A stretch of 64,000 bases of DNA from Saprospiraceae bacterium (GTDB taxonomy: Bacteria; Bacteroidota; Bacteroidia; Chitinophagales; Saprospiraceae). The stretch spans positions 62,001 to 126,000 of the forward strand of contig JAIYAP010000081.1 of NCBI GenBank assembly GCA_027488935.1, read 5' to 3'. Position 1 is the first letter of the stretch; each line of letters opens with the position of its first letter. The notes under the pieces were generated by a model. The model was not told the DNA's origin and ran no database searches. It was given only the letters and a program-made list of their open reading frames with translations. This document shows, piece after piece, positions 1 to 64,000 of this stretch. The translations under genes were made by a program, and so were the position numbers.

Positions 1-1157
1 GACAAATCGAGTGGGTACTGAATACTCGGTTGCAGGTTTTGATAATCGGCTACCACGGCACCGTTTTCATTGTATAATACGCCGGTGATGTTGTTTACAC
101 TGTTTGGGGTAAAATAAATGAACGCCGTTGATTTAACCGGATTGGGGCCAAATTCGTATTCAATACCGGTTTCCGGGGTGTGGCTTGCGCTTACACCATT
201 ATACACCGTGGTTGTTTCATTGATGGTATTGTGGCCGCTGTTCGGACCGCCCATGTTACCCGCCTGCACAACGCCATAAAAAGTACCGAACATGGTGAAT
301 GGGAATACCGGATCCAAATTGCCATCAATCGTGACAAAATAAGCGTAAATACCATTCGGATATTCGGGTGTAATGCAAAAACGGCCATTGCGTTCGTCTA
401 AGTCGCCCGCGCCTTGCACATACACGTGATCCTGAATGTAGCAACCAATTGGAAATTGTGCACTTACAGCCGGACCCGCCGCGCTTGCTGTGGAGCCGTC
501 CGGGAGCGTGGTGCGGGTGGTGATATTGCGAATTTGGTAAGACGATTGCATGCGTTTAATACCGCCCGTTCCATCGGCGTTGGCAAACCCGTAAGCGCCA
601 TAAATGGGAAATCCATCAAAGGCATAACCGATAATAGGCGCATGCTGGGTGCTGTCGGTATCATCGTACACACAGCGCGGGTTTACATGGTGGTGGTATT
701 CGCCGCCTGGGGCAGGGTGACCGAGGCAATCATCAAAACTCGAACCTTCCCAATATAATGCATTGCGTTTCCAAATGCCCTGGTTGTTGTAACTCATGCC
801 ATCGTCGGCATTAAATACGCTGACACCATTGCTCCAAACGCCCGTGTGGCCAAGTCCGATATTCGTAAGGGTACCCGCGTTTTTTACGGGGTTTCGAGTG
901 ATTTTATAGACAAAATTCTTGTTGACTGGAATATTCGGATTGCCAGCCCAAGGGCCAATGTCATAACCCGGAATGCAGCTGCAACTTACATATACATTAT
1001 TGGTAGAATACTGTACGATTTGAACGTTGGAAGGCAGGTTGTTGTAACCCGTTTCGGTACCAGGGTTGCGTACCCAGGAAGTAACCGCAGGGCCTTGAGC
1101 GGTGATGGCACAGCAATTGGCGCCTAAAAACAATAAAAGCAGGTTGATATATTTCAT
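1..1157 (-). CDS. YHYH-domain secreted protein with T9SS tail (3' end cut by window)
   Basis: Reading the minus strand from the ATG at 1157 gives an uninterrupted 385-codon frame that runs off the window. It starts with a signal peptide (about residues 1-21, LLLLFLG core). The middle matches the YHYH family: G-G-E-Y-H-H-H at 151-157, then HAPIIGYAFDGFPIYG at 172-187, a typical pair of family motifs. The third position of the name-giving motif is H rather than Y. From about residue 336 (FGPNPVKSTAFIYF) the sequence resembles the start of a Por/T9SS C-terminal sorting domain, so the protein is probably exported to the cell surface. YHYH proteins have no firmly established activity; metal binding by the histidines is an inference. 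It is transcribed away from the two RNA candidates that follow. Confidence 0.85.
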   Translation of the reverse strand, partial: MKYINLLLLFLGANCCAITAQGPAVTSWVRNPGTETGYNNLPSNVQIVQYSTNNVYVSCSCIPGYDIGPWAGNPNIPVNKNFVYKITRNPVKNAGTLTNIGLGHTGVWSNGVSVFNADDGMSYNNQGIWKRNALYWEGSSFDDCLGHPAPGGEYHHHVNPRCVYDDTDSTQHAPIIGYAFDGFPIYGAYGFANADGTGGIKRMQSSYQIRNITTRTTLPDGSTASAAGPAVSAQFPIGCYIQDHVYVQGAGDLDERNGRFCITPEYPNGIYAYFVTIDGNLDPVFPFTMFGTFYGVVQAGNMGGPNSGHNTINETTTVYNGVSASHTPETGIEYEFGPNPVKSTAFIYFTPNSVNNITGVLYNENGAVVADYQNLQPSIQYPLDL

Positions 1158-1396
1158 AAGGATACCGATGATGAATTGAGCACGAAATAATTTGACTGTC
1201 GTAAGATGCCCCTTTTACCTCAAACTTGCGCTGGATCAGCACCTTTTTTTAAATTCAGTCTTTTATATTACGCATTCGCATAGCCAAAGATCTACTTCAG
1301 CAAGCCTTCAAAATTGAAAATAGCGGCATACCGGTCAAAAACAGGCTGTCCCCTACCATTTCCCGAAAACATCCGGCGAGGCCCCTACCCCCGCCC

Positions 1397-1404
1397 CATC
1401 TTTG
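1397..1404 (+). promoter_or_regulatory. -7-like box of RNA candidate copy 1
   Basis: CATCTTTG is one base from the Bacteroidota -7 consensus TAnnTTTG and lies at the same place, relative to the conserved downstream AAAAAACAAAC block, as a similar box in copy 2. No clear TTG -33 box is seen. Confidence 0.35.
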
Positions 1405-1410
1405 TATCAT

Positions 1411-1644
1411 CAAGCAAGCAAAAAACAAACAAACAGATCGGGGACAACAGGATTGAGTAGCATGGATTTTGAGATTACCCCCCACCCCCGATCGCCTTAA
1501 AGCAGGAAGCAATATTGAGGTCATGGAACATGCCGGATTGCAAAAGTGTATTCCGGTATGTCCTGCCCAATAAACTAAGATACACAAACACTATGGAGGA
1601 GAACTATTTAGGCTGATGCACAAATGTGTGCGTCGGCCTTTTTT
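1411..1644 (+). ncRNA. structured RNA candidate, copy 1 of a tandem pair
   Basis: No convincing protein frame covers this stretch. It aligns over most of its length with the copy at 1783-1986. Three helices are visible. P1 pairs GATCGGGG (1436-1443) with CCCCGATC (1486-1493). P2 is a hairpin at 1529-1560 (CATGCCGG...CCGGTATG). P3 is a 12-bp terminator stem at 1611-1638 followed by six T. All three exist in copy 2 with changed bases that keep pairing. Between P1 and P2 the block AGCAATATTGAGGTCATGG is nearly identical in both copies. The start is inferred from the -7-like box, the end from the terminator. About 70 bp upstream of the start are also duplicated (around ACAGGC and TTCCCGAAAAC). 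I do not recognise the family; it does not look like 6S RNA, tmRNA or a known riboswitch. Confidence 0.5.
1611..1644 (+). terminator. rho-independent terminator of RNA copy 1
   Basis: GGCTGATGCACA pairs with TGTGCGTCGGCC (12 bp including two G-T pairs) around a 4-nt loop and is followed by TTTTTT. Confidence 0.8.
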
Positions 1645-1768
1645 ATATTCTGATTCAAATCTTGCATGCTCCTTTTTAGGCCCAACCAAAAAACGAAGGA
1701 TTCCTGCCAAAAACAGGCAGATGCCTACCAATTCCCGAAAACGATGGGCGCAGGTTTTGGAACCGTCG

Positions 1769-1776
1769 CAAATTTG
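1769..1776 (+). promoter_or_regulatory. -7-like box of RNA candidate copy 2
   Basis: CAAATTTG is one base from TAnnTTTG, with TTTTGG about 14 bp upstream. It is positionally equivalent to the box of copy 1. Confidence 0.35.
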
Positions 1777-1782
1777 TTCCAC

Positions 1783-1986
1783 CAAATAAAAAACAAACAA
1801 TCAGGTCAAGGCATGCGGTGCACACCGTGCAAAATATCCCGACCTGTTAAAATAAAAAGCAATATTGAAGTCATGGTTCATACCGGATTATAAAAGCATA
1901 ATTCGGTATGCCTTTTTCAAGATAAAGCAATTTTGGAAGGAAAACAACAAAAAAGCTGATGCACAAAAGGGTGTATCGGCTTTTTT
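1783..1986 (+). ncRNA. structured RNA candidate, copy 2 of a tandem pair
   Basis: This is a diverged duplicate of the 1411-1644 element. P1 pairs CAGGTC (1802-1807) with GACCTG (1841-1846). P2 is a 13-bp hairpin at 1879-1910 (CATACCGGATTAT with ATAATTCGGTATG, loop AAAAGC-like). P3 is a 16-bp terminator stem at 1949-1986. Compared with copy 1, P1 has an A-T to G-C double change, P2 a C-G to T-A double change and several G-T/A-T swaps, and P3 a T-G to T-A change. Conserved unpaired blocks are AAAAAACAAAC upstream and AAGCAATATTGAAGTCATGG in the middle. A short ATG frame (M-V-H-T-G-L-stop) begins just before P2 and has a partial counterpart in copy 1, but I see no other coding sign. Confidence 0.5.
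1949..1986 (+). terminator. rho-independent terminator of RNA copy 2
   Basis: AAAAAAGCTGATGCAC pairs with GTGTATCGGCTTTTTT around a 6-nt loop, giving a 16-bp stem whose 3' end is the T-tract. Confidence 0.85.
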
Positions 1987-2131
1987 ATTGCGCATCCTGA
2001 AAATGCACTTGGCACACCAATTGTATTTTATAAAAAGCAGCGATTCATGCAGTAGCCGACCAAAGCGCATACTGCATAAACCGCTGCTGCAAAGGCAAGC
2101 AGGAAGCGTATTTTTTTCCAAAAACCGGATA

Positions 2132-2539
2132 TTATGGATTAAGTTTTGCAAAAATGATCCCCACCACGATGGCTTGAAATACCCCGTAAAGCAACCAGGT
2201 TCCCACCAAACTGAAAGAAACGGCCAGCGAACTGAAGGTAATCCACATAGAAGGTATGGTTGCGATAAGGCCATAAACCAGCCCCATTTCAATACCGCGC
2301 CACCAGAATGGTCCGTGAAACAGGCTTTTAAAGCGACGCCAAAACCAGGCTAATGCAAAGCTCAGCACGAAAGGGTGGACAAAGTACATGGTACCTTTAA
2401 TGCCTTCAAAGCTGAAGATGGGGTCGTAATACTGTTCTGCCAAATCAGGGAAAAACATAACAGTAAAGTAAAGCGCGGCATAGCTGAGTAGCAGCAAAAC
2501 GGCGCCGGCAACAAAGCCTTTAAGCAGAAATATTTTCAT
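2132..2539 (-). CDS. four-helix integral membrane protein of unknown function
   Basis: The 135-residue product has about four hydrophobic segments (roughly residues 6-28, 49-66, 84-104 and 107-130) with a basic loop WRRFKSLFHG between the second and third. It has no cleavable signal peptide and no catalytic motif that I recognise. It lies downstream of the YceI/porin genes on the same strand, but a dispersed repeat and about 150 bp separate them, so co-transcription is uncertain. It is likely an inner-membrane protein. Confidence 0.7.
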   Translation of the reverse strand: MKIFLLKGFVAGAVLLLLSYAALYFTVMFFPDLAEQYYDPIFSFEGIKGTMYFVHPFVLSFALAWFWRRFKSLFHGPFWWRGIEMGLVYGLIATIPSMWITFSSLAVSFSLVGTWLLYGVFQAIVVGIIFAKLNP

Positions 2540-2640
2540 GGTTTGAATTTAAACGATGATGCAATTGATTCGTTTGATTTTGACGTGTTGGGCTTCGAGG
2601 ATGGAAAAACAAGATACAACGCTACGTAGATAGGAAAACG

Positions 2641-2701
2641 GCTGGATGCTAATCCATTGAAAATCAATTTTTATCCACCCATCCTTCAAATCCACTTTAA
2701 T
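2641..2701 (+). repeat. dispersed repeat family C, copy 1
   Basis: It shares GGCTGGATGCTAATCCATTG, then AAAATCAATTTTTATCC and a CATCCTTCAAATCCA tail, with copies at 30680-30764 (+) and 36219-36303 (-). This is the shortest copy. It touches the stop codon of the neighbouring YceI gene. Confidence 0.7.
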
Positions 2702-3344
2702 CATGGTTTACTGCTTCCACCGTGAGGATTAAATCAAAATGAAAAGTGATCCAGTCATCTACCTTGATCATGCCAAACAAGGCTTCGGGTGGATGCACGC
2801 CGAATGTGCTCATTTGCAATGCCTTTTCACCCCTTACAAGGAGTCGGTTGGGTTCGATTATTTTAACTTTTGCGTGTAAAAATGCCTTTTGGGTGGTCTC
2901 TTTGATGGTAATAAACACATTTGCCTTTACCTCAAACCAGTCTTTGCAACCGCCATGCAGGCATTTTACATCCTGTAACGCGTCTATTAAAGAGACCTGT
3001 ATGGTTGGAAAATGGTCGGCATCCAATGCTTTTTGCATGTCGGCGTCAATTTTCCGGTTATGGCAGTCAAATTTTTTGGTTTTCAGATGCAAACTGCCTT
3101 TTTGAAATTGCACATACCCGCCAGCACTTTTTGCTTCCAAAATTTGTTCGGGAAATTGATCGGCACAATCGCAGGTAAACTTATTCACATTAGAAGTACC
3201 TTTCAAGTATAACCTGCTGCCTTGTTCGATACGCAGCCGCTTTTTAAGGTTGTCTGCTTTGTGCCAGGTACTGCCGGTTAAACCGATCAGTAACAACAAA
3301 AGTAATACGCCGGAAGTACTAAAAGGGAGGAGCCGTGGGCACAT
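2697..3344 (-). CDS. YceI-like secreted protein (second paralogue)
   Basis: The 215-residue product begins with a signal sequence (LLLLLLIGL core, about residues 13-25). The remainder reads as the YceI fold: an opening strand YLKGTSNVNKFTC, a central segment with DADHFPTIQVSL, and the closing pattern VHPPEALFGMIKVDDWITFHF. YceI proteins are lipocalin-like beta-barrels that bind polyisoprenoid-type lipids in the periplasm. Unlike the paralogue at 4809-5378 it has several cysteines (near residues 58-60, 93 and in CLHGGC), possibly disulphides. It follows the porin gene on the same strand, separated by a strong hairpin. The ligand is not evident from sequence. Confidence 0.82.
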   Translation of the reverse strand: MCPRLLPFSTSGVLLLLLLIGLTGSTWHKADNLKKRLRIEQGSRLYLKGTSNVNKFTCDCADQFPEQILEAKSAGGYVQFQKGSLHLKTKKFDCHNRKIDADMQKALDADHFPTIQVSLIDALQDVKCLHGGCKDWFEVKANVFITIKETTQKAFLHAKVKIIEPNRLLVRGEKALQMSTFGVHPPEALFGMIKVDDWITFHFDLILTVEAVNHD

Positions 3345-3367
3345 GATGCAGATTTTTTAAAAGGAGG

Positions 3368-3409
3368 GCAGGGGGCTGTTTTCCAAAAAAACAAGAAACA
3401 GCCCCCTGC
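3368..3409 (-). terminator. strong hairpin between porin and second YceI gene
   Basis: GCAGGGGGCTGTTT and AAACAGCCCCCTGC form a perfect 14-bp stem around a 14-nt loop. The T-tract on the minus strand is interrupted (CCTCCTTTT). It could be a terminator at the end of the preceding same-strand gene, or an mRNA-processing/stability hairpin between co-transcribed genes. Confidence 0.5.
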
Positions 3410-3426
3410 AATACCTTCGAGAAAAT

Positions 3427-4794
3427 TTAGAATCCAATGATTGCTTCGATCACAAATCCGCCAAATTTTGCGCCATTGCGGTAGTCTGTTACCGCAAAGT
3501 CTTTATATTCCTGGGTTACATATTCACCTTTCAGCATCATGTTTTTGGTAGGGAACCAACCTGCTGCAAAAGCCAAACGGTTGATGGTGATGTCCTGTGT
3601 ATATGCCACTAAGCGACCTTTTGCCTGAATATAACGCGCACCTATGTATGCTTGCTCTTCTTTCAAGAAGCGGTATAAACCTTCCACAGCCACCTGGTTG
3701 AACTTGCGTTCACTACCATTGCGCTCGTTGTTGGTACGGCCTTTAATGATTTCATACGATCCAAATACTTCCAATCCGTGGAATTTCAGGAACGGATTGA
3801 TCATGATGGCGTTCACTTTGTTACCAATGCTCATACCGGTGAAACGACCAGAATCTTTGTTGCCAGCATAAGTGCCGTTAGAAGGCTCTGTAACCATGAA
3901 GTAGTGCGAACCGGCGCGGTCACCTGCATATAAGGTATTGCGCGCACTGCCATTGTTGTTGTACATGGATGCAGACAATCGGAAGCGCAAAGCGCCCCAA
4001 TTATTGTCGTAAGCCGCTTTCAAGGTGATGGAAGGCTTTTTCTGACTTGGCTCTACCGCAGGAGCAACCGCAGCATCCGGGTAATTATCGATGTTACCGT
4101 TGATGAAACCGGAAGTCATACCGCCCATCAACATCAAACCTTTGATCGGGAAAACATACGCTTCTGCACCGATTTCGGTGGTAAATGCATCAAAAATCAG
4201 GTTTTCAACAAATGGATTGAACATTGCGTTGCCAGCATCGGTGCGGCGGAACTGCATATCACCAAAGTTGGGCTGGAAGTGTCCAATTTTTACCCGTACA
4301 TAATCGGTGTACCATTTTGGGTTGTTGAACATCGGTAATTTGTCGATCTGGATGTAGCCGCCTTTTACCCAAAATTCGGAGTGGTGGCGGGAAGACATGT
4401 AGTTTTCCAAACAAACGCGGATACCATCGGCTAATTGAATATCTAAATTCAAGTTGGCCATGGCTAAGTTGAAGCCAGACAGGGTTACGGAAGTTGAATC
4501 ATCGGCCTTAACGACGCCATACAGGAAATTTTTATTGGCAGCGTTGGTAGGGGAAGTAGCAACGTAAGTTGGTTTGTTTTCACTTTTTAAGGATTGAAAA
4601 TCCTGGGTGAAAGCACCACCAATACGCACTTTGATGCCAGTAAATTCGGGTTGCGGGGCTGATTTAGCAGGCTCAAAAACATTGATACCGGCTTTATTCC
4701 AAGGGCGAAAGTACTGAATGTCAGGCTGTTGCGCCATCAAAGTAGTAGCGCTAAACAAAAGCGCAAACAAGGAGAAGGTAATAATGTGTTTCAT
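3427..4794 (-). CDS. outer-membrane beta-barrel porin-like protein
   Basis: The 455-residue product has a signal peptide ending LMAQ (about residue 21), alternating aromatic/polar strands throughout (for example VRVKIGHFQPNFGDMQF, GALRFRLSASMYNNNG, AYIGARYIQAKGR) and a C-terminal phenylalanine (IEAIIGF), the usual end of an outer-membrane barrel. Family-level identity is uncertain; it resembles porins of the phosphate-selective or bbp2 type rather than a TonB receptor, as no plug domain or TonB box is present. It sits 14 bp downstream of a YceI gene and upstream of another on the same strand, which suggests an envelope function linked to periplasmic lipid-binding proteins. Confidence 0.75.
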   Translation of the reverse strand: MKHIITFSLFALLFSATTLMAQQPDIQYFRPWNKAGINVFEPAKSAPQPEFTGIKVRIGGAFTQDFQSLKSENKPTYVATSPTNAANKNFLYGVVKADDSTSVTLSGFNLAMANLNLDIQLADGIRVCLENYMSSRHHSEFWVKGGYIQIDKLPMFNNPKWYTDYVRVKIGHFQPNFGDMQFRRTDAGNAMFNPFVENLIFDAFTTEIGAEAYVFPIKGLMLMGGMTSGFINGNIDNYPDAAVAPAVEPSQKKPSITLKAAYDNNWGALRFRLSASMYNNNGSARNTLYAGDRAGSHYFMVTEPSNGTYAGNKDSGRFTGMSIGNKVNAIMINPFLKFHGLEVFGSYEIIKGRTNNERNGSERKFNQVAVEGLYRFLKEEQAYIGARYIQAKGRLVAYTQDITINRLAFAAGWFPTKNMMLKGEYVTQEYKDFAVTDYRNGAKFGGFVIEAIIGF

Positions 4795-4808
4795 ACGAAA
4801 AGGTTGGT

Positions 4809-5378
4809 TTAGATTTGTTTAAAAGTGACCTGGAAGACGATTTCTACTTCGTTGCCAGTGGTGAGCGTTCCCATCAGTGCGGTGGGTGGATTAATTTTAA
4901 AATCGGTCATTTTTATTTTTTTCGAACCCGTGAAAGTGATCGTACCATTGCTGGCCACTTTTCCGAGTACGTATAAATCCGTTTTAAGGGTAGTCCCCGC
5001 AATACTCAAACTCCCAACCGTGTTGACGTCGTAACCATCGCCCCGTTTGCTCAATCCTAATACTTTGTCTAACTTGAAGGTGATGTTTGGATAGGCGTCT
5101 GCTTTCAGGGCATCATAGGTTTTATTGTCCATCATGGAGCCTTTGGTGCTCTTGATCGTTTTTACCGGAATTTCCAGATAAAGTGCCTGGATGGCGCTGA
5201 GATTGCCTGATGTTATGGTGAAGGTGCCGTTGGCGCGTACCTCATTGGCCGTAGATTCCCAATTGTGCAGGTTAGAAGTACCTCTAACTTTTAGAGAGAA
5301 ATTGGTGACGAGGTAACTCGTTTGACCCGATACGATGGTGCCAACAATTAAAAATAAGGAGAGGAATGTCCATTTCAT
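4809..5378 (-). CDS. YceI-like secreted protein
   Basis: A 189-residue protein with signal peptide (FLSLFLIVGTIVSGQ) followed by a clear YceI domain: FSLKVRGTSNLHNWES, IPVKTIKSTKGSMMDNKTYD, KADAYPNITFKLDKV and the end pattern INPPTALMGTLTTGNEVEIVF. These match the order of conserved YceI segments (SNLHNW start, PxIxF middle, PTALMG end). It is the first gene of the set with the porin (14 bp gap) and the second YceI gene. A consensus -7 box lies 18 bp upstream of the start codon. The protein should be periplasmic; the bound lipid is unknown. Confidence 0.88.
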   Translation of the reverse strand: MKWTFLSLFLIVGTIVSGQTSYLVTNFSLKVRGTSNLHNWESTANEVRANGTFTITSGNLSAIQALYLEIPVKTIKSTKGSMMDNKTYDALKADAYPNITFKLDKVLGLSKRGDGYDVNTVGSLSIAGTTLKTDLYVLGKVASNGTITFTGSKKIKMTDFKINPPTALMGTLTTGNEVEIVFQVTFKQI

Positions 5379-5395
5379 GGTGTCTGATTTTTTGA

Positions 5396-5403
5396 CAAAA
5401 GTA
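5396..5403 (-). promoter_or_regulatory. -7 promoter box (TACTTTTG) of the YceI/porin genes
   Basis: On the minus strand TACTTTTG matches TAnnTTTG exactly and ends 18 bp before the ATG at 5378, implying a short leader. No good TTG -33 box is present at the usual spacing. Confidence 0.5.
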
Positions 5404-5568
5404 TCGGGTCAGACTACCCTTGGAACATGACCTAAGCTAAAGGCCATTCTGATATTTGTCATATCACTAAGTGACGCAATGCACTTAGAAGCATAACCAT
5501 ATACATGCAAATAGATATATACTTAGATAAAATAAGTAAGCCAAAGATCTGGCCAACAGGCAGGTATA

Positions 5569-7593
5569 TTACCGCATATACTCCCAGGCCGTTTGGTATT
5601 GCCCGTGGGTGGTACAATAATCTAAAAAAGCACTGTAAAACTTGTTTTGCCCAATCGTAGCCGAATCGCCCACCACCACCAGCAGCATGCGGGCGCGGGT
5701 CATGGCGACATTCATGCGCCGGTAATCGGATAAGAAGCCGATTTCGTTTTTGGCATTGGAGCGCACCAAACTTAAATAAATCACATCGCGTTCCTGGCCC
5801 TGGAAACCATCTATCGTATTGACAGTGATGTGGTTATGCGCCGGGAGTTCCATATTTTCCATTTGCGCCTGCGCTTTCCGGTTCAGCAGGAGCGGCCCCA
5901 GGGTTTCATCTTCCTGGATCATGTGTTCGAGGTAGTTGACCTGTTCCCGATACGGCGATAAAATACCGATGGTGGGTGCGTGCCCCGGACTGAACTGCGC
6001 CAGCAATTGCAACAAATGTTCGCGCAGCAGCAGGGCCTCTTCCGGGTTAAAACGGCTCATGGAGCGGTTGCTGTTTTTTCCGGTGGCCCGTTGCATTTGC
6101 TCTTCAAAACCGGTTCCGGCGGTATCGACAAACACTACTGGCTCAAAAAACGTGGCTATATCGCCTGCGGGATCTAGTGCAACCAGGCGTTTGTCGCCCA
6201 CCGAATGATGTGCTTGCAGGGTATTTTCGTAAAAATGATGGTTGGAAAAGCCCATAATAGAGCGGTGCATGCGGTATTGCACATTGAGCAATTGCACGGC
6301 CTCGGGCATTTGTTCCAGGCAGCGCTCGATGAGGGTTTTACTCAAGCCTTTTTTACCGGCATCCATACTTTTTACGGTCGGCGGCAACTGAAACGGGTCG
6401 CCTGCAAAAATTACCCGGCTGCATTTGGTGATTGGAATCCAGGTGGCAGGTTCGAGGGCCTGGGCGGCTTCATCGATCACACAGGTTCGGAATTTGTATT
6501 TTTCGATGGTTGGATGGGTCGCGCCCACGAGCGTACACGTGATGGCCTGGGCAGAGGTCAAAATTTGATCCACCAGCCGGGCTTCGAGGGCATTGGCCCA
6601 GGATTCGAGTTCGCGCGCCTGGTTGCGCAGGTGCTCGCGCTCGCGACGCTCTTCCTGGCCGAACACGCGTTTGAAGCGATTGGCCTGGCGTCGGCATTCC
6701 GCAGCCTCGATTTTTACCTTTTTTATGTTTTTGCTTTCCGGGTGTCGCCCTAAAATCGCATCCAGGGTATGGGGCAAAATATGGTCATCAATGCGGCTCA
6801 CATTGCCAATACGCACTACCGAAAGGCCTTTTTCGGCCAATCGTTCGGTCAATAAATCGGCAGCAGTATTGCTGGGGGCCGTAACCAATACCGTACTTTC
6901 TTGTTTGCAAAGCAGTTGGATGGCGGCAACTAAAGTAGTGGTTTTGCCGGTACCTGGCGGACCATGAATCACGGCCACATCGCGGGCATCCAGGATCATT
7001 TGGATGGCTGCTTGTTGAGACGGATTCAAATCGGCCATTTCCGGCGGCAAATGCAACGGGGTTTCGGAGGGGTAAAAACTGGGCTGTATCGGTTTTTTAT
7101 CGCGCATGGGCGGCGCCAGGATGTTGCGAAGTTCAGCCAGTCGATCGCCTTTTGCCTGCATTACTTTTTGCAGCGCGCGTTCCATTTCGAGGTAACTGCG
7201 GTCGTCGAAGAGCATATCCACGCCCAAATTACCCATGTTGATCCAATCCGGCACATCGCGGGCATTGAGGATGATTTTCATGCGGTTGCGTTCTACATAA
7301 TTGATCACGCCTTGCTGGTCGGGGAATTTCCCTTGTTCCTGGTTGGTAAAAAAACGCACACTTTGGCCAGAGCGCAATTTGTGGGGTTCGTTGAGGTGGG
7401 TACTTCTTTCCACCACGACAAATGCTTTTTCGCCGAGGGCAAAACCTGTTTGTACCACAATCAGCGGGTACCAACTGTACCCGTCGGCTACCTTTTCAGA
7501 CAAAGGGCGCTCGCGCACCGCCTGCAAAAACTGTTGTTGATCTTCTGCTTTTTCCTGCTTCAACAAGGCGAGCAAATCCGTAAAATGTTCCAT
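5569..7593 (-). CDS. UPF1/IGHMBP2-like superfamily 1 helicase
   Basis: The 674-residue protein carries the full SF1B motif set: Walker A GPPGTGKTTT at 211-220, VIDEAAQALEP (motif II, DEAA) near 370, GDPFQLPPT (motif III), QYRMH (motif IV region), TIDGFQGQERDVIYLSLVRSN (motif V) and RRMNVAMTRAR (motif VI). An N-terminal OB/beta-barrel-like region precedes the first RecA domain, as in IGHMBP2-type enzymes. These are ATP-driven 5'-3' helicases on single-stranded DNA or RNA; which substrate applies here cannot be read. Length fits the family. The gene stands alone, divergent from porZ. Long frames on the opposite strand are shadows. Confidence 0.92.
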   Translation of the reverse strand: MEHFTDLLALLKQEKAEDQQQFLQAVRERPLSEKVADGYSWYPLIVVQTGFALGEKAFVVVERSTHLNEPHKLRSGQSVRFFTNQEQGKFPDQQGVINYVERNRMKIILNARDVPDWINMGNLGVDMLFDDRSYLEMERALQKVMQAKGDRLAELRNILAPPMRDKKPIQPSFYPSETPLHLPPEMADLNPSQQAAIQMILDARDVAVIHGPPGTGKTTTLVAAIQLLCKQESTVLVTAPSNTAADLLTERLAEKGLSVVRIGNVSRIDDHILPHTLDAILGRHPESKNIKKVKIEAAECRRQANRFKRVFGQEERREREHLRNQARELESWANALEARLVDQILTSAQAITCTLVGATHPTIEKYKFRTCVIDEAAQALEPATWIPITKCSRVIFAGDPFQLPPTVKSMDAGKKGLSKTLIERCLEQMPEAVQLLNVQYRMHRSIMGFSNHHFYENTLQAHHSVGDKRLVALDPAGDIATFFEPVVFVDTAGTGFEEQMQRATGKNSNRSMSRFNPEEALLLREHLLQLLAQFSPGHAPTIGILSPYREQVNYLEHMIQEDETLGPLLLNRKAQAQMENMELPAHNHITVNTIDGFQGQERDVIYLSLVRSNAKNEIGFLSDYRRMNVAMTRARMLLVVVGDSATIGQNKFYSAFLDYCTTHGQYQTAWEYMR

Positions 7594-7684
7594 ATCGTTC
7601 AGCAGTAGACAATTTTGGGGGTAAAATGTTTATAAACAGATGAGGCAACCGCAATGCCCTATTTTGCACCATAAAGCCAACAAA

Positions 7685-10030
7685 ATGATCAACGATATGC
7701 GCCTTTTTCTTACCGCACTGAGCCTGCTTTGCCTTGCATTTCCAGTTTTCGCACAAACCGACACGATTCCTTTCCCGCCGCTTCGTTTGGGCGAATGGCA
7801 ACAACACCTGCCCTGGCAACGCGCGACGTACGTGACGCAAAGTTCTAAAAAAACCTACTACGCAACGGAATGGGCGGTGGTTGAAATTGATAAAGTGGAT
7901 CGTACGCCCCGTTTTATCACCAAAGTAGAAGGCCTGAGTGATGTGGGTATCGGCCTGATTCGCTATAATGCTGCAGCGGATATGTTGATTATCGCCTATT
8001 CGAACAGTAATATTGATTTATACCGTCCAAGCGACGGGACGGTTACGAATTTGCCATTTATCAAAAAGAATATAAACCTGGTGGGGGACAAAAAGATATA
8101 CGACATCGCTTTTGATGGCACGGATGCTTTTTTGGCCTGTGGTTTTGGCATTTTAAAACTCAATTTGAACAAAGCCGAGGCGGTGTACACCACGTTTGTA
8201 GAAACGCCTGTGTTGTCGTTTGCCCTATACCAAAATACTTTATACGCCGGTACCACGGAAGGTGTTTTTCGCCTGCCGGCAAATGATATCAACCCGGCCG
8301 ATTTTGGGCGCTGGGAAACCTTGGGCAGCCTTCAGGGTTTTCCGCAAGGTAGCGCGGTAAACGCCATGACCGTAAAAAACGACCAATTGTACCTCGGTAT
8401 TGAAAAAAGTTTGTACCAATATAATGGAAGCACCCTTTCCTTGATTACCACCCATCCAAATCGATCGGTGGTGTACCTTACGAATGAAGGGCCGGGCGTA
8501 CTGATTGGTTGGCGCAAAGAATTTCAAGGTGCAATCGAATACCTCGAAGCCAATGGCAATCGGTACGAAATACAAGGCCCCTGCGATGCGACCATTCCGT
8601 TGTACGCCGTAGAAGATGGTACTAAAAAATTCTGGATTGCCGACTTGAACGATCGTTTCCGGTATTTCGATCTAGCGACCAATAAATGCGACTTTTTTAC
8701 GTACAACTCCCCTTTTAACCACAAATCGGCTGAGATTACCGTGGGGCCGGATGGTACCACGTATATCGCCACCCCGGGCCCAAATTCCGGTTTGAGTGCG
8801 CCGTTTTTTCAGGATGGCCTGTATGTGTACAAAGATCAACAATGGGTGTTGTGGAATAAAAACACCATTCCGGAGTTGGTAGACGATGAATTTAGTTGGG
8901 TTGATTTGTGGAAAGTAGCCGCAAGCACCACGAAAGATCAGGTGTTTGTGGGCAGTTGGGTAGGCGGCTTGCTCGATTTTACGGCAGGCGTTTTTACCAA
9001 AAAATACACGCAAAACAATTCTATTTTGAAAAATGCAGGCGCATCCGGCGCAACCCGAACGGCTATTGGCGGACTGGCATTTGACGCTTCCAGCAACTTG
9101 TGGATCAGCAATTATGGGTCGGCAGCCCCGATCGCTGTGCTCAAAGCAGATGGTACGTTGCGCAATTTCAGTGCTTCTCCCGCCCAGGGGTTGTTGCAGG
9201 TGGCGGTAGATCAAAATGGATATAAATGGTTTGTTGTGGCCTTCAATGGAGGCATTATGGTGTACGACAGCGGAAAAGACATTGACAGTCCGGCCGACGA
9301 TCGGTATAAAATTTTTACCACTTCGAATAGCGTACTGCCCACCAATTCGGTGAACTGCGTAACGGTAGATCTGGAAGGGGATGTATGGGTAGGCACCCAG
9401 CAAGGGGTGGTGAGTTTTGAATGCGGCAGCAATGTATTTGAATCGACCTGCCTGGGTCGCCGTCGCATTGTAACGGTGGATGATTTTAACGGCTATTTAT
9501 TGGAAACAGAAGATGTTAAAACCATAGCAGTAGACGGTGGTAATCGGAAATGGTTTGGCACAACGAATGGTATTTTTGTGCAATCGCCCGACGCACTTAC
9601 ACAAGTGGCCAATTATACCAGCACCAACAGCCCTTTGTTCGACAATACGATTACGGACATTGCGATCAACAATAAAACCGGAGAAGTATGGATTGGCACC
9701 GAAAAAGGCTTGATTTCACTGCGCGGGGAAGCCACCGCAGGCGGAAAAGTAAATAGTACCGCGCCGTATGCTTATCCCAATCCGGTGCGGCCTGATTACG
9801 ATGGCCCGATTGCCATTTATGGACTGGCCCGCGATGCCAACGTGAAAATTACGGATATTGCTGGTAACTTAGTCTACGAAGGAAAATCTTTGGGTGGTCA
9901 GGCGATTTGGGATGGCCGCGATTACCTGGGGCGCCGGGCTGCAACGGGGGTGTATTTGATTTTTGCAACCAGCAATGTGAGTTTTGATACGCCGGATTCA
10001 ATAATTACTAAATTGGTGATAATTAATTGA
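7685..10030 (+). CDS. porZ: PorZ-like T9SS component (two beta-propellers plus sorting domain)
   Basis: The product, about 780 residues from the chosen start, begins with a signal peptide (MRLFLTALSLLCLAFPVFAQ). It continues with the PorZ opening LGEWQQHLPWQRATYV and VEGLSDVGIGLIRYN, a hallmark of the PorZ N-terminal propeller. Repeated propeller blades follow (WVGTQQGVVSF, KWFGTTNGIFV, VWIGTEKGLISL), ending in a T9SS sorting domain from about YAYPNPVRPDYDGP (GRRAATGVYLIFAT near the end). In Porphyromonas PorZ belongs to the cell-surface attachment complex that modifies and anchors T9SS cargo, and it is about the same length. I chose ATG 7685 over 7640 because it places the signal peptide close to the N-terminus; 7697 is also possible. 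TATTTTG at 7660-7666 may be part of the promoter. Confidence 0.82.
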   Translation: MINDMRLFLTALSLLCLAFPVFAQTDTIPFPPLRLGEWQQHLPWQRATYVTQSSKKTYYATEWAVVEIDKVDRTPRFITKVEGLSDVGIGLIRYNAAADMLIIAYSNSNIDLYRPSDGTVTNLPFIKKNINLVGDKKIYDIAFDGTDAFLACGFGILKLNLNKAEAVYTTFVETPVLSFALYQNTLYAGTTEGVFRLPANDINPADFGRWETLGSLQGFPQGSAVNAMTVKNDQLYLGIEKSLYQYNGSTLSLITTHPNRSVVYLTNEGPGVLIGWRKEFQGAIEYLEANGNRYEIQGPCDATIPLYAVEDGTKKFWIADLNDRFRYFDLATNKCDFFTYNSPFNHKSAEITVGPDGTTYIATPGPNSGLSAPFFQDGLYVYKDQQWVLWNKNTIPELVDDEFSWVDLWKVAASTTKDQVFVGSWVGGLLDFTAGVFTKKYTQNNSILKNAGASGATRTAIGGLAFDASSNLWISNYGSAAPIAVLKADGTLRNFSASPAQGLLQVAVDQNGYKWFVVAFNGGIMVYDSGKDIDSPADDRYKIFTTSNSVLPTNSVNCVTVDLEGDVWVGTQQGVVSFECGSNVFESTCLGRRRIVTVDDFNGYLLETEDVKTIAVDGGNRKWFGTTNGIFVQSPDALTQVANYTSTNSPLFDNTITDIAINNKTGEVWIGTEKGLISLRGEATAGGKVNSTAPYAYPNPVRPDYDGPIAIYGLARDANVKITDIAGNLVYEGKSLGGQAIWDGRDYLGRRAATGVYLIFATSNVSFDTPDSIITKLVIIN

Positions 10031-10124
10031 TGTAGAATCAAAATCCTTCATTAAAAGGACAGAAGTGCCCAAGACTACTCAAATCAAGCATAACCTCACA
10101 GCCTCGTTTAATTCCAGCAAATGT

Positions 10125-10176
10125 GTAAATTTATTGACGGGGCGACTTTTTCAGTCACCCCGTCAATAAAATTTAC
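10125..10176. repeat. palindrome family A, copy 1 (invariant core, complementary arms)
   Basis: Arms GTAAATTTATT and AATAAAATTTAC (one-base bulge) flank the core shared by all copies: GACGGGG, GACT stem, TTTTC loop, AGTC, CCCCGTC. The opposed bases in the core (C against A on the plus strand) become a G-U type pair on the minus strand. The hairpin lies between convergent genes and could terminate transcription from either side, although no T-tract follows. Similarity to copy 2 extends about 25 bp further upstream. Confidence 0.85.
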
Positions 10177-10199
10177 AATATCAAAAACGACGCTTAACG

Positions 10200-11405
10200 C
10201 TATTTCCTCCCCCGCATAAAGAACCATAAGCCCCCAAAAGCAACAATCAGTATAATTGGCAGCACCCCCACATTAGAAAGTGTTGCCTGACCAGCAATCA
10301 AAGAGGCTTCTTCTCCGCTCAATCCGCGAGCAGTAGCCTCAGCCAGGTTGTTATCGAACCATTTGCCAATAATGGGCTGGAACATCGCCGTGGCCAACAT
10401 GCCTGCCCCGCCTACCAGCGAAAGTCCAAGCGCACCGCTATCGGGAATGTACTCCGACACAAAACCAATCATCGTAGGCCAGAAATAACAAACGCCGATG
10501 GCAAAAACGGCCGCTGCACCCCAGGTTGCCCAACCTTCGGCATGCGCCAAGGCAAACAAACCGATGGCAGAAATGATCGCTGAACCCAACAACATGCCCG
10601 CCGGATTGAGCCGATGCACCACCGGACCAGCATAAAAACGACCTAAGGCCATGATGCCATTGATAAAGGCTAACACCAGCAACGGCGCTGCTACCACCGA
10701 TTTGAGCAGCGACTGAATCCATTGGCCCGTGCTCAATTCCGTATTGGCGGTAAGCAACATACAAGCTGTAATGAAATAAAACAAGGGGTTGGCAAATACC
10801 GCACTGAACATTTGGCTGGCCGTGATGCCTTTTTCCACCCGTTCGGTGCGTGGAAACGCCTGTTTGTAAAACATATAACCATATACGAGCATCGGAATCA
10901 GGATAATTGCACATTGCTTACGCCAATCCAAGCCCATTTCTCCCATCAGGTAGCCCAACACGGCACCGATCACGATGCCACCGGGGAACCACACATGGAA
11001 TTTATTCAACATGGTCGTTTTTCGATCGGTGTACAAACTGGCAACCATCGGATTACAGGCAGCCTCCACCGAACCGTTGGCAAATCCCACTAAAAAGGTG
11101 CTGATGAGCAAGGCCCAGAACCCACCCGCGAAAATGGTGAGTACTAAACCAGCCAGGTGACAAGCCCAGGCAATGGCCAACATACGGCCCATCCCAATGG
11201 AATCGAGGATAATACCCCCCAAAATGGTCGCAACCGGAAAGCCATAAAATGCCATCGAGGCAATTACACCCACTTCTTCATAAGACAGGTTGAACTCGGT
11301 GCGCCAGCTATCAAGCATGCCCGCCCGAATGGCGAACGTCATAGAGGTAGTCACCAGGGCAATACAAGACGCATTGAACAGTCTTGCGGTGTTAATATTG
11401 TTCAT
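10200..11405 (-). CDS. MFS transporter (12 transmembrane segments)
   Basis: The 401-residue protein has the repeated hydrophobic segments of a major facilitator. The loop after helix 2 reads GGIILDSIGMGRMLAIAW, a degenerate version of the MFS signature GxxxDRxGRR. Segments such as LLISTFLVGFANGSVEAACNPMVASLYTDRKTTMLNKFHVWFPGG resemble sugar or FucP-type MFS members. The C-terminus is basic (FFMRGRK). It is a single gene with its own upstream region; no neighbour reveals the substrate. Inner-membrane secondary transport is secure, the substrate is not. Confidence 0.85.
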   Translation of the reverse strand: MNNINTARLFNASCIALVTTSMTFAIRAGMLDSWRTEFNLSYEEVGVIASMAFYGFPVATILGGIILDSIGMGRMLAIAWACHLAGLVLTIFAGGFWALLISTFLVGFANGSVEAACNPMVASLYTDRKTTMLNKFHVWFPGGIVIGAVLGYLMGEMGLDWRKQCAIILIPMLVYGYMFYKQAFPRTERVEKGITASQMFSAVFANPLFYFITACMLLTANTELSTGQWIQSLLKSVVAAPLLVLAFINGIMALGRFYAGPVVHRLNPAGMLLGSAIISAIGLFALAHAEGWATWGAAAVFAIGVCYFWPTMIGFVSEYIPDSGALGLSLVGGAGMLATAMFQPIIGKWFDNNLAEATARGLSGEEASLIAGQATLSNVGVLPIILIVAFGGLWFFMRGRK

Positions 11406-11580
11406 GACAGGTACACTGTTTTAGGTTTTGAAATATAGAACGGTCAAATGTAGAAAACACGGAATGAGTTTTGGTGCTTTTTGATCTCACCTTTTTCAAA
11501 TTTTTTATTCTTCGAAAACCACCACTTTATAAAAGGTCGTCATATTTCAATAATTGTTAAAATCAAACACTCGATTTGTT

Positions 11581-11588
11581 TAATTTTG
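11581..11588 (+). promoter_or_regulatory. -7 promoter box (TAATTTTG) of the fasciclin gene
   Basis: TAATTTTG matches TAnnTTTG exactly. A TTG lies 24 bp upstream, slightly beyond the usual spacing. It implies a leader of about 90 nt, AT-rich and without a Shine-Dalgarno sequence. Confidence 0.5.
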
Positions 11589-11684
11589 GCAAAGTATAAT
11601 ATTAAAAAGACTAAACAAAAACCATTCTGCGTTTTCTGGGTTTGAACAATATCAATTAATCAACCAAACAAAATTTATAACACA

Positions 11685-12632
11685 ATGAAACAATCACTGT
11701 TTTTACTCCTGCTTTCCATTAGCTTTTTTGTTGGTTTTAGTGCCTGTACGGAAGACGACGATGCTCCGGTAGAGCAAACCATTGTTGGTGTGGCTCAAGG
11801 CAATGCCAATCTTTCTATCTTAGTAGAGGCGCTAACCTACACCGATTTGGTAAGTGTATTGAACGGTACCGACCAATACACGGTGTTTGCACCGACCAAT
11901 GCTGCTTTTACAGCCCTGTTGACTACCTTGGGTGTAAGCAAAGTAACCGACATCAACAAAGCCGCGTTGAAAAGCATTTTGCTGTACCACGTGGTGAGCG
12001 GCGAAGTTAAATCAAGCGCCATCACAACGGGTTATGTTAAATCCGTTTCTCCATTTGGTACTACTACCAGCAACCTGAGCCTGTATGTGGTTAAAGATGC
12101 CAGCGGCGTAACCATCAACAACGGCGCAAAAGTAACAACTGCCGATGTAGAAGCCAAAAATGGCGTGGTACACGTTGTAGACAAAGTGATCACCATTCCA
12201 AATGTGGTTAACCACGCACTCAACAACCCGAATTTCAGCACGTTGGTGGCTGCACTTACCCGTACCGACTTGTTGGTAGATTATGTAAGCATTTTGAGCG
12301 GTGCAGGCCCATTCACCGTTTTTGCGCCAACCAATGCAGCATTTACCGCGCTGTTGACAGAGTTGGGTGTTGCTAACCTGAACGCTATTGATGCCAATAC
12401 CTTGAATAAAGTGTTGCAGTATCATGTGGTTTCGGGTGCCAATGTAGTTTCTTCTGCGTTGACCAATGGTCAGCAAGTAACTACCTTCCAAGGCCAAAAA
12501 TTCACCATTGGCTTGACCGGCGGCGCGAAAATTACCGATGCCAACAACCGGGTGTCCAACATTGTTGTAGTGGACGTACAAGGCTCGAATGGCGTAATTC
12601 ATGCCATCGACAAAGTATTGAGACCACTGTAA
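11685..12632 (+). CDS. lipoprotein with two fasciclin (FAS1) domains
   Basis: The 315-residue product starts with a lipoprotein signal (LLLLSISFFVGFSAC, lipobox cysteine at about 21). Two FAS1 repeats follow, roughly residues 35-170 and 175-315. Each has the H1 motif (YTVFAPTNAAFTALLTTLG and FTVFAPTNAAFTALLTELG) and the YH motif (LLYHVVSGEVKSS, LQYHVVSGANVVSS), ending NGVVHVVDKVI / NGVIHAIDKVL. FAS1 domains mediate adhesion or matrix interactions. The two domains are similar enough to suggest an internal duplication. The protein is anchored by lipid, likely outer membrane. It is a single gene ended by a clear terminator. Confidence 0.92.
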   Translation: MKQSLFLLLLSISFFVGFSACTEDDDAPVEQTIVGVAQGNANLSILVEALTYTDLVSVLNGTDQYTVFAPTNAAFTALLTTLGVSKVTDINKAALKSILLYHVVSGEVKSSAITTGYVKSVSPFGTTTSNLSLYVVKDASGVTINNGAKVTTADVEAKNGVVHVVDKVITIPNVVNHALNNPNFSTLVAALTRTDLLVDYVSILSGAGPFTVFAPTNAAFTALLTELGVANLNAIDANTLNKVLQYHVVSGANVVSSALTNGQQVTTFQGQKFTIGLTGGAKITDANNRVSNIVVVDVQGSNGVIHAIDKVLRPL

Positions 12633-12663
12633 GGGTTCTAACTCAAACACAAAACAGAAGTCT

Positions 12664-12702
12664 TCCCGAATTTTGGTTTTTACCAAAGTTCGGGATTTTT
12701 TA
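12664..12702 (+). terminator. terminator, palindrome family B copy 1
   Basis: TCCCGAATTTTGG pairs with CCAAAGTTCGGGA around TTTTTA, then a T-rich tract (TTTTTTATTT). It lies 32 bp after the fasciclin stop codon. The same hairpin sequence recurs near 29.5 and 38.8 kb. Confidence 0.85.
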
Positions 12703-12787
12703 TTTATTACCAAGAATGACAGGCATGTAAACATTATTTAAAAAACATATTAAAAACCCCCAAACTCTTTTAATCCCATGTAAATGC

Positions 12788-12840
12788 GTAAAATCTATTG
12801 ACGGGGCGACTTTTTCAGTCACCCCGCCAATAGATTTTAC
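12788..12840. repeat. palindrome family A, copy 2
   Basis: Arms GTAAAATCTATT and AATAGATTTTAC are perfectly complementary over 12 bp and differ from copies 1 and 3, while the core is identical except for the closing CCCCGCC. The copy lies between the fasciclin gene terminator and the GH13 promoter. Confidence 0.88.
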
Positions 12841-12927
12841 TTCCCCCCCCATGTAAATCAGGTATCCAGAACTAGTATTTCCTGTTTTTATTGGAAATTT
12901 CTACCCACCCTTGTACTTTCGTGTCTG

Positions 12928-12959
12928 TTGGCTGGTATGGTACCGGCTGCTATACTTTG
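12928..12959 (+). promoter_or_regulatory. promoter of the GH13 gene (TTG-N20-TATACTTTG)
   Basis: TTG at 12928-12930 and TATACTTTG at 12951-12959 are spaced by 20 bp, a near-consensus Bacteroidota promoter. The ATG at 12975 follows after 15 bp. Confidence 0.6.
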
Positions 12960-12974
12960 CTAAAGATCAAACCC

Positions 12975-14837
12975 ATGAAAGTAGTTTTCCGCCTGCTGAT
13001 CGCACTCTTGTTGTGCAGCGCTTTTGTTTCCCCAATTTTGGCCCAACCCAAACTTTACCCCAACAACTGGTGGGTAAATATGAAATGGAATAAAGTGCAA
13101 ATTTTGGTACACACCGACCAGGCATCCTTAGCGACTACCCAGGTAAAACTTACCTACGCAGGCGTGAAACTCGCAAAAGTAAACCGCCTGGAAAACAACC
13201 ATTACTTAGCGCTCGATCTTACGATTGCGCCGACGGCTAAACCAGGTGATGTAAAAATTCAATTTACCACCAATGGCAGCACCCAAACCGTGGTATGGCC
13301 CCTCCTCCCCCGCCGTACGGGTAAAGGAACCTCCTACGCCCAAGGTGTCACCTCTGAAGATTTCATTTACCTGCTCATGCCTGACCGCTTTAGCAACGGC
13401 GACCCTTCCAACGACCGCATCGCGGGCCTGCGCGACCAAACGCTCAACCGCGACTCTATTTACCATCGACATGGGGGTGATTTACAAGGTATTATCAACC
13501 ACCTCGACTATTTGCAAGACCTGGGGGTAACGTCCGTATGGCCTACCCCGGTGCTTCAAAATGATATGCCCAGCCGCACCGAACACGGTTATGCTTTTAC
13601 TGATCATTATACCATCGAACCCCGTTTTGGCGGCGCTGCGGCGTACCTGAAACTTAGCGATGCACTGCACCAACGGGGCATGAAACTTATTCAAGATGCC
13701 GTGTACAACCATGTGGGCAGTTACCACTTTACGGTACTGGACCCGCCCATGCAAGACTGGCTGCACCAATGGCCAAGCTTTACCCAAACAACCTATAAAG
13801 ACCAGTCGGCCATGGACCCTTATGCCGCCCGAAAAGATAGCAAATTGCTGTTCGATGGCTGGTTTGTGCCCAGTATGCCCGATTTGAACCAAAACAACCC
13901 GTATGTAGCCAATTTCCTGATTCAACATGCATTATGGAGTGTGGAAACCTTTGGCGTGGACGGCTGGCGCATCGACACCTATATATATAATGACTTGCCG
14001 TTCATGAACCGCTGCAACAAGGCGCTGATGGATGAGTATCCGAAAATGACGATGTTTGGGGAAACGTGGGTCCACGGCACCCTCAACCAGGCCTATTTTG
14101 CCGATAACAACCTGAATATCCCGTTTAAAAGCAACTTGCCGGGCGTAACCGATTTCCAGACCAACCTGTACGGCATTGCAAAAGCCGTGAACGAACCGTT
14201 TGGCTGGACCGAAGGCGTGAACAAACTGTACACCACCCTCAGCAACGATTTTGTGTATAAAAACCCCATGCGTAATGTCAATTTCCTCGATAACCACGAC
14301 ATGACGCGCTTTTTTACCCAGGTCAATGAAAATTTAAACAAACAAAAAACGGGCTTGATGTGGCTGCTTACCTGCCGGGGTATTCCGCAACTCTATTATG
14401 GCACCGAAGTTTTGATGAAAGGCAGCACGTATCCGGCAGATGGCTGGGTGCGCCTCGATTTTCCGGGCGGCTGGAACGGCGATGGCAAAAATGCCTTCAC
14501 AGGCGCAGGCCTAACGCGCGAAGAAGCAGAAATACAAGCACTTACGAAAAAATTCGCCAACTTCCGCAAAAAGTCCAGCGCGATCAAAACCGGTAAAATG
14601 ATGCAATATGTGCCGAACAATGGCCTGTATGTGTATTTCCGGTACGACCAAAACCAAACCGTGATGTGTGTCATGAACACCGATACCAAAGAACGTGCGA
14701 TTGATTTTGGTGCTTACGACGAACGCACCAAAGGTTTTAGCAGCGGGGTGGATGTGCTGACGGATATAAACTTGCCATTTAATGCGCCGCTTAAAATTGG
14801 GGCGCAGTCTATGATGGTGATGGAGTTGAAAAAGTAG
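12975..14837 (+). CDS. GH13 alpha-amylase/cyclomaltodextrinase-like enzyme, secreted
   Basis: From ATG 12975 the product is 620 residues with a signal peptide (LLIALLLCSAFVSPILAQ). An N-terminal immunoglobulin-like domain of about 100 residues (YPNNWWVNMKWNKVQILVHT) resembles the cyclomaltodextrinase N-domain. The (beta/alpha)8 domain carries GH13 regions I-IV: DAVYNHVG, GWRIDTY (catalytic nucleophile Asp), FGETW (acid/base Glu) and FLDNHDM (transition-state Asp). Region VII-like GIPQLYYGTE follows, then a C-terminal beta domain. All catalytic residues are present. It should hydrolyse alpha-1,4 glucans or cyclodextrins in the periplasm or at the surface. I chose this start, not one 84 bp upstream, because it begins at the signal peptide and follows the promoter. 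Its end overlaps the convergent gene by 29 bp. Confidence 0.9.
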   Translation: MKVVFRLLIALLLCSAFVSPILAQPKLYPNNWWVNMKWNKVQILVHTDQASLATTQVKLTYAGVKLAKVNRLENNHYLALDLTIAPTAKPGDVKIQFTTNGSTQTVVWPLLPRRTGKGTSYAQGVTSEDFIYLLMPDRFSNGDPSNDRIAGLRDQTLNRDSIYHRHGGDLQGIINHLDYLQDLGVTSVWPTPVLQNDMPSRTEHGYAFTDHYTIEPRFGGAAAYLKLSDALHQRGMKLIQDAVYNHVGSYHFTVLDPPMQDWLHQWPSFTQTTYKDQSAMDPYAARKDSKLLFDGWFVPSMPDLNQNNPYVANFLIQHALWSVETFGVDGWRIDTYIYNDLPFMNRCNKALMDEYPKMTMFGETWVHGTLNQAYFADNNLNIPFKSNLPGVTDFQTNLYGIAKAVNEPFGWTEGVNKLYTTLSNDFVYKNPMRNVNFLDNHDMTRFFTQVNENLNKQKTGLMWLLTCRGIPQLYYGTEVLMKGSTYPADGWVRLDFPGGWNGDGKNAFTGAGLTREEAEIQALTKKFANFRKKSSAIKTGKMMQYVPNNGLYVYFRYDQNQTVMCVMNTDTKERAIDFGAYDERTKGFSSGVDVLTDINLPFNAPLKIGAQSMMVMELKK

Positions 14838-15894
14838 GGGGATTCCCATAATACCGCTCCCGAGCCGCAATCGTCCAATCCCGAATATATTCCAAATTAG
14901 GATGTTCCGGGAGGCCCGAGCGGTCAAAGGCGGTTTCCATAAGTTGCTGTTTTTCGTGTGCCAAATCGAGCAATGCTTCATACTCGTATTTGCCCGATTT
15001 AATATCCAGTAAAAAGGAGCGGTCGGGTCGGCGCACGATAATCTGTTGTTGTTCAGCAATTTCGATGGCCATGTTCAGCAGTCGAAAGGTGTGCATCATG
15101 TTTTTAGCATCGTAATTTTTACCGTGGCTTTGGGTATTTTCATACCGAATGTCGTTGCGATGTTCAACCCATTCCCAATATTCCCGGTAATCTTTGCAAT
15201 ACGTGGAATATCCGTCGCGGTTAAAATACAAAAGTGCGATTTGCGTGGCACCTTTGGGTACGTTGCTGAGCGCGATATCATTCGATTGCGGACTGCGGAT
15301 GATGCCGGCATAAGGAACACTTTCGCTGTGGTACAAGCCGTACACATCCTTCATGTTTGGAATGTTTACCAAGCCGCAATCTTCCTGTTTCCAATTGTTT
15401 ATCTCCAGGAATTTCTGGACGGGTATGGATCCGTTTAAATGGTTGACAAAACAAAAAGCCAGCGGTGTTTTTCGTTCCTGGTCGACCGGCGTCATGATTT
15501 TTTTGTTTAACCCTTTTGCCTTTTTTATTTGAGACATGGCAAATTTCCCAAACGTATCCTTGCAGCGTTTGGACAGAATTTCGCGCATTTGAAGCGACTC
15601 AAACGGCCAGCGCCTGGAAATAACCGACTCCGCTGGCGTACCCAGCAATTCCAAAATATTCGGATTGTTGAGCGCCAGCAATTCCATAAACCGGCCAAAT
15701 TCATAAAATACGATGTCGTTGCTCGGGTTGCTCACTTGCGGCACATATTGCAAGCCATAAAAATCGCGCCTCGGCAACAAAAACACGCCTTTGATATCGG
15801 TATCTGACTGCGGCGTATCCAATCCGTATGCCTTGGAGCCGCTGAGGCACTCCAGGAGAATTAAGTCGTTTTGGTATAAATCTTCAATAGTCAT
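14809..15894 (-). CDS. RlaP-like predicted nucleotidyltransferase 1
   Basis: The product (about 361 residues from ATG 15894) opens with an Mn-type nucleotidyltransferase motif: CLSGSKAYGLDTPQSDTDIKGV, i.e. G-S...D-x-D at about 18-33, the metal-binding signature of polymerase-beta-fold enzymes. This and the following RRDFYGLQY segment match the RlaP family (COG3541, RNA-ligase-associated polymerase-like). The longer C-terminal part is unlike minimal NTases and unrecognised. It overlaps the end of a second such gene by 11 bp, so translation is probably coupled. An upstream start at 15906 is possible; 15963 would bury far more of the neighbour. No RNA ligase gene lies nearby. The target is unknown. 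Confidence 0.75.
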   Translation of the reverse strand: MTIEDLYQNDLILLECLSGSKAYGLDTPQSDTDIKGVFLLPRRDFYGLQYVPQVSNPSNDIVFYEFGRFMELLALNNPNILELLGTPAESVISRRWPFESLQMREILSKRCKDTFGKFAMSQIKKAKGLNKKIMTPVDQERKTPLAFCFVNHLNGSIPVQKFLEINNWKQEDCGLVNIPNMKDVYGLYHSESVPYAGIIRSPQSNDIALSNVPKGATQIALLYFNRDGYSTYCKDYREYWEWVEHRNDIRYENTQSHGKNYDAKNMMHTFRLLNMAIEIAEQQQIIVRRPDRSFLLDIKSGKYEYEALLDLAHEKQQLMETAFDRSGLPEHPNLEYIRDWTIAARERYYGNPPTFSTPSPS

Positions 15895-16651
15895 ATTTAA
15901 GGACATATTTACGCAGCAAATGGTTGAGTTCTTCCGGATTCGCATTTCCGGCGGACAAACCATCTTTTTTGGCCCCTGCTAGTTCGATGCTTGTTTTTAT
16001 AAAATTAAACAATTCCGGCTCCCCTGCATGCAAATAGGATTCTGATTTTTGGGACTTTAATTCAATTAGTTGTTCGATGCGTTGAATCAAATCTTGCGAT
16101 AGTAGTGGCAAATACGCCTTTTTGAATTCAATGGGCGGAATTTCATCTTGCTCCAGGATCCATTTGCACAGCGTTGCGGCGCGTAAAGCATAAAAGAACT
16201 TTTTCAATTTGTACGTTGGAGCCGCCTGCAGTTCCTCGAATAATTTAAACGCCATGCTATGGTAATGGTGCATTGTGGCAATTTTGGAGTAGCACGATTT
16301 TGCGGCCAGCAACATGTCCGCGACAAAATCATCGTCGGCTAAATACTGAATGGGCGACTGAATTCTTTCAAGTAGCGCCGCGTTGGATTTGCGCAACAAG
16401 ATCAAGGATTTACGCAATTCCCAACCAGAAATATCCAGTTCCTTATTTTCCAGCATATAATCCAGGGTATCCTTTTCCTCCTGAACAGACAGGTACCATT
16501 CCGTATGGTGTACATACAGGACGCGGACATCGTAATCGCTGTCGGGCGAAGGAAATCCCCAAGCCCTGGAGCCTGTTTCGCAGGCCAACAATATGTTTAT
16601 TTGCTGTTGTTGGGCGATATCTTGTAAGGCGGCTTGTATTTTGGTTGTCAT
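15884..16651 (-). CDS. RlaP-like predicted nucleotidyltransferase 2
   Basis: A 255-residue protein with the same family signature ACETGSRAWGFPSPDSDYDVRVLYV: G-S-R-A-W-G then D-S-D-Y-D-V-R, the exact pattern of COG3541 members. The remainder is helical, with a conserved-looking LDISGWELRKSLILLRKSNAALLERIQSP segment typical of the family, and length fits the family norm. It is the first gene of a two-gene unit with the other nucleotidyltransferase, overlapping by 11 bp. Family members are proposed to act in RNA repair or end modification; here the function is unproven. Confidence 0.82.
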   Translation of the reverse strand: MTTKIQAALQDIAQQQQINILLACETGSRAWGFPSPDSDYDVRVLYVHHTEWYLSVQEEKDTLDYMLENKELDISGWELRKSLILLRKSNAALLERIQSPIQYLADDDFVADMLLAAKSCYSKIATMHHYHSMAFKLFEELQAAPTYKLKKFFYALRAATLCKWILEQDEIPPIEFKKAYLPLLSQDLIQRIEQLIELKSQKSESYLHAGEPELFNFIKTSIELAGAKKDGLSAGNANPEELNHLLRKYVLKYDY

Positions 16652-16826
16652 GGTGCTGAGGACTGTTCGGAAACCTTAACACAATATTCAATCTATTGGT
16701 TCCACCACTTCTTTCTACCTGCAAGAGGATTTTAATTGGGGAGTGGTTAAAGGTTGGGAAATGTTAAATTGTTGAGAAATGTAAAAACTTTACATTTATT
16801 TAATTTTTCATCCCCGCCCAATCCCC

Positions 16827-16834
16827 TATATTTG
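16827..16834 (+). promoter_or_regulatory. -7 promoter box (TATATTTG) upstream of the poly-C gene
   Basis: It is an exact TAnnTTTG match, giving a leader of about 150 nt to the ATG at 16990. The rest of the 340-bp gap from 16652 is AT-rich with no other structure that I can support. Confidence 0.45.
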
Positions 16835-17017
16835 TTTTGGAAATGTTTGACATCTCGGAATGCATTTTTTTAATCCTATCTAAGTTTACTTCCCCATATC
16901 TTATGATTACTTAATCCTACTTCCCTTACTGCAAATACTTATTTTTCACATTTTAAATCCAATGTTGGATTTATATTAAACCACTTATTATGCAAAACTC
17001 AAAATCCGGCCTGACAG

Positions 17018-17027
17018 CCCCCCCCCC
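17018..17027 (+). repeat. C10 homopolymer between ATG and main frame (candidate phase-variation tract)
   Basis: Ten C residues lie 28 bp after the only nearby ATG (16990). With C10 that ATG reads 48 codons to a stop at 17134-17136. With C9 (or C12) it reads straight into the 1258-residue surface-protein frame. Confidence 0.75.
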
Positions 17028-17038
17028 TTATTCAGAAC

Positions 17039-20000
17039 TTGCTAAATACCAAATTTTTACGCAGGTTTTTTATTCGCAATGCGAAGTTTTTTATTCCTTT
17101 CGTTTTCTTTCACCTATCCGCCGTTGCGGCGCTTAATGGTCAAATTTGTGACCCAGAGGCAGATTTTACAACCACAGTAAATGGCTGTACAGTCAATTTT
17201 CAATCAAGTTATTCAGGAACTGCAGTACATGCATGGTCTTTCTTTGACAATAATTCTGTAACTGGATTACCATCAGTTTCCAATCTAGTCAACCCACAAC
17301 ATACTTTTAGAGTAACTTCAAGTTTACTTAAAAGAGTTGTTCATACTGTGACTATTACAATGTCAAATGGACAAACGGTAACAAAAACCTGCGAAAAATC
17401 AGTATCAACCAATTGCAACAGCAACTCCGAGTGCAATAATTTTTTTTATTTCCACTATCGGGTGAATGGTTGCACTTTAACAATTCTGGATGATCCTTCC
17501 GGAGAATTAGAAGCAACTTGGAACTTTGGTGATAATACCCCTTCCATCACAACAAATACACCGCCGCCGCCTACGCATACCTATGCACAATCAGGGACTT
17601 ATTTCGTGACCGTATTAGTAAATGGACAGAGTTGCGGATTATGGATTACAGTGTTTTGTGAGCCTCAAATCTGCTGCACCGCATCCTTTGCCGCAAACAT
17701 TTATCGAGATTGTGGTGTTCTTCGATTAAGTTTGGATGCCGATTGTAACATTGGAAAGCACGAATATACCGTTACGCCTATAGGAAGTGGGACCTGTTTT
17801 AATCTAGTTAATTTCCAGCCAACAGCCGAAAACCAAACAATTCAGATTACAAATATTAATACTGGCTTAGTAACAGGATTTCAGATAACGCACAATTACA
17901 TTTGTGCCGATGGGCAAGCAATAACACAAACAAAGATTGTGACTATGCCAACACCCGCCGCAATTTTTGTTGGAAGAGAGAATCAAACCACAAACTTGAC
18001 TAATTATAGTTGTGTGTTACCTGGGGATACTTATAATAATACAAGAATTGTTTATGTCAGCGGCCTTGTGCAGATTAATAAAAAATTTACGTTCGTTGGC
18101 GCTGATATTCAATTTCACCCTGGGCTTTCAGGATTTGATATTTTCAACTTTAGTACTCCAATACAACTAACCCAAAATTCCAGAGCAAGAGGAGTCGCAG
18201 ATTGTAACTGCATGTGGCGTGGCATGATACTAAAATCAACAGGGAGTATAAGTGTTAACACTGGAAGCTCTATCGAAGATGCGGTACAAGGAATTTTAGT
18301 GGACGATAAAGTTCCATCTGTTATAACCCTAAAATTAGACGGCGCAAAATTTTACAGAAATTTCGTTGGTATTCAAGGGTTAATGTATTTAAAATTTTCA
18401 ACTTTACAGAATACATTATTTGATGGAGAAGGCCCCTTAAAGAACATTTGCACCCTTGATCATACGATAAAAGCTCCTTTGGTTAATAACATTGTAACTA
18501 AAGTGCCATTCAATACGCAACAAGGTTTTGCTGGTATTTATATAAAGAACTCAATTAGTCCACTAACACTTCCATTTCTGACGCAAAAAAACCTTTTTAA
18601 TAATCTTGCATATGGCATTTTAGCATTTGATACGAATATTGATATTGACAGGAATAGTAGATTTACCAATATAACTGGTACTGTTCATGGCACACATAGA
18701 AATGCTGCCATTGCCTTAATTGACGGAGTGGATAAAGGACCAAATACTTTTAAATTTAGAGGTACAAACATTCCAGATAGCCCATCCGGCTTACCGGATT
18801 TTGATTTGTGCTGGTACGGTATTGTTGTTAAATGCGATCAATCAGGCAGTCCAACAAAAGTTGGAATTACGAATGCGCTCATGGATCACATGCGCACGGG
18901 AATATTTTTAGATTCGAGATCTAAAGAAGGATCTTTTTTAGGCACGAGCACCACTTCAGGTTTTACTGGAATTCGCAATAATAGAATTACTGCAACCTTA
19001 ACGAGCCCGAGCCTTTTTACCAATGCAGGTATTTCAACTTTTGATTACAATTCTAAGATTAACAATATTCAGATAGCGAATAATGTGGTTACAATGCGCT
19101 ATGGTCAGGGGGCATCGACTGCAGGTAGTGCTGGTATTGCAGCAATAGGTCTGGATCCAATAACTGACCCGGGAGTCAATCTAAATGAAAAGGTGGATAT
19201 TTTTGATAATAGAATTCTAATTGAAGCAGAAGGTGAAATTGGCATTGCCACCTTCGATTACCCTAGGGTATCTATCCGAAACCACCGCGATAATGACAAT
19301 GGAATTTTTCATAATAACCCATCAAGCACATTTCCAGGTATCAAAATTGAAGGCGGCACAGGGCTGATCGTTTCTTGCAATGATGTTACTGCGCTTTCTT
19401 CCTCTGATGAATACCCGCTGTTGTATAATTTCAGATCAACCAATTCCAATTTCCTGAATAACAGGCTCACCGGAAATGGTATTGGTATTACTGTAAAGGG
19501 TATTTGCACTGGAGATAATATTCGATGCAATGAAATGCAGAATAATAGGATAGGGCTTACTTATATTGATGGGGCCATTACGGGCGCCCAAGGATCTCCA
19601 GGATCTCCAGGTTTATCTTTTGGAAACCGATGGTTTGGTAATTTTACAACAGGCGCAGTAGTAGGTAACGGAGTAAACCCTCTGAATTCTCGTTTTTATA
19701 TCAGGCCGTTAAGTAACGAAGGGCCTCCATCTGTATTTGGCACTCAATCTCAGGTCTGGTTTATTGATATTTCAGCGAATGCCCCCATAAACTGTTTGGC
19801 AAGTTGTCCACTCCCAAGTGTTATTCAAACACCCATATTGACTAAACTTGATTCGCTTATAGCAACCAATCAAGTTGACTTTGGCACTTCAAACCTGTAT
19901 GCCGAAAAATCCTGGCAATGCCAATTTGATCTATCCCGTACTTTGACTGATTACCCCAACCTGGCACAAAACAACACCTTAATGCAAAGTTTTTTGAATT

Positions 20001-20815
20001 CAACCAATGTTAGCAACATATCTGCTTTACTTCAGGTACAGCGCAACATGCGGAATGCATTTGCTTTTAGCAATTCAGTATTGACAACCATCCAGAACAA
20101 CAACCAGACGAAAGCACAGATTGGCTTACAAATACAAACAACGGATTCCCTAATCGGGATTGCAACAGATTCGGCCCAATTAAGCGTCCTATATCAACAA
20201 AGAATTGTGCAAGACTCCTTATTCAATCTCCTGTTACAGGCCAATGAAGCCTTAACAACCCAGCACGATGCGCAAAGCCTGGCTTCTGTTCCGAGCTTAC
20301 TTGCCCAATTGAATACAATTACACCAACCATAGTATGTGAGACTAACCTGAAAAGAGTTATGGAAATTTATCTCCAAACGCTGGCTTTTGGCGTAGAGCC
20401 TACCGCCAGTATGGTTTCGGATGTGTATGGCATTGCTATACAATGTGTCGATAAAGGTGGAATTGCAGTTTTGGCAGCACGTAGCATGTACTATGCATTT
20501 ACTGCAATTTGGCTCAATGAAGATAATTGTGTCGGCGATCGAAACGCGAAACAAGAAGCCTCAGATGCAGGAATTTCCATATTCCCGAATCCTACAACTG
20601 GTACATTTGCAGTACAATTTTCCGATGCGTATTTAAATACCAAAATGACCTTAACTATAGTCAACGCAATTGGAAGCACCGTACAGTATATCGAAAGCGA
20701 AAAAAAAAAAAAAAAAATAATCGATTTATCTACGCAGCCCAATGGCTTGTATTTTGCGATTATCAGAAATGATAAGGGCGTACTGACCAGTTTGCCAGTC
20801 CTGCTTCAACATTAA
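17039..20815 (+). CDS. large PKD / beta-helix T9SS surface protein, start possibly phase-variable
   Basis: The frame is open for about 1258 codons. After a hydrophobic signal segment (FFIPFVFFHLSAVAALNGQ) come two PKD-like domains (about 25-120 and 130-210; WNFGDNTP and PTHTYAQSGTYFVTV) and cysteine-rich segments. From about 330 to 880 a right-handed parallel beta-helix-like region has many N-N and I-x-N turns. A helical stretch follows, then a T9SS sorting domain (SIFPNPTTGTFAVQF...). In the sequence as given the frame has only a TTG at 17039; the ATG at 16990 is one base out of frame across a C10 tract. An A18 run lies in the last coding strand region. Both are slippage-prone. The gene is more AT-rich than its neighbours. 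It is probably a cell-surface adhesin or matrix protein. Confidence 0.85.
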   Translation: MLNTKFLRRFFIRNAKFFIPFVFFHLSAVAALNGQICDPEADFTTTVNGCTVNFQSSYSGTAVHAWSFFDNNSVTGLPSVSNLVNPQHTFRVTSSLLKRVVHTVTITMSNGQTVTKTCEKSVSTNCNSNSECNNFFYFHYRVNGCTLTILDDPSGELEATWNFGDNTPSITTNTPPPPTHTYAQSGTYFVTVLVNGQSCGLWITVFCEPQICCTASFAANIYRDCGVLRLSLDADCNIGKHEYTVTPIGSGTCFNLVNFQPTAENQTIQITNINTGLVTGFQITHNYICADGQAITQTKIVTMPTPAAIFVGRENQTTNLTNYSCVLPGDTYNNTRIVYVSGLVQINKKFTFVGADIQFHPGLSGFDIFNFSTPIQLTQNSRARGVADCNCMWRGMILKSTGSISVNTGSSIEDAVQGILVDDKVPSVITLKLDGAKFYRNFVGIQGLMYLKFSTLQNTLFDGEGPLKNICTLDHTIKAPLVNNIVTKVPFNTQQGFAGIYIKNSISPLTLPFLTQKNLFNNLAYGILAFDTNIDIDRNSRFTNITGTVHGTHRNAAIALIDGVDKGPNTFKFRGTNIPDSPSGLPDFDLCWYGIVVKCDQSGSPTKVGITNALMDHMRTGIFLDSRSKEGSFLGTSTTSGFTGIRNNRITATLTSPSLFTNAGISTFDYNSKINNIQIANNVVTMRYGQGASTAGSAGIAAIGLDPITDPGVNLNEKVDIFDNRILIEAEGEIGIATFDYPRVSIRNHRDNDNGIFHNNPSSTFPGIKIEGGTGLIVSCNDVTALSSSDEYPLLYNFRSTNSNFLNNRLTGNGIGITVKGICTGDNIRCNEMQNNRIGLTYIDGAITGAQGSPGSPGLSFGNRWFGNFTTGAVVGNGVNPLNSRFYIRPLSNEGPPSVFGTQSQVWFIDISANAPINCLASCPLPSVIQTPILTKLDSLIATNQVDFGTSNLYAEKSWQCQFDLSRTLTDYPNLAQNNTLMQSFLNSTNVSNISALLQVQRNMRNAFAFSNSVLTTIQNNNQTKAQIGLQIQTTDSLIGIATDSAQLSVLYQQRIVQDSLFNLLLQANEALTTQHDAQSLASVPSLLAQLNTITPTIVCETNLKRVMEIYLQTLAFGVEPTASMVSDVYGIAIQCVDKGGIAVLAARSMYYAFTAIWLNEDNCVGDRNAKQEASDAGISIFPNPTTGTFAVQFSDAYLNTKMTLTIVNAIGSTVQYIESEKKKKKIIDLSTQPNGLYFAIIRNDKGVLTSLPVLLQH
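20700..20717 (+). repeat. A18 homopolymer inside the T9SS sorting domain
   Basis: Eighteen consecutive A encode a lysine run about 33 codons before the stop. Gain or loss of one base would replace the end of the sorting domain, needed for T9SS export. Confidence 0.85.
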
Positions 20816-20829
20816 TTTTTTCACTATTA

Positions 20830-20866
20830 TGGTACCATTGGCAGCTTGCCAGTGGTACCATTTTTT
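20830..20866 (+). terminator. rho-independent terminator between two T9SS genes
   Basis: TGGTACCA, T, TGGCA pair with TGCCA, G, TGGTACCA around GCT (14 bp), followed by TTTTTT. It ends 12 bp before the next ATG (20879). Confidence 0.85.
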
Positions 20867-20878
20867 AAATTGACCGAC

Positions 20879-22636
20879 ATGAGAAAGATAATAATCCTTT
20901 ATATAACCTTGCAGATATTAAATATACCTTTTGCGAATGCTCAAAAATACGATTATCAATGGCTACAGGGAAAATACTATGTATCGCCTGACAACTCCAA
21001 TTTTATTATAAACTTTAATTCAATTCCCCCTGAAATTGAAATCCCCAACTCCCAATTCCTCGTGGATGGAACTATGGTTCCGGTTTCAGACGAAAAAGGA
21101 AACTTTTTATTTTATACTAATGGCTGTATTATCCAGAATAGATATAAAAAGAATTTGGAGAATTTAGGAACAAATGAATATTTATTGCCAGACAATTATT
21201 ATTGTAAGAAAGACGGCTTTCATGCCTTATCAACTATCCAATCGTTATTTTCACTGCCACTTTATGCTAAAGATAGTTTTATAGTTTTTAGTTGCAGCGA
21301 CAATTTTTTTGTAAATCCCCAACCTTGTGAAATACCCTTTTTTTCCTACCATATCGTGGATATGAAATTCAACGAAGGGCAAGGCCGCTTGGTGGAAAAA
21401 AACCAACCGATTAGGGAAGGGTGTTACCAAACGGCTTGCGCCAACAAACACGCCAATGGTCGGGATTGGTGGATTTTACTCGCTGATAATCAACAAAATT
21501 TGTTTTATCGGTGGTTGTTAACGCCGAAAGGTTTGGAAGGGCCTTGGACGCAGGAAATCAACAATCCCACGGTAGATGGTATCTGGTTTTGCGGCTGGAG
21601 TACTTTTTCACCCGACGGCAATCATTATGCCATCAATGCCTGCAGAACGGGTGTAATGCTTTATGACTTTGATCGGTGCACAGGCTTGTTAAAAGAAAAT
21701 GTTTTGATCAACCGGGTTACCGACAATTCAAATTGGGCTAATTGGGGTGCTGAATTTTCGCCGGATGGCCGGTTTTTATACACGGTAGCCGAAAACAGTA
21801 CTTTGTTGCTTCAGTACGATTTATACGCCGACGATATTGAGAGCTCAAAGGAAATCGTGTCTGTTTACACTGGTCCTATAAACATGATCAGTATTCCCGT
21901 CTTTGGATTTCTACAACACGCACCGGATGGTAAGATATACATTTGGGCAGGGGATACAGAGTACATGCATGTAATACATTTCCCCAATAGAAAAGGGCTT
22001 TCCTGCGCAGTCCAACAGCGTGCCATTACCCTTCCCACTTCTGTCTTTGCGGCCAACCTTTATTACCCACACTATCGGCTGGGTCCAATGGATGATACGG
22101 TCTGTGACACCTTGGGCATCGATAACCTCCCCCAGGCGCTTTTCCGGTATGATATAGAAGATACTTTAAGCACCCGACAAATCACCTTTACGGATTTGAC
22201 CAGATATGCGCCTACCTTTTGGAAATGGACTTTCGGGGATGGCAATAGCAGCCAGGAACAAAATCCGGTACATACGTACGCTGCAACAGGCAATTATCCG
22301 GTGTGCCTCATTGCCGGCAACGCCCACGCTTCGGATACTTTTTGTCGGCAAATAAATGTAGGCACCATCGGGGTGGAACAATTGCCTGCCATTCCAAAAG
22401 TAAAAGTATCTCCCAACCCCTTCTCCAGCACCCTCCGCATCGAACTACCCGCACAAGTAGGCAGCACCCCACATTTTGTGTTGTATGATTTGTTCGGCCG
22501 GGAAATGTATGCCACTGATTTACAAGATTTTATTACAGATATTCCCCTCGCGCAGGTGCCTGCGGGTGTGTACGCGTGGCGCATGTACCTGCGTGGGGCG
22601 GCGGTGCAGAGCGGGAAGGTGGTGAAAATGGAATAA
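20879..22636 (+). CDS. PKD-domain T9SS surface protein
   Basis: From ATG 20879 the product is 585 residues with a signal peptide (IIILYITLQILNIPFANAQ). The central part reads as beta-propeller-like repeats (GWSTFSPDGNHYAIN, GAEFSPDGRFLYTVAEN, FLQHAPDGKIYIWAG). One PKD domain follows (FTDLTRYAPTFWKWTFGDG, NPVHTYAATGNYPVCL) and then a T9SS sorting domain (VSPNPFSSTLRIELP ... VPAGVYAWRMYLRG). The ATG at 20846 is rejected because it lies inside the terminator hairpin. The strong terminator upstream with no visible promoter after it means expression depends on readthrough or on an unseen start. Likely surface-exposed or released; ligand unknown. Confidence 0.85.
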   Translation: MRKIIILYITLQILNIPFANAQKYDYQWLQGKYYVSPDNSNFIINFNSIPPEIEIPNSQFLVDGTMVPVSDEKGNFLFYTNGCIIQNRYKKNLENLGTNEYLLPDNYYCKKDGFHALSTIQSLFSLPLYAKDSFIVFSCSDNFFVNPQPCEIPFFSYHIVDMKFNEGQGRLVEKNQPIREGCYQTACANKHANGRDWWILLADNQQNLFYRWLLTPKGLEGPWTQEINNPTVDGIWFCGWSTFSPDGNHYAINACRTGVMLYDFDRCTGLLKENVLINRVTDNSNWANWGAEFSPDGRFLYTVAENSTLLLQYDLYADDIESSKEIVSVYTGPINMISIPVFGFLQHAPDGKIYIWAGDTEYMHVIHFPNRKGLSCAVQQRAITLPTSVFAANLYYPHYRLGPMDDTVCDTLGIDNLPQALFRYDIEDTLSTRQITFTDLTRYAPTFWKWTFGDGNSSQEQNPVHTYAATGNYPVCLIAGNAHASDTFCRQINVGTIGVEQLPAIPKVKVSPNPFSSTLRIELPAQVGSTPHFVLYDLFGREMYATDLQDFITDIPLAQVPAGVYAWRMYLRGAAVQSGKVVKME

Positions 22637-22741
22637 TGGGTTTTATCACAGATTATTCGGATTTTAAAAGATCGTTACCAATTAAAAAAATCTGTGTGAA
22701 TCTGCGTAATCCGTGGTAATCCACTCAACTGAACATTTTTA

Positions 22742-22836
22742 TTTCGCACAGATGTTACACGGAAAAAAAACAGATGTTACGCAGAAAAATCCGCGTAACA
22801 TCTGCGAAAATACATCTGTGTAACATCTGCGCGAAA
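22742..22836. repeat. nested fold-back element (GATGTTAC type)
   Basis: Outer arms TTTCGCACAGATGTTACAC and GTGTAACATCTGCGCGAAA match at 18 of 19 positions. Inside them CAGATGTTACGC and GCGTAACATCTG pair perfectly. Upstream (22640-22735) related CACAGATT / AATCTGTG words occur. No coding frame is seen in this intergenic gap. Confidence 0.8.
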
Positions 22837-22870
22837 CATATCCAGTAGTGCGGTGAGAAACCCCCCAACC

Positions 22871-24643
22871 CTACAACGCCCCCAAAATCTTCTGCTCCAA
22901 GATCGTCAATGGCAAACAACCATCCTCCAGCACCAGTTGATGGAACTTGCGAATATCAAATTTATCGCCCTGTGCCTGCTGCATTTTATCGCGCAATTCC
23001 CTGATTTTCAATTGCCCCACCTTGTAGGAAAGCGCCTGACCCGGCCACGACATGTAACGCTCAATTTCGGCTACGATGCTTTGTTCGGATTCCGCCTCGT
23101 GTTCGAGGGAGTATTGGATGGCTTGTTCGCGGGTCCAGCCTTTGGTGTGCATGCCTGCATCCACGACTAAGCGGATGGCGCGGTGCATTTCGGCGCTCAA
23201 CATGCCAAAATACTGGTAAGGATCGGTGTACAAACCCAATTCTTTGCCCAAGGATTCGGTGTACAAGGCCCACCCTTCGCCATAAGCGCCATACCATAAG
23301 GTGCGCCGAAACTGGGGCAATTGCGTATTTTCCTGCTGCACCGAAATCTGGTAATGGTGTCCCGGAATGGCTTCGTGCAGGAACAAATCTTCATCGGCAA
23401 AAATATTGTACGCGCGTGCATCGGGCACCGGCACATAAAAAATACCCGGACGTGTACCATCCAAAGAACCCTGGATGTACTCGGCGCTGGCGGTTTTTTC
23501 GCGGAAAGCCTCTGTACGGCGCACTTCAAAGGGTGTTTTTGGCGTCAGACTAAACAATCGCTCCAGTTGCGGCTGCATGGTGGTGTGGATGTCTTTGAAA
23601 TGCTGCACCACTTGTTCCGCGATGGTATAGGGCATCAATTCCTTTTTTGCCCGCACGTAATCGAAAAAACTTTTGAGGTCGCCTGTGTACCCTACCTGCT
23701 TTTTAACGGCCTCCATTTCTCCGAAAATACGCGCTACTTCCCGCTCTCCGAGTTGAAAAATTTCGTCCGCGGTCATATTCGTAGTGGTGTGCAATTTTAT
23801 TTGCTGGGCATAAAAAGCAGCGCCGCTGGGAATATCGGAAATACCGGCACTTGCACGACAACGCGGAACGTATTCATCTTTAATAAATGCGTGCAGTTTT
23901 TGGTAGGTGGGGATAATTTTATCGGCAATCATCTTTTTATAAGCCTCCGTCAAGCGCGCCCGCTCTTCGGCCGAGAAGGTGGCGGGTAAGGTAGTAATTG
24001 GACTATAAAACAGGTGTTTTTCTACCGGACCGTGGTCGAAACCGGCCATTTGAGGCACCATTTTTTCAGCGAGAATTTTGGGTAAAAGGTAGCCCGCGGC
24101 CATTCCCCGGCGCATGTTGGCGATGGCGGTGTCGCACCAAACCGTGTAGGCATCGAGCCGTTTCAGCCAATTGTCGTAATCCTGCACCGTTTTGAAAGGC
24201 TGGGCGCTGCTCCCGCTGGCGTATTGGCCGATCTGAAGCGGCAGGCAATCAAACTGGTTGATGGGCATCAATTCCTTGTGAAATTGCAGGTCGCCCAGGT
24301 TGATATCGCATTCCCACAACAGAATATCATAACTCCGACGTTCCGTGCTTGATAGTTTAGCGAGGTCGTATTGTTGGAGCAGGGATTTGTATTTGGTATA
24401 AAATGCGGCAAGTTGGGCGCGGTACGCCTGCGATATCGTATTGGGCAACAGGTCGTTATAACGGGTATCGCCTGCTGTGGTCGCTTCGAGCGGAAACATA
24501 GGCAGGCGCTCCTCATTGTATTGGCTTAGCAGCGAATCAATGGGCAACTGTGCAACCGCTTGTGATTTCGGTGCGTTGTTTTGGCAGGAGAAAATGCTCA
24601 GGCAAGTGAGCAGCAGGACAAATAGGAATAGTACTTTTTGCAT
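22871..24643 (-). CDS. DUF885-family lipoprotein (predicted zinc peptidase-like)
   Basis: The 590-residue protein has a lipoprotein signal (LFVLLLTCLSIFSC, cysteine about 20). It matches the DUF885 family along its length: YNEERLPMFPLEATTAGDTRYNDLLPN near the start, FYVPVPDARAYNIFADEDLFLHEAIPGHHYQ around 415-445 (a HEAxPGHH metal-site motif) and YGEGWALYTESLGKELGLY, with a helical end. The HExxxGHH arrangement resembles M3/M32-like zinc peptidases and suggests peptidase activity, though the family is largely uncharacterised. Envelope-anchored. It is a single gene with no obvious partner. Confidence 0.87.
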   Translation of the reverse strand: MQKVLFLFVLLLTCLSIFSCQNNAPKSQAVAQLPIDSLLSQYNEERLPMFPLEATTAGDTRYNDLLPNTISQAYRAQLAAFYTKYKSLLQQYDLAKLSSTERRSYDILLWECDINLGDLQFHKELMPINQFDCLPLQIGQYASGSSAQPFKTVQDYDNWLKRLDAYTVWCDTAIANMRRGMAAGYLLPKILAEKMVPQMAGFDHGPVEKHLFYSPITTLPATFSAEERARLTEAYKKMIADKIIPTYQKLHAFIKDEYVPRCRASAGISDIPSGAAFYAQQIKLHTTTNMTADEIFQLGEREVARIFGEMEAVKKQVGYTGDLKSFFDYVRAKKELMPYTIAEQVVQHFKDIHTTMQPQLERLFSLTPKTPFEVRRTEAFREKTASAEYIQGSLDGTRPGIFYVPVPDARAYNIFADEDLFLHEAIPGHHYQISVQQENTQLPQFRRTLWYGAYGEGWALYTESLGKELGLYTDPYQYFGMLSAEMHRAIRLVVDAGMHTKGWTREQAIQYSLEHEAESEQSIVAEIERYMSWPGQALSYKVGQLKIRELRDKMQQAQGDKFDIRKFHQLVLEDGCLPLTILEQKILGAL

Positions 24644-24779
24644 GGGTGTTGCGTAAAACGGGTGAGCAGATGGAGGGCTAAGGTAGTGGATGGCGCATTA
24701 TCATGGAGAGGCGGTTAAAGAAAGATAGACGAATAGGGTATAAGGTGGCTTAAGCGCGGGATAAATGATATGCAAACAT

Positions 24780-26075
24780 TCAATCCAACACCACCAGTTT
24801 CTTCGCATCCCGAATGCTCACTTTAAACCCATTTCCATTTTCTGAAAGATTGCCTTCCACGCGAACCACGTGGCCCAGCATGTTTGCCAAAGTGGGTTGG
24901 GTAAATTTTTGGGTATCGCGCTCCTGAATCAAGATTTCTAATGGATGGTTCACTGGGCTGTCGTCTAAAGATAACACCATGCCTCCGGATGCGCCAACTG
25001 AAACCCTGGTCACAGTACCGACTACCGCTTTGACATTTTTAAAATTTTTGGCAGTAATCATGGCGGTGTTGGAAGCATTTCCCAACAAAATAGGGTCGCT
25101 GATGGGAAGTGTCATGCGCCCGGTGCTGACTCCGGGTATCGCAAACCAACTGTCCATATCCAATTTGGATTCGATGTTTTTTTCTTGATCAGTGGTCAAG
25201 TTTGGGAAAAAATTAATGCCAATTTGTTTTTCCAACGAATCTATAGACATGGCTCGCTTGCGCAGTGTCGAGGCCAACTGCCCGTCAGTGACATCCGCCG
25301 CATTGGCCTCCATCAAAAAAGCATAGCCCTGTTGTTCCTGAAAGTTGACCACCACCTTGAAAAACTGCTTCGGAATTGAGATGTGGCTCGACAAGCCGCC
25401 ATTCAACTTGGCCAGTCCGGCATCAATCACTGGACCAGTTACCACAATCAATTCGCTCAGCGAATCGCGCACACGGAGATATTGTCGAATGCTGACTTCC
25501 AATTTGGCCCACAACCCTTCATTTAATGCTTTCGATTGGGGCGAAATATTGGTCAGGGTGTTGGATGCTACACTCGCTTTAGGCGACCACCTGAAGTCGG
25601 CTGCAGGCGCCATGTGCCCCCGTTGAAAACCCGACGACCGGTATTGAGCCAAAAGTGGCGCACCATTCAACGAGCGGTCTTCAAAGAAGTTTTCTTCCCG
25701 TTCGAGGCAAATGGTAAAAATGTCGCGTCGAATGATGTGGGTGGACCATTGGGGTTGACCGTGTTTGGCCGAGAACCCTACGAGATAACCCGGGTAAGCG
25801 CGTTTTTGCAGGCTGACTTCTATGGAGTCCGTATTCATTTTTGGCACACCCAGCCGCAACAACTTGCTTTGAATCAGGTTGAGTTGGGCAGCCTCCCACT
25901 TGTCTTGTGCGTCCTGAATTTGAGCCAACTTTGTCGCTACCTCCAATTCCTCACGGGTTACGGTAGTGGCAAGCGGCGCCTTAGGCAGTGGGATTCCGGT
26001 GGTCGGCTGTGCGGAAACGAGGGTTACCGTAAAACAAAAGAGCAGCCCGACCGAAAATGATTTTATTTTTTTCAT
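24780..26075 (-). CDS. secreted DNA/RNA non-specific endonuclease with C-terminal OB-like domain
   Basis: The 431-residue product has a signal peptide (VGLLFCFTVTLVSAQ). The nuclease core shows SGFQRGHMAPAADFRW at about residues 153-168, the D/Q-R-G-H motif of the beta-beta-alpha-Me NUC1/NucA family (catalytic His), followed by TLTNISPQSKALNEGLWAKLE, in which the Asn co-ordinates Mg. The C-terminal third (VGTVTRVSVGASGGMVLSLDD ... GHVVRVEGNLSENGNG) resembles an OB-fold, an uncommon addition. Likely role: extracellular or periplasmic nucleic-acid degradation. The first motif residue is Q where many members have D. Single gene. Confidence 0.87.
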   Translation of the reverse strand: MKKIKSFSVGLLFCFTVTLVSAQPTTGIPLPKAPLATTVTREELEVATKLAQIQDAQDKWEAAQLNLIQSKLLRLGVPKMNTDSIEVSLQKRAYPGYLVGFSAKHGQPQWSTHIIRRDIFTICLEREENFFEDRSLNGAPLLAQYRSSGFQRGHMAPAADFRWSPKASVASNTLTNISPQSKALNEGLWAKLEVSIRQYLRVRDSLSELIVVTGPVIDAGLAKLNGGLSSHISIPKQFFKVVVNFQEQQGYAFLMEANAADVTDGQLASTLRKRAMSIDSLEKQIGINFFPNLTTDQEKNIESKLDMDSWFAIPGVSTGRMTLPISDPILLGNASNTAMITAKNFKNVKAVVGTVTRVSVGASGGMVLSLDDSPVNHPLEILIQERDTQKFTQPTLANMLGHVVRVEGNLSENGNGFKVSIRDAKKLVVLD

Positions 26076-26271
26076 TATATTTTATTTTCTTATAATTGTT
26101 TTTCAAGGCCACTGCCGATACTTCGTTGTCTTATGTTAAATTACTCACAATCAATTCGATACAACGTTTAGCTACTCACGGAAGTTGCGCTTGGTCAAAC
26201 AGGATCGACTAATCATTCCGTATCAACAACCTTTAACTTTGGAGCAATGTGTGCGGCTAACGCGAATCACC

Positions 26272-26490
26272 TCAGTCGTCTTCTTTTAAAATAGCATTGA
26301 CGCGCAAAACCTGCCTGGCATTTTCCGCATATTCTGGTGTAGTGTATAATTGGGCTTCCCCAGATGGCGACATCGAATCGGGTTGACGCTCAATGTAGCT
26401 CACAATACCGTGTTGCTTCAACACATCCTCCGCGATTTTCACATCGTACAATTCGGGGGAAGAGAAAACTAAAATCCAACCTTCGTTCAT
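26272..26490 (-). CDS. DUF2007-like small protein
   Basis: From ATG 26490 the product is 72 residues: WILVFSSPELYDVKIAEDVLKQHGI, VSYIERQPDS and LYTTPEYAENARQVL follow the pattern of the DUF2007 putative signal-transducing family (one small alpha/beta domain). A longer frame upstream to 26583 adds an unrelated hydrophobic segment without family similarity, so the shorter start is preferred. It has no membrane segment and is likely cytoplasmic. The gene follows the AAA ATPase gene on the same strand by 126 bp. Confidence 0.75.
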   Translation of the reverse strand: MNEGWILVFSSPELYDVKIAEDVLKQHGIVSYIERQPDSMSPSGEAQLYTTPEYAENARQVLRVNAILKEDD

Positions 26491-26616
26491 ATTATTTATG
26501 GTTTGACATTCAAATAATGATTTAAGCAGCAATAATGAAATTCTGCAAATTTTGAGTTTCCCCATTTTTGATAAAACCCCCAAAACACGCGCGTAATGCC
26601 TGGCCTATCGCTGGTT

Positions 26617-28041
26617 TTATTCCAATAATTGCCCCAACCGAACCTCCGCATCCACGATATCCTGTGCATACGTGTTTGGCGTGATGCCGTAATTCGTGAT
26701 AAAAGTCAGGAAAACCTGCTTTTTAGTGCCGGTGTAATCTATAAAGCGCTGTCGCTTTTCTATTAGTTGTTGATGGTATGCTGGAGTGATGGCGAAGGGG
26801 CCACTGTGAAATTTGATTTCACAAAGATTGATACTGTTGTCTTTGCGATCAATCAACAGGTCAATTTGGAACCCGGGCGTTCCATCCGAAGCGGGAATCC
26901 GTAAACTGGAAATTTCGGTATAAACGGCGGCTATGCCCAATGCACGTTTGATGGCGTCAATATGTTTGTAGCACAGGTTTTCAAAAGCGTAGCCTGCCCA
27001 AATCTTATAGGACTGGCTATCCGCCAGTTGTTGCCAGATTCCAGGACTGTATTTTTTATGTGCATGAATAAACCGATGGTAAAAAATGCTGTATTCGTCG
27101 ACCAGCCGATAAGTGGAACCACGTTTTTGTTTACCCAAGGGCGAATTTTCTACGACAAAATCGGAGACGATCAGTTCCGCCATGGCCCTTTGGTAACTGC
27201 CGGTGGCTGTGTGCATTCCGATTTCCTGTAGTATTTCGGTATGCAACATGCCATAATGCCGCGCAGACAGAGCAGTCACGATCTGTTGATGTATTTCGGC
27301 ATTGTTGAAAAGTGCTTGGTACAGATTGTGGTATTCGTTGTGCAAAATTCCTGTCGGGGCAAAACATAAACGCTCAATGGCCGCCGAAAAACTTTCTCCT
27401 TTTCGAAGGGTTTCCAAGTAAAACGGGATTCCGCCAAGGGCCATGTACAGCTTCGCCAAATCCTGAAGGCCGAAAGAAAGCCCTTTTTCTGCCAGAAAAG
27501 CATGGGTTTCGGCCAGCGTAAACGGGTGCAGGTGAATGTTTTCGGTGATTCGGTTGTGCAAGCCGCCCGAATCATTGATCACTTTTTTGATGATCCAGGA
27601 AGTTGCTGAACCACAAATTACCAGGATAAAGTGCGGCTCTTTGGAAAGGTAATCGTTCCAAAAATGCGCTAACATTTGCACAAAACCCGACTTCGGTGTT
27701 TCTATCCATGGTAGTTCATCCATAAATATAACATGCTTTCGATCCTGGGGCAACGTCTTAAGATACCCTTTTAACTGCAAGAAAGCTTTTTGCCAGTTTT
27801 CCGGGTTTTGAGGAACGTTCGTCCCATCATATTCGGCCAATTTTACGCTAAAGTTTACCAATTGCGTTCCCATGCTTCCATTCTGGATGCCCGTCATGCT
27901 GAAGCAGTAATGCGCTTTCAGCAAGGTATCCACCATAAAGGTCTTGCCAACACGCCGCCTTCCCGTTACTGCCAAAAACTCGGACCGCCCAGAAACAAGC
28001 AGTCGTTCGATTTTTTCAATTTCCTTTTTTCTTCCAATCAT
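26617..28041 (-). CDS. AAA ATPase fused to DUF234/PD-(D/E)XK-like domain
   Basis: The 474-residue protein opens MIGRKKEIEKIERLL, typical of the archaeal-type ATPase family (COG1672). It has Walker A VTGRRRVGKTFMVDTLL at 25-41, Walker B HVIFMDELPWIET, and a C-terminal domain with GFQIDLLIDRKDNSINLCEIKFHSG. That D...E-x-K arrangement matches a PD-(D/E)XK nuclease fold as in DUF234. Winged-helix-like middle: LQEIGMHTATGSYQRAMAELIVSDFV. Function is unknown in bacteria; such genes are often multicopy in Bacteroidota, and a selfish or defence role has been considered. A palindromic 51-bp repeat array lies directly upstream, and a 91-codon frame through it ends in an ATGA overlap with this start codon. 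Confidence 0.88.
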   Translation of the reverse strand: MIGRKKEIEKIERLLVSGRSEFLAVTGRRRVGKTFMVDTLLKAHYCFSMTGIQNGSMGTQLVNFSVKLAEYDGTNVPQNPENWQKAFLQLKGYLKTLPQDRKHVIFMDELPWIETPKSGFVQMLAHFWNDYLSKEPHFILVICGSATSWIIKKVINDSGGLHNRITENIHLHPFTLAETHAFLAEKGLSFGLQDLAKLYMALGGIPFYLETLRKGESFSAAIERLCFAPTGILHNEYHNLYQALFNNAEIHQQIVTALSARHYGMLHTEILQEIGMHTATGSYQRAMAELIVSDFVVENSPLGKQKRGSTYRLVDEYSIFYHRFIHAHKKYSPGIWQQLADSQSYKIWAGYAFENLCYKHIDAIKRALGIAAVYTEISSLRIPASDGTPGFQIDLLIDRKDNSINLCEIKFHSGPFAITPAYHQQLIEKRQRFIDYTGTKKQVFLTFITNYGITPNTYAQDIVDAEVRLGQLLE

Positions 28042-28108
28042 TTGAAAATAAGCGAGTTGTGTGTAAAAGGGGTTCTGCCCTCTCTGAAACCAAGGACAAA
28101 TTTAAATC

Positions 28109-28283
28109 TATACTTGGAAATAAGTGCAAAAAAATCGTACTTATTTCCAAATATAACCCTATATTTGGAAATAACTACCGAAAAATCGCACTTATTTCCA
28201 GACATAACCCTATACTTGGAAATAACTACCCAAAAATCGTACTTATTTCCAAATATAGCCTTATACTTGGAAATAAGTATGGA
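28109..28283. repeat. 51-bp tandem repeat array with internal inverted repeats
   Basis: Three full 51-bp units (28109-28159, 28160-28210, 28211-28261) and a 22-bp partial unit. Each contains TTGGAAATAAGT or TTGGAAATAACT and ACTTATTTCCAA about 13 bp apart, so the array is a series of hairpins. The unit length is divisible by three, so frames stay open on both strands. It lies between the ATPase start and the end of the phosphoesterase gene. Confidence 0.9.
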
Positions 28284-28314
28284 GGTAAATCCAAGTGTTA
28301 AAACCCTTTTCACG

Positions 28315-29424
28315 CTATTTACTTATCCCAAAATACGGATTTGAATTCGTACTCCAAGTCAAAATTGAACTATCCTGAACAATGGCTTCCGCATTAGCAG
28401 GCACGGTATAATATGGATTACCTTTGTCAAAACCGATTGATTTGAGTTCAATATTACCGTTTCTCAACACGTTAATCAAGGTAAATCCATAAAAAGCGGC
28501 CTGACCGGAACTGCCGCCATTGCCTGCAATAATTTGATAGGTACCCGCATTTCCGGGTTGCATGCGCTGGTAATCATGCACATGCGCAGAAAGCATGGCG
28601 CAAACATGCGATTGAGTCAGCACCGGCCATAAAATGGGGCCTTCCGGCAAACCATCGTGCCCTGTTTCAAGTTGATTGTCCACATAGCAGGGCTTATGTC
28701 CAAGCACAAAAATATGTTCAATGGATTTGTCGGCGCGGTATTGCTTTACCTTATCAACAATCCATTGCGTATCTACAATTCCTTCCAACCCATTCGGATT
28801 TTGGGCCGTTGGTTCATTATAGGTGTCTGTATTCATCACGATAAAGCCAACATTATGCCGCTTAAAGGCAAACGTCATGCGGCTGTTTCCACTTTTATCG
28901 GGTACCTGATCGCGGTCTTTCGGCATAAAACCACCCATTGATTTCATCCAGACATCCGTTGCGCCATAAAGCGGCCATTCCTTATGATGTTGGCCGGCAT
29001 ACAACATTTCATGATTGCCGGGAATTGCGATGAACTCAATGCCGGAATTTTGGAAATTGCTAAAGCCCTTATCCTGATAAAGGTTCACCCAAGCCTTTAA
29101 CTGCCCGTCTAAGGTCGTGGTATCGGTTTCACCCAATACGATATCACCCAGAAAAAAGAATTGCTCCGGCTTGTGCGGCAATTGCATGACTTGATCAAAA
29201 ATCCATTTTAGAACGGCTCGATTGGCCGTTGACCCGTCATAAGGCTGTTGTTTTGCCACGTCTTTATGGTCCAGGCGGTTACAACCGACAAAAACAAAAC
29301 TAAAAAGGATGGAGTCTTTTGATACCTGGAATGCAGGATTGGCTTGGATTTGCTCCGGTTTACCTGGATTGTTGCAGTAGATCAGCAGCAACATGAACGG
29401 CAATACAAAAAGTGATTTTTTCAT
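28315..29424 (-). CDS. metallophosphoesterase lipoprotein
   Basis: The start at 29424 gives a lipoprotein signal (MKKSLFVLPFMLLLIYC, lipobox cysteine). The remaining sequence has calcineurin-like motifs in order: FVFVGCNRLDH (degenerate first metal motif), FFLGDIVLGE (GD), AIPGNHEMLY (GNHE), FVLGHKPCY (GH) and MLSAHVHDYQRM (GHxH-like, here S-A-H-V-H). About 369 residues. Likely acts as a phosphatase or nuclease-type hydrolase in the periplasm or at the outer membrane. The longer frame to 29547 runs through a terminator hairpin and is rejected. Confidence 0.86.
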   Translation of the reverse strand: MKKSLFVLPFMLLLIYCNNPGKPEQIQANPAFQVSKDSILFSFVFVGCNRLDHKDVAKQQPYDGSTANRAVLKWIFDQVMQLPHKPEQFFFLGDIVLGETDTTTLDGQLKAWVNLYQDKGFSNFQNSGIEFIAIPGNHEMLYAGQHHKEWPLYGATDVWMKSMGGFMPKDRDQVPDKSGNSRMTFAFKRHNVGFIVMNTDTYNEPTAQNPNGLEGIVDTQWIVDKVKQYRADKSIEHIFVLGHKPCYVDNQLETGHDGLPEGPILWPVLTQSHVCAMLSAHVHDYQRMQPGNAGTYQIIAGNGGSSGQAAFYGFTLINVLRNGNIELKSIGFDKGNPYYTVPANAEAIVQDSSILTWSTNSNPYFGISK

Positions 29425-29518
29425 TTTATTAGATGGGTTTTGGAAAAAAAATTCGATTTTTTTTGCCTGTTTGGTTCCTTTTCTTGCGTTTTTCGGCATG
29501 ATATTCGTGGTAATAAAT

Positions 29519-29557
29519 GAAAAATCCCGGATTTTGGGTTTCACCAAAGTCCGGGAT
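29519..29557 (-). terminator. terminator, palindrome family B copy 2
   Basis: ATCCCGGATTTTGG pairs with CCAAAGTCCGGGAT around GTTTCA. Read on the minus strand it is followed by TTTTTC and lies 16 bp after the porin stop codon, so it should end the kdp-linked transcript. Confidence 0.85.
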
Positions 29558-29572
29558 GACGCATGTTGTTCT

Positions 29573-30652
29573 TTAAAACCAAACCGCCAAAGAAGTAACT
29601 AAAAGCCCATTCGTATTGGTGGAGCGACCGTCCCGAACAAAGATATCGTCTTGGCTATTCAGAACCCGGCCTTCCAGGCGCCACAGGGCGTTTTTATGTA
29701 CCGTTACATCTAAATTGGCCGAAAATCCAAGGGTTTGAAACCCATTCGGCGTGCCGGTTGAAATGATGACACCGTTTGCGTCATCATACAATTCGGCCCG
29801 TGCTGCGATACCGATCCGATCGTTGAAGGCATACCGTGCAATGAGGATCGGTGAAAACCAAAAATTGGCATTTGCTGCTGGAACGGGGCTTTCTTCCCAG
29901 CCAGTATCCAAGCCCAAAGTCAAGCCAAATGCATTATTGAGTTGAAAAATACCGTAAAAGTTGTGAAAAACGCGGATCAAACGCGCGGCATCCGGTTTGT
30001 CGGTGCCTACAAAGCCGCTGCTATTAAGTGTAATGCGTGCATTGGGTTTGTATAGAATTTGCCAGCCCCCCGATACAAGGGAGTTGCCGGGCACGCGTTG
30101 GATCCGTTGCCAACCGTTCAAAGCCAAGGCGCTCAACATCCATTTTTCGTTTTTAGAGGTAAAGGTCAATTTAGCGCCTGCTTCATAGTAAGGTGAATTT
30201 TCAGCCAGGATGCTTCGTGTTAGCGTCCAGCAATCCTTCCCGATGGCGCTTTCAAAACCAATATGCGAACCAAAAATGCCCGCATCGATCCATAAATTGT
30301 GTTTTTTAGACAATTTAACGCCTGCATTTGCTTCTAATACATTGCGCAGGGTGCCGGGCTCACTCGCCAAATTGGCGTTGGCATACGTACCGGCCATCAA
30401 GGCCAAGTTGGCGCGGGTACGGTCGGTACTGACCGCCCCTTTAATGTATGCGAGGTTGATATTGAATTCGTTGTGCCGGTTGTGGGAGTAAATGAAACCT
30501 GGACGTTCGCTATTTTTGGGCTGGTTTAAGTCGTAGCCATAATATGACTCTGCATAACCGCTGATGGTCCATTTCAGGGCGGAAGTGTCGGATTGGGCAG
30601 ATGCCTGTGTAAGCAAAAAGAAAAAGGACAAAAGGCGTAAAAGATGTTTCAT
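29573..30652 (-). CDS. outer-membrane beta-barrel porin linked to kdp
   Basis: The 359-residue protein has a signal peptide (LLRLLSFFFLLTQASAQ) and starts with WTISGYAESYYGYDLNQPKNSERPGF, then alternating beta-strands ending LVTSLAVWF (terminal aromatic). This matches the bbp2/OmpL-like porin family. It is the last gene of the kdp block, about 110 bp after the histidine kinase. A porin supplying potassium or other ions across the outer membrane to KdpFABC is an inference from position. A dispersed repeat lies in the gap, so it may have its own promoter. Confidence 0.82.
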   Translation of the reverse strand: MKHLLRLLSFFFLLTQASAQSDTSALKWTISGYAESYYGYDLNQPKNSERPGFIYSHNRHNEFNINLAYIKGAVSTDRTRANLALMAGTYANANLASEPGTLRNVLEANAGVKLSKKHNLWIDAGIFGSHIGFESAIGKDCWTLTRSILAENSPYYEAGAKLTFTSKNEKWMLSALALNGWQRIQRVPGNSLVSGGWQILYKPNARITLNSSGFVGTDKPDAARLIRVFHNFYGIFQLNNAFGLTLGLDTGWEESPVPAANANFWFSPILIARYAFNDRIGIAARAELYDDANGVIISTGTPNGFQTLGFSANLDVTVHKNALWRLEGRVLNSQDDIFVRDGRSTNTNGLLVTSLAVWF

Positions 30653-30679
30653 GTTTGTGGTTTTATTATAATCAATGCA

Positions 30680-30764
30680 AAGTGGTTATGAAAACAGATG
30701 GCTTCTAATCCATTGAAAATCATTTTTTTATCCATCCACCCTTTAAATTCATTTAAATCTGGGT
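30680..30764 (+). repeat. dispersed repeat family C, copy 2
   Basis: An 85-bp copy opening AAGTGGTTATGAAAA, with core CTAATCCATTGAAAATC and a tail ending ATTTAAATCTGGGT. It matches the copy in the kdpA-kdpB gap in inverted orientation and ends one base before the histidine-kinase stop codon. Confidence 0.85.
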
Positions 30765-32495
30765 CTAGGGCAGGGTTGGCATGCTGACGATAAAGGTGCT
30801 ACCAACACCGATCGCACTTTCCACAGCGATGGACCCTCCCTGGGCTTCAATGAATGCTTTGCTGATCGCAAGACCCAGTCCGGTACCTTCTTTTTTAGCG
30901 CCGGGTGCACGGAAATATCGGTCAAAAATTTTATTTTTATATTGGGGCGCGATACCTGTACCAGTATCTTTTACAAAAAATTGCAATTGATTCAGTTGGG
31001 GCACAATGTTCAAGTAAATTATTGTATTTTCATAAGAGTACTGAATGGCATTTGCAATCAAATTGGTTAATACCCAGGATGTTTTTTCATGATCTGCTAA
31101 TATTTCGGGCAGGTTTTCGGGGTAACTTAATTCAAACTTAATTTTCTTTTGTTCCGCCTGTATTTTGGTAGCGTTGATGGCATATTGGAGCATTGCTAAT
31201 GGGGCCGCGGGGAGTATGGAAAGTTGCATATTTCCGCTTTCCACTTGCGATATATTTAACAATTCTCCGGTGATGCTCAACAGGCGGGTCGCGTCCTCTT
31301 GAATGCCTTCAACTAAGTGCTTTTGCTCGGCATTTAAAGTGCCTATTTGTTCATTTTCAAGCAATTGTAAACTCAATTTAATGGATGCAATGGGTGTTTT
31401 AAATTCATGTGAAAGCGTGGCAATGAAGTTTGTTTTGGCAAAATCGAGTTCCTTGTATTCGGTAATATTGCGCAAGATAATAACATGACCGATCACAACG
31501 ATGTCTTTTTCGGCAGTCGGGGTGATGGAGATTTGTAGATTTTGTTTTTCAAAATAGCTCTCTTTCCCATCCGCATAAATTTTGATCGGATTTATTTTAT
31601 GGGTTTTTGCATCCTGCGCTGGCTGCCCAATATCCTGCACCAGCGCCCGAATGAGGTCATTTTGAAGCGCCAGTTCTTTGGCCGGTTTGCCAATTAAATC
31701 GGGTTGTTTTAACCCAATGATCTGGACGGCTTCTTCATTCACAAAAATTACATTCAATTGCTCATCCAACCCGAGTACAGGGTCGTGCATGTTGTTAATA
31801 AGCGTTTCAATGCGCTTTTTTTCCATCATGAGTTTCGACAAATTGCTATTGTTGTACTCTTGCAGTTTTTCGGCCATGATGTTAAAAGACCGGGCCAGGT
31901 CACCGTATTCATTGTGCGTTTCAAAATGCACCCGCTCTGAATATTTTTTATCTGCTATTTGTTTTATACTGTTAGTCAGTTCATTAATAGGGTCAGCAAT
32001 GTTGGAAGGCAGGTTAATTAACAGGGTAAAAGCGATCAGAAAACAGAGGGTCGCCGTAGCCGCAATCCAAAAAGTAGCAAATTCTGCGGTTTCCTGGGCG
32101 TGTTCACTCTTGCGCTGAATGGCATGCATGTTCATCTCCATCAATTTGTAGATTTCCTTGCGCATGCGTGGTTTGCGTAAACTATCTGCCGAATTTAATT
32201 TAAATTCATTATAAAACGCCCTTAATTGTTGGGTGACTTCCAATTCCCCAACTTCTGTAATGGTATGCTCTTGCGCAACCAGGTTTTCTTCGAATATTTC
32301 CTGCGATTTATCATCCGATAAATCCAGTTCCACCAACATTTTACGCGCATAATCCAGGGTATTGTAATTAGCCACTAAAATATTTTCTGTATCTGCTTTC
32401 AAGGCATTGATGTAAATGGCCCCCACCAATCCCAGCAGGATGATCAGCATAAACAATAGGCCAACGCCCAACGTAATTTTGGTTTTAATTTTCAT
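30765..32495 (-). CDS. membrane sensor histidine kinase of the split KdpD pair (HAMP-PAS-HisKA)
   Basis: The 576-residue protein has two membrane segments (about 8-30 and 143-164) flanking a periplasmic helical domain, then HAMP (IADPINELTNSIKQIADKKY), PAS (LINNMHDPVLGLDEQLNVIFVNEEAV), HisKA with FIATLSHEFKTPIASIKL (phospho-His) and HATPase (VLTNLIANAIQYS N-box; FVKDTGTGIAP; GTGLGLAISKAFIEAQGG). It starts directly after the stop of the KdpD sensor gene (TAA-ATG), so the two act together as a split KdpD. In proteobacteria these parts are one polypeptide. Expected partner: the NtrC-type regulator at 38885-40231. Confidence 0.9.
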   Translation of the reverse strand: MKIKTKITLGVGLLFMLIILLGLVGAIYINALKADTENILVANYNTLDYARKMLVELDLSDDKSQEIFEENLVAQEHTITEVGELEVTQQLRAFYNEFKLNSADSLRKPRMRKEIYKLMEMNMHAIQRKSEHAQETAEFATFWIAATATLCFLIAFTLLINLPSNIADPINELTNSIKQIADKKYSERVHFETHNEYGDLARSFNIMAEKLQEYNNSNLSKLMMEKKRIETLINNMHDPVLGLDEQLNVIFVNEEAVQIIGLKQPDLIGKPAKELALQNDLIRALVQDIGQPAQDAKTHKINPIKIYADGKESYFEKQNLQISITPTAEKDIVVIGHVIILRNITEYKELDFAKTNFIATLSHEFKTPIASIKLSLQLLENEQIGTLNAEQKHLVEGIQEDATRLLSITGELLNISQVESGNMQLSILPAAPLAMLQYAINATKIQAEQKKIKFELSYPENLPEILADHEKTSWVLTNLIANAIQYSYENTIIYLNIVPQLNQLQFFVKDTGTGIAPQYKNKIFDRYFRAPGAKKEGTGLGLAISKAFIEAQGGSIAVESAIGVGSTFIVSMPTLP

Positions 32496-33620
32496 TTAGG
32501 ATAAAATGACCAGGTCAATACTGACGGCTGATAGTTTTTTTAATAACTCGTTGAACACATTGGTTGCCAGGATTATTTTAAACAAACTTAAATGCGGTTT
32601 CCCGATACAAATGGTGGTAATATGATGCATTTCTGCCTGCTCAACAATGGATTTCGAAATATGCGCACTTTCCACTTTTATAATTTCGGCCCCTAATTCG
32701 GTGGCCAGTTTGAAATTATTGATCAAATGCCGCTGTTTGTCCAAGGCAATTTTATCCATGCTTTCGGCGGGTATTTGCACATACAACACAAACCATTTGC
32801 TGTTGTAGTAATTGGCCAAACGTGCCGTTTTTCGAATCACCGCTTTCGCCGTTTTTTCGTTGCTGCTGATACAGGCCATGAACCGTTCATGCCGGAGTAC
32901 ATTGCCTTTGGTTATTTCCGTTTCCACTTTTCGCTCCACCTGCGAGGCCACTTCCTTCAAGGCCAATTCCCGCAATTGAAGGATATGATCACTTTTGAAA
33001 AAATTGTTGAGCGCCACTTCGATTTTACCGGGCTCGTAAATTTTCCCCTCTTTCAAGCGTAAAATCAATTCATCGGCCGTAAGGTCAATATTCACCACTT
33101 CATCGGCTTGTGCCAACACACTATCAGGAATGCGTTCCTTGACTTCTATGCCCGTAATGTGTTTAATTTCTTCGTTTAAACTTTCAATATGTTGAATATT
33201 TACCGCCGAAATTACATTGATCCCGGCATCCAGGATCTCCATTACATCTTGCCAACGTTTTTCATGCGTACTGCCTTCGATGTTGGTGTGCGCAAGTTCG
33301 TCTACAATGACCACTTCAGGCCGCAAATTAATAATCGCCTGCACATCCATTTCTTCCAATGCTTTGCCCTTGTAAAATAATTGGCGGCGCGGAATGATGG
33401 GCAAGCCCTCTAATAAATCCTGGGTTTCCTTCCGATTATGGGTTTCAATGTACCCGATTTTTACATCAATGCCGTTTTTGAGCAAGGTGCGCGTTTCCTG
33501 GAGCATGCGGTAGGTTTTCCCCACGCCCGCGCTCATGCCCACGTAAATTTTAAACTTTCCGCGCCTCGATTTTTTGATCAAATCCAGGAAACGCTTTACA
33601 TTTTGCTCCTTTTCGGTCAT
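32496..33620 (-). CDS. kdpD: KdpD N-terminal sensor protein (KdpD plus USP domains, no kinase)
   Basis: The 374-residue protein matches only the cytosolic N-terminal half of KdpD: KFKIYVGMSAGVGKTYRMLQE (Walker A-like G-x-G-K-T), VVIVDELAHTNIEGSTHEKRWQDV, INVISAVNIQHIESLN, followed by a universal-stress-protein domain (about 240-374). It lacks transmembrane segments and a kinase core; these come from the next gene. Its ATG overlaps the kdpC stop (TAATG). The arrangement implies a trans-acting sensor. I expect K+ or c-di-AMP/ATP responsiveness by analogy with KdpD-USP; not shown by sequence. Confidence 0.92.
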   Translation of the reverse strand: MTEKEQNVKRFLDLIKKSRRGKFKIYVGMSAGVGKTYRMLQETRTLLKNGIDVKIGYIETHNRKETQDLLEGLPIIPRRQLFYKGKALEEMDVQAIINLRPEVVIVDELAHTNIEGSTHEKRWQDVMEILDAGINVISAVNIQHIESLNEEIKHITGIEVKERIPDSVLAQADEVVNIDLTADELILRLKEGKIYEPGKIEVALNNFFKSDHILQLRELALKEVASQVERKVETEITKGNVLRHERFMACISSNEKTAKAVIRKTARLANYYNSKWFVLYVQIPAESMDKIALDKQRHLINNFKLATELGAEIIKVESAHISKSIVEQAEMHHITTICIGKPHLSLFKIILATNVFNELLKKLSAVSIDLVILS

Positions 33621-34192
33621 TATTGTATCGATTTACTCACCTGATCGAGGGCAAGGTTTATTTTTAAAACATTTATTTTTTCGGGTCCAAACATACCCCA
33701 AAAAGGCTTTTCGGTTTGTTCGTCAATGAGTTGTACAAGGGTCGATTCGTTCAGTTTGCGCAGTTTGGCAATACGTTTTACCTGCACTTTGGCTGCGGCT
33801 ACTGAGATGTTGGGGTCTAATCCACTGCCACTTGTGGTCACTAAATCTGACGGAATTTCCGATTTTTGAACGCCTGGATTGTGTACTAAAAAACTGTCAA
33901 TGCGCGCTTGCACGGTCGCCAGGTACTCGGGATTGTTTGGGCCTTTGTTGCTGCCGCCCGATCCCGCCGCGTTGTAGCCTACTGCCGATGGCCGGGAATA
34001 GAAATAAATATCCTGGGTAAAGGACTGGCCGATGTTGGTGTAGTACGTTTTGCCGTCCTGCACGGTTGTTTCGCCTTTGCCGCCATTAGGGGTAATAAAC
34101 GAAAAGCCATATACGAGCGCCGTGTAAATACCGGCAAAAAAAACGATCGTAACCAGCGTCAAACGGAGGGCTGAAAAAATATTGGATTTCAT
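33620..34192 (-). CDS. kdpC: KdpC, potassium-transporting ATPase subunit C
   Basis: 190 residues, one N-terminal membrane helix (LRLTLVTIVFFAGIYTALVYGFSF) and the conserved KdpC body: GQSFTQDIYFYSRPSAVGYNAAGSGGSNKGPNNPEYL, TTSGSGLDPNISVAAAKVQVKRIAKLR and LVQLIDEQTE. The VTxSGSGLDPxIS signature is diagnostic. It is part of the KdpFABC complex; 11 bp from kdpB and overlapping kdpD by one base. Confidence 0.96.
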   Translation of the reverse strand: MKSNIFSALRLTLVTIVFFAGIYTALVYGFSFITPNGGKGETTVQDGKTYYTNIGQSFTQDIYFYSRPSAVGYNAAGSGGSNKGPNNPEYLATVQARIDSFLVHNPGVQKSEIPSDLVTTSGSGLDPNISVAAAKVQVKRIAKLRKLNESTLVQLIDEQTEKPFWGMFGPEKINVLKINLALDQVSKSIQ

Positions 34193-34203
34193 GTTGTTGT
34201 TCG

Positions 34204-36213
34204 TTATAGAAAGCTTGCTACAATTAGATCAATGAGTTTGATGCCGAAAAATGGCACAATCACGCCGCCCAAGCCATAAATAAACAGGTTGCGCCGCAAC
34301 AAAGCCGATGCACCAATCGGTTTATAGGCTACCCCGCGTAAGGCCAGCGGGATCAGCAAAGGAATGATGAGCGCATTGAAAATCACGGCCGATAAAATCG
34401 CGCTTTCCGGACTGTGTAATTGCATGATATTCAAGCCTTGTAACGATGGAATGGCCACAATAAACAAGGCTGGAATGATGGCAAAATACTTGGCCACATC
34501 ATTGGCGATCGAAAAGGTGGTCAGCGTGCCGCGGGTCATGAGCAATTGCTTGCCAATTTCCACAATTTCAATGAGTTTGGTGGGGTCATTGTCCAAATCG
34601 ACCATATTACCGGCCTCTTTGGCGGCTTGGGTGCCGCTGTTCATAGCTACGCCCACATCTGCCTGCGCGAGCGCGGGTGCATCGTTGGTGCCGTCGCCCA
34701 TCATGGCCACCAGGCGTCCTTCTTGTTGTTCTTTGATGATGTATTGCATCTTGTCTTCGGGCTTGGCTTCGGCGATAAAGTCATCTACCCCCGCTTTTTC
34801 GGCAATAAATTTGGCGGTTAAAGGATTGTCGCCCGTTACCATCACGGTTTTGATGCCCATTTTGCGCAAACGTTCGAAGCGCTCGCTGATGCCCGGTTTG
34901 ATAATGTCTTGTAATTCCACCACGCCGATCACTTTTTCGTTTTCGGCTACCACCAGCGGGGTACCACCATTGCTTGAAATCTGATTGACCATTTTAGCGG
35001 TCTCCTCCGGGAAGACATTTCCTGCGGCCTGGCTCAGGTTGCGCATGGCATCCGAAGCGCCTTTACGGATCCGCGTTGTACCAAAATCGATCCCGGAACT
35101 GCGGGTTTCAGCGGTAAATTTTATAAAACGCGGGTTTTCAACATTGAACGAAAGCGGATCAACGCCTGCCAGTTCTACAATGGATTTTCCTTCCGGCGTA
35201 TCGTCTGCGATGGAACTTAGGGCAACCGCTCGGATAAAATCTTGGGTTTCTACCCCATTGGAAGGGTAAAAGTTGGTCGCTTTCCGGTTGCCGATGGTGA
35301 TGGTGCCGGTTTTATCCAACAGCAACACATCAATATCGCCCGCCGTTTCTACTGCTTTTCCCGATTTGGTGATCACATTGGCCTTTAAAGCGCGGTCCAT
35401 GCCCGCAATACCAATGGCAGAAAGCAAGCCGCCAATGGTAGTCGGGATCAAACAAACAAACAGCGAAATAAAGGCTGCAATGGTGATCGGCGCGCCTGCA
35501 TAATCGGCAAACGGCTTCAACGTGATGGTTACAATGATAAAAACGAGGGTAAAACCCGCCAAAAGGATCGTCAAGGCGATCTCATTGGGCGTTTTTTGCC
35601 GACTAGCACCTTCCACCAGAGCGATCATTTTATCCAAAAAACTCTCGCCCGGCTCGGTCGTTACGATTACTTTGATTTTGTCGGACAACACCTTGGTGCC
35701 GCCGGTTACTGAACTTTTATCGCCCCCCGCTTCCCGGATGACGGGTGCGCTTTCGCCCGTGATGGCGCTTTCGTCGATCGTGGCTAAGCCTTCGATAATT
35801 TCGCCGTCGGTCGGGATGGTATCGCCTGCTTCACAGACAAAAATATTGCCTTTTCTGAGTTGTGCGGAAGAAACTAACTGGCCATTTTCGAGGCGGGCGG
35901 GCGTTTCTTCCCGGGTTTTGCGCAAACTATCGGCCTGGGCTTTGCCGCGTGCTTCGGCGATGGCTTCGGCGAAATTGGCAAACAACAGCGTAAGCAACAG
36001 GACCAGAAAAACGACAAAATTATAGCCCAATCCACCTTGTCCACGTTCACCCAGCATAATCCAAAGACAAACAAAAAGCATCACCAGTGTTCCAATTTCT
36101 ACCGTAAACATGACGGGATTGCGGAACATACTGCGTGGGTCGAGTTTCACGAAAGACTGTCGACAAGCGGTCAAAACCTGTGCTTTCGGAAATAAAGAAT
36201 TATTTGATTTCAT
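34204..36213 (-). CDS. kdpB: KdpB, P-type ATPase catalytic subunit
   Basis: About 669 residues from ATG 36213. P-type motifs are complete: [11 protein letters not shown] (actuator TGES), [14 protein letters not shown] (phosphorylated Asp), KGASDAMRN (nucleotide domain), VTGDNPLTA and [24 protein letters not shown] (hinge). The [15 protein letters not shown] segment is specific for KdpB. The frame continues upstream to 36270, but that part is encoded by a dispersed repeat and is unlikely to be translated. Partners: KdpA, KdpC and KdpF. Confidence 0.97.
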
Positions 36214-36218
36214 ATTAT

Positions 36219-36303
36219 ACCCAGATTTAAATGGATTTGAGGGATCGATGGATAAAAAAATGATTTTCAATGGATTAAAATCCAGCCATTTTCATAACCA
36301 CTT
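36219..36303 (-). repeat. dispersed repeat family C, copy 3 (inside the kdp operon)
   Basis: An inverted 85-bp copy occupying most of the kdpA-kdpB gap. Read on the minus strand it ends ATTTAAATCTGGGT five bases before the kdpB ATG. Over its length it closely matches the copy at 30680-30764. Confidence 0.85.
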
Positions 36304-36319
36304 AGCGTTGGCTATATGC

Positions 36320-38005
36320 TTATTTGGTGAATAATTCAGCAATCGGACCTAAGGCGAGGGCTGGGAAGAAAGCAAGCGCGGCTACGATGGCGATGACGGC
36401 AAAAACCATGATGCCAAAGGTGCCGGTATCGGTTTTTAAGGTGCCTGCGCTTTCGGGAATGTACTTTTTGCCTGCTAAGATACCCGCAATGGCTACCGGA
36501 CCGATGATGGGCAAATAACGGGATAGAATGAGGATAAAACCGGTGCTGATGTTCCACCAGGGGGTGTTGTCACCCAGGCCCTCATAACCGCTGCCGTTGT
36601 TGGCCGCACTCGAAGTGTATTCGTACAGCATTTCGCTAAATCCGTGAAACGTGGGGTTGTTCAGGGTGCCCGCCGTGTATCCCGGGAAAGAAACTGCCAG
36701 CGCGGTGCCAGCCAGGATTAAAAAAGGATGCAGCAAGGCAATGATCATCGCAATTTTCATTTCCTTGGCTTCAATTTTTTTGCCCAAAAACTCAGGTGTC
36801 CGTCCCACCATCAAGCCGCTTACAAATACGGCTAAGATGATGAAAATGAAATAGTTGAGTATGCCCACCCCGCAACCGCCATAAAAACAGTTGGTCATCA
36901 TAGCCAGCAATTGGTTGATGCCCGCTACCGGCGTAAAACTGTCGTGCATGCCATTTACACTCCCCGTAGAAATGACGGTGGTGGCAATGCTCCAATAGGC
37001 CGTAGAAGCCGCTCCGAACCGCAGCTCTTTCCCTTCCATGTTTCCTCCGGGCTGTGATACACCGAGTTGATCCATGGCAGGACTCCCCTTCATTTCAGCA
37101 ACAATGGTCGGAATCGTAAGCAGTAAAAAGCCGATGGTCATCACGCTAAAGATTGTCCAGGCCAATTTGCGGCGTTTCAGAAAAATACCGAACGCGAAAA
37201 TCATGGCGAAAGGGATCAGCATTTGGGAGATCATTTCCACCATATTGGTCCAATAACTGGGATTTTCAAAGGGATGCGCGGAATTAGCACCAAAAAAACC
37301 GCCCCCATTGGTGCCCAAGTGTTTGATGGCCACAAAAGCCGCCACCGGGCCGCGACTTACTTGCACGGTATCGCCTTGCAAACTCACCACCGTGTCTTTG
37401 CCTTCGAAGGTCATGGGCGTACCGTTGAACATCAAAATGGCCGCAACAATCAGGCAAATGGGAAATAAAATGCGGGTGGCCGACTTTAAAAAGAAGTTAT
37501 AAAAGTTGCCCAGGGTTTGATAGGTGCCCGTGCGCAAGGCATAAAAAACGGTCACTGCCGCCGCCATACCCGTTGCTGCCGATACAAACTGCAGGAACAT
37601 CAGGAATAATTGTCCGAGGTAACTCAGACCGCTTTCACCCGAATAGTGCTGCAAATTGCAGTTGACGATAAAAGAAATGGCCGTGTTGAACGCCAAATGG
37701 CCGGACATGCTTGGATTGGCATCCGGATTGAGTGGCAACCAGCCCTGGTTCATAAGCACCGCCATGCCCAGCACAAACCACACGAGGTTGATGGTTAAGA
37801 GCGCCGCCATTTGTTGTTGCCAGGTCTGTTCCTGGCGCGCATCAATGCCCGACACTTTAAACAACAGGCGTTCAATGGGGTTAAAAAGGAAGTCTAAAAA
37901 CGTCCGTTCGTTGCCATATACTTTTGCCATGTAACTGCCGAGGGGCAGCGCAAGCAATAACGTGGCGGCGAACATGACGATGATTCCGAGTATTTCCGTG
38001 TTCAT
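36320..38005 (-). CDS. kdpA: KdpA, potassium-binding channel subunit
   Basis: From ATG 38005 (NTEILGIIVMFAATLLLALPLG) 561 residues, 10 or so membrane helices. Selectivity-filter-like segments include NTAISFIVNCNLQHYSGE, KHLGTNGGGFFGANSAHPFENP and TNCFYGGCGVGILNY, all diagnostic of KdpA; SSAANNGSGYEGL is also present. Four bases separate kdpF and kdpA. The upstream extension to 38053 overlaps kdpF and is rejected. Confidence 0.97.
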   Translation of the reverse strand: MNTEILGIIVMFAATLLLALPLGSYMAKVYGNERTFLDFLFNPIERLLFKVSGIDARQEQTWQQQMAALLTINLVWFVLGMAVLMNQGWLPLNPDANPSMSGHLAFNTAISFIVNCNLQHYSGESGLSYLGQLFLMFLQFVSAATGMAAAVTVFYALRTGTYQTLGNFYNFFLKSATRILFPICLIVAAILMFNGTPMTFEGKDTVVSLQGDTVQVSRGPVAAFVAIKHLGTNGGGFFGANSAHPFENPSYWTNMVEMISQMLIPFAMIFAFGIFLKRRKLAWTIFSVMTIGFLLLTIPTIVAEMKGSPAMDQLGVSQPGGNMEGKELRFGAASTAYWSIATTVISTGSVNGMHDSFTPVAGINQLLAMMTNCFYGGCGVGILNYFIFIILAVFVSGLMVGRTPEFLGKKIEAKEMKIAMIIALLHPFLILAGTALAVSFPGYTAGTLNNPTFHGFSEMLYEYTSSAANNGSGYEGLGDNTPWWNISTGFILILSRYLPIIGPVAIAGILAGKKYIPESAGTLKTDTGTFGIMVFAVIAIVAALAFFPALALGPIAELFTK

Positions 38006-38009
38006 GGGT

Positions 38010-38087
38010 TTAGAATTTTTCGGGTTTGAGCAGGACGTAACACATATAGCCAAAAACAGCCAGTGCGACGAAGAAGAGGATCATCAT
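38010..38087 (-). CDS. kdpF: KdpF, small membrane subunit
   Basis: A 25-codon frame starting at tandem ATGs (38087, 38084): MMILFFVALAVFGYM, then CYVLLKPEKF and stop. One hydrophobic helix and the charged tail with L-x-K-P-E-K are typical of KdpF, which stabilises KdpABC. It is four bases upstream of kdpA and is the first gene of the operon behind a sigma-54-type promoter. Confidence 0.85.
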   Translation of the reverse strand: MMILFFVALAVFGYMCYVLLKPEKF

Positions 38088-38209
38088 GGCTTAAATGTTT
38101 TCGAAGAATGAAATGGATTTGTAAAAAAGGGCGAAACAAAGCAGCCCGGCAAGCACAAGTAGAACAGCAGTCATTGGATATGCGCATTGTTTGGTGTATG
38201 CCAATAAGG

Positions 38210-38224
38210 GCAAAGCTTGTGCCT
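38210..38224 (-). promoter_or_regulatory. sigma-54 promoter (-24/-12) of kdpFABC
   Basis: The minus strand reads AGGCACAAGCTTTGC, matching TGGCACR-N4-TTGC at all informative positions but the first, with GG and GC exactly 12 apart. The predicted start lies about 110 nt before kdpF. An NtrC-type activator with GAFTGA motif is encoded next door, which supports the call. Confidence 0.65.
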
Positions 38225-38302
38225 GTGGGCACGAAGCATTGTCAATAGGCTGGAAAACAATGACTTAGGTAGAATATAATAGAAATGCAGCGTTTCAAAC
38301 CC

Positions 38303-38333
38303 TATCGTTTTGAGGGTATTGACTATATCGTTT
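38303..38333. promoter_or_regulatory. possible activator sites (TATCGTTT direct repeats)
   Basis: TATCGTTT occurs at 38303-38310 and 38326-38333, about two helical turns apart and 80-120 bp upstream of the sigma-54 box, where enhancer-binding proteins usually bind. This rests on position and repetition only. Confidence 0.25.
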
Positions 38334-38400
38334 CGCTATGGTAGCAATGTTCGTTGGTATTGTTTATCTGCATCCAGTCTGTAAAATCTCGCCGCCAAGT

Positions 38401-38453
38401 GTACTCCCTACTGACGGGGCGACTTTTTCAGTCACCCCGCCAGTAGGGAGTAC
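38401..38453. repeat. palindrome family A, copy 3
   Basis: Arms GTACTCCCTACT and AGTAGGGAGTAC pair perfectly (12 bp) yet share almost no middle sequence with copies 1 and 2. The core is the same as in copy 2. It lies in the 800-bp gap between kdpF and the response regulator. Confidence 0.88.
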
Positions 38454-38592
38454 ATGATAGGGCATAAATATGTGTGCATTTACGCGCTATTTTTTTGATG
38501 TTTGAGATCTTATCAAGGACTTATAATTAAATGAAAAATATTTTAATGCAAATGTTTTTGATAATCAATGATTTAAAGTTAATTTTAGCATC

Positions 38593-38768
38593 GTTACTTT
38601 TTTGCCTTGATGCAAAAAAGTAACCAAAAAAAATCAAGACTCTATTCAAATCCAACGATTTTGCTGCCATCTCCGGCGGGTTCGCAACCAAACTCGCCCC
38701 TCCTACGTCGGGGCTCAAACATGGTTGCTCTCTGCCGCCTCCAATGGCGCAAAATCGGGATTTGAATA
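38593..38768. repeat. fold-back intergenic element with nested stems
   Basis: GTTACTTTTTTGC (38593-38605) pairs perfectly with GCAAAAAAGTAAC (38612-38624). Then left arm 38643-38670 (TATTCAAATCC...TTTTGCTGCCAT) pairs with right arm 38744-38768. Inside, GGCGG/GCAACCA pairs with TGGTTGC/GCCGCC, and GCCCC pairs with GGGGC at the tip. An 86-codon frame runs through it, but the nested pairing explains the sequence better. It looks like a non-autonomous mobile or repetitive element. Confidence 0.7.
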
Positions 38769-38814
38769 AGGTCGGAAGAAACCCCAACTAAATATCTCAA
38801 AAAAGAAAAGAGTC

Positions 38815-38849
38815 ATCCCGAATTTTAGTTTTCACCAAAATTCGGGATG
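38815..38849 (-). terminator. terminator-like hairpin, palindrome family B copy 3
   Basis: ATCCCGAATTTT and AAAATTCGGGAT form the stem. On the minus strand the tract after it is T-rich (CTCTTTTCTTTTTT). It lies 36 bp after the response-regulator stop codon. Confidence 0.75.
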
Positions 38850-38884
38850 ACGCCCATGTTAAGCATTTGGATATTGTAGCTGGC

Positions 38885-40231
38885 TTACTGAATCTTATAT
38901 TCCTCCAGTTTCCGATACAAGGTAGTAATGGCAATATTCAGCAGGCGCGCCGCTTCGGACTTATTGCCGTTCGTATAATTTATTACTTTTTGAATATGCA
39001 GCCGTTCCACACTCGACAAATCAAAGGCCGAAAGCACGGTATTGGCACCGCTTTCCATCGGTTTTTGTTGCAAATCAATGGGCAACGAATCAATATCAAT
39101 GGTATCCTGGTCGGTGAGGATCACGCTGCGTTCGATGATGTTTTTTAATTCGCGGATATTTCCCTTCCAGGTATTATTCTTTAAAAAAGCTAAATATTGA
39201 TCTGTGACATGATTGATTTTCTTATTCGATCGAGCCGCAAACATCGCGACAAAATGCCTGGCCAGGGGTTCAATATCCAGCACGCGCTCGCGCAGGGGCG
39301 GTAATTTTATTTGAAATACAGAAATACGATAATAAAGATCTTCGCGAAAATGACCGGCTTCTATTTCCTGTTGCAAATTGCGGTTCGTGGCAGCAATAAT
39401 GCGAACATTTACCTTGGTTATTTTGGTGTCACCTACCCGGATAAAGGTGCCCGTTTCGAGCACACGCAGGAGTTTTGCTTGCAAATCCAGGGCCATTTCA
39501 CCAATTTCATCCAAAAATAAAGTACCCTGATTGGCTTCTTCAAACAAACCTTTTTGATCCTTTAAAGCACCTGTGAATGCGCCCGCTTTATGGCCAAAAA
39601 GTTCATTTTCCAGCAAATCTTTGCTAAATGCGGCGCAATTGATGGCCACAAAACTGTATTGGTTGCGGGCGCTTTCCTGGTGAATGGCCTGTGCAAACAC
39701 CTCTTTTCCCGTGCCCGTTTCGCCGGTAAGCAGCACCGTCGTATCCGTGATGGCCACTTTTCTGGCAAATTCAATGGCTTGTTGAATAGATTTTGATTTG
39801 CCAATAATATTTTCGAATGCGTATTTATTTCCGAGTTGTTTTTCTAATTGTTTTACCCGTTTTGCTAAATTTACTTTTTCCGTAACGCGGGAAAGCAGGG
39901 GAATTATTTTATTATTATCATCCCCTTTTACAATATAATCAAATGCGCCATTTTTAATTGCCTGCACGCCATCGGGAATATTGCCGTAAGCCGTCATTAA
40001 AATCACCTCAACAGGCGGGTATTTTTCTTTAATTTCTTTACAAAGATCCACGCCATTGCCGTCGGGCAATTTCACATCACAGAGTACCGCGTCGATATTA
40101 TTTTGCTCCAGTTTTTTCAGGGCCGTTTTACAATCGCCCGCTTGCAGCACTTCATATCCCTCCAAACTGACAATTTTGGTCAGCAAACTGCGGAGTTTTT
40201 CTTCATCATCGATGATTAGTACGGTTTTCAT
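38885..40231 (-). CDS. NtrC-family sigma-54-dependent response regulator of the kdp locus
   Basis: 448 residues. Receiver domain 1-120: IIDDEEKL, VLCDVKLPDG (phospho-Asp about 54), MTAYG, K about 104. The AAA+ domain has Walker A LLTGETGTGKEVFA, the sigma-54 contact loop GHKAGAFTGAL, Walker B GTLFLDEIGEM and arginine finger region FREDLYYRISVF. A Fis-type HTH lies at the end (NKSEAARLLNIAITTLYRKLEEY). Classical kdp loci use the OmpR-type KdpE; this is a replacement. TATCTTTG at 40258-40265 (minus) gives it a sigma-A-type promoter of its own. Confidence 0.93.
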   Translation of the reverse strand: MKTVLIIDDEEKLRSLLTKIVSLEGYEVLQAGDCKTALKKLEQNNIDAVLCDVKLPDGNGVDLCKEIKEKYPPVEVILMTAYGNIPDGVQAIKNGAFDYIVKGDDNNKIIPLLSRVTEKVNLAKRVKQLEKQLGNKYAFENIIGKSKSIQQAIEFARKVAITDTTVLLTGETGTGKEVFAQAIHQESARNQYSFVAINCAAFSKDLLENELFGHKAGAFTGALKDQKGLFEEANQGTLFLDEIGEMALDLQAKLLRVLETGTFIRVGDTKITKVNVRIIAATNRNLQQEIEAGHFREDLYYRISVFQIKLPPLRERVLDIEPLARHFVAMFAARSNKKINHVTDQYLAFLKNNTWKGNIRELKNIIERSVILTDQDTIDIDSLPIDLQQKPMESGANTVLSAFDLSSVERLHIQKVINYTNGNKSEAARLLNIAITTLYRKLEEYKIQ

Positions 40232-40275
40232 GTGCTTGTGTTGCTTTTATCGCAGGGCAAAGATAAACCAAGTAT

Positions 40276-40315
40276 AAAAAAAAAACGCCGGCCTTAGGAG
40301 AGACCGACGCTTTTT
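40276..40315. terminator. bidirectional hairpin with A- and T-tracts
   Basis: A10, then a 9-bp stem (ACGCCGGCC with GACCGACGC, G-T pairs allowed), then T5. It lies 150 bp after the minus-strand hypothetical gene at 40461-40883 and would isolate it from the response-regulator promoter. Confidence 0.6.
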
Positions 40316-40460
40316 CAAATGTACCCGGGGTTTACCAGGTTATGGAATTCAAATGGGTGTGTTCAAATAATTGGCTTTTTGGGATACTTCTAAATTAATT
40401 TGCTAATTTTAAATCTAAGGGACTTGGATTTATTTAGCCTTAATTAAATTAGATCCTTGC

Positions 40461-40883
40461 TTATCTGAAAAACGAAACGCTGTTATTCGTGTGATCTATT
40501 TTTATATACAGCGTATCGGTATTTGCTTTTGAATAACCCGTTACCGCTATTCTATTTCCGGCATCAAATGGTGTTGTCGAGTGTTTTATAATAAAGGTTT
40601 CTAAATGCGCAACCAATATTTCTGAAAGATCAAAATCGGTATGAATCGGTAGGAAATCTCCACTGGTACTTGGTGGACTTATTAAGACCGTCAGGGTTCG
40701 ATTCGCGGTGACTGATAGCCAGACTACATCCTGCGTTACCATGGATGTATTTTGTGCCGGATCGGACAATCCTATCACTTCTTCAATGACGATCGTCTCC
40801 TTTGCTTCAGAACTCTTGAAGATGTGCCAGTAGGGTATTCCAACGGTTTGGGAGTTTGAGTACGTATTCTTTGTGATAGCCAT
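40461..40883 (-). CDS. unrecognised 140-residue protein
   Basis: From ATG 40883 (MAITKNTYSNSQTVGIPYWHIF) the product is 140 residues without signal peptide or membrane segment. It appears all-beta: TIVIEEVIGL, TQDVVWLSVTANRTLTVLI, NRIAVTGYSK, LYIKIDHTNNSVSFF. I do not recognise the family. The start at 40931 adds a stretch with no support. A terminator-like hairpin follows. A lone gene; role unknown. Confidence 0.55.
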   Translation of the reverse strand: MAITKNTYSNSQTVGIPYWHIFKSSEAKETIVIEEVIGLSDPAQNTSMVTQDVVWLSVTANRTLTVLISPPSTSGDFLPIHTDFDLSEILVAHLETFIIKHSTTPFDAGNRIAVTGYSKANTDTLYIKIDHTNNSVSFFR

Positions 40884-41087
40884 AGTGAAAAAGTTTTCAC
40901 AAATGTGCTGGAAACGATATGTAAATACCAAAGAAAAGGGAAAACATAAATAAGCCCTGAATCAATCAAAAACAGAGCGCCCAATGGCCTAAAAAATGAT
41001 CTAAAAAAAAGATAATCAATTACTTAATACTTGAAAATTTATGCCTTTTTTTGTGCTTTTCAATCTGTAAAATGAAATATTGTTCGA

Positions 41088-42728
41088 ATGGGAAGAGCGT
41101 CTAACATGGTACCCGTTACCAGTGTGTTACAAAAGGTGTACAATTTGGTGATTGTGCTCACCGGACATGAGAAACGGATGTTTTTGAATTTTAAAGAACG
41201 GTTGTCTACCAAAGGAGATCAAGAACCAACTGCGACCGAGTACCTTGAACTTTACAAATACTTGCTTGCGTTTCAAAAGTCCAAAAAACTGCCTAATACC
41301 CTGAGTCGATATTTACAATCCAAATTTGGAAATGAACGACGCGCTAAGATAACAGAACTTGCGGACTATTTATACAAACGTATCCTAGAAAGTTTGCGCC
41401 GGACGGAGTCCAATGATCTTTCGCGTTTTAGTAAAGCGAACGGCTTGTTGCAGGATATTCATTTTTTGTATGGTCGGAACTTATATAATGAATGTTTGGA
41501 TCATATTAAAAAAGCGGAAACGATTGTTGAATTGCTGCACAACTATCCGATGCTGCTGGAATTGAATAGTTGGAAATGGAAAGTGTACACGGCGCTCCAA
41601 TTGATAACAGATGATTATCATGAGATCTTCGTTCAAATTGCTGCACGGAATGCGCAATTATTGCGCTGGATGAGCCAAGCGAATATGTATTGTGCGACTT
41701 CCAAAAAATTATTTTTTCTGATTGCACGCAAGAAGTCATTAACTTCAGACATGGAATCCGAAATGAAGCAACAATTATTCGATGCTTTGCCTGATCCGGC
41801 CAAATCCGAAAGTCCTTTAGTTCAGTATTGGTATTACTTAGCCAGGATTTATTGGTTAATTCTTAAAAAATCAAGTATCCCTTCTGCTGAAATTAAAAAT
41901 CGGGAAGAAACCTTTCTTGAATACTATGACGCCGTATTGCGCCAATTTGAAGGAAAAAACCGGCTACGCAAGGATGAAGAATCCATGTTATACATGCTAG
42001 TGGTTGATAACTACCTAAATTTCTGTATTCGCAATAACTTGAAAGATCGATACGAAAAAATTCAACAATCAATTAGCCAAAGTGAAGATACCCTCAGTTA
42101 CTTGCGCTCTGTGCTGTTTACCAAAATAAGTGAAGCCCTTGGGCAATTTGAATTTGATATTGCCCACGATTTGATTTTAAAGGAAGATTATTTGCCAAAA
42201 GTAGAAAATATTCGAGCAAAAATCCCTGAAACGAGGCTTGTAGCAATATGGTTTACCTGCGGACAAGTGTATTTTATTCTGTCCGATTTCGAAATGGCCC
42301 AATCCCTCTTTAAAAAAATTACCGAAGAAGTGAGCCCACAGGTACGCCCGGATTTGGCTATTTCCAGCCAACTATTTCAATCTATTGTGTATTTTGAAAC
42401 AAAATCTGGCGGAAACCGGCATTTCGAAATACTTGAAAACTTACGCAAAAGCCTGAAAAAAAGGAATCAAGACGAAGCGGTTTATAAAAAGATTTTGAGC
42501 CTACTCAATTATGCTTTTAAAAACATTCCGCGCAACAAGCTCAAAAAAATGGAACCAACAGAGGTAATGAATCTTACCGCTAAAATCAGTCAATTACGCG
42601 ATGACTTCAAAGCAAACGGCAACCGCATTGATGCTAAATTGATTTTTGCCTGGATGGCTGCGCGTATTAACAATACCAGCATTCGCGAAGAGCTAGAAAA
42701 AGAGCGCCCTCAAAACACAAGTTTATAA
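41088..42728 (+). CDS. unrecognised all-helical (TPR-like) protein, 546 residues
   Basis: Long helical protein with no signal peptide. It opens VYNLVIVLTGHEKRMFLNF and has YLELYKYLLAFQKS, LADYLYKRILESLRR, GRNLYNECLDHIKKAETIV, IWFTCGQVYFILSDFEMAQSLFKKI: amphipathic pairs resembling TPR or HAT repeats. The C-terminus is charged. Similar orphan proteins of about this size occur in Saprospiraceae, by my recollection only. ATG 41106 is an alternative start. It is convergent with the photolyase gene and overlaps it by 6 bp. Function unknown; a scaffold is plausible. Confidence 0.75.
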   Translation: MGRASNMVPVTSVLQKVYNLVIVLTGHEKRMFLNFKERLSTKGDQEPTATEYLELYKYLLAFQKSKKLPNTLSRYLQSKFGNERRAKITELADYLYKRILESLRRTESNDLSRFSKANGLLQDIHFLYGRNLYNECLDHIKKAETIVELLHNYPMLLELNSWKWKVYTALQLITDDYHEIFVQIAARNAQLLRWMSQANMYCATSKKLFFLIARKKSLTSDMESEMKQQLFDALPDPAKSESPLVQYWYYLARIYWLILKKSSIPSAEIKNREETFLEYYDAVLRQFEGKNRLRKDEESMLYMLVVDNYLNFCIRNNLKDRYEKIQQSISQSEDTLSYLRSVLFTKISEALGQFEFDIAHDLILKEDYLPKVENIRAKIPETRLVAIWFTCGQVYFILSDFEMAQSLFKKITEEVSPQVRPDLAISSQLFQSIVYFETKSGGNRHFEILENLRKSLKKRNQDEAVYKKILSLLNYAFKNIPRNKLKKMEPTEVMNLTAKISQLRDDFKANGNRIDAKLIFAWMAARINNTSIREELEKERPQNTSL

Positions 42729-44267
42729 CGCATCAATGTGCGTGAGGTAATAAGCAGCCTGCGCCAATAAATCCGCGCGCGCCTCCGGTTTCATGTTATG
42801 CCATACCTTGTACATCATACCAATCCGTGGATTTTTTGCCAATTTTGCTTCATGCCGATCGTAAAAATTCCAGTATAAACTGTTAAACGGGCACGCTTTC
42901 TCTCCCGTTTTCTTTGATTTATCGTAGTAACAACCTGTGCAATAGGAACTCATTTTATGGATGTAACTGGCCGAGCTTACATACGGTTTGGAGCCCACAA
43001 TGCCGCCATCTGCGAATTGGCTCATGCCGCGTGTATTCGTAATTTCAACCCACTCAATCGCATCGATGTAGATTCCAAGGTACCACTGATCTACCGCATC
43101 CGGATGCACGCCGGCCAGGAGCGCAAAGTTGCCGGTAAGCATCAAGCGTTGAATATGATGGGCGTACGCATAGTCGAGCGATTGGGTAATGGCATGTTTC
43201 AGGCAATTCATCTTGGTCTCGCCCGTCCAAAACCACGCGGGTAATTTTTCTGAATGCTCGAAATAATTCAGATTAGCGTACTCCGGCATTTTTAACCAAT
43301 AAATGCCGCGCATGTATTCGCGCCATCCAATAATTTGACGCACAAATCCTTCTAATTGATTGTAGGCAATTTGATCGGGCCGTTTATGGTAGGCTTCAAT
43401 CGCCCGGTTTACCACCTCTTTCGGTGATATTAACTTGATATTCAAGGAAAAAGATAAACGTGCGTGGTACAACGACCATGCATTGGGCACCATCGCATCC
43501 TGATAGGTTCCAAATAAAGGCAAACAATGTGCTATAAAAAAATCAAGCAGTTGCAACGATTGTACCCGGTCGATGGGCCATATAAATTGCGTTGCATCTA
43601 CGGTTCCAATTGTTTTAATATTTGCTTTTTCAATTTCCGAGGCAATTTCAACCACATTATTTGAAAATAATAATGGCGGTATGGGTTGGTGGTTTTTGGG
43701 TAATTTCTGCCGATTGTCTTCATCAAAATTCCATTGGTCGTGCAAGGGTTTGTCGTCATCCTGCATGAGCACCCGGTGTTTTTTGCGCATGTACCGATAA
43801 AACGTTTCCATCAAGTACATTTTTTTGCCTTCAAACAAGGTGGCAAGCTCCGTTCGGGTGCTGTAAAAGTGTTCGGTATCGATTACTTTAAAGGGTATAT
43901 CTAGTTGGTCGGTAAATGCGTCCAAATGCGCCTGCACCCGGTATTCGTCCGGCAACAGGTACTCAAATTGCGTAAATTGATGCGCTTGGATTAAGGCCGC
44001 ACAATTTTTGTCAAACTGTTGTAAATTGGTTGGGTCATTTAATTTAATATAAATAACATGATGATTTTCAGACCTTAATACTTCACAGAAATGCCGCATT
44101 GCCGCAAAAAAACCAATTACTTTTTGAATATGATGTTGTGCATAATCGGTTTCAGACCGAATTTCCATCAGCACATACGTAACCGAATCATCTGCCTGTT
44201 GGAACCACGCATGGTTGATGTTGAGTTGATCGCCTAAAATAAGTCGGAGTATTTTGGGTTTTGTCAT
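42723..44267 (-). CDS. prokaryotic FeS photolyase (PhrB/FeS-BCP type, (6-4) class)
   Basis: From ATG 44267 ([21 protein letters not shown]) the product is 514 residues. The opening ILGDQL and the absence of the usual HRDLR motif are typical of FeS-BCP proteins. Near the C-terminus [20 protein letters not shown], together with an upstream cysteine (MNCLKHAI), supplies the four cysteine ligands of the [4Fe-4S] cluster. FAD-binding segments include [10 protein letters not shown] and [33 protein letters not shown]. Such enzymes repair (6-4) photoproducts. The start codon overlaps the preceding gene's stop (ATGA). Confidence 0.88.
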
Positions 44268-45739
44268 TGTTTTTCTCTGTTTGGGTTTACGTGTTTGGCC
44301 AGGATCCGTTTCCCTTCTATTTTGACGGCATCTTTTTTCCTGGAACCCCACATGATATCGCTGGCCGCTTTTCGGGTTGTTTCCACATCGACAATCGGCG
44401 CGGGATAATCTTTCCCGATGATACAACCATATAATTGTTGTTCGATGGGGGTTAGTTTGTACGGTTCATGGATTAAAGTCGCGGGAACATGCGCCAATTC
44501 GGGCACCCATTGTTTGATAAAAAGTCCTTCCGGGTCGTGCTCTTCTGAATTTTTGATCGGGTTATAAATCCGAATGGTATTTACACCGGTCGTACCACTT
44601 TGCATTTGTATTTGCGGATAGTGTATACCGGGCTCATAATCAAGGAATTGCCGGGCCAGGAAATGTAATTCGCGCCAATCTTGCCATAAATTGAAGGAAA
44701 AGAATGAAACGACCATGGCGCGCATTCTAAAATTCAGGTAGCCCGTTGCCACCACGCAGCGCATGCAGGCATCAATGATCGGCACCCCTGTTTGTCCGGT
44801 TTGCCAGGCGGTGATATAGGCCTCGTTCCTGGGCTTTTCGATGGCGTTGTAAGCCCGGTTTATGTTTTCAAATTCATAGCGGCATTCATCTTCAAACTTT
44901 TGTATAAAATGGCAATGCCAGTGCAAACGCGAAATAAAATTTGATAAAGCCCTTTTGTTTTTAGATGTTTCAAAATGTTGTTGGGTGTATTGGTAAACCA
45001 TCCGCATGCTGATGTTGCCATAGGCCAGGTACGGCGAAAGGCGGCTGCATCCTTTCCGGCTCAACAAGGGTTTGCTGATGTGTTTGCTATAGTAAATATG
45101 CCGGTCCTTTATAAAGCTATATAAATATTGCCAGGCCCAGTATTCGCCGCCTTCTTGAAAGTTTTTATGGCGGGTGGTAATAGCAGTATCTAAAGCATCC
45201 CCTTTTATGGAATTGTACATCGCATCCTCCAACTGTACACAATTCCATTTATCTTCCGCAATGATTTTGGGCGCTTCCGACATTTTGTCTTCCCAGCGTT
45301 TTTCCCATTGTTTCCTGGATTTTAGTTTTCGGACAATGCCATTGGTCTGGGATTCGTGCCAGGGAATGCGCTGCGCTGCAAATAGTGTTTGCATGGCCTT
45401 GTCGCGCTCATACGTTAAGCCATTTCCGATTTCTTGCGAACTATAAACACCCTGAATATCAAAGGATTGAAAGAGTGTTTCAAACACACTTTTGGCTTCA
45501 TGTTGAAAAACATAAACCCGGGCATTGATTTTTTCGAGTTGCGTATTCATGGCCGACAGCGATTCCCAAACAAAGCGCCAATGCCGCACATCGCTATCCG
45601 GGTAGGCCATCACGGAAGGTTCAAAAATATACAGGAGCAATACCGGATGTTGCGCTTGGAACGCAAAATAAAGGGCCTCGTTGTCAAGCAGGCGCAAATC
45701 GCGTTTAAACCATACAATGCTGATTGATTGCTTTGACAT
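44264..45739 (-). CDS. FAD-binding cryptochrome/deoxyribodipyrimidine photolyase
   Basis: From ATG 45739, 491 residues. The N-terminal Rossmann domain has [16 protein letters not shown], the photolyase/cryptochrome signature. The FAD-binding C-terminal domain has [60 protein letters not shown] and [19 protein letters not shown]. It groups by motifs with bacterial cry/photolyase genes of marine and freshwater Bacteroidota, but the repair class cannot be decided from sequence alone. ATGA overlap with the FeS photolyase indicates coupled expression. The longer frame to 45814 lacks similarity. Confidence 0.88.
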
Positions 45740-45895
45740 ATACTTTGTGGCGTGTAGTGCCTGAGAACATTCATTTTGAGGTTTTGTTTTGGACGCGTCG
45801 GGAAATAGAATCATTTAAGCGGGCGTTGATAAATACAAGCAAGGCATGCAGCAAAAAGCCTTTTCCTTGCACCTACCTTAAAACGCAAGCCGCTT

Positions 45896-46438
45896 ATGGA
45901 ACCTCAGCTGAAAAAATTAATCGCCGGATGCTGCCACGGCGATCTCCTTGCGCAACGCCAGTTGTTCGACCGATACCAATCGGTCTTGCTGGTGGTGTGT
46001 TTGCGCTACGCAAGGGATCGGCCGGAAGCACAGGATATGCTCCAAGAGGCATTTCTGGCGATTTTTAGGGACCTGGGGCAATACACGGGCCTTGGCAGTT
46101 TTGAGGGTTGGTTGCGTAAGGTGACCGTGCGCGCTGCCCTGCAATACCTGCGCCGCCGCAACCCGCTGCGTTTTGCCGAAGATTACAACGAACTACCCGC
46201 CCACACCCTCGATGTGCATCCCGACACGGAAATGAATGGAGAAGCCATTTTGCGTCTGGTGCAACAATTGCCCGACGGGTATCGGACCATTTTTAACATG
46301 CATTGCATCGAATCTTTCTCTTACTCCGAAATTGCCGCCGAACTGGGTATCAACGAAAGTACCGTGCGCTCACAATACGCCCGCGCCTGCAAACAACTGC
46401 GGGTGTTGGTCGAAAAATTGCTCAGCTGCCCGGTATAA
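45896..46438 (+). CDS. ECF-type RNA polymerase sigma factor
   Basis: 180 residues with sigma region 2 (FDRYQSVLLVVCLRYARDRPEAQDMLQEAFLAIFRDL, -10 recognition) and region 4 (LPDGYRTIFNMHCIESFSYSEIAAELGINESTVRSQYARACKQLR, an HTH). Region 3 is absent, as in ECF factors. It is followed after 33 bp by a large gene whose N-terminus resembles an anti-sigma factor anchor, making a sigma/partner pair. ATACTTTG near 45740 is a possible promoter in the divergent region with the photolyases. Confidence 0.92.
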   Translation: MEPQLKKLIAGCCHGDLLAQRQLFDRYQSVLLVVCLRYARDRPEAQDMLQEAFLAIFRDLGQYTGLGSFEGWLRKVTVRAALQYLRRRNPLRFAEDYNELPAHTLDVHPDTEMNGEAILRLVQQLPDGYRTIFNMHCIESFSYSEIAAELGINESTVRSQYARACKQLRVLVEKLLSCPV

Positions 46439-46471
46439 ATCCCAATCCATTGCTACAAATCTCCAATTTTT

Positions 46472-48541
46472 ATGGAAAAAGATAAACATTTACACGATTT
46501 TGAACAGTACATGCGGCGTCAACTAGAAGGGCTTGACGCGCAGGCCGAGGAGGATACCTGGGCCAAAATTGCCGCCGAACAGCGCAAACGCAACACCCGC
46601 TTAGTCGTACGCTACCGGGCACCGTATATCCTGGGCATGACGGGCGTGCTGGCTCTGCTCTTGTTTGCCTGGTATTGGTTGTCACCGTCGGAAAATGGCG
46701 TTTTGCCTTACGGACCTTACGATGCAGATACGGCTTACAACGGCTTTTTCCCCTTCGATACCGCCTGGACACCACTCATCAACAAAGCACCGGAGCGCAA
46801 CGGCCTGCATCCCCACCCCAAAGTGGTGCGCGCGGCCTGGTTTTATACCAATACGGTTCCGATGCTTCAACTGCGGTTTGAAGCCGACCGGGGCCTGCGT
46901 TATCGCAACCCCAGTTCTGGAAATACCGTCGAAATACCACCCAGCGCGCTGGTTTATGCCGATGGAGCGCCCGTAACGGGGCCGGTTGATTTTTCTTTCC
47001 GGGAATACCGCAGCTTGGCCGATTTTCTGGCGGCCGGGATGCCCATGCACTACACCGATGCGCGCGGCTCTTTTTATTTCAATTCGGCCGGGATGTTTGA
47101 GGTGCGTGTGAGCCAGGACGGCGCCGATTTGTACATGGCGCCGGGGAAAAAGTACAATGTTGGGTTTACCCCCACTGCTCCACTCCGCGATGCCAACATG
47201 TTTTACCTATCGGATACCACCAACCAATGGTCGCACCTGCACGGACAATTGCTGGCAGATACCATTGGTTTTGGCGATCTAAACCGTCCGCGTATTCTAA
47301 CCGATGCAGAAGTGGCGCTCGATAATGCGTTGACAAAACCCAATGCCTGCATTCCTGGTTTATCCGACGAAAAAAGTGAAGCGGAAACGGCAGCATGGAT
47401 ACGGGATGGCATTCTCACGGGACGCGCGTACGCCCGCGGGGCCATGCAACCGCCGATGTGGTTTCGGAAAAATACCGATAAATCAGAAGGTTTTTTCCTG
47501 AAAGCGTTAGAACGCAGCGACATCCGTATTGTACATCAAAAAGATACCAAAGAGCGCTTTTTCCCGGATGATATGAATGGCACTTTTAACGAATTATCGG
47601 CCTTTAAGGAGTGTTTTTTTGTGCGCACGGCCGATTCTTCCGATCAATTGGCCCCAAAAAACAAAAACAGTGTCGATTATATTTTCCGTCAAAAACGCAT
47701 GTGGCGGCGGGTGGAAGTTGTGCCACTCAATGGCGCTTTGTGTGAAGTGATTTTTAGCGACGAAAAAGAGGAAATCCATGTTCCATCCCGGCTTTCACGC
47801 AGCAGTGAAGCGGGTGGCGGCAGTGTGTTTGATCCATACCAGATTTTTGCCGAATACAAACGTTTGCGCTCCATTCGGCATGCCAATTATATGGAAACGT
47901 TGCAACGTTGGCGCTGTTTTTTGCGTACGGCAACCATGTTCCAAACCCCGGAAGAATGGTGCATGGACGGCCAGGAATGGTTGAGTTATTTTGAAGACAA
48001 CCGCAACATGATGCTGGCACGCTATGAGGCCTTGTATGATGAGGGCCTGGTAAATGACCCCAGTATGGCGCATAATCGGTTTGAAACCTGGCAACAGCGG
48101 CTGAAGCAACTGCAATTTGATCGGGCCGATCAATCGTCCGGCTTGCGTTCCAATGCCCAAAACATGGCCATGAGCCTCAAATTGTCGGGCTTTGGCACCT
48201 ACAATTGCGACCAGATATTCAAAATATCAAAACAAGCGGCCCAAATAACCGCCCATTATAAAACCGAAAATGGCAAAAGCATTGTGCCAGTTGCTGTCCG
48301 CATGATTGACCGCGCCACCCGATTGTTCTTCTTTTTGCCCAATAATACCAGTCTGCTCAATTTACCCGGTCGGCAATTGGACGTGATTGTGCAGGGCAAT
48401 GACGGACGCACCTATCTGCTGCCCGGAAAAGTATATGCGAATACTAAAATTGAAAATGAGTCGATGTACACTTTTCCGGTGGAGGATATCACAGAACGGG
48501 TTGGAACGCCATCCGAATGGGCGGCATTATTGGGGATTTAA
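46472..48541 (+). CDS. large membrane-anchored partner of the ECF sigma factor
   Basis: 689 residues. The N-terminal 49 are charged and helical (FEQYMRRQLEGLDAQAEEDTWAKIAAEQ), then one membrane helix (about 50-69, ILGMTGVLALLLFAWYWL), then a large periplasmic part. That part has an Ig-like or carboxypeptidase-regulatory-like beta segment (IPPSALVYADGAPVTGPVDFSFREYRS; FNSAGMFEVRVSQDGADLYMAPGKKYNV) and further unrecognised domains. The topology matches an anti-sigma regulator carrying its own sensor, but no RskA or zinc-binding (HxxxCxxC) motif is seen. Function inferred from linkage only. Confidence 0.75.
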   Translation: MEKDKHLHDFEQYMRRQLEGLDAQAEEDTWAKIAAEQRKRNTRLVVRYRAPYILGMTGVLALLLFAWYWLSPSENGVLPYGPYDADTAYNGFFPFDTAWTPLINKAPERNGLHPHPKVVRAAWFYTNTVPMLQLRFEADRGLRYRNPSSGNTVEIPPSALVYADGAPVTGPVDFSFREYRSLADFLAAGMPMHYTDARGSFYFNSAGMFEVRVSQDGADLYMAPGKKYNVGFTPTAPLRDANMFYLSDTTNQWSHLHGQLLADTIGFGDLNRPRILTDAEVALDNALTKPNACIPGLSDEKSEAETAAWIRDGILTGRAYARGAMQPPMWFRKNTDKSEGFFLKALERSDIRIVHQKDTKERFFPDDMNGTFNELSAFKECFFVRTADSSDQLAPKNKNSVDYIFRQKRMWRRVEVVPLNGALCEVIFSDEKEEIHVPSRLSRSSEAGGGSVFDPYQIFAEYKRLRSIRHANYMETLQRWRCFLRTATMFQTPEEWCMDGQEWLSYFEDNRNMMLARYEALYDEGLVNDPSMAHNRFETWQQRLKQLQFDRADQSSGLRSNAQNMAMSLKLSGFGTYNCDQIFKISKQAAQITAHYKTENGKSIVPVAVRMIDRATRLFFFLPNNTSLLNLPGRQLDVIVQGNDGRTYLLPGKVYANTKIENESMYTFPVEDITERVGTPSEWAALLGI

Positions 48542-48622
48542 GCGCCATAGCAATATGTTTTATGCAAATTAGATGCATATCCAAATTCAGTTGCACAAAA
48601 CCTATTGCGGCGGCGCTTAAAT
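48536..48622. terminator. long hairpin between convergent genes
   Basis: ATTTAAGCGCC (48536-48546) pairs perfectly with GGCGCTTAAAT (48612-48622), with GCAAT/ATTGC inside. It begins within the stop codon of one gene and ends at the convergent gene, so it could stop transcription from both sides. No T-tract of length is present. Confidence 0.5.
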
Positions 48623-49039
48623 TTAACCTCTTGCCCCGCCCTGACTAATTTGACGAACCCATTCCGGCAAATTATAATACGTTGTAACGCGGCTAATTTT
48701 CCCCTCTTTTAATTCCAAAAATGCCCCGGCCGGCAATACATACCGTTGGTTATTGGCAGCTGGCAAGTCGCCATCGGTATGTTTGTACATGCCATGCACC
48801 ACAAATTCGCAGGCTACGCGGGTCCCGTCGGCATTGGGCATAAAAACCATCTCTTTTAATTGCTCATCATAACACAATTCCATGTGCTGCAAGAACTTGC
48901 GGTATTGTTCAATCCCTATTCGGGCCGATCCCTGATTAACATCGTGGCGGATGTCTGCGTGGAGCAATTGCAGCATTCCGTCCCAGTTTTTCTGATTAAA
49001 ACAGGCGTAATATTGCTTGATGATTTCGAGTGATTGCAT
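48623..49039 (-). CDS. SnoaL/NTF2-like protein
   Basis: 138 residues with the NTF2-like pattern: IIKQYYACFNQKNWDGMLQLLHADIRHDVNQG, a mid beta segment CDEQLKEMVFMPNADGTRVACEFVVHGMY and AGAFLELKEGKISRVTTYYNLPEWVRQI. Typical of SnoaL-like ketosteroid-isomerase-related proteins; the exact role is unknown. Next to a WYL regulator on the same strand, 46 bp apart. Confidence 0.82.
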   Translation of the reverse strand: MQSLEIIKQYYACFNQKNWDGMLQLLHADIRHDVNQGSARIGIEQYRKFLQHMELCYDEQLKEMVFMPNADGTRVACEFVVHGMYKHTDGDLPAANNQRYVLPAGAFLELKEGKISRVTTYYNLPEWVRQISQGGARG

Positions 49040-49085
49040 GTGTAAAGTAATTTAAATGGGTATAACGTTAAGACATTCGCGCTTG

Positions 49086-50090
49086 CTAAAAGTGTGCCAT
49101 GCTTTTGTCTAATGGTTTCAAAACTTTCATTTCCAGGGCGTCCTGGTGGAATTGGGCCATGCGCATACGCAAATCTTCGGGCGCTAAAACGCTTACTTCA
49201 GCGCCCAAACTGGCCAATTTTCGGATTAATTCGATGTTCACACACACGTTCATTTGTACGGTAGCGCCTGTTTGGTCTTCTTCCAACAAAGTATAGGGAT
49301 GAAATGGTTTGGATAAAAAATAGCGCGCTTGCAGGCGGGAAAACCGCAGCACAATGGTTTGTGCCTCGCTCAGGGGGGCAGGATGAATGCCATAAATGTG
49401 TTGAAAAAACACGATTGGGTCGAAATCGTTGGGAATTTCAAAAAAATCGGGCTGCAACTGGGGTTTCCCGACAATCCGTTCCAGGGCAAATGGTTTCAGG
49501 TAATCATATTGTGGGGTATCACCCACGACGTACCAGCGTTGGTCATATTGCCGGATACAATAGGGGGAAAGTTCGCAGGAACGGGGCGATTCTTGTCGGA
49601 AAGACTGGTAGGAAAACCGCACTTTGCGGCGTTCTTCAATGGCGCGCAGGAGCAAGGGTAAGTGCTCGGTGCCGCTGTAAGTGACTGGTTCAAAGTATAT
49701 TGCACTGGATGCAGCCGAACTGCGCACCCAGCCATTTACGCCACGTCGTATTTTTTCTACGGTTTCGCGCAGCCCGTTAAAACCGTCCATGTGTTCAAAT
49801 TGGGCTAGGGTTTCTACGGCCAAATGCAGGCGGTACACATCCTCCAGGTTTAAGGCAATCTGGGCCGTCAAATCAAACGGCTGGTTGTAATAATATCCGC
49901 GCCGGGATTTATCCCAAAGAATGGGTGCTTCAAAAGCGTCGCGCATGTAGGCGATGTCATTATCGAGCGTCCGCCGACTGATATCGCAGGCGCGGCAAAA
50001 TTCGTCGGGTGCAACCACCGATCCTTTCCGAAGGGTTAATAATTCATGGATCCGGCGAAAACGGGCGAGTTGGTTTTTATTTTTTGACAT
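49086..50090 (-). CDS. HTH-WYL transcriptional regulator
   Basis: 334 residues. The N-terminal HTH of DeoR/YafY type (LARFRRIHELLTLRKGSVVAPDEFCRACDISRRTLDNDIAYMRDAF) is followed by a WYL domain (SYQSFRQESPRSCELSPYCIRQYDQRWYVVGDT, with W-Y and R residues that bind ligand) and a C-terminal WCX segment. WYL proteins sense nucleic acids or small ligands. Regulated genes are not evident; adjacency suggests the SnoaL-like gene. Confidence 0.88.
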   Translation of the reverse strand: MSKNKNQLARFRRIHELLTLRKGSVVAPDEFCRACDISRRTLDNDIAYMRDAFEAPILWDKSRRGYYYNQPFDLTAQIALNLEDVYRLHLAVETLAQFEHMDGFNGLRETVEKIRRGVNGWVRSSAASSAIYFEPVTYSGTEHLPLLLRAIEERRKVRFSYQSFRQESPRSCELSPYCIRQYDQRWYVVGDTPQYDYLKPFALERIVGKPQLQPDFFEIPNDFDPIVFFQHIYGIHPAPLSEAQTIVLRFSRLQARYFLSKPFHPYTLLEEDQTGATVQMNVCVNIELIRKLASLGAEVSVLAPEDLRMRMAQFHQDALEMKVLKPLDKSMAHF

Positions 50091-50332
50091 GCGTGGAGCA
50101 CAGGAATAAAGGGATTAAAATGGCTTAAATGCATGACAATCAGCATGCTGTTGAGGGTACAAAAATCTGTAAAATTCTTAAATTCCTGGTGATTGCCAGT
50201 ATTTTTTTACAACGCAAATAGTTTGCGTTGGCTATGTAGACCTTTGCAACATCATTTTAATCAAATGCTTCAGCAGCATATTTTTCCTTTTAATCCTTTA
50301 AACCGCAAGAGTCACTTTAAATTACCTTTATT

Positions 50333-50944
50333 ATGTTTTCAAAATTATTACCCGTTTTTATGATTTGCGCGCTGTTTTTTGGCGTCCAACAAGTTGCACA
50401 GGCACAGGCACAAGCCCAAAAACTTTCTTTTGGTGCCGGACTTGGCGCTGGTCGACTCACCGGTGATTTGGGCTCAGGCGGCTCCTTTGGCTTATCGCTG
50501 AATTTCGAGGGCAGTTATTTTATCAAGCCTAAGTTTGCAGTCGGCCTTTTGGTAGGTGGCAACGTACTTGCTTATGGCAATGATTCCTCTTTTGTAGGCA
50601 TTTCTGCGTACGGCGATCGCCTTATTTTGGCCAAAGCAGATTACTTTTTTATGGACAAAGTCTTTCGTCCTTATGTTACCCTTGCAGCTGGGGTGGGTAT
50701 TATTTCTACACCGGAAATTACCATTACAACCAACACCGGCACCAGTACCATTCCGAGCGAGAAAAAAGCGAATTTGTGTATCTCGCCGCGCGCTGGCTTT
50801 ATGATCAACAATTTTGGATTCGAATTTGGTTACCATTTCAGCGGAAAAACACCTAAAACCGAGTACCAGAACGTTGCCACGAGCAACAAGCCATTTACGT
50901 TCTTCAATATTATGATCAAGTACGTTTATACGTTTGAGATATAA
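50333..50944 (+). CDS. small outer-membrane beta-barrel protein
   Basis: 203 residues, signal peptide (LLPVFMICALFFGVQQVAQAQ) followed by an AQ-rich linker and eight or so strands (LSFGAGLGAGRLTG, FGLSLNFEGSYFI, FAVGLLVGGNVLAYG, ...) ending FFNIMIKYVYTFEI. It resembles OmpA-like eight-strand barrels (PF13505 type). CCTTTG at 50241-50246 may belong to its promoter. Structural role likely; ligand unknown. Confidence 0.8.
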   Translation: MFSKLLPVFMICALFFGVQQVAQAQAQAQKLSFGAGLGAGRLTGDLGSGGSFGLSLNFEGSYFIKPKFAVGLLVGGNVLAYGNDSSFVGISAYGDRLILAKADYFFMDKVFRPYVTLAAGVGIISTPEITITTNTGTSTIPSEKKANLCISPRAGFMINNFGFEFGYHFSGKTPKTEYQNVATSNKPFTFFNIMIKYVYTFEI

Positions 50945-51009
50945 TCTGGCCATTCCAAGCCGTATTACCCCATGGAATCACCCCAAAAAACGCCGCTGGA
51001 TAATACCTG

Positions 51010-51039
51010 CCGGCACAGCACTTGATTGTGTTGTGCCGG
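51010..51039 (+). terminator. hairpin after the beta-barrel gene
   Basis: CCGGCACA and TGTGCCGG pair with CAC/GTG inside, 65 bp after the stop codon. The T-tract is weak (ATCATGGTTTT). Confidence 0.55.
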
Positions 51040-51058
51040 ATCATGGTTTTAAAAAAAA

Positions 51059-51222
51059 GCCACGGAGTTACGCGGAGGAACGGAGGGACACGGAGTTTTT
51101 TGATCTGACCAAAACCCTTTGATTATTAGGTACTTGCTAAACATTTTTACCTCAGTGTACCTCCGTCCCTCATAGCCCCTTTTTTCTCTGTGCCCCTCCG
51201 TCCCTCCGCGCAACTCTGTGGC
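51059..51222. repeat. fold-back element of CACGGAG type
   Basis: A 37-bp arm starting GCCACGGAGTTACGCGGAGG (51059-51095) is an imperfect inverted repeat of 51186-51222 (about 32 of 37). A further right-type arm lies at about 51151-51180. No gene is seen in this gap. Confidence 0.75.
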
Positions 51223-51231
51223 CCCTTCCCT

Positions 51232-52926
51232 CTAGAAACGAACTACCTTCTTAACAAACCACCCCGAAGCACCCGAAAATCGCAAAAAATACACCCCAGC
51301 CGGTACATTTGGCACCACCGACCAGGTATTGATCCCTTTTTCCACCGAGCGCTTTTCCGTCCACCACAGTTTTCCCTGCGCATCCAACCAATCTACTTGT
51401 AGTGTTTCACTAACCGCTGCATTCCATTCCAGGTTTAATGCCGCCTCAAAAGGATTCGGCGAAACGCGCAGATTATTTGCCAAATTGGTTTCCGGTTCGG
51501 GGTAAATGCGCTGAATCAAGGCACGATCTACAGGGTTTAATGCCGAATCATCCAGCGAGCCGCCCAGCATGCGCACATTGAGTTTCATCTGTTGGTCTTT
51601 GCTGAATTGATTGGTGATGTGGGCATCTTTGGTAAAAATCAAGCGCGCTCCCGGGGGCAAATCCATGTAAATCTGCTGGGAAGGAAGCAAATCATTGCAT
51701 TCCGATAAATTCAATACACCATCAAAAACGAAGGTGGCATTGGGCTCCAATATAATTGTGCTGTTGGCGCATAGTGCCAGCATGCCCATGCCTTCATTGC
51801 CGTAGTACAATTCGGCCCCCTTGGTTACCCTTAATGCGCTGCCCTTGCGGTATTGCATACAGGAAAAAGCACTTTGCATGGTAAGCGTGCCGCCGCTGTG
51901 TCGATATTCATTGCCATTTTCAAAAACGAGGTCAATAAAATTGAAGCAAAGGTCACCGCCATTGTTTACCAAGTTGGCAATATGCCGCAAAGTATCATTA
52001 CCTTCAACCAAAGCCCCCCTGAGATAAGTAAATGGCTGTATTTCAAGCATTTGAAAACTTTCTACATTCAAATTAATGGTTTCCTGCACATTGCTATTGG
52101 GGTCCGGGCGCGCCTCTACATACGACGGATTCGCAGCGCTTGGAAACCCAGGTTGGGTGTACAACATCAGAAAGGTCTGCGAAAAAGAGAACGGAACCGC
52201 TTCGGCAATGTTCATTTCATAGGTATTCGTGCTCGTATTGTAATTAAAAGGGGGTGCAATCACTTCGGTCAAATAACCGGTTTCGCCGAAGGTTTCGTTG
52301 ATTTGAACATAGGATAGTTGGAGCGTGCGGTTGGTCAACACGGCATTTGCCTCAAATTGAAACTTGAGTACCAAGTCGCGCAAGGTTTGTTCTATAAAAA
52401 ACTCTGATGGGAAGCAGGTGCCGACCTCGAGGTAAGCCCCGTATTGCGTCATCAAACCCGATTGATTGCGTACCTCGCCCGGAATATTAATGCCTAAAAA
52501 AACGCCAGAACACACCGATTCTACACAATTTGCACCCGTTTTTATATGTACACTGGTATCGGATACGGTTCCGTAAAAGTTAAAATTAAACAGGCTGTTG
52601 GGCGTGAGGGAAGGCGTGAAAAAAAACTCCTGGGCTTTGGCACGTACAAACAAGGGCTTGGCTGGATCAATTTGCGTTAAATCGATTTTCATCCCGTTGG
52701 AACCCGAGACCGTAGCGGCAATACAGCGACTCGAATCGACCGGCCCATCCCAGGCGCCGTTCAGGGTTTGGTAAACAAGCCAGTTTTTCGGCTGACTAAT
52801 GGTTTTGGTCGCATCAAAGGGACAAGGCTTGGTTTCGTAATCTTCAAAAAAGGAGTAGTAAGCAAATTGTGCCTGGGCGGTCAGTAAAAAGCAAGTACAC
52901 AGTAAGGTTAAGCAGATTTGTCGCAT
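51232..52926 (-). CDS. T9SS-exported surface protein
   Basis: 564 residues: signal peptide (ICLTLLCTCFLLTAQAQ), a mostly beta middle part without a domain I can name, and a canonical T9SS sorting domain at the end (LRVSPNPFEAALNLEWN, LQVDWLDAQGKLWW, VPNVPAGVYFLRFSG, WFVKKVVRF). CAAAAATA at 52965-52972 (TATTTTTG on the minus strand) is a consensus -7 box for it. Single gene between two fold-back elements. Ligand or activity unknown. Confidence 0.85.
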   Translation of the reverse strand: MRQICLTLLCTCFLLTAQAQFAYYSFFEDYETKPCPFDATKTISQPKNWLVYQTLNGAWDGPVDSSRCIAATVSGSNGMKIDLTQIDPAKPLFVRAKAQEFFFTPSLTPNSLFNFNFYGTVSDTSVHIKTGANCVESVCSGVFLGINIPGEVRNQSGLMTQYGAYLEVGTCFPSEFFIEQTLRDLVLKFQFEANAVLTNRTLQLSYVQINETFGETGYLTEVIAPPFNYNTSTNTYEMNIAEAVPFSFSQTFLMLYTQPGFPSAANPSYVEARPDPNSNVQETINLNVESFQMLEIQPFTYLRGALVEGNDTLRHIANLVNNGGDLCFNFIDLVFENGNEYRHSGGTLTMQSAFSCMQYRKGSALRVTKGAELYYGNEGMGMLALCANSTIILEPNATFVFDGVLNLSECNDLLPSQQIYMDLPPGARLIFTKDAHITNQFSKDQQMKLNVRMLGGSLDDSALNPVDRALIQRIYPEPETNLANNLRVSPNPFEAALNLEWNAAVSETLQVDWLDAQGKLWWTEKRSVEKGINTWSVVPNVPAGVYFLRFSGASGWFVKKVVRF

Positions 52927-53087
52927 GGTTTCAGCATTTTGAAGGTGAAGATGTTTTCGTTCTTCAAAAATAGCGCATGCGTTCTAGTTTTCAGTGATGC
53001 GACTTGCTAATCGGCGACATGGGTGGATTTTAAAATGTGGTAGTGTCGGAATTGAGCAAATACTGGAGGGTTCCACGGATAAAAAAA

Positions 53088-53271
53088 GGGTTCCACGGAG
53101 AAGCTCGGAGGTATGGAGTGGCACAGAGTTTTTATTTCTTCTGTGTCAATCCGTACTTCTGAACTTCTTATGAAACCCTTTTTTCTATGTGTATCTCGTA
53201 CCTCTAATCTTCTTTTGAACCCTTTTTTCTCCGTGCAACTCCATACCTCCGAGCTCCTCCGCGGAACCCTT
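53088..53271. repeat. fold-back element with tandem CTCCGTGC-type arms
   Basis: The arm at 53088-53128 (GGGTTCCACGGAG...GCACAGAG) is an inverted repeat of 53229-53271 with about 90% identity. The loop holds two further degenerate copies of the right arm, each ending in ACCCTTTTTT. The rest of the 52927-53315 gap shows only the -7 box near 52965. Confidence 0.78.
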
Positions 53272-53315
53272 TTTCTCCGTGCCCCCCCCCTTTTTTCTCA
53301 CTAACCCTCCCTCTT

Positions 53316-54935
53316 CTAGAATTGCTTGACCGAGGTAACATAATACATATCCATCATCCCCTTATTCTTCGCGGCCACTTTACCGCGGTATTGCCATTCA
53401 AATTCGTATTTGGCAAGCCAATGTGCTGCTTCACTCACATTTACATGGCCCGGCTCGCAAGCCTCTTCCATGCGGGCTGCAATATTCACCGTATCGCCCC
53501 AAATATCATAGGCAAATTTTTTGGCACCTACCACCCCGGCAACCACCGGACCAACGTGGATACCTACCCGGGCTTCGAAAAACGGCATGCCCCGGTTGAG
53601 GCGTTCGGCTTTGAGGGCCAACATAAAGTCCTGAATTTCGAGGGCTGCTTTTACAATATCAGAAGGACTGGCGTTCATATCCGAAAGGCCGCTCGCGCAC
53701 ATGTATGCATCGCCGATGGTCTTGATTTTTTCGATGCGGTGCTGTCCAATGATGCGGTCGAAATTAGAAAAACAAAAATCGAGTTCTTCTACCAGCATTT
53801 CCGGACTGAGTTGTTCGGCGACGTGGGTAAAGCCCTTAAAATCAATAAACATCACCGTAGCTTGGTCATATTTGCGGGCAGCCACTTTATTGCGGGCTTT
53901 TAATTCTTCTGCAATAGCAGGTGGCAAAATATTGAGCAACAAGGTATTACTTCGCTGTTGTTCGGCTTCTACCAGTTTATTTTTTTGCTGCAATTCATTG
54001 GCTGTTTTTCTTTTAGCGCGGTAGCGTGCGTAAAAAAGCACGGCAATTACCCCCATAAAGGCCAATACCAAAGCCAGGAGATTGCGCAAAGAATCACTCT
54101 TTTCTTTTTCCAGTTCTTTTTCGGCAATCAGTGTTTTTTGGGTTTGAATTTCCCGTTCCTGTTGCGCGAGCACCACCGAATCGATCATTTGTTCCTTACT
54201 CAGGTACTCAAGTTTTCGGGTTGCATAGCGATAACTGGAATCAATGGATTGTTTTTCTTGCGACAAGCCACTGATTTTTGCCTCCTGCTGGTTTAATTGC
54301 TCTTTGGTTTTTTCCTCAACCTGCCGTATTTGTTCCTCATAGGTAGTGGCGATATTTTGATTTTGGCCGGAAAGTTGGGCGAGTTGGGCTTTTAGGGCAC
54401 GGTTTTCGGCCTCGATCAGGGCGAGTTGATTTTCAATTTTGCGCTGACTTTCCCCACCGCTTCTGCCACCACCGCCCGTTTCTTTGAGGTAGCTGATGGT
54501 TTCGCGGCTCCACTTGAGCGCTTCTTTAAAATCGTTTTGCTTTAAGGCAATGTCTTGCAATTTTTCAGAGGCATTCAGGGCAACTTCCCGGAAACCATAA
54601 TTGCGGGCGGTGTTCCAGGCGCGGTTGTAACGGGTAGCGGCTTCTTTGAAATTGCGCGCCCGATACATGGCATCGGCGCTCAAGTTTGCCGCGTCTGTTT
54701 CTTTGCGTTTGTCGCCCACTTCAACGGCGATCTGGTTGGCATTTTGGGCGTATTCGGCTGCTTTGGCAGGGCTTGTGGGCAGCAATTTTTCGGCCAATTG
54801 GTAGTTTAGGGTAAGTTTATCCGATTTGGAATTCGCACGCCGCAGGCGCGCCTCCAATTCAGAAACCGACTGGGCTGAAAGGACGTGTGAAAAGAATGGG
54901 AGCAAAAAAAGTAAGGCGGTAATGAACTGCTTCAT
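53316..54935 (-). CDS. class III adenylate/guanylate cyclase with TPR-like sensor and one membrane helix
   Basis: 539 residues: signal-like start (ITALLFLLPFFSHVLSAQ), TPR repeats (about 25-150), coiled coil (about 170-280), one membrane helix (LLALVLAFMGVIAVLFYA near 290), then a cyclase domain from about 350. The catalytic region has FIDFKGFTHVAEQLSPEMLVEELDFCFSNFDRI (first metal Asp), IKTIGDAYMCASG (second metal Asp), GIHVGPVVAGVVG and WGDTVNIAARME. Metal and transition-state residues look intact, so activity is likely; ATP versus GTP cannot be assigned. The TPR part is periplasmic by topology. Confidence 0.9.
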   Translation of the reverse strand: MKQFITALLFLLPFFSHVLSAQSVSELEARLRRANSKSDKLTLNYQLAEKLLPTSPAKAAEYAQNANQIAVEVGDKRKETDAANLSADAMYRARNFKEAATRYNRAWNTARNYGFREVALNASEKLQDIALKQNDFKEALKWSRETISYLKETGGGGRSGGESQRKIENQLALIEAENRALKAQLAQLSGQNQNIATTYEEQIRQVEEKTKEQLNQQEAKISGLSQEKQSIDSSYRYATRKLEYLSKEQMIDSVVLAQQEREIQTQKTLIAEKELEKEKSDSLRNLLALVLAFMGVIAVLFYARYRAKRKTANELQQKNKLVEAEQQRSNTLLLNILPPAIAEELKARNKVAARKYDQATVMFIDFKGFTHVAEQLSPEMLVEELDFCFSNFDRIIGQHRIEKIKTIGDAYMCASGLSDMNASPSDIVKAALEIQDFMLALKAERLNRGMPFFEARVGIHVGPVVAGVVGAKKFAYDIWGDTVNIAARMEEACEPGHVNVSEAAHWLAKYEFEWQYRGKVAAKNKGMMDMYYVTSVKQF

Positions 54936-55045
54936 AGATAAGTGGTTATGGGGCAGTGGTGTTAAAAATGGATTAATGACAATTTTAAAACGGCGGGGCT
55001 AAGATCGTTTATTTTTCCAATGTGTGGTAAAAAAGCTTTCTGGCG

Positions 55046-55073
55046 TTGGCTTTTTGAAAAAGACCTACCTTTG
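55046..55073 (+). promoter_or_regulatory. promoter TTG-N17-TACCTTTG
   Basis: TTGG at 55046-55049 and TACCTTTG at 55066-55073 with 17 bp between; the ATG at 55097 follows after 23 bp. Matches the Bacteroidota consensus exactly. Confidence 0.7.
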
Positions 55074-55096
55074 TCGAGCCGTAACCAAGCATATTC

Positions 55097-56212
55097 ATGA
55101 AACTCAAACCTTTTCAGGCACTTTATCCCAATTTCGATTTTATTGCCTCACCGGACGTCTTCTGCAACGATGCGAAGGAGTCATTTCGTACATTTCAAGA
55201 CCACGGCTTTTTTGAAAAGTTGAAACAGGACGCCCTGTATGTGTATCAAATTGAATCCAAAGCCCGGAAACACACGGGATTGATTGGGTTAAATGAGGTG
55301 GAGGATTTTTTCGATGGTAAGGTAAAAAAACACGAAAAAACCCTAAGCGAACGCGAACACCAGCAAATGCAGTTGTTTTTGCGTTGGAACGCGATTCTTA
55401 AGCCCGTGTTGCTCACCTACCCGTCCATTCCTGCAATCAATCAATGGCTGGAAACGTTTACACAAACCCATACGCCGCTTTTTAGTACCCGTTTTGTGCG
55501 CGATGAAGAAACCCATCGGGTGTGGACCGTTACAGACCCCGAGGAGATTCGCATGGTGCAAGATCTGTTTTCGGCCAATATCCACGGTGTATATATTGCC
55601 GATGGGCACCACCGTACCTCCACGGTAGCATTGCTACACGAACGCTTGAAAGATAAAAGCCCAGAGTACGATTTTGACCATCTATTTTGCGCTTTTTTTG
55701 CAGTAGATCAACTAGATATCCTCGATTACAACCGGGTTTTATCGGGTTTAAAAACGGTCAGCCCGGTGCAATTTGTAGTCAAACTATCCAAAAGTTTTGA
55801 AATAACCCCGCTCAATGGTCCGCGCAAACCTGCTTACAAACACGAGATCATTTTGTTGGCCCAGAAAGAGTGGTACAGCTTACAATTGCGCCAGGAAGTA
55901 TTGGATCGCTACCCGGCTGGCACTGTTGTTTTGGATGCTAACTTATTGAATGAGTTAGTTTTACATGATATTTTTGGCATCAAGGACGTGCGCACAGACA
56001 CACGCATCACCTATGTAGAGGGCAGTAAAGGACTTGAAGGTATGAAGAAGGCGGTGGGCAGCAGCATGGACCGGGTAGGTTTCATGTTGTATCCGGTAGA
56101 TATCGATGATATGATGGGTTTGGCCGATTTGGGTGAGAGTTTACCGCCCAAAAGCACCTATTTTGAGCCACGGATGAAAAGCGGAATTTTGGTTAAATTG
56201 TTGAAAGAATAG
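55097..56212 (+). CDS. DUF1015 family protein
   Basis: 371 residues with the family's central motif YIADGHHRTSTVALLHERLK and LLFCAFFAVDQLDILDYNRVL, followed by GTVVLDANLLNELVLHDIFGIKD. DUF1015 proteins are cytosolic, some annotated as SerK-like kinases; the activity of this member is not established. Strong upstream promoter; probably a single gene, with the Lgt-like gene 113 bp further on having its own -7 box. Confidence 0.88.
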   Translation: MKLKPFQALYPNFDFIASPDVFCNDAKESFRTFQDHGFFEKLKQDALYVYQIESKARKHTGLIGLNEVEDFFDGKVKKHEKTLSEREHQQMQLFLRWNAILKPVLLTYPSIPAINQWLETFTQTHTPLFSTRFVRDEETHRVWTVTDPEEIRMVQDLFSANIHGVYIADGHHRTSTVALLHERLKDKSPEYDFDHLFCAFFAVDQLDILDYNRVLSGLKTVSPVQFVVKLSKSFEITPLNGPRKPAYKHEIILLAQKEWYSLQLRQEVLDRYPAGTVVLDANLLNELVLHDIFGIKDVRTDTRITYVEGSKGLEGMKKAVGSSMDRVGFMLYPVDIDDMMGLADLGESLPPKSTYFEPRMKSGILVKLLKE

Positions 56213-56273
56213 GCTTATTGCCCTTCTAAATAAGATAAACCTCAAAATTAAACGCCACATTCATTCCCCTGGC

Positions 56274-56281
56274 TATCTTTG
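56274..56281 (+). promoter_or_regulatory. -7 promoter box (TATCTTTG) of the Lgt-like gene
   Basis: Exact TAnnTTTG match with a leader of about 40 nt. No TTG at the expected distance. Confidence 0.45.
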
Positions 56282-56325
56282 CCAGGTATGTATGCACCAT
56301 TGCCATAACCTAGTGCCCGTTTCTT

Positions 56326-57525
56326 ATGTATCCTGATTTGTCTTATTTGTTTCATGGTTTGATCGGCACTGCGCCCGACAATTGGCTTTCTATCTTCAAA
56401 ACCTTTGGTTTTTTCTTAGCCATCGCGTTTTTAGCCAGCGCCATTGTATTTTCCATCGAATTGCGCCGCAAAGCACAAGAAGGGGTGTACCAGCCCGATA
56501 AAGTGACGGTAACAGAAGGCGCACCCGCAGGCATCATGGAAATTGCCATGAACGCATTGGTCGGTTTGTTGCTGGGCGGCAAAGGCTGGTACGCAGCGCA
56601 ACATTTTGAAGCGTTTCGCCACGATCCGGCTTCGGTGATTTTATCGGGAAAAATAGCATGGGGCGCAGGCATCGTAGGCGCTTTGGCCTTAGGCGGGCTC
56701 ACCTGGTGGGATGCGCGTCGAAAGCAAAAAGCAACGCCGGTTGTTCGTACGGTGACGGTGTTCCCACACGATCGCATCAGTGAACTGACCGTTTGGGCGG
56801 CAGTAGGCGGTATTGTGGGCGCCAAACTATTTGACTTATTTGACAACTGGGAATCTTTTTTGAATGACCCGATTGGTTCACTTACTTCAGGCGGCGGTTT
56901 GGCCTTTTTTGGTGGCCTGGTGCTGGGCTTTTTTGCCGTCGTCGCCTATATGTATCGCCACAAAATTCCGTTCTGGCCAACAGCTGACGCTGTATCTCCT
57001 GCATTGGCAACGGGTTATGGCGTAGGACGCATTGGCTGCCAATTGTCGGGCGACGGCGATTGGGGCATCGTCAACAACGCACCAAAACCCGGGTGGATGG
57101 GCTTTCTACCAGATTGGATGTGGTCCTATAATTACCCACACAATGTGTTGAATACCCCACATACCGATCCGGTTCCAAGTGTAGGGATTGAAAATTGCAC
57201 CTGGGATTACTGCTACCAACTTTCTGAACCGGTATTCCCTACCCCATTATATGAAATTCTGATGATGTCGGTGGTGGTTGGTATTTTGTGGATGTTGCGC
57301 AAGCAGATTAAAATACAAGGCCTGTTGTTTTTCATATACTTGGCATTGACAGCGGTGGAGCGCTTTATTATTGAAAAAATACGGGTCAATGTAGTACACG
57401 ACGTTTTTGGGGTAAAAATGACCCAGGCAGAAGTGATTTCCGTGGTGCTGTTTTTAATTGCTGCTGCTGGCGCAGTGTACCTGATCCGAAAAGACAAATC
57501 CAAAACAACATCACCCATAGAATAA
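56326..57525 (+). CDS. lgt: prolipoprotein diacylglyceryl transferase-family protein
   Basis: 399 residues, seven or so membrane helices. Family motifs: GGGLAFFGGLVLGF (H/Y region), TGYGVGRIGCQLSGDGDWGIV (the R-I-G-C signature that binds phosphatidylglycerol) and LYEILMMSVVV near the end with VERFIIEKIRVN. Lgt moves diacylglycerol from phospholipid to the lipobox cysteine of prelipoproteins. It is longer than E. coli Lgt because of an extra N-terminal helix and an insertion of about 50 residues after the RIGC motif, so a paralogue cannot be excluded. Confidence 0.82.
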   Translation: MYPDLSYLFHGLIGTAPDNWLSIFKTFGFFLAIAFLASAIVFSIELRRKAQEGVYQPDKVTVTEGAPAGIMEIAMNALVGLLLGGKGWYAAQHFEAFRHDPASVILSGKIAWGAGIVGALALGGLTWWDARRKQKATPVVRTVTVFPHDRISELTVWAAVGGIVGAKLFDLFDNWESFLNDPIGSLTSGGGLAFFGGLVLGFFAVVAYMYRHKIPFWPTADAVSPALATGYGVGRIGCQLSGDGDWGIVNNAPKPGWMGFLPDWMWSYNYPHNVLNTPHTDPVPSVGIENCTWDYCYQLSEPVFPTPLYEILMMSVVVGILWMLRKQIKIQGLLFFIYLALTAVERFIIEKIRVNVVHDVFGVKMTQAEVISVVLFLIAAAGAVYLIRKDKSKTTSPIE

Positions 57526-57534
57526 AAATATACC

Positions 57535-57999
57535 ATGATACTCGACAGTATTTTACGCAACCTGAAGGCGCAAAACGATCAATTAAACCGGCTTTTAAGT
57601 CAAATTTCGGATGAACAGTTGGCGCAGGAAATAGCCCCGGGTAAAAACACCGGTGTTTATTTGCTGGGCCACATCATTGCAGCCAATGAAGGCATGCTTA
57701 CCTTGTTTGGCGCGGGCGATAAATTGTATCCGGAATTGGAAATGGCTTTTCTGCGTACCCCCGACAAATCAGGTCAGGAAATGCCTAGCCCTGCTGATTT
57801 ACGCGCCATGTGGGCCAAAAGTTCGGCAGCGCTCCTGGAATTATTTACAAATTTGCCAGCGGAGGAATGGGCCAACCGTCATACAGCGGTGAGTGAGGCT
57901 GATTTTGCCAACGAACCACACCGCAATAAAATCAATGTGTTGTTGTCGCGCTTGTTACACCAGGCCTATCACGTTGGACAAATTGCGTTGTTGAAATAA
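57535..57999 (+). CDS. DinB family protein
   Basis: 154 residues forming a four-helix bundle: LRNLKAQNDQLNRLLSQISDEQL, YLLGHIIAANEGMLTLF (His1), and LLSRLLHQAYHVGQIALLK (His2-3), the H-x-x-H pattern of DinB/YfiT metal proteins. Starts 9 bp after the Lgt-like gene and is probably co-transcribed. Some family members are thiol transferases; the substrate here is unknown. Confidence 0.85.
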   Translation: MILDSILRNLKAQNDQLNRLLSQISDEQLAQEIAPGKNTGVYLLGHIIAANEGMLTLFGAGDKLYPELEMAFLRTPDKSGQEMPSPADLRAMWAKSSAALLELFTNLPAEEWANRHTAVSEADFANEPHRNKINVLLSRLLHQAYHVGQIALLK

Positions 58000-58006
58000 C
58001 CGAGAC

Positions 58007-58597
58007 TCAACTCGCGCGATCAATTTCAATATCATATTTGCTTAAAAGCCCGCTTATCCCTGATTGGGAAAAGCGGGCTTTTTTGATGTTGTTGCGCTCG
58101 GGATCAATGCGGTAATTCAGTGCATTCCGAAAATCGGCCTTTGCCAGATTGGTTTGATCAAAAGTGGCGCCTGAAAGATCACAATGCTGAAAAATGGCAG
58201 CACTCAAATCGCATTCACTAAAATCAACGTCGATGAGTTGGGTATGATGGAATGGTGTTTTTTGCAGTTTGGTGTTGTAAAAAGAGGCGTGGCTCAGGTT
58301 GCAATGTTCGAAACGAAAGGACAGTCCAAACGAGTTACAATCTTCAAATCGCAGGCCCAGCATCTTGTTTTCTTTAAAAACGACCTCCATAAAGGCCGTT
58401 TGCTGCAATTTGGCCATACTCAGGTTGCAATGAACAAAAGTACATTCCATAAACTTGATGCTGGATAGATCCGAATTGGAAAAATCGCAGTTTGAAAACT
58501 TGCAGTATTCGTAGCTGCCTCGCTCCAGGTTTTTTTGTGTAAAATCCTGGTTTTCAAAGGTTTGATCTTCAAAAGTTGTGGCCACCGTTAGTTCCAA
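58007..58597 (-). CDS. pentapeptide-repeat (Qnr/McbG-like) protein
   Basis: 196 residues built of A(D/N)LXX pentapeptides: FENQDFTQKNLERGSYEYCKF, CTFVHCNLSMAKLQQTAF, CDLSAAIFQHCDLSGATFDQTNLAKADFRNA. The end NYRIDPERNNIKKARFSQSG resembles the C-terminal cap of Qnr proteins. It would form a right-handed quadrilateral helix that mimics DNA; binding to gyrase is a family inference, not shown. Last gene of the MarR operon (8 bp after the peroxiredoxin gene). A terminator of the convergent DinB gene is embedded in its final codons. Confidence 0.87.
   Translation of the reverse strand: MELTVATTFEDQTFENQDFTQKNLERGSYEYCKFSNCDFSNSDLSSIKFMECTFVHCNLSMAKLQQTAFMEVVFKENKMLGLRFEDCNSFGLSFRFEHCNLSHASFYNTKLQKTPFHHTQLIDVDFSECDLSAAIFQHCDLSGATFDQTNLAKADFRNALNYRIDPERNNIKKARFSQSGISGLLSKYDIEIDRAS
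58044..58084 (+). terminator. rho-independent terminator of DinB, inside the convergent gene
   Basis: AAAAGCCCGCTT-a-TCCC pairs with GGGA-a-AAGCGGGCTTTT around a 5-nt loop, followed by TTTTG. It sits within the 3' coding end of the pentapeptide gene. Confidence 0.85.
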
Positions 58598-58605
58598 TTT
58601 TTATT

Positions 58606-59160
58606 TTAAACAGCCGGTTTAGCCTCCAAAAAGGCCAATATTTCCGCTTTAGGCAGGTAATCGCCCTGTATTTTGCCATAATGCGCTTGCACGACCCGGC
58701 CATTTTCATCGATCAAAAATTCCGCTTCCAAACGATCGGAATGACCGTCGCCAGAAACCCGGTTTTTAAACAATTTCCGGCCTTTCATCGCGCGCGACAA
58801 TCCGCCATTGAACAGCAAAAACTGAAGCAAGCCGAGCATGGAACGCTCCAGGTTGAACAATTTGTACAAAGTTGAATCTGGATTTGGAATGACATAAGTA
58901 TAAAAAGATCCATCGGCCATCATCGCGCGGATATTGGCAGCCGAAGATTCGTACACCGACAACACTACCGTATTGTGCTGCTTATAAGTATCGGCCAATT
59001 GATTGATTTCATGAAAACGCAAATTGCAAAACGGGCAAGCCGCAAAACGGTAAAATATAAGATGTACTTTTTTGCCTTTGAATTGTGACAATGCAATGGT
59101 TTCCCCAAATACATCCGTTACGGTGAATTGTGGGGCAAGTTGTTGATTAGAAACTATCAT
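58606..59160 (-). CDS. peroxiredoxin-like (AhpC/TSA-fold) protein
   Basis: 184 residues with thioredoxin fold: FKGKKVHLIFYRFAACPFCNLRFHEINQL, in which C-P-F-C replaces the PxxxTxxC site of classical Prx, then VVLSVYESSAANIR and AEFLIDENGRVVQAHYGK. It belongs to the AhpC-TSA-like (peroxiredoxin-like) group with a CxxC site. Its first 14 bp overlap the MarR gene, implying translational coupling. Likely a cytosolic thiol peroxidase or reductase. Confidence 0.83.
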   Translation of the reverse strand: MIVSNQQLAPQFTVTDVFGETIALSQFKGKKVHLIFYRFAACPFCNLRFHEINQLADTYKQHNTVVLSVYESSAANIRAMMADGSFYTYVIPNPDSTLYKLFNLERSMLGLLQFLLFNGGLSRAMKGRKLFKNRVSGDGHSDRLEAEFLIDENGRVVQAHYGKIQGDYLPKAEILAFLEAKPAV

Positions 59161-59635
59161 TACTGGAGTTAATATGTTTGGAAAAATGATGTTGTAAATT
59201 CAATAAATTGGTGTTCAAACCGCCCAATTCTGTTCCCAGCACCGAAAAAAACGCCCGGTCAAAGGTTTCCACTGCCACCACTGCTTCTTTCACCATGCGC
59301 GTACCTGCTTCCGTGAGTGCAACCGTTTTGGCGCGGGTATCCGTTTGATGTTCTTGCCGCAGCAGCAATCCTTTTTGTTGCAACGTCCTCAGAACCGTGG
59401 ACGTGGTCATAGGGTCAATTTTTGTGTGATTCGATAAAACGATTTGCGTCACTTCTTTTTCATGCAAATGCAACCAATGAATACTTGCCATGAGCACAAA
59501 TTGCGAATGCGTCAAATCATATGGTTCCAGCGCCTTTTTGATAGACCGTTGCCACAAATTGGTGACCTGCCACAACAAAAAGCCGGTGCTCTCCTCCGGC
59601 TTTTCTACCTTAAACGGATTTTCATTTGCTTTCAT
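59147..59635 (-). CDS. MarR family transcriptional regulator
   Basis: 162 residues with the MarR winged-helix: LWQVTNLWQRSIKKALEPYDLTHSQFVLMASI, TQIVLSNHTKIDPMTTSTVLRTLQQKGLLLRQEHQTDTRAKTVALTEAG (recognition helix and wing with DxRxK). It lies between SRPBCC and peroxiredoxin genes (7 bp gap, 14 bp overlap). The operon promoter holds a near-palindrome that may be its operator. Confidence 0.92.
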   Translation of the reverse strand: MKANENPFKVEKPEESTGFLLWQVTNLWQRSIKKALEPYDLTHSQFVLMASIHWLHLHEKEVTQIVLSNHTKIDPMTTSTVLRTLQQKGLLLRQEHQTDTRAKTVALTEAGTRMVKEAVVAVETFDRAFFSVLGTELGGLNTNLLNLQHHFSKHINSSNDSF

Positions 59636-59642
59636 GCCCTTT

Positions 59643-60062
59643 TTATAATTGGGAAGCCACCTGGATTTGCGTTTCCATATCGGCTGGAAGATCGTCCACG
59701 ATTTTTTTCGCGACCAATTTGATCCACAACCAGCCCAAAATCCCTTTTATTTTCATGGTGGTTGTAATTTTCAAACCTGCTTCAGTTTCTTCCAAAAGAT
59801 GCTCGCCGTACATTTTGGCCAAAGGAAAAATGGTAAGGTCGACAAATTTTTCGTGTTCGACGGTTTCAAATATCAAAATTTTCATTTTGGGTCCGCCTTT
59901 GGGTTGAAACAGAAAGTGATTGCCCTGTTCAAATTTGCCTTCCAACTGCGCAAATTCAACGCTTTTGTCCCAATTCGGCCAGTTGTTGACGTCTGCATAT
60001 AGTTGCCACATTTGTTGTTTGGTAACGGCTTTGGTTACGATGCTGTGCGATTTTGCCCACAT
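59643..60062 (-). CDS. SRPBCC (START-like) protein, first gene of MarR operon
   Basis: 139 residues fitting the polyketide-cyclase/SRPBCC fold: SIVTKAVTKQQMWQLYADVNNWPNWDKSVE, FQPKGGPKMKILIFETVEHEKFVDL, GEHLLEETEAGLKITTTMKI. Binds hydrophobic ligands in related proteins; ligand unknown. The start follows the operon promoter by about 40 bp. Confidence 0.83.
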   Translation of the reverse strand: MWAKSHSIVTKAVTKQQMWQLYADVNNWPNWDKSVEFAQLEGKFEQGNHFLFQPKGGPKMKILIFETVEHEKFVDLTIFPLAKMYGEHLLEETEAGLKITTTMKIKGILGWLWIKLVAKKIVDDLPADMETQIQVASQL

Positions 60063-60099
60063 AAGGTTGTTGTTTTTAATAGATGTTTAAATGATGGGA

Positions 60100-60130
60100 C
60101 AAAGATAATAAGTGTACTTATAGTATACAA
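60100..60130 (-). promoter_or_regulatory. operon promoter TTG-N20-TATCTTTG with MarR-operator-like spacer
   Basis: On the minus strand TTG (60130-60128) and TATCTTTG (60107-60100) are 20 bp apart. The spacer and -33 box carry AGTGTACTTA and TAGTATACAA on the plus strand, an imperfect inverted pair of the size MarR dimers bind. Confidence 0.6.
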
Positions 60131-60139
60131 TTTTATTTT

Positions 60140-61330
60140 TTATTTATTCAGAATAGCGCCTGCCCAATCCCCCCAACTAACCCAACCCCCCTCAAAATCA
60201 CCCACCAAACCAGGCAAATCTGCAATAGGTACGTCCAGCGCCTCCTGCCCCAAATAGCAAGTCACCCGCCCCTCCGGCAATTGATCCGCGCAGGTGAGCA
60301 ACAGTTTTTTAGCCGTATTACCCGAAAAATTGCGGTCGCATTGCAACGCGTAATGCAGCTGATCCAGACTTAAATGCCCATATCGAAAATTGCCCTGGTA
60401 ATCATTGAATACATTGGTTTCCAGGGCATTGTTCTGTAAATTCAATTGATCGGTTTCCCAAGAAAATGGCCCCGCGCCGTGCCGGGTTTGGTAACAACGG
60501 CTGATGTACACCACTTCTGTTTCCGGAAAAAAATGGTTGCGGCGTAGCAAGTCAAAAGCGTTTTTGCTGGTCGTATTGCTGCGCGTGACATGCGGGAAAA
60601 ACCCAAAATCCATGTCGAGCAGGATACCTTGGGCACCTTCGAAAATATAATGCTGCCAGGGCGATGTTTCCGAAAAAATGGCGTGTTCGTGTGCAATTTG
60701 CCAGATTTGTCGGTCTTTTAGCCGTAAAAGTGCGTTTAAAAGTTCGAGCCAGCGCGCATCCGCAGCATCGTGGTCGTAGGCATCAAATTCAAGGTCGGGG
60801 CGGTTTTCAAGTTTTTGCCGGTAATATTGGCGTATGGCGGGCAGTTTCAAAGCACACACTTCCGGAAACAACAAGTCTTGCGCGTACAGGCGCACGGGCG
60901 AGTTTTCTTGGCGCTCCACCGTGGCACCAAAGCCCATCCCGCAACTGCCGTGCCGTTGGGCACCCCGCCCTTTTTCGAGCAATTGGTTGTACAACACATC
61001 GTAATGGGTGGTCACGGGACATAAAGCATCCACCAGCAGTTGTGGTTGCACGCCGAGCAATTCCAGCGCCGCAAATTCCTTGAGCAGATTGGCCGGTGCA
61101 AACGTGCAAAATCGCGACCAATAAGTAGGGGTGCCTTGAAAGGCACCCGCCCCAAAATTGGAAAATACATGCCGTTTCCCTTGGCCGTCCGAAACAGTAT
61201 GGCCGGCTTGCTGACCGCCATTGTACCGAATGACGAGCGGATATTGGGCCTGGCGCACCAAAAAATCGGTCGCCAGGCCCTTTCCTTCATCACCAAAGCC
61301 GAGACCTACTACGATTGAGGCTTTGCGCAT
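60140..61330 (-). CDS. adenylosuccinate-synthetase-like enzyme with altered aspartate loop
   Basis: 396 residues of the PurA fold: VVGLGFGDEGKGLATDFL (catalytic Asp and P-loop), NGGQQAGHTVSDG (catalytic His), GSCGMGFGATVERQENSPVR (phosphate loop region), FEGAQGILLDMDFGFFPHVTRSNTT and TRHGAGPFSWETD. These keep both catalytic residues. Where canonical PurA has the T-T-G-R-R-R aspartate-binding loop, this protein reads NDYQGNFRYGHLSLD. It is also shorter than usual (about 430). I doubt it is the housekeeping purA; it is the last gene of a tight operon with VWA and J/pseudokinase genes (2-nt gap). Substrate and product unknown. Confidence 0.8.
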   Translation of the reverse strand: MRKASIVVGLGFGDEGKGLATDFLVRQAQYPLVIRYNGGQQAGHTVSDGQGKRHVFSNFGAGAFQGTPTYWSRFCTFAPANLLKEFAALELLGVQPQLLVDALCPVTTHYDVLYNQLLEKGRGAQRHGSCGMGFGATVERQENSPVRLYAQDLLFPEVCALKLPAIRQYYRQKLENRPDLEFDAYDHDAADARWLELLNALLRLKDRQIWQIAHEHAIFSETSPWQHYIFEGAQGILLDMDFGFFPHVTRSNTTSKNAFDLLRRNHFFPETEVVYISRCYQTRHGAGPFSWETDQLNLQNNALETNVFNDYQGNFRYGHLSLDQLHYALQCDRNFSGNTAKKLLLTCADQLPEGRVTCYLGQEALDVPIADLPGLVGDFEGGWVSWGDWAGAILNK

Positions 61331-61332
61331 GT

Positions 61333-62262
61333 TTATAATTTGAAAGCGCCTTTGGTGGCGTCGCCTGTTTTCGTTACCATCGATTCTACTTTGGCCAGGG
61401 CACTGCCCACAGTTTTGGCGGTTGCGGCATCGAAGGTCGCCAGTACGTTTTTCAAATCTACACCGTGAATGACGGCCACCGTACTCGCAATGGTTTCGGC
61501 AATGGCGTTGTGGTCGTCGAGGATCAGCAAGCGCTCGCCCAGCAATCCACGCCAGTAGCCCAAAACGGCCGGGTTATCGCGGTAAGAGGCTTCATTGATG
61601 TGAATATGAAAGACATGATAGGCGCGTTGTGCTTCTTCCAACAATTGACGGTCGCTTACCGTGCTTGCTTCCGGGTAGCCCATCAGCGCTTTTAAGGCCG
61701 CTGCATCCAATTGATCCCAGCTGGATTCGTCGCCAATGGTAAACAAAAAGCCTTTTTGGCCGCGTTTTTCAAAACAATCAATAGAAGTATGCCGCGCACA
61801 GAACAACCAACCCAACAAATACGATTCCATGTGCTGACCGCCGCCACCGCCTTCAATGAAAATGCTGGTGAGCCATTGATCCAGTTCATCGGTACCGCTT
61901 TCAAACTGACCAATTTGCAGCGGGAAACGGTCGGAAAAATGGTCGCCGATCGCCCCGAACAATATTTGTGGATGCGCTACCCCGTGGTCGATGAGGGTAT
62001 TCATCAGCGCGCCGAGTTTTTCACGCACCAGAATTTCGGGAATGCGGCCCATACTACCCGTTACGTCGAGGTAAACCGCAATGGAAAGCGACTCAGGGTG
62101 GATGTCGGAATCGCGGCTTTCCCGCATTTTTACACCATAAGGCAGCATCAGGTCGCTGGCCTTTCCGGTGGCGTTGTTGGTAAAAATATCGTTTACGGAG
62201 GCGCCTGCGCGGCTCGTTTTCAGATGTGAATAGGAATCATCTGACCATCGGGTGTATCCCAT
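61333..62262 (-). CDS. VWA-domain protein
   Basis: 309 residues. A von Willebrand A domain with a MIDAS-like site SIAVYLDVTGSMGRIPEIL (D-x-T-G-S), a second motif region IFGAIGDHFSDRFPL and GFLFTIGDESSWDQL. No signal peptide or membrane helix, so cytosolic. Three bases after the J/pseudokinase gene and two before the PurA-like gene. It may be the scaffold or metal-dependent hub of this set. Confidence 0.85.
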   Translation of the reverse strand: MGYTRWSDDSYSHLKTSRAGASVNDIFTNNATGKASDLMLPYGVKMRESRDSDIHPESLSIAVYLDVTGSMGRIPEILVREKLGALMNTLIDHGVAHPQILFGAIGDHFSDRFPLQIGQFESGTDELDQWLTSIFIEGGGGGQHMESYLLGWLFCARHTSIDCFEKRGQKGFLFTIGDESSWDQLDAAALKALMGYPEASTVSDRQLLEEAQRAYHVFHIHINEASYRDNPAVLGYWRGLLGERLLILDDHNAIAETIASTVAVIHGVDLKNVLATFDAATAKTVGSALAKVESMVTKTGDATKGAFKL

Positions 62263-62265
62263 TTT

Positions 62266-63144
62266 TTAAAGATTTAGGTGGTGAAAGACTGGTTTTCCGA
62301 ACACTGTGCGCAACATCGTGCGGTATTGCTCATAAGTGGGCACGGCTTCGGTATGGCTGGCAATCAAAAAATCAATGAAGGGAGCGGGTTCGGTCATTTT
62401 CAATTTGACCCCATGCCCGGATGGGTCGCCCAGCAAATACAAGGCTGTGCGTTGTAACAACCCGAGGTCAATGCCCGAAACAGCCCTTTTTTGATCAAAG
62501 ACACTCGGAGCATACCAGGGCAAATAAGCGCCCGAAATGGTGTTCAATTTGCTGTTTAAAGGGGCAAGGTGGTAAAAAGACGTGATGACGATGCCATGCG
62601 ATTCAGGTACCAGGCATACGCTTTCCGGGTTGATGCCATTGTGGCTGTATCCGACCTGATGCAACCACGATACCCATTCAAGCAGGCGACTGGTCACCCA
62701 GCTTACGTGTTCGCGCGGCAATTGCATGCTCGAAAGCGGAACCATCGCATGCGCGCTGCGTACGCACAAGGCATCGCCCTGCCATTCCATGGATGCCGGT
62801 AAATATTTTTGAAAATGCAGCGCTGCGTCATCTTTAAATGCCATCAAGCGGCGGTATTGCTGTAAAGATTTGTTTAACAAGGTTTTATCCCCTTGAAACA
62901 ACAAGGTCTTTTCATCGGCGACCCGAATTTCTCCCGCATCATCGTGGAGCAAAAACCGCGACTCCATCACAGCCCGCAAATCATTAAGTTTGCTGGTAGC
63001 ATCCGCTGCGCCAGGCTCCGAACAAATATCGGGATGCAGCAATTTGATGTAAGCCAGATATTCTTTTTTAAAATTACGGCGGGTAAAAATGTCCTCCGGC
63101 CTGTGGCTGGATTGTAATTTTAAAATAAGATCCGTGGCGTTCAT
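62266..63144 (-). CDS. J-domain-like protein fused to a pseudokinase
   Basis: 292 residues. The N-terminus (about 10-60) reads FTRRNFKKEYLAYIKLLHPDICSEPG with the HPD tripeptide of J domains and KLNDL helix after it. The rest resembles a protein-kinase C-lobe: GYSHNGINPESVCLVPE takes the place of HRDLKPEN (the catalytic Asp is Gly), no DFG is found, and YLPWYAPSVF is like the APE segment. It is therefore predicted to be catalytically inactive. First gene of the three-gene operon, directly after a consensus promoter. The J part suggests cooperation with DnaK. Confidence 0.7.
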   Translation of the reverse strand: MNATDLILKLQSSHRPEDIFTRRNFKKEYLAYIKLLHPDICSEPGAADATSKLNDLRAVMESRFLLHDDAGEIRVADEKTLLFQGDKTLLNKSLQQYRRLMAFKDDAALHFQKYLPASMEWQGDALCVRSAHAMVPLSSMQLPREHVSWVTSRLLEWVSWLHQVGYSHNGINPESVCLVPESHGIVITSFYHLAPLNSKLNTISGAYLPWYAPSVFDQKRAVSGIDLGLLQRTALYLLGDPSGHGVKLKMTEPAPFIDFLIASHTEAVPTYEQYRTMLRTVFGKPVFHHLNL

Positions 63145-63166
63145 TTTAATTTGCGTATTTATAACA

Positions 63167-63197
63167 CAAATGTAAAGGCTTTTCGAATGCTTGTCAA
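63167..63197 (-). promoter_or_regulatory. promoter TTG-N20-TACATTTG of the J/VWA/PurA-like operon
   Basis: On the minus strand TTG (63197-63195) and TACATTTG (63174-63167) are spaced by 20 bp, matching the consensus exactly. The start codon follows about 22 bp after the -7 box. Confidence 0.72.
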
Positions 63198-63206
63198 GGG
63201 GGGCGC

Positions 63207-64000
63207 TTATTTTTTTTGCATAAAATTTTCAATCATGGGGCAAGGGTGGTCTTTGAAGAACTTGGTCTGCTGAAATTGCACATAATATTGCTTCCCAAAT
63301 TCGCCCACGTATACTTCTTTTGACTTTGGGAGCTTATAATACCGGTTTTGATCAATTGCTGCCAGCATAAAAGCCGCATGGGCCTTCAACTCTGCATTTT
63401 GACTGGTTTCGAGGGCTTTTTTGTAATAATATTCCGCCTTTTCCATGCGGTAATAATTGGCTTTGAACAAGGCTTCCGGTTGCAACACATCCGGCAGTTC
63501 GCCACTGATAAAGGTTGGAAACAAACCATGCTCGCTCCATCCGTACGTCATGAACATCCAGGAATTGCCGTACTTTGAAAAATTGTACCAGGCATTGCCC
63601 AATTCAAGATAACTGGTGTCGCTTTGCGCGGGAAGTGCCTGCACATTTTTTTCGAGGGTCAAAAGCCGTGCCGCCATGGTCTTTTTGTTGTACACATCGA
63701 AGGTTTCGGGCATGGCGAGCGTCCGGATGCGGTGAAAAGGATCATCTTCCAAATAATAGGCGTACTCGTAAGCGGAAATCCAATAAGTATCGGGTACTTT
63801 TTCAAAAATGCTCAAAGCCTTTTCCGTCTGGCCGCGCCGCAGGTACATGGTGCCCAGCAGGTCGTAAAATGGATTTGCGTTGGCGTATTGTTCGGTGAGA
63901 AAAGCCTCAAACGGGGTTTTGTTTTTCTTTTCAATCCTGTTGATCACCGATTGCACCGATTCCAAATCACCATATTGGTCGAGGTAATGCAAATGGCTGT
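63207..64000 (-). CDS. TPR-like protein, 5' end beyond the window
   Basis: At least 264 codons, open at the window edge (the first bases read into codons upstream of HYLDQYGDLESV). Helical pairs of TPR type: FYDLLGTMYLRRGQTEKALSIFEKVP, ELGNAWYNFSKYGN, MEKAEYYYKKALETSQNAELKAHAAFMLAAID. The end is basic (ENFMQKK). It has the look of a periplasmic or outer-membrane TPR protein but the signal region is missing. It ends 9 bp before the operon promoter that follows. Confidence 0.75.
   Translation of the reverse strand, partial: SHLHYLDQYGDLESVQSVINRIEKKNKTPFEAFLTEQYANANPFYDLLGTMYLRRGQTEKALSIFEKVPDTYWISAYEYAYYLEDDPFHRIRTLAMPETFDVYNKKTMAARLLTLEKNVQALPAQSDTSYLELGNAWYNFSKYGNSWMFMTYGWSEHGLFPTFISGELPDVLQPEALFKANYYRMEKAEYYYKKALETSQNAELKAHAAFMLAAIDQNRYYKLPKSKEVYVGEFGKQYYVQFQQTKFFKDHPCPMIENFMQKK

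Follow-up and report, generated by a model that had tools for sequence, protein, structure and literature searches.

Dispersed palindromic repeats of bacteria include the REP, BIME and REPIN elements, which in the sections of PMC3116915 and PMC8266576 used here are intergenic, palindromic and multi-copy, and occur as inverted doublets, ordered arrays and solo remnants. Compensatory changes are common in REPIN hairpins (PMC3116915, in part), and cleavage of E. coli REP requires a conserved mispair in the stem (PMC8266576, in part). The GTAG- and CGTC-tagged palindromes, as covered in part of PMC3733652, fall into sub-types with alternative complementary stem residues, and the CGTC class, which occurs in Bacteroidetes, is described there as lacking a dedicated transposase. 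Stems may also be kept paired by the copying process itself. In quasipalindrome correction, or template switching, reverse-complement copying creates and keeps perfect stems through simultaneous double changes, as demonstrated for RNA genes in the portion of PMC8794818 that we draw on.

Here we describe a family of hairpins found in a 64,000-nucleotide stretch (the window) of the genome of a Saprospiraceae bacterium. It shares with REP, BIME and REPIN elements the intergenic position, palindromic form, high copy number, inverted doublets, ordered arrays and solo remnants, as well as complementary changes in the hairpin and a conserved stem mispair. Unlike them, each half is itself a 52-53-nt hairpin with an invariant centre and freely varying outer arms, and unlike in a REPtron no adjoining transposase gene was found. 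The sub-types with alternative complementary stem residues recall the GTAG- and CGTC-tagged palindromes, and the family is so far without a transposase of its own, like the CGTC repeats; its stem of 24 bp, however, exceeds the 5-13 bp listed in the consulted part of PMC3733652. A fixed unpaired end tag of the GTAG/CGTC kind is absent from the 127 listed copies, whose ends are mostly GTW...WAC and paired. The likeness to template switching lies in the double changes, with the difference that ours is a dispersed intergenic repeat with few shared sites.

The three hairpins of the window are intergenic and have one core in common, while their arms differ between copies and each arm is complementary to its own partner, as an earlier note on this DNA had claimed. 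The 23-nt inner core is found exactly at these three places only in the window, against 0.05 matches expected after shuffling. Copy 1 (10125..10176, plus strand; arms GTAAATTTATT / AATAAAATTTAC) is a type A hairpin between the ORFs 7640-10030 (+) and 10200-11405 (-) of the ORF listing. It adjoins a conserved type A 5′ flank (10079..10124, plus strand), assigned by similarity to other A copies and with approximate boundaries; the 3′ flank of the type A half is missing. Copy 2 (12788..12840, plus strand; arms GTAAAATCTATT / AATAGATTTTAC) is also of type A, adjoins the conserved type A 5′ flank at 12765..12787 (plus strand), and is located between the listed ORFs 11685-12632 (+) and 12891-14837 (+). 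Copy 3 (38401..38453, plus strand; arms GTACTCCCTACT / AGTAGGGAGTAC) is a type B hairpin between the listed ORFs 36320-38053 (-) and 38885-40231 (-). It is followed on its 3′ side by a piece of the B-to-A linker of full units (38454..38517, plus strand), with the A half missing, and 38399-38517 matches the linker plus B hairpin of a full unit. The size of 53 bp with 12-bp arms given in the earlier note holds for copies 2 and 3, which are fully matched over 12 bp; copy 1 is 52 nt long because its 5′ arm is one base short (11 vs 12).

Other repeats are present in the same window. A 56-101-bp intergenic repeat, 80-86% alike between copies, occurs in both orientations at 2617-2672, 30667-30767 and 36216-36316, and a related stretch precedes the type A half at site C29:67123 (sites are labelled contig:position). 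Positions 28097-28279 hold three direct units of a 51-bp tandem repeat that itself contains inverted repeats (TATACTTGGAAATAA..TTATTTCCAAATATA). At 12660-12696 and 38812-38851 there is a second hairpin family (TCCCGAATTTTGG..CCAAAATTCGGGA), which has T tails and is similar to CGTC-class palindromes; it is seen again beside many copies of the core hairpin and occupies places in a sister species, G023, where the core hairpin is missing. An ordinary intrinsic terminator was rejected as an identity for the core hairpins, which have no T run, and terminator listings of these regions give other hairpins only. Rfam gave no matches at the gathering threshold in the window.

The core is dispersed far beyond the window. 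In the genome that holds it (G000; 6.28 Mb in 88 contigs) the exact core occurs 31 times, up to two of these perhaps being double counts because four sit at contig ends with identical sequence; the reversed control pattern gave none. Decayed copies were added by a looser pattern and a BLAST search. With one mismatch allowed, the core matched seven of 60 genomes, G000 included. When these seven were inspected, the core itself proved to be confined to three members of a single genus (G000, G003 and G023); the other four have a plain palindrome with a different loop. In a scan of genome contigs, exact cores were found in 55 stretches of four assemblies, CAIVGO01 (G023), JAAFHO01 (G003), CAIRHD01 and CAJAXK01 (G065, G066), and viral contigs gave no exact core match, which leaves a viral origin unsupported. 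The search for the core with arbitrary flanks, which the earlier note had proposed, thus brings out a dispersed family with further copies in four other genomes. Among 23 G000 positions examined, 22 are outside called ORFs and one is inside a 90-aa ORF.

The copies fall into types with conserved flanks beyond the arms. A full unit of ~300 bp consists of a flank, a 53-bp hairpin A, a linker, an inverted 53-bp hairpin B and a second flank; copies 1 and 2 correspond to the A half and copy 3 to the B half. The entire A-linker-B stretch can be aligned across eight full units from G000 and G023. Doublets in G000 comprise five inverted A-B pairs 132 bp apart and one pair at 119 bp, and most G000 cores are solo. 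A different pair of types, with 119-bp spacing, is amplified in G023 to six alternating hairpins, and alternating arrays of six and five are found there. Because the flanks outside the arms are conserved between copies, it is the longer unit that spreads. Read by eye, the general form in G000 and G023 is GTW, ~5 free bases, TAYTGWC, GGGGCGACTTTTTCNGTCACCCC, and then the complements; arms are shorter, ~6-8 bp, in the other genomes. With many dispersed intergenic palindromes, inverted doublets and ordered arrays, the family is REP/BIME-like in the loose sense.

How strongly the two arms are tied to each other was measured at arm positions 4-15 by re-dealing the 3′ arms among copies in 500 shuffles. 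The test used 108 of the 127 listed copies, the other 19 being from unassigned genomes, having short flanks or more than one core mismatch, or repeating identical arms. In G000, 288 of 312 arm pairs are complementary (shuffled mean 216.8, maximum 242), and in G023, 425 of 480 (shuffled mean 278.9, maximum 311). Ten positions outside the arms show no such excess (G000, 78/260 vs 86; G023, 142/400 vs 141). No pairing excess was seen in G003 (53/132 vs 57 shuffled), where the arms hardly vary, and G065 and G066 together show little (165/372 vs 146), mainly at inner pairs. Complementarity beyond shuffled controls thus holds in G000 and G023 and fails in G003. The pooled shuffles mix sub-types and keep relatedness; the test was repeated within type A alone. 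Of the 27 strict type A copies, 26 are paired at pair 8 (shuffled mean 8.6, maximum 17), which takes all four Watson-Crick forms (C-G 10, T-A 8, G-C 7, A-T 1, with one T.G); pairs 5, 6, 12 and 13 hardly vary, whereas pair 8 varies freely. All 12 pairs are intact in 37 of the 66 G000 and G023 copies, and at least nine of 12 in 60. The remaining six fall below nine, being truncated, shifted by one base or differently flanked; flanks that do not complement each other thus occur, in a small number of copies. These data bear out the suggestion that pairing is strongly constrained while the arms diverge.

The earlier note had also proposed that selection appears to act on the minus-strand RNA or on folded DNA, as opposed mispairs become G-U pairs on the minus strand. 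The core C/A mispair on the plus strand is as described, and the A/C mispair in the inner triplet is correct for copies 2 and 3. Folded as RNA, copies 1, 2 and 3 give -33.1, -39.9 and -46.8 kcal/mol on the minus strand and -28.2, -30.5 and -37.7 on the plus strand; the minus strand owes its stronger fold to the core C/A and to the triplet A/C at position 2. Both mispairs recur in G000 and G023, the core C/A being nearly fixed and the triplet A/C occurring in 33 of the 66. Across arm positions 4-15 of both genomes, however, there is no clear bias, with 16 plus-strand G.T pairs and 13 plus-strand A/C mispairs, which are G.T on the minus strand. A decayed copy at C11:110047 has five changes of the C-to-T type, favouring the plus strand. 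Within an A-B doublet the halves face opposite ways; whichever strand is transcribed, one half is read in each orientation. Selection for the minus strand is weakly indicated, by the two recurrent mispairs. By analogy with E. coli REP, a fixed mispair read by a transposase fits equally well as selection on a minus-strand RNA.

The earlier note had suggested looking for a transposase gene of the REP type (TnpA-Y1); Y1 genes exist in these genomes, and none of those inspected bears the core. G000 has four Y1 genes, one classed by NCBIfam as a REP-associated tyrosine transposase (RAYT, NF047646) and three IS200-like. None of 22 Y1 genes inspected (12 in G000, G003 and G023; 10 in G065 and G066) is flanked by the core, with some flanks ending at contig ends, and the hairpins seen beside Y1 genes belong to other families, so that for now the element counts as an orphan. 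The RAYT was rejected as owner: it is flanked by its own hairpin GGGCTCTGCCCG..CGGGCAGAGCCC, and the core-bearing G003 has no match to this RAYT. This flanking hairpin is seen at the REP-associated transposases of G000 and G023 (locus L092, 4533-4638 and 5453-5487; locus L202, 703-813), the G023 copies being at contig ends. The 168-aa IS200-like Y1 genes of G000 and G023 adjoin a long palindrome (L089, 7005-7077; L207, 3514-3586) that belongs to the ACAAATGCACGACTTCTCCGAAGTC family and is likely their own repeat. Cargo or helper genes were sought among 621 ORFs lying near cores (86 loci). A single cluster extends over 12 loci, of long repeat proteins that are adhesin-like by look; the other clusters are one locus represented repeatedly.

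Sites occupied in both G000 and G023 allow the arms to be followed after landing. Ten same-site hairpins were compared, a single unit being used for any G023 array. By script they differ by five complementary double changes and nine single arm changes, eight of the singles being at C17:25724, which a one-base insertion puts out of register and which by eye has one real change; re-reading all ten by eye gives five doubles and two singles. The site C67:23403 was set aside, as its flanks differ by 22% and 49% and it may be another insertion. The remaining nine sites, again read by eye, have one single and four complementary doubles; C17:25605 accounts for two of the doubles, C72:26332 and C11:110047 for one apiece. 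If changes were independent, 0.06 doubles would be expected, and none of 200,000 trials reached four; two of the four come from C17:25605, whose partner was picked among three units of a G023 array. Eighteen other hairpins in the same shared stretches (25 in the full set, of mixed kinds) have two complementary doubles and 17 singles. Comparison of these sequences suggests that a change in one arm tends to be accompanied by the complementary change in its partner, also in copies that have already landed. Changed sites amount to 9/216 (4%) in the arms and 11/207 (5%) in the core, with 6 of the 11 core changes from one copy, and to 3-14% in alignable near flanks. At C11:110047 the paired arm change occurs despite a decayed core.

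Other sites differ in occupancy. G023 is 89-97% identical to G000 around many copies. Copy 2 is present there with arms unchanged, followed by ~228 bp as compared with ~28 bp in G000, in which the break coincides with the 3′ arm's end. At the copy 1 site, G023 has 53 bp with an unrelated palindrome in place of 141 bp; at C29:67123, 278 bp in G000 correspond to 2-3 bp; and the sites equivalent to copy 3, C11:108175 and C72:36138 are without the core. The hairpin is thus missing at five sites with both flanks aligned, by gain or by loss, one relative having been compared. A flank search of G023 gave no usable site for 9 of 14; among the other five, four had both flanks aligned and C37:31532 the left only. 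No useful site pair is shared between G000 and G003, G065 or G066 at flank similarity of at least 300 bp. An integron attC and a MITE-type target duplication were also considered; at C29:67123 there is no clean duplication. The five sites bear on the idea, raised in the earlier note, that a bare core inserts into pre-existing palindromes. None of them holds a palindrome with the same arms and the copies share flanks beyond their arms, which makes this reading highly improbable, even though the base of the left arm at C72:36138 (GTTAAA) resembles the G023 sequence at the same site (GGTAAA). That copy (locus L014, 1450-1530) is a bare hairpin that looks as if its left arm had been extended by copying the flank.

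A host role at gene ends, such as a two-way transcription stop, protection of mRNA 3′ ends or gyrase/HU binding, with compensatory mutations selected after landing, would also keep the arms paired. It agrees with the mostly intact arms and with an excess of copies between convergent genes: 13 of 22 classifiable G000 positions, as compared with 53 of 278 intergenic positions sampled across the window (19%; P = 4e-5), in a test that used a crude ORF caller, a window-only baseline and 23 of ~36 G000 positions. Convergent gaps may, however, simply be the least harmful landing places, and the excess leaves room for a host role or for insertion tolerance. We consider such selection unlikely, as none of the three window copies is terminator-like or has a T tail, the core drifts at shared sites, the decayed-core copy still shows a paired arm change, and five sites lack the hairpin in G023. 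Alternatively, the arm variants would be made elsewhere, with gene conversion or repeated insertion at the same spot swapping whole hairpins and pairing needed for transposition only. The same pairs vary in place and between copies, as this would predict, and the new arm types at C67:23403 and C11:110047 are common in the family, the flanks of the former being divergent. However, GTAAGTTTTATT at C72:26332 is in no other copy listed, conversion at C11:110047 would have had to hit both arms and spare the decayed core between them, and at C17:25605 the sequence just beyond the arms is identical in both species. On this evidence, swapping of whole hairpins appears unlikely.

The reading we prefer, which we put at about an even chance, is that the family is a non-autonomous REP-like (BIME-like) repeat, mobilized in trans, the arms of which are matched in place by template switching. 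In this scenario, the unit would have spread through intergenic DNA, probably by means of an HUH/Y1-type single-strand transposase acting in trans, which may recognize the invariant core near the loop together with the C/A mispair conserved in it. The units would then have broken into solo hairpins by deletion, with some breaks at the hairpin base. That free yet paired positions adjoin fixed ones indicates that the hairpin is recognized during spreading, for which the arms presumably must pair, the sequence being free at pairs 8-11. After landing, a mutation in one arm may be copied to the other by a template switch at the fork (quasipalindrome correction), so that the arms would drift as a pair. 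Template switching is favoured because the arms change no slower than their surroundings and because one case lies beside a decayed core. Several observations argue against it: nine clean sites are few, one copy accounts for half of the 11 core changes, and the core C/A and triplet A/C (33/66) persist, which steady template switching should mend. In addition, fixed pairs 5, 6, 12 and 13 next to free pair 8 in type A look like recognition rather than neutral drift, and against the proposed mobilization stands the absence of the core beside every Y1 gene inspected.

A wider version of template switching holds that arms are rewritten from each other at a roughly neutral rate, so that perfect, changing hairpins persist without selection and the covariation is a mutational footprint; we regard this as tentative and rather doubtful. 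Quasipalindrome correction across genomes was reportedly the subject of a 2003 paper, and no paper joining "repetitive extragenic palindromic" with "template switch" was found in the open-access literature covered. Complementary changes in a stem are usually read as a sign that an RNA or DNA structure is under selection. If template switching makes the paired changes found here at shared sites of two species, covariation alone would be no proof of function, and families with many dated copies could be used to measure the rate of template switching. The present family adds a REP-like repeat, apparently without its own transposase, to a poorly surveyed group of bacteria within the Bacteroidota, and may provide a natural test of how DNA hairpins stay paired.
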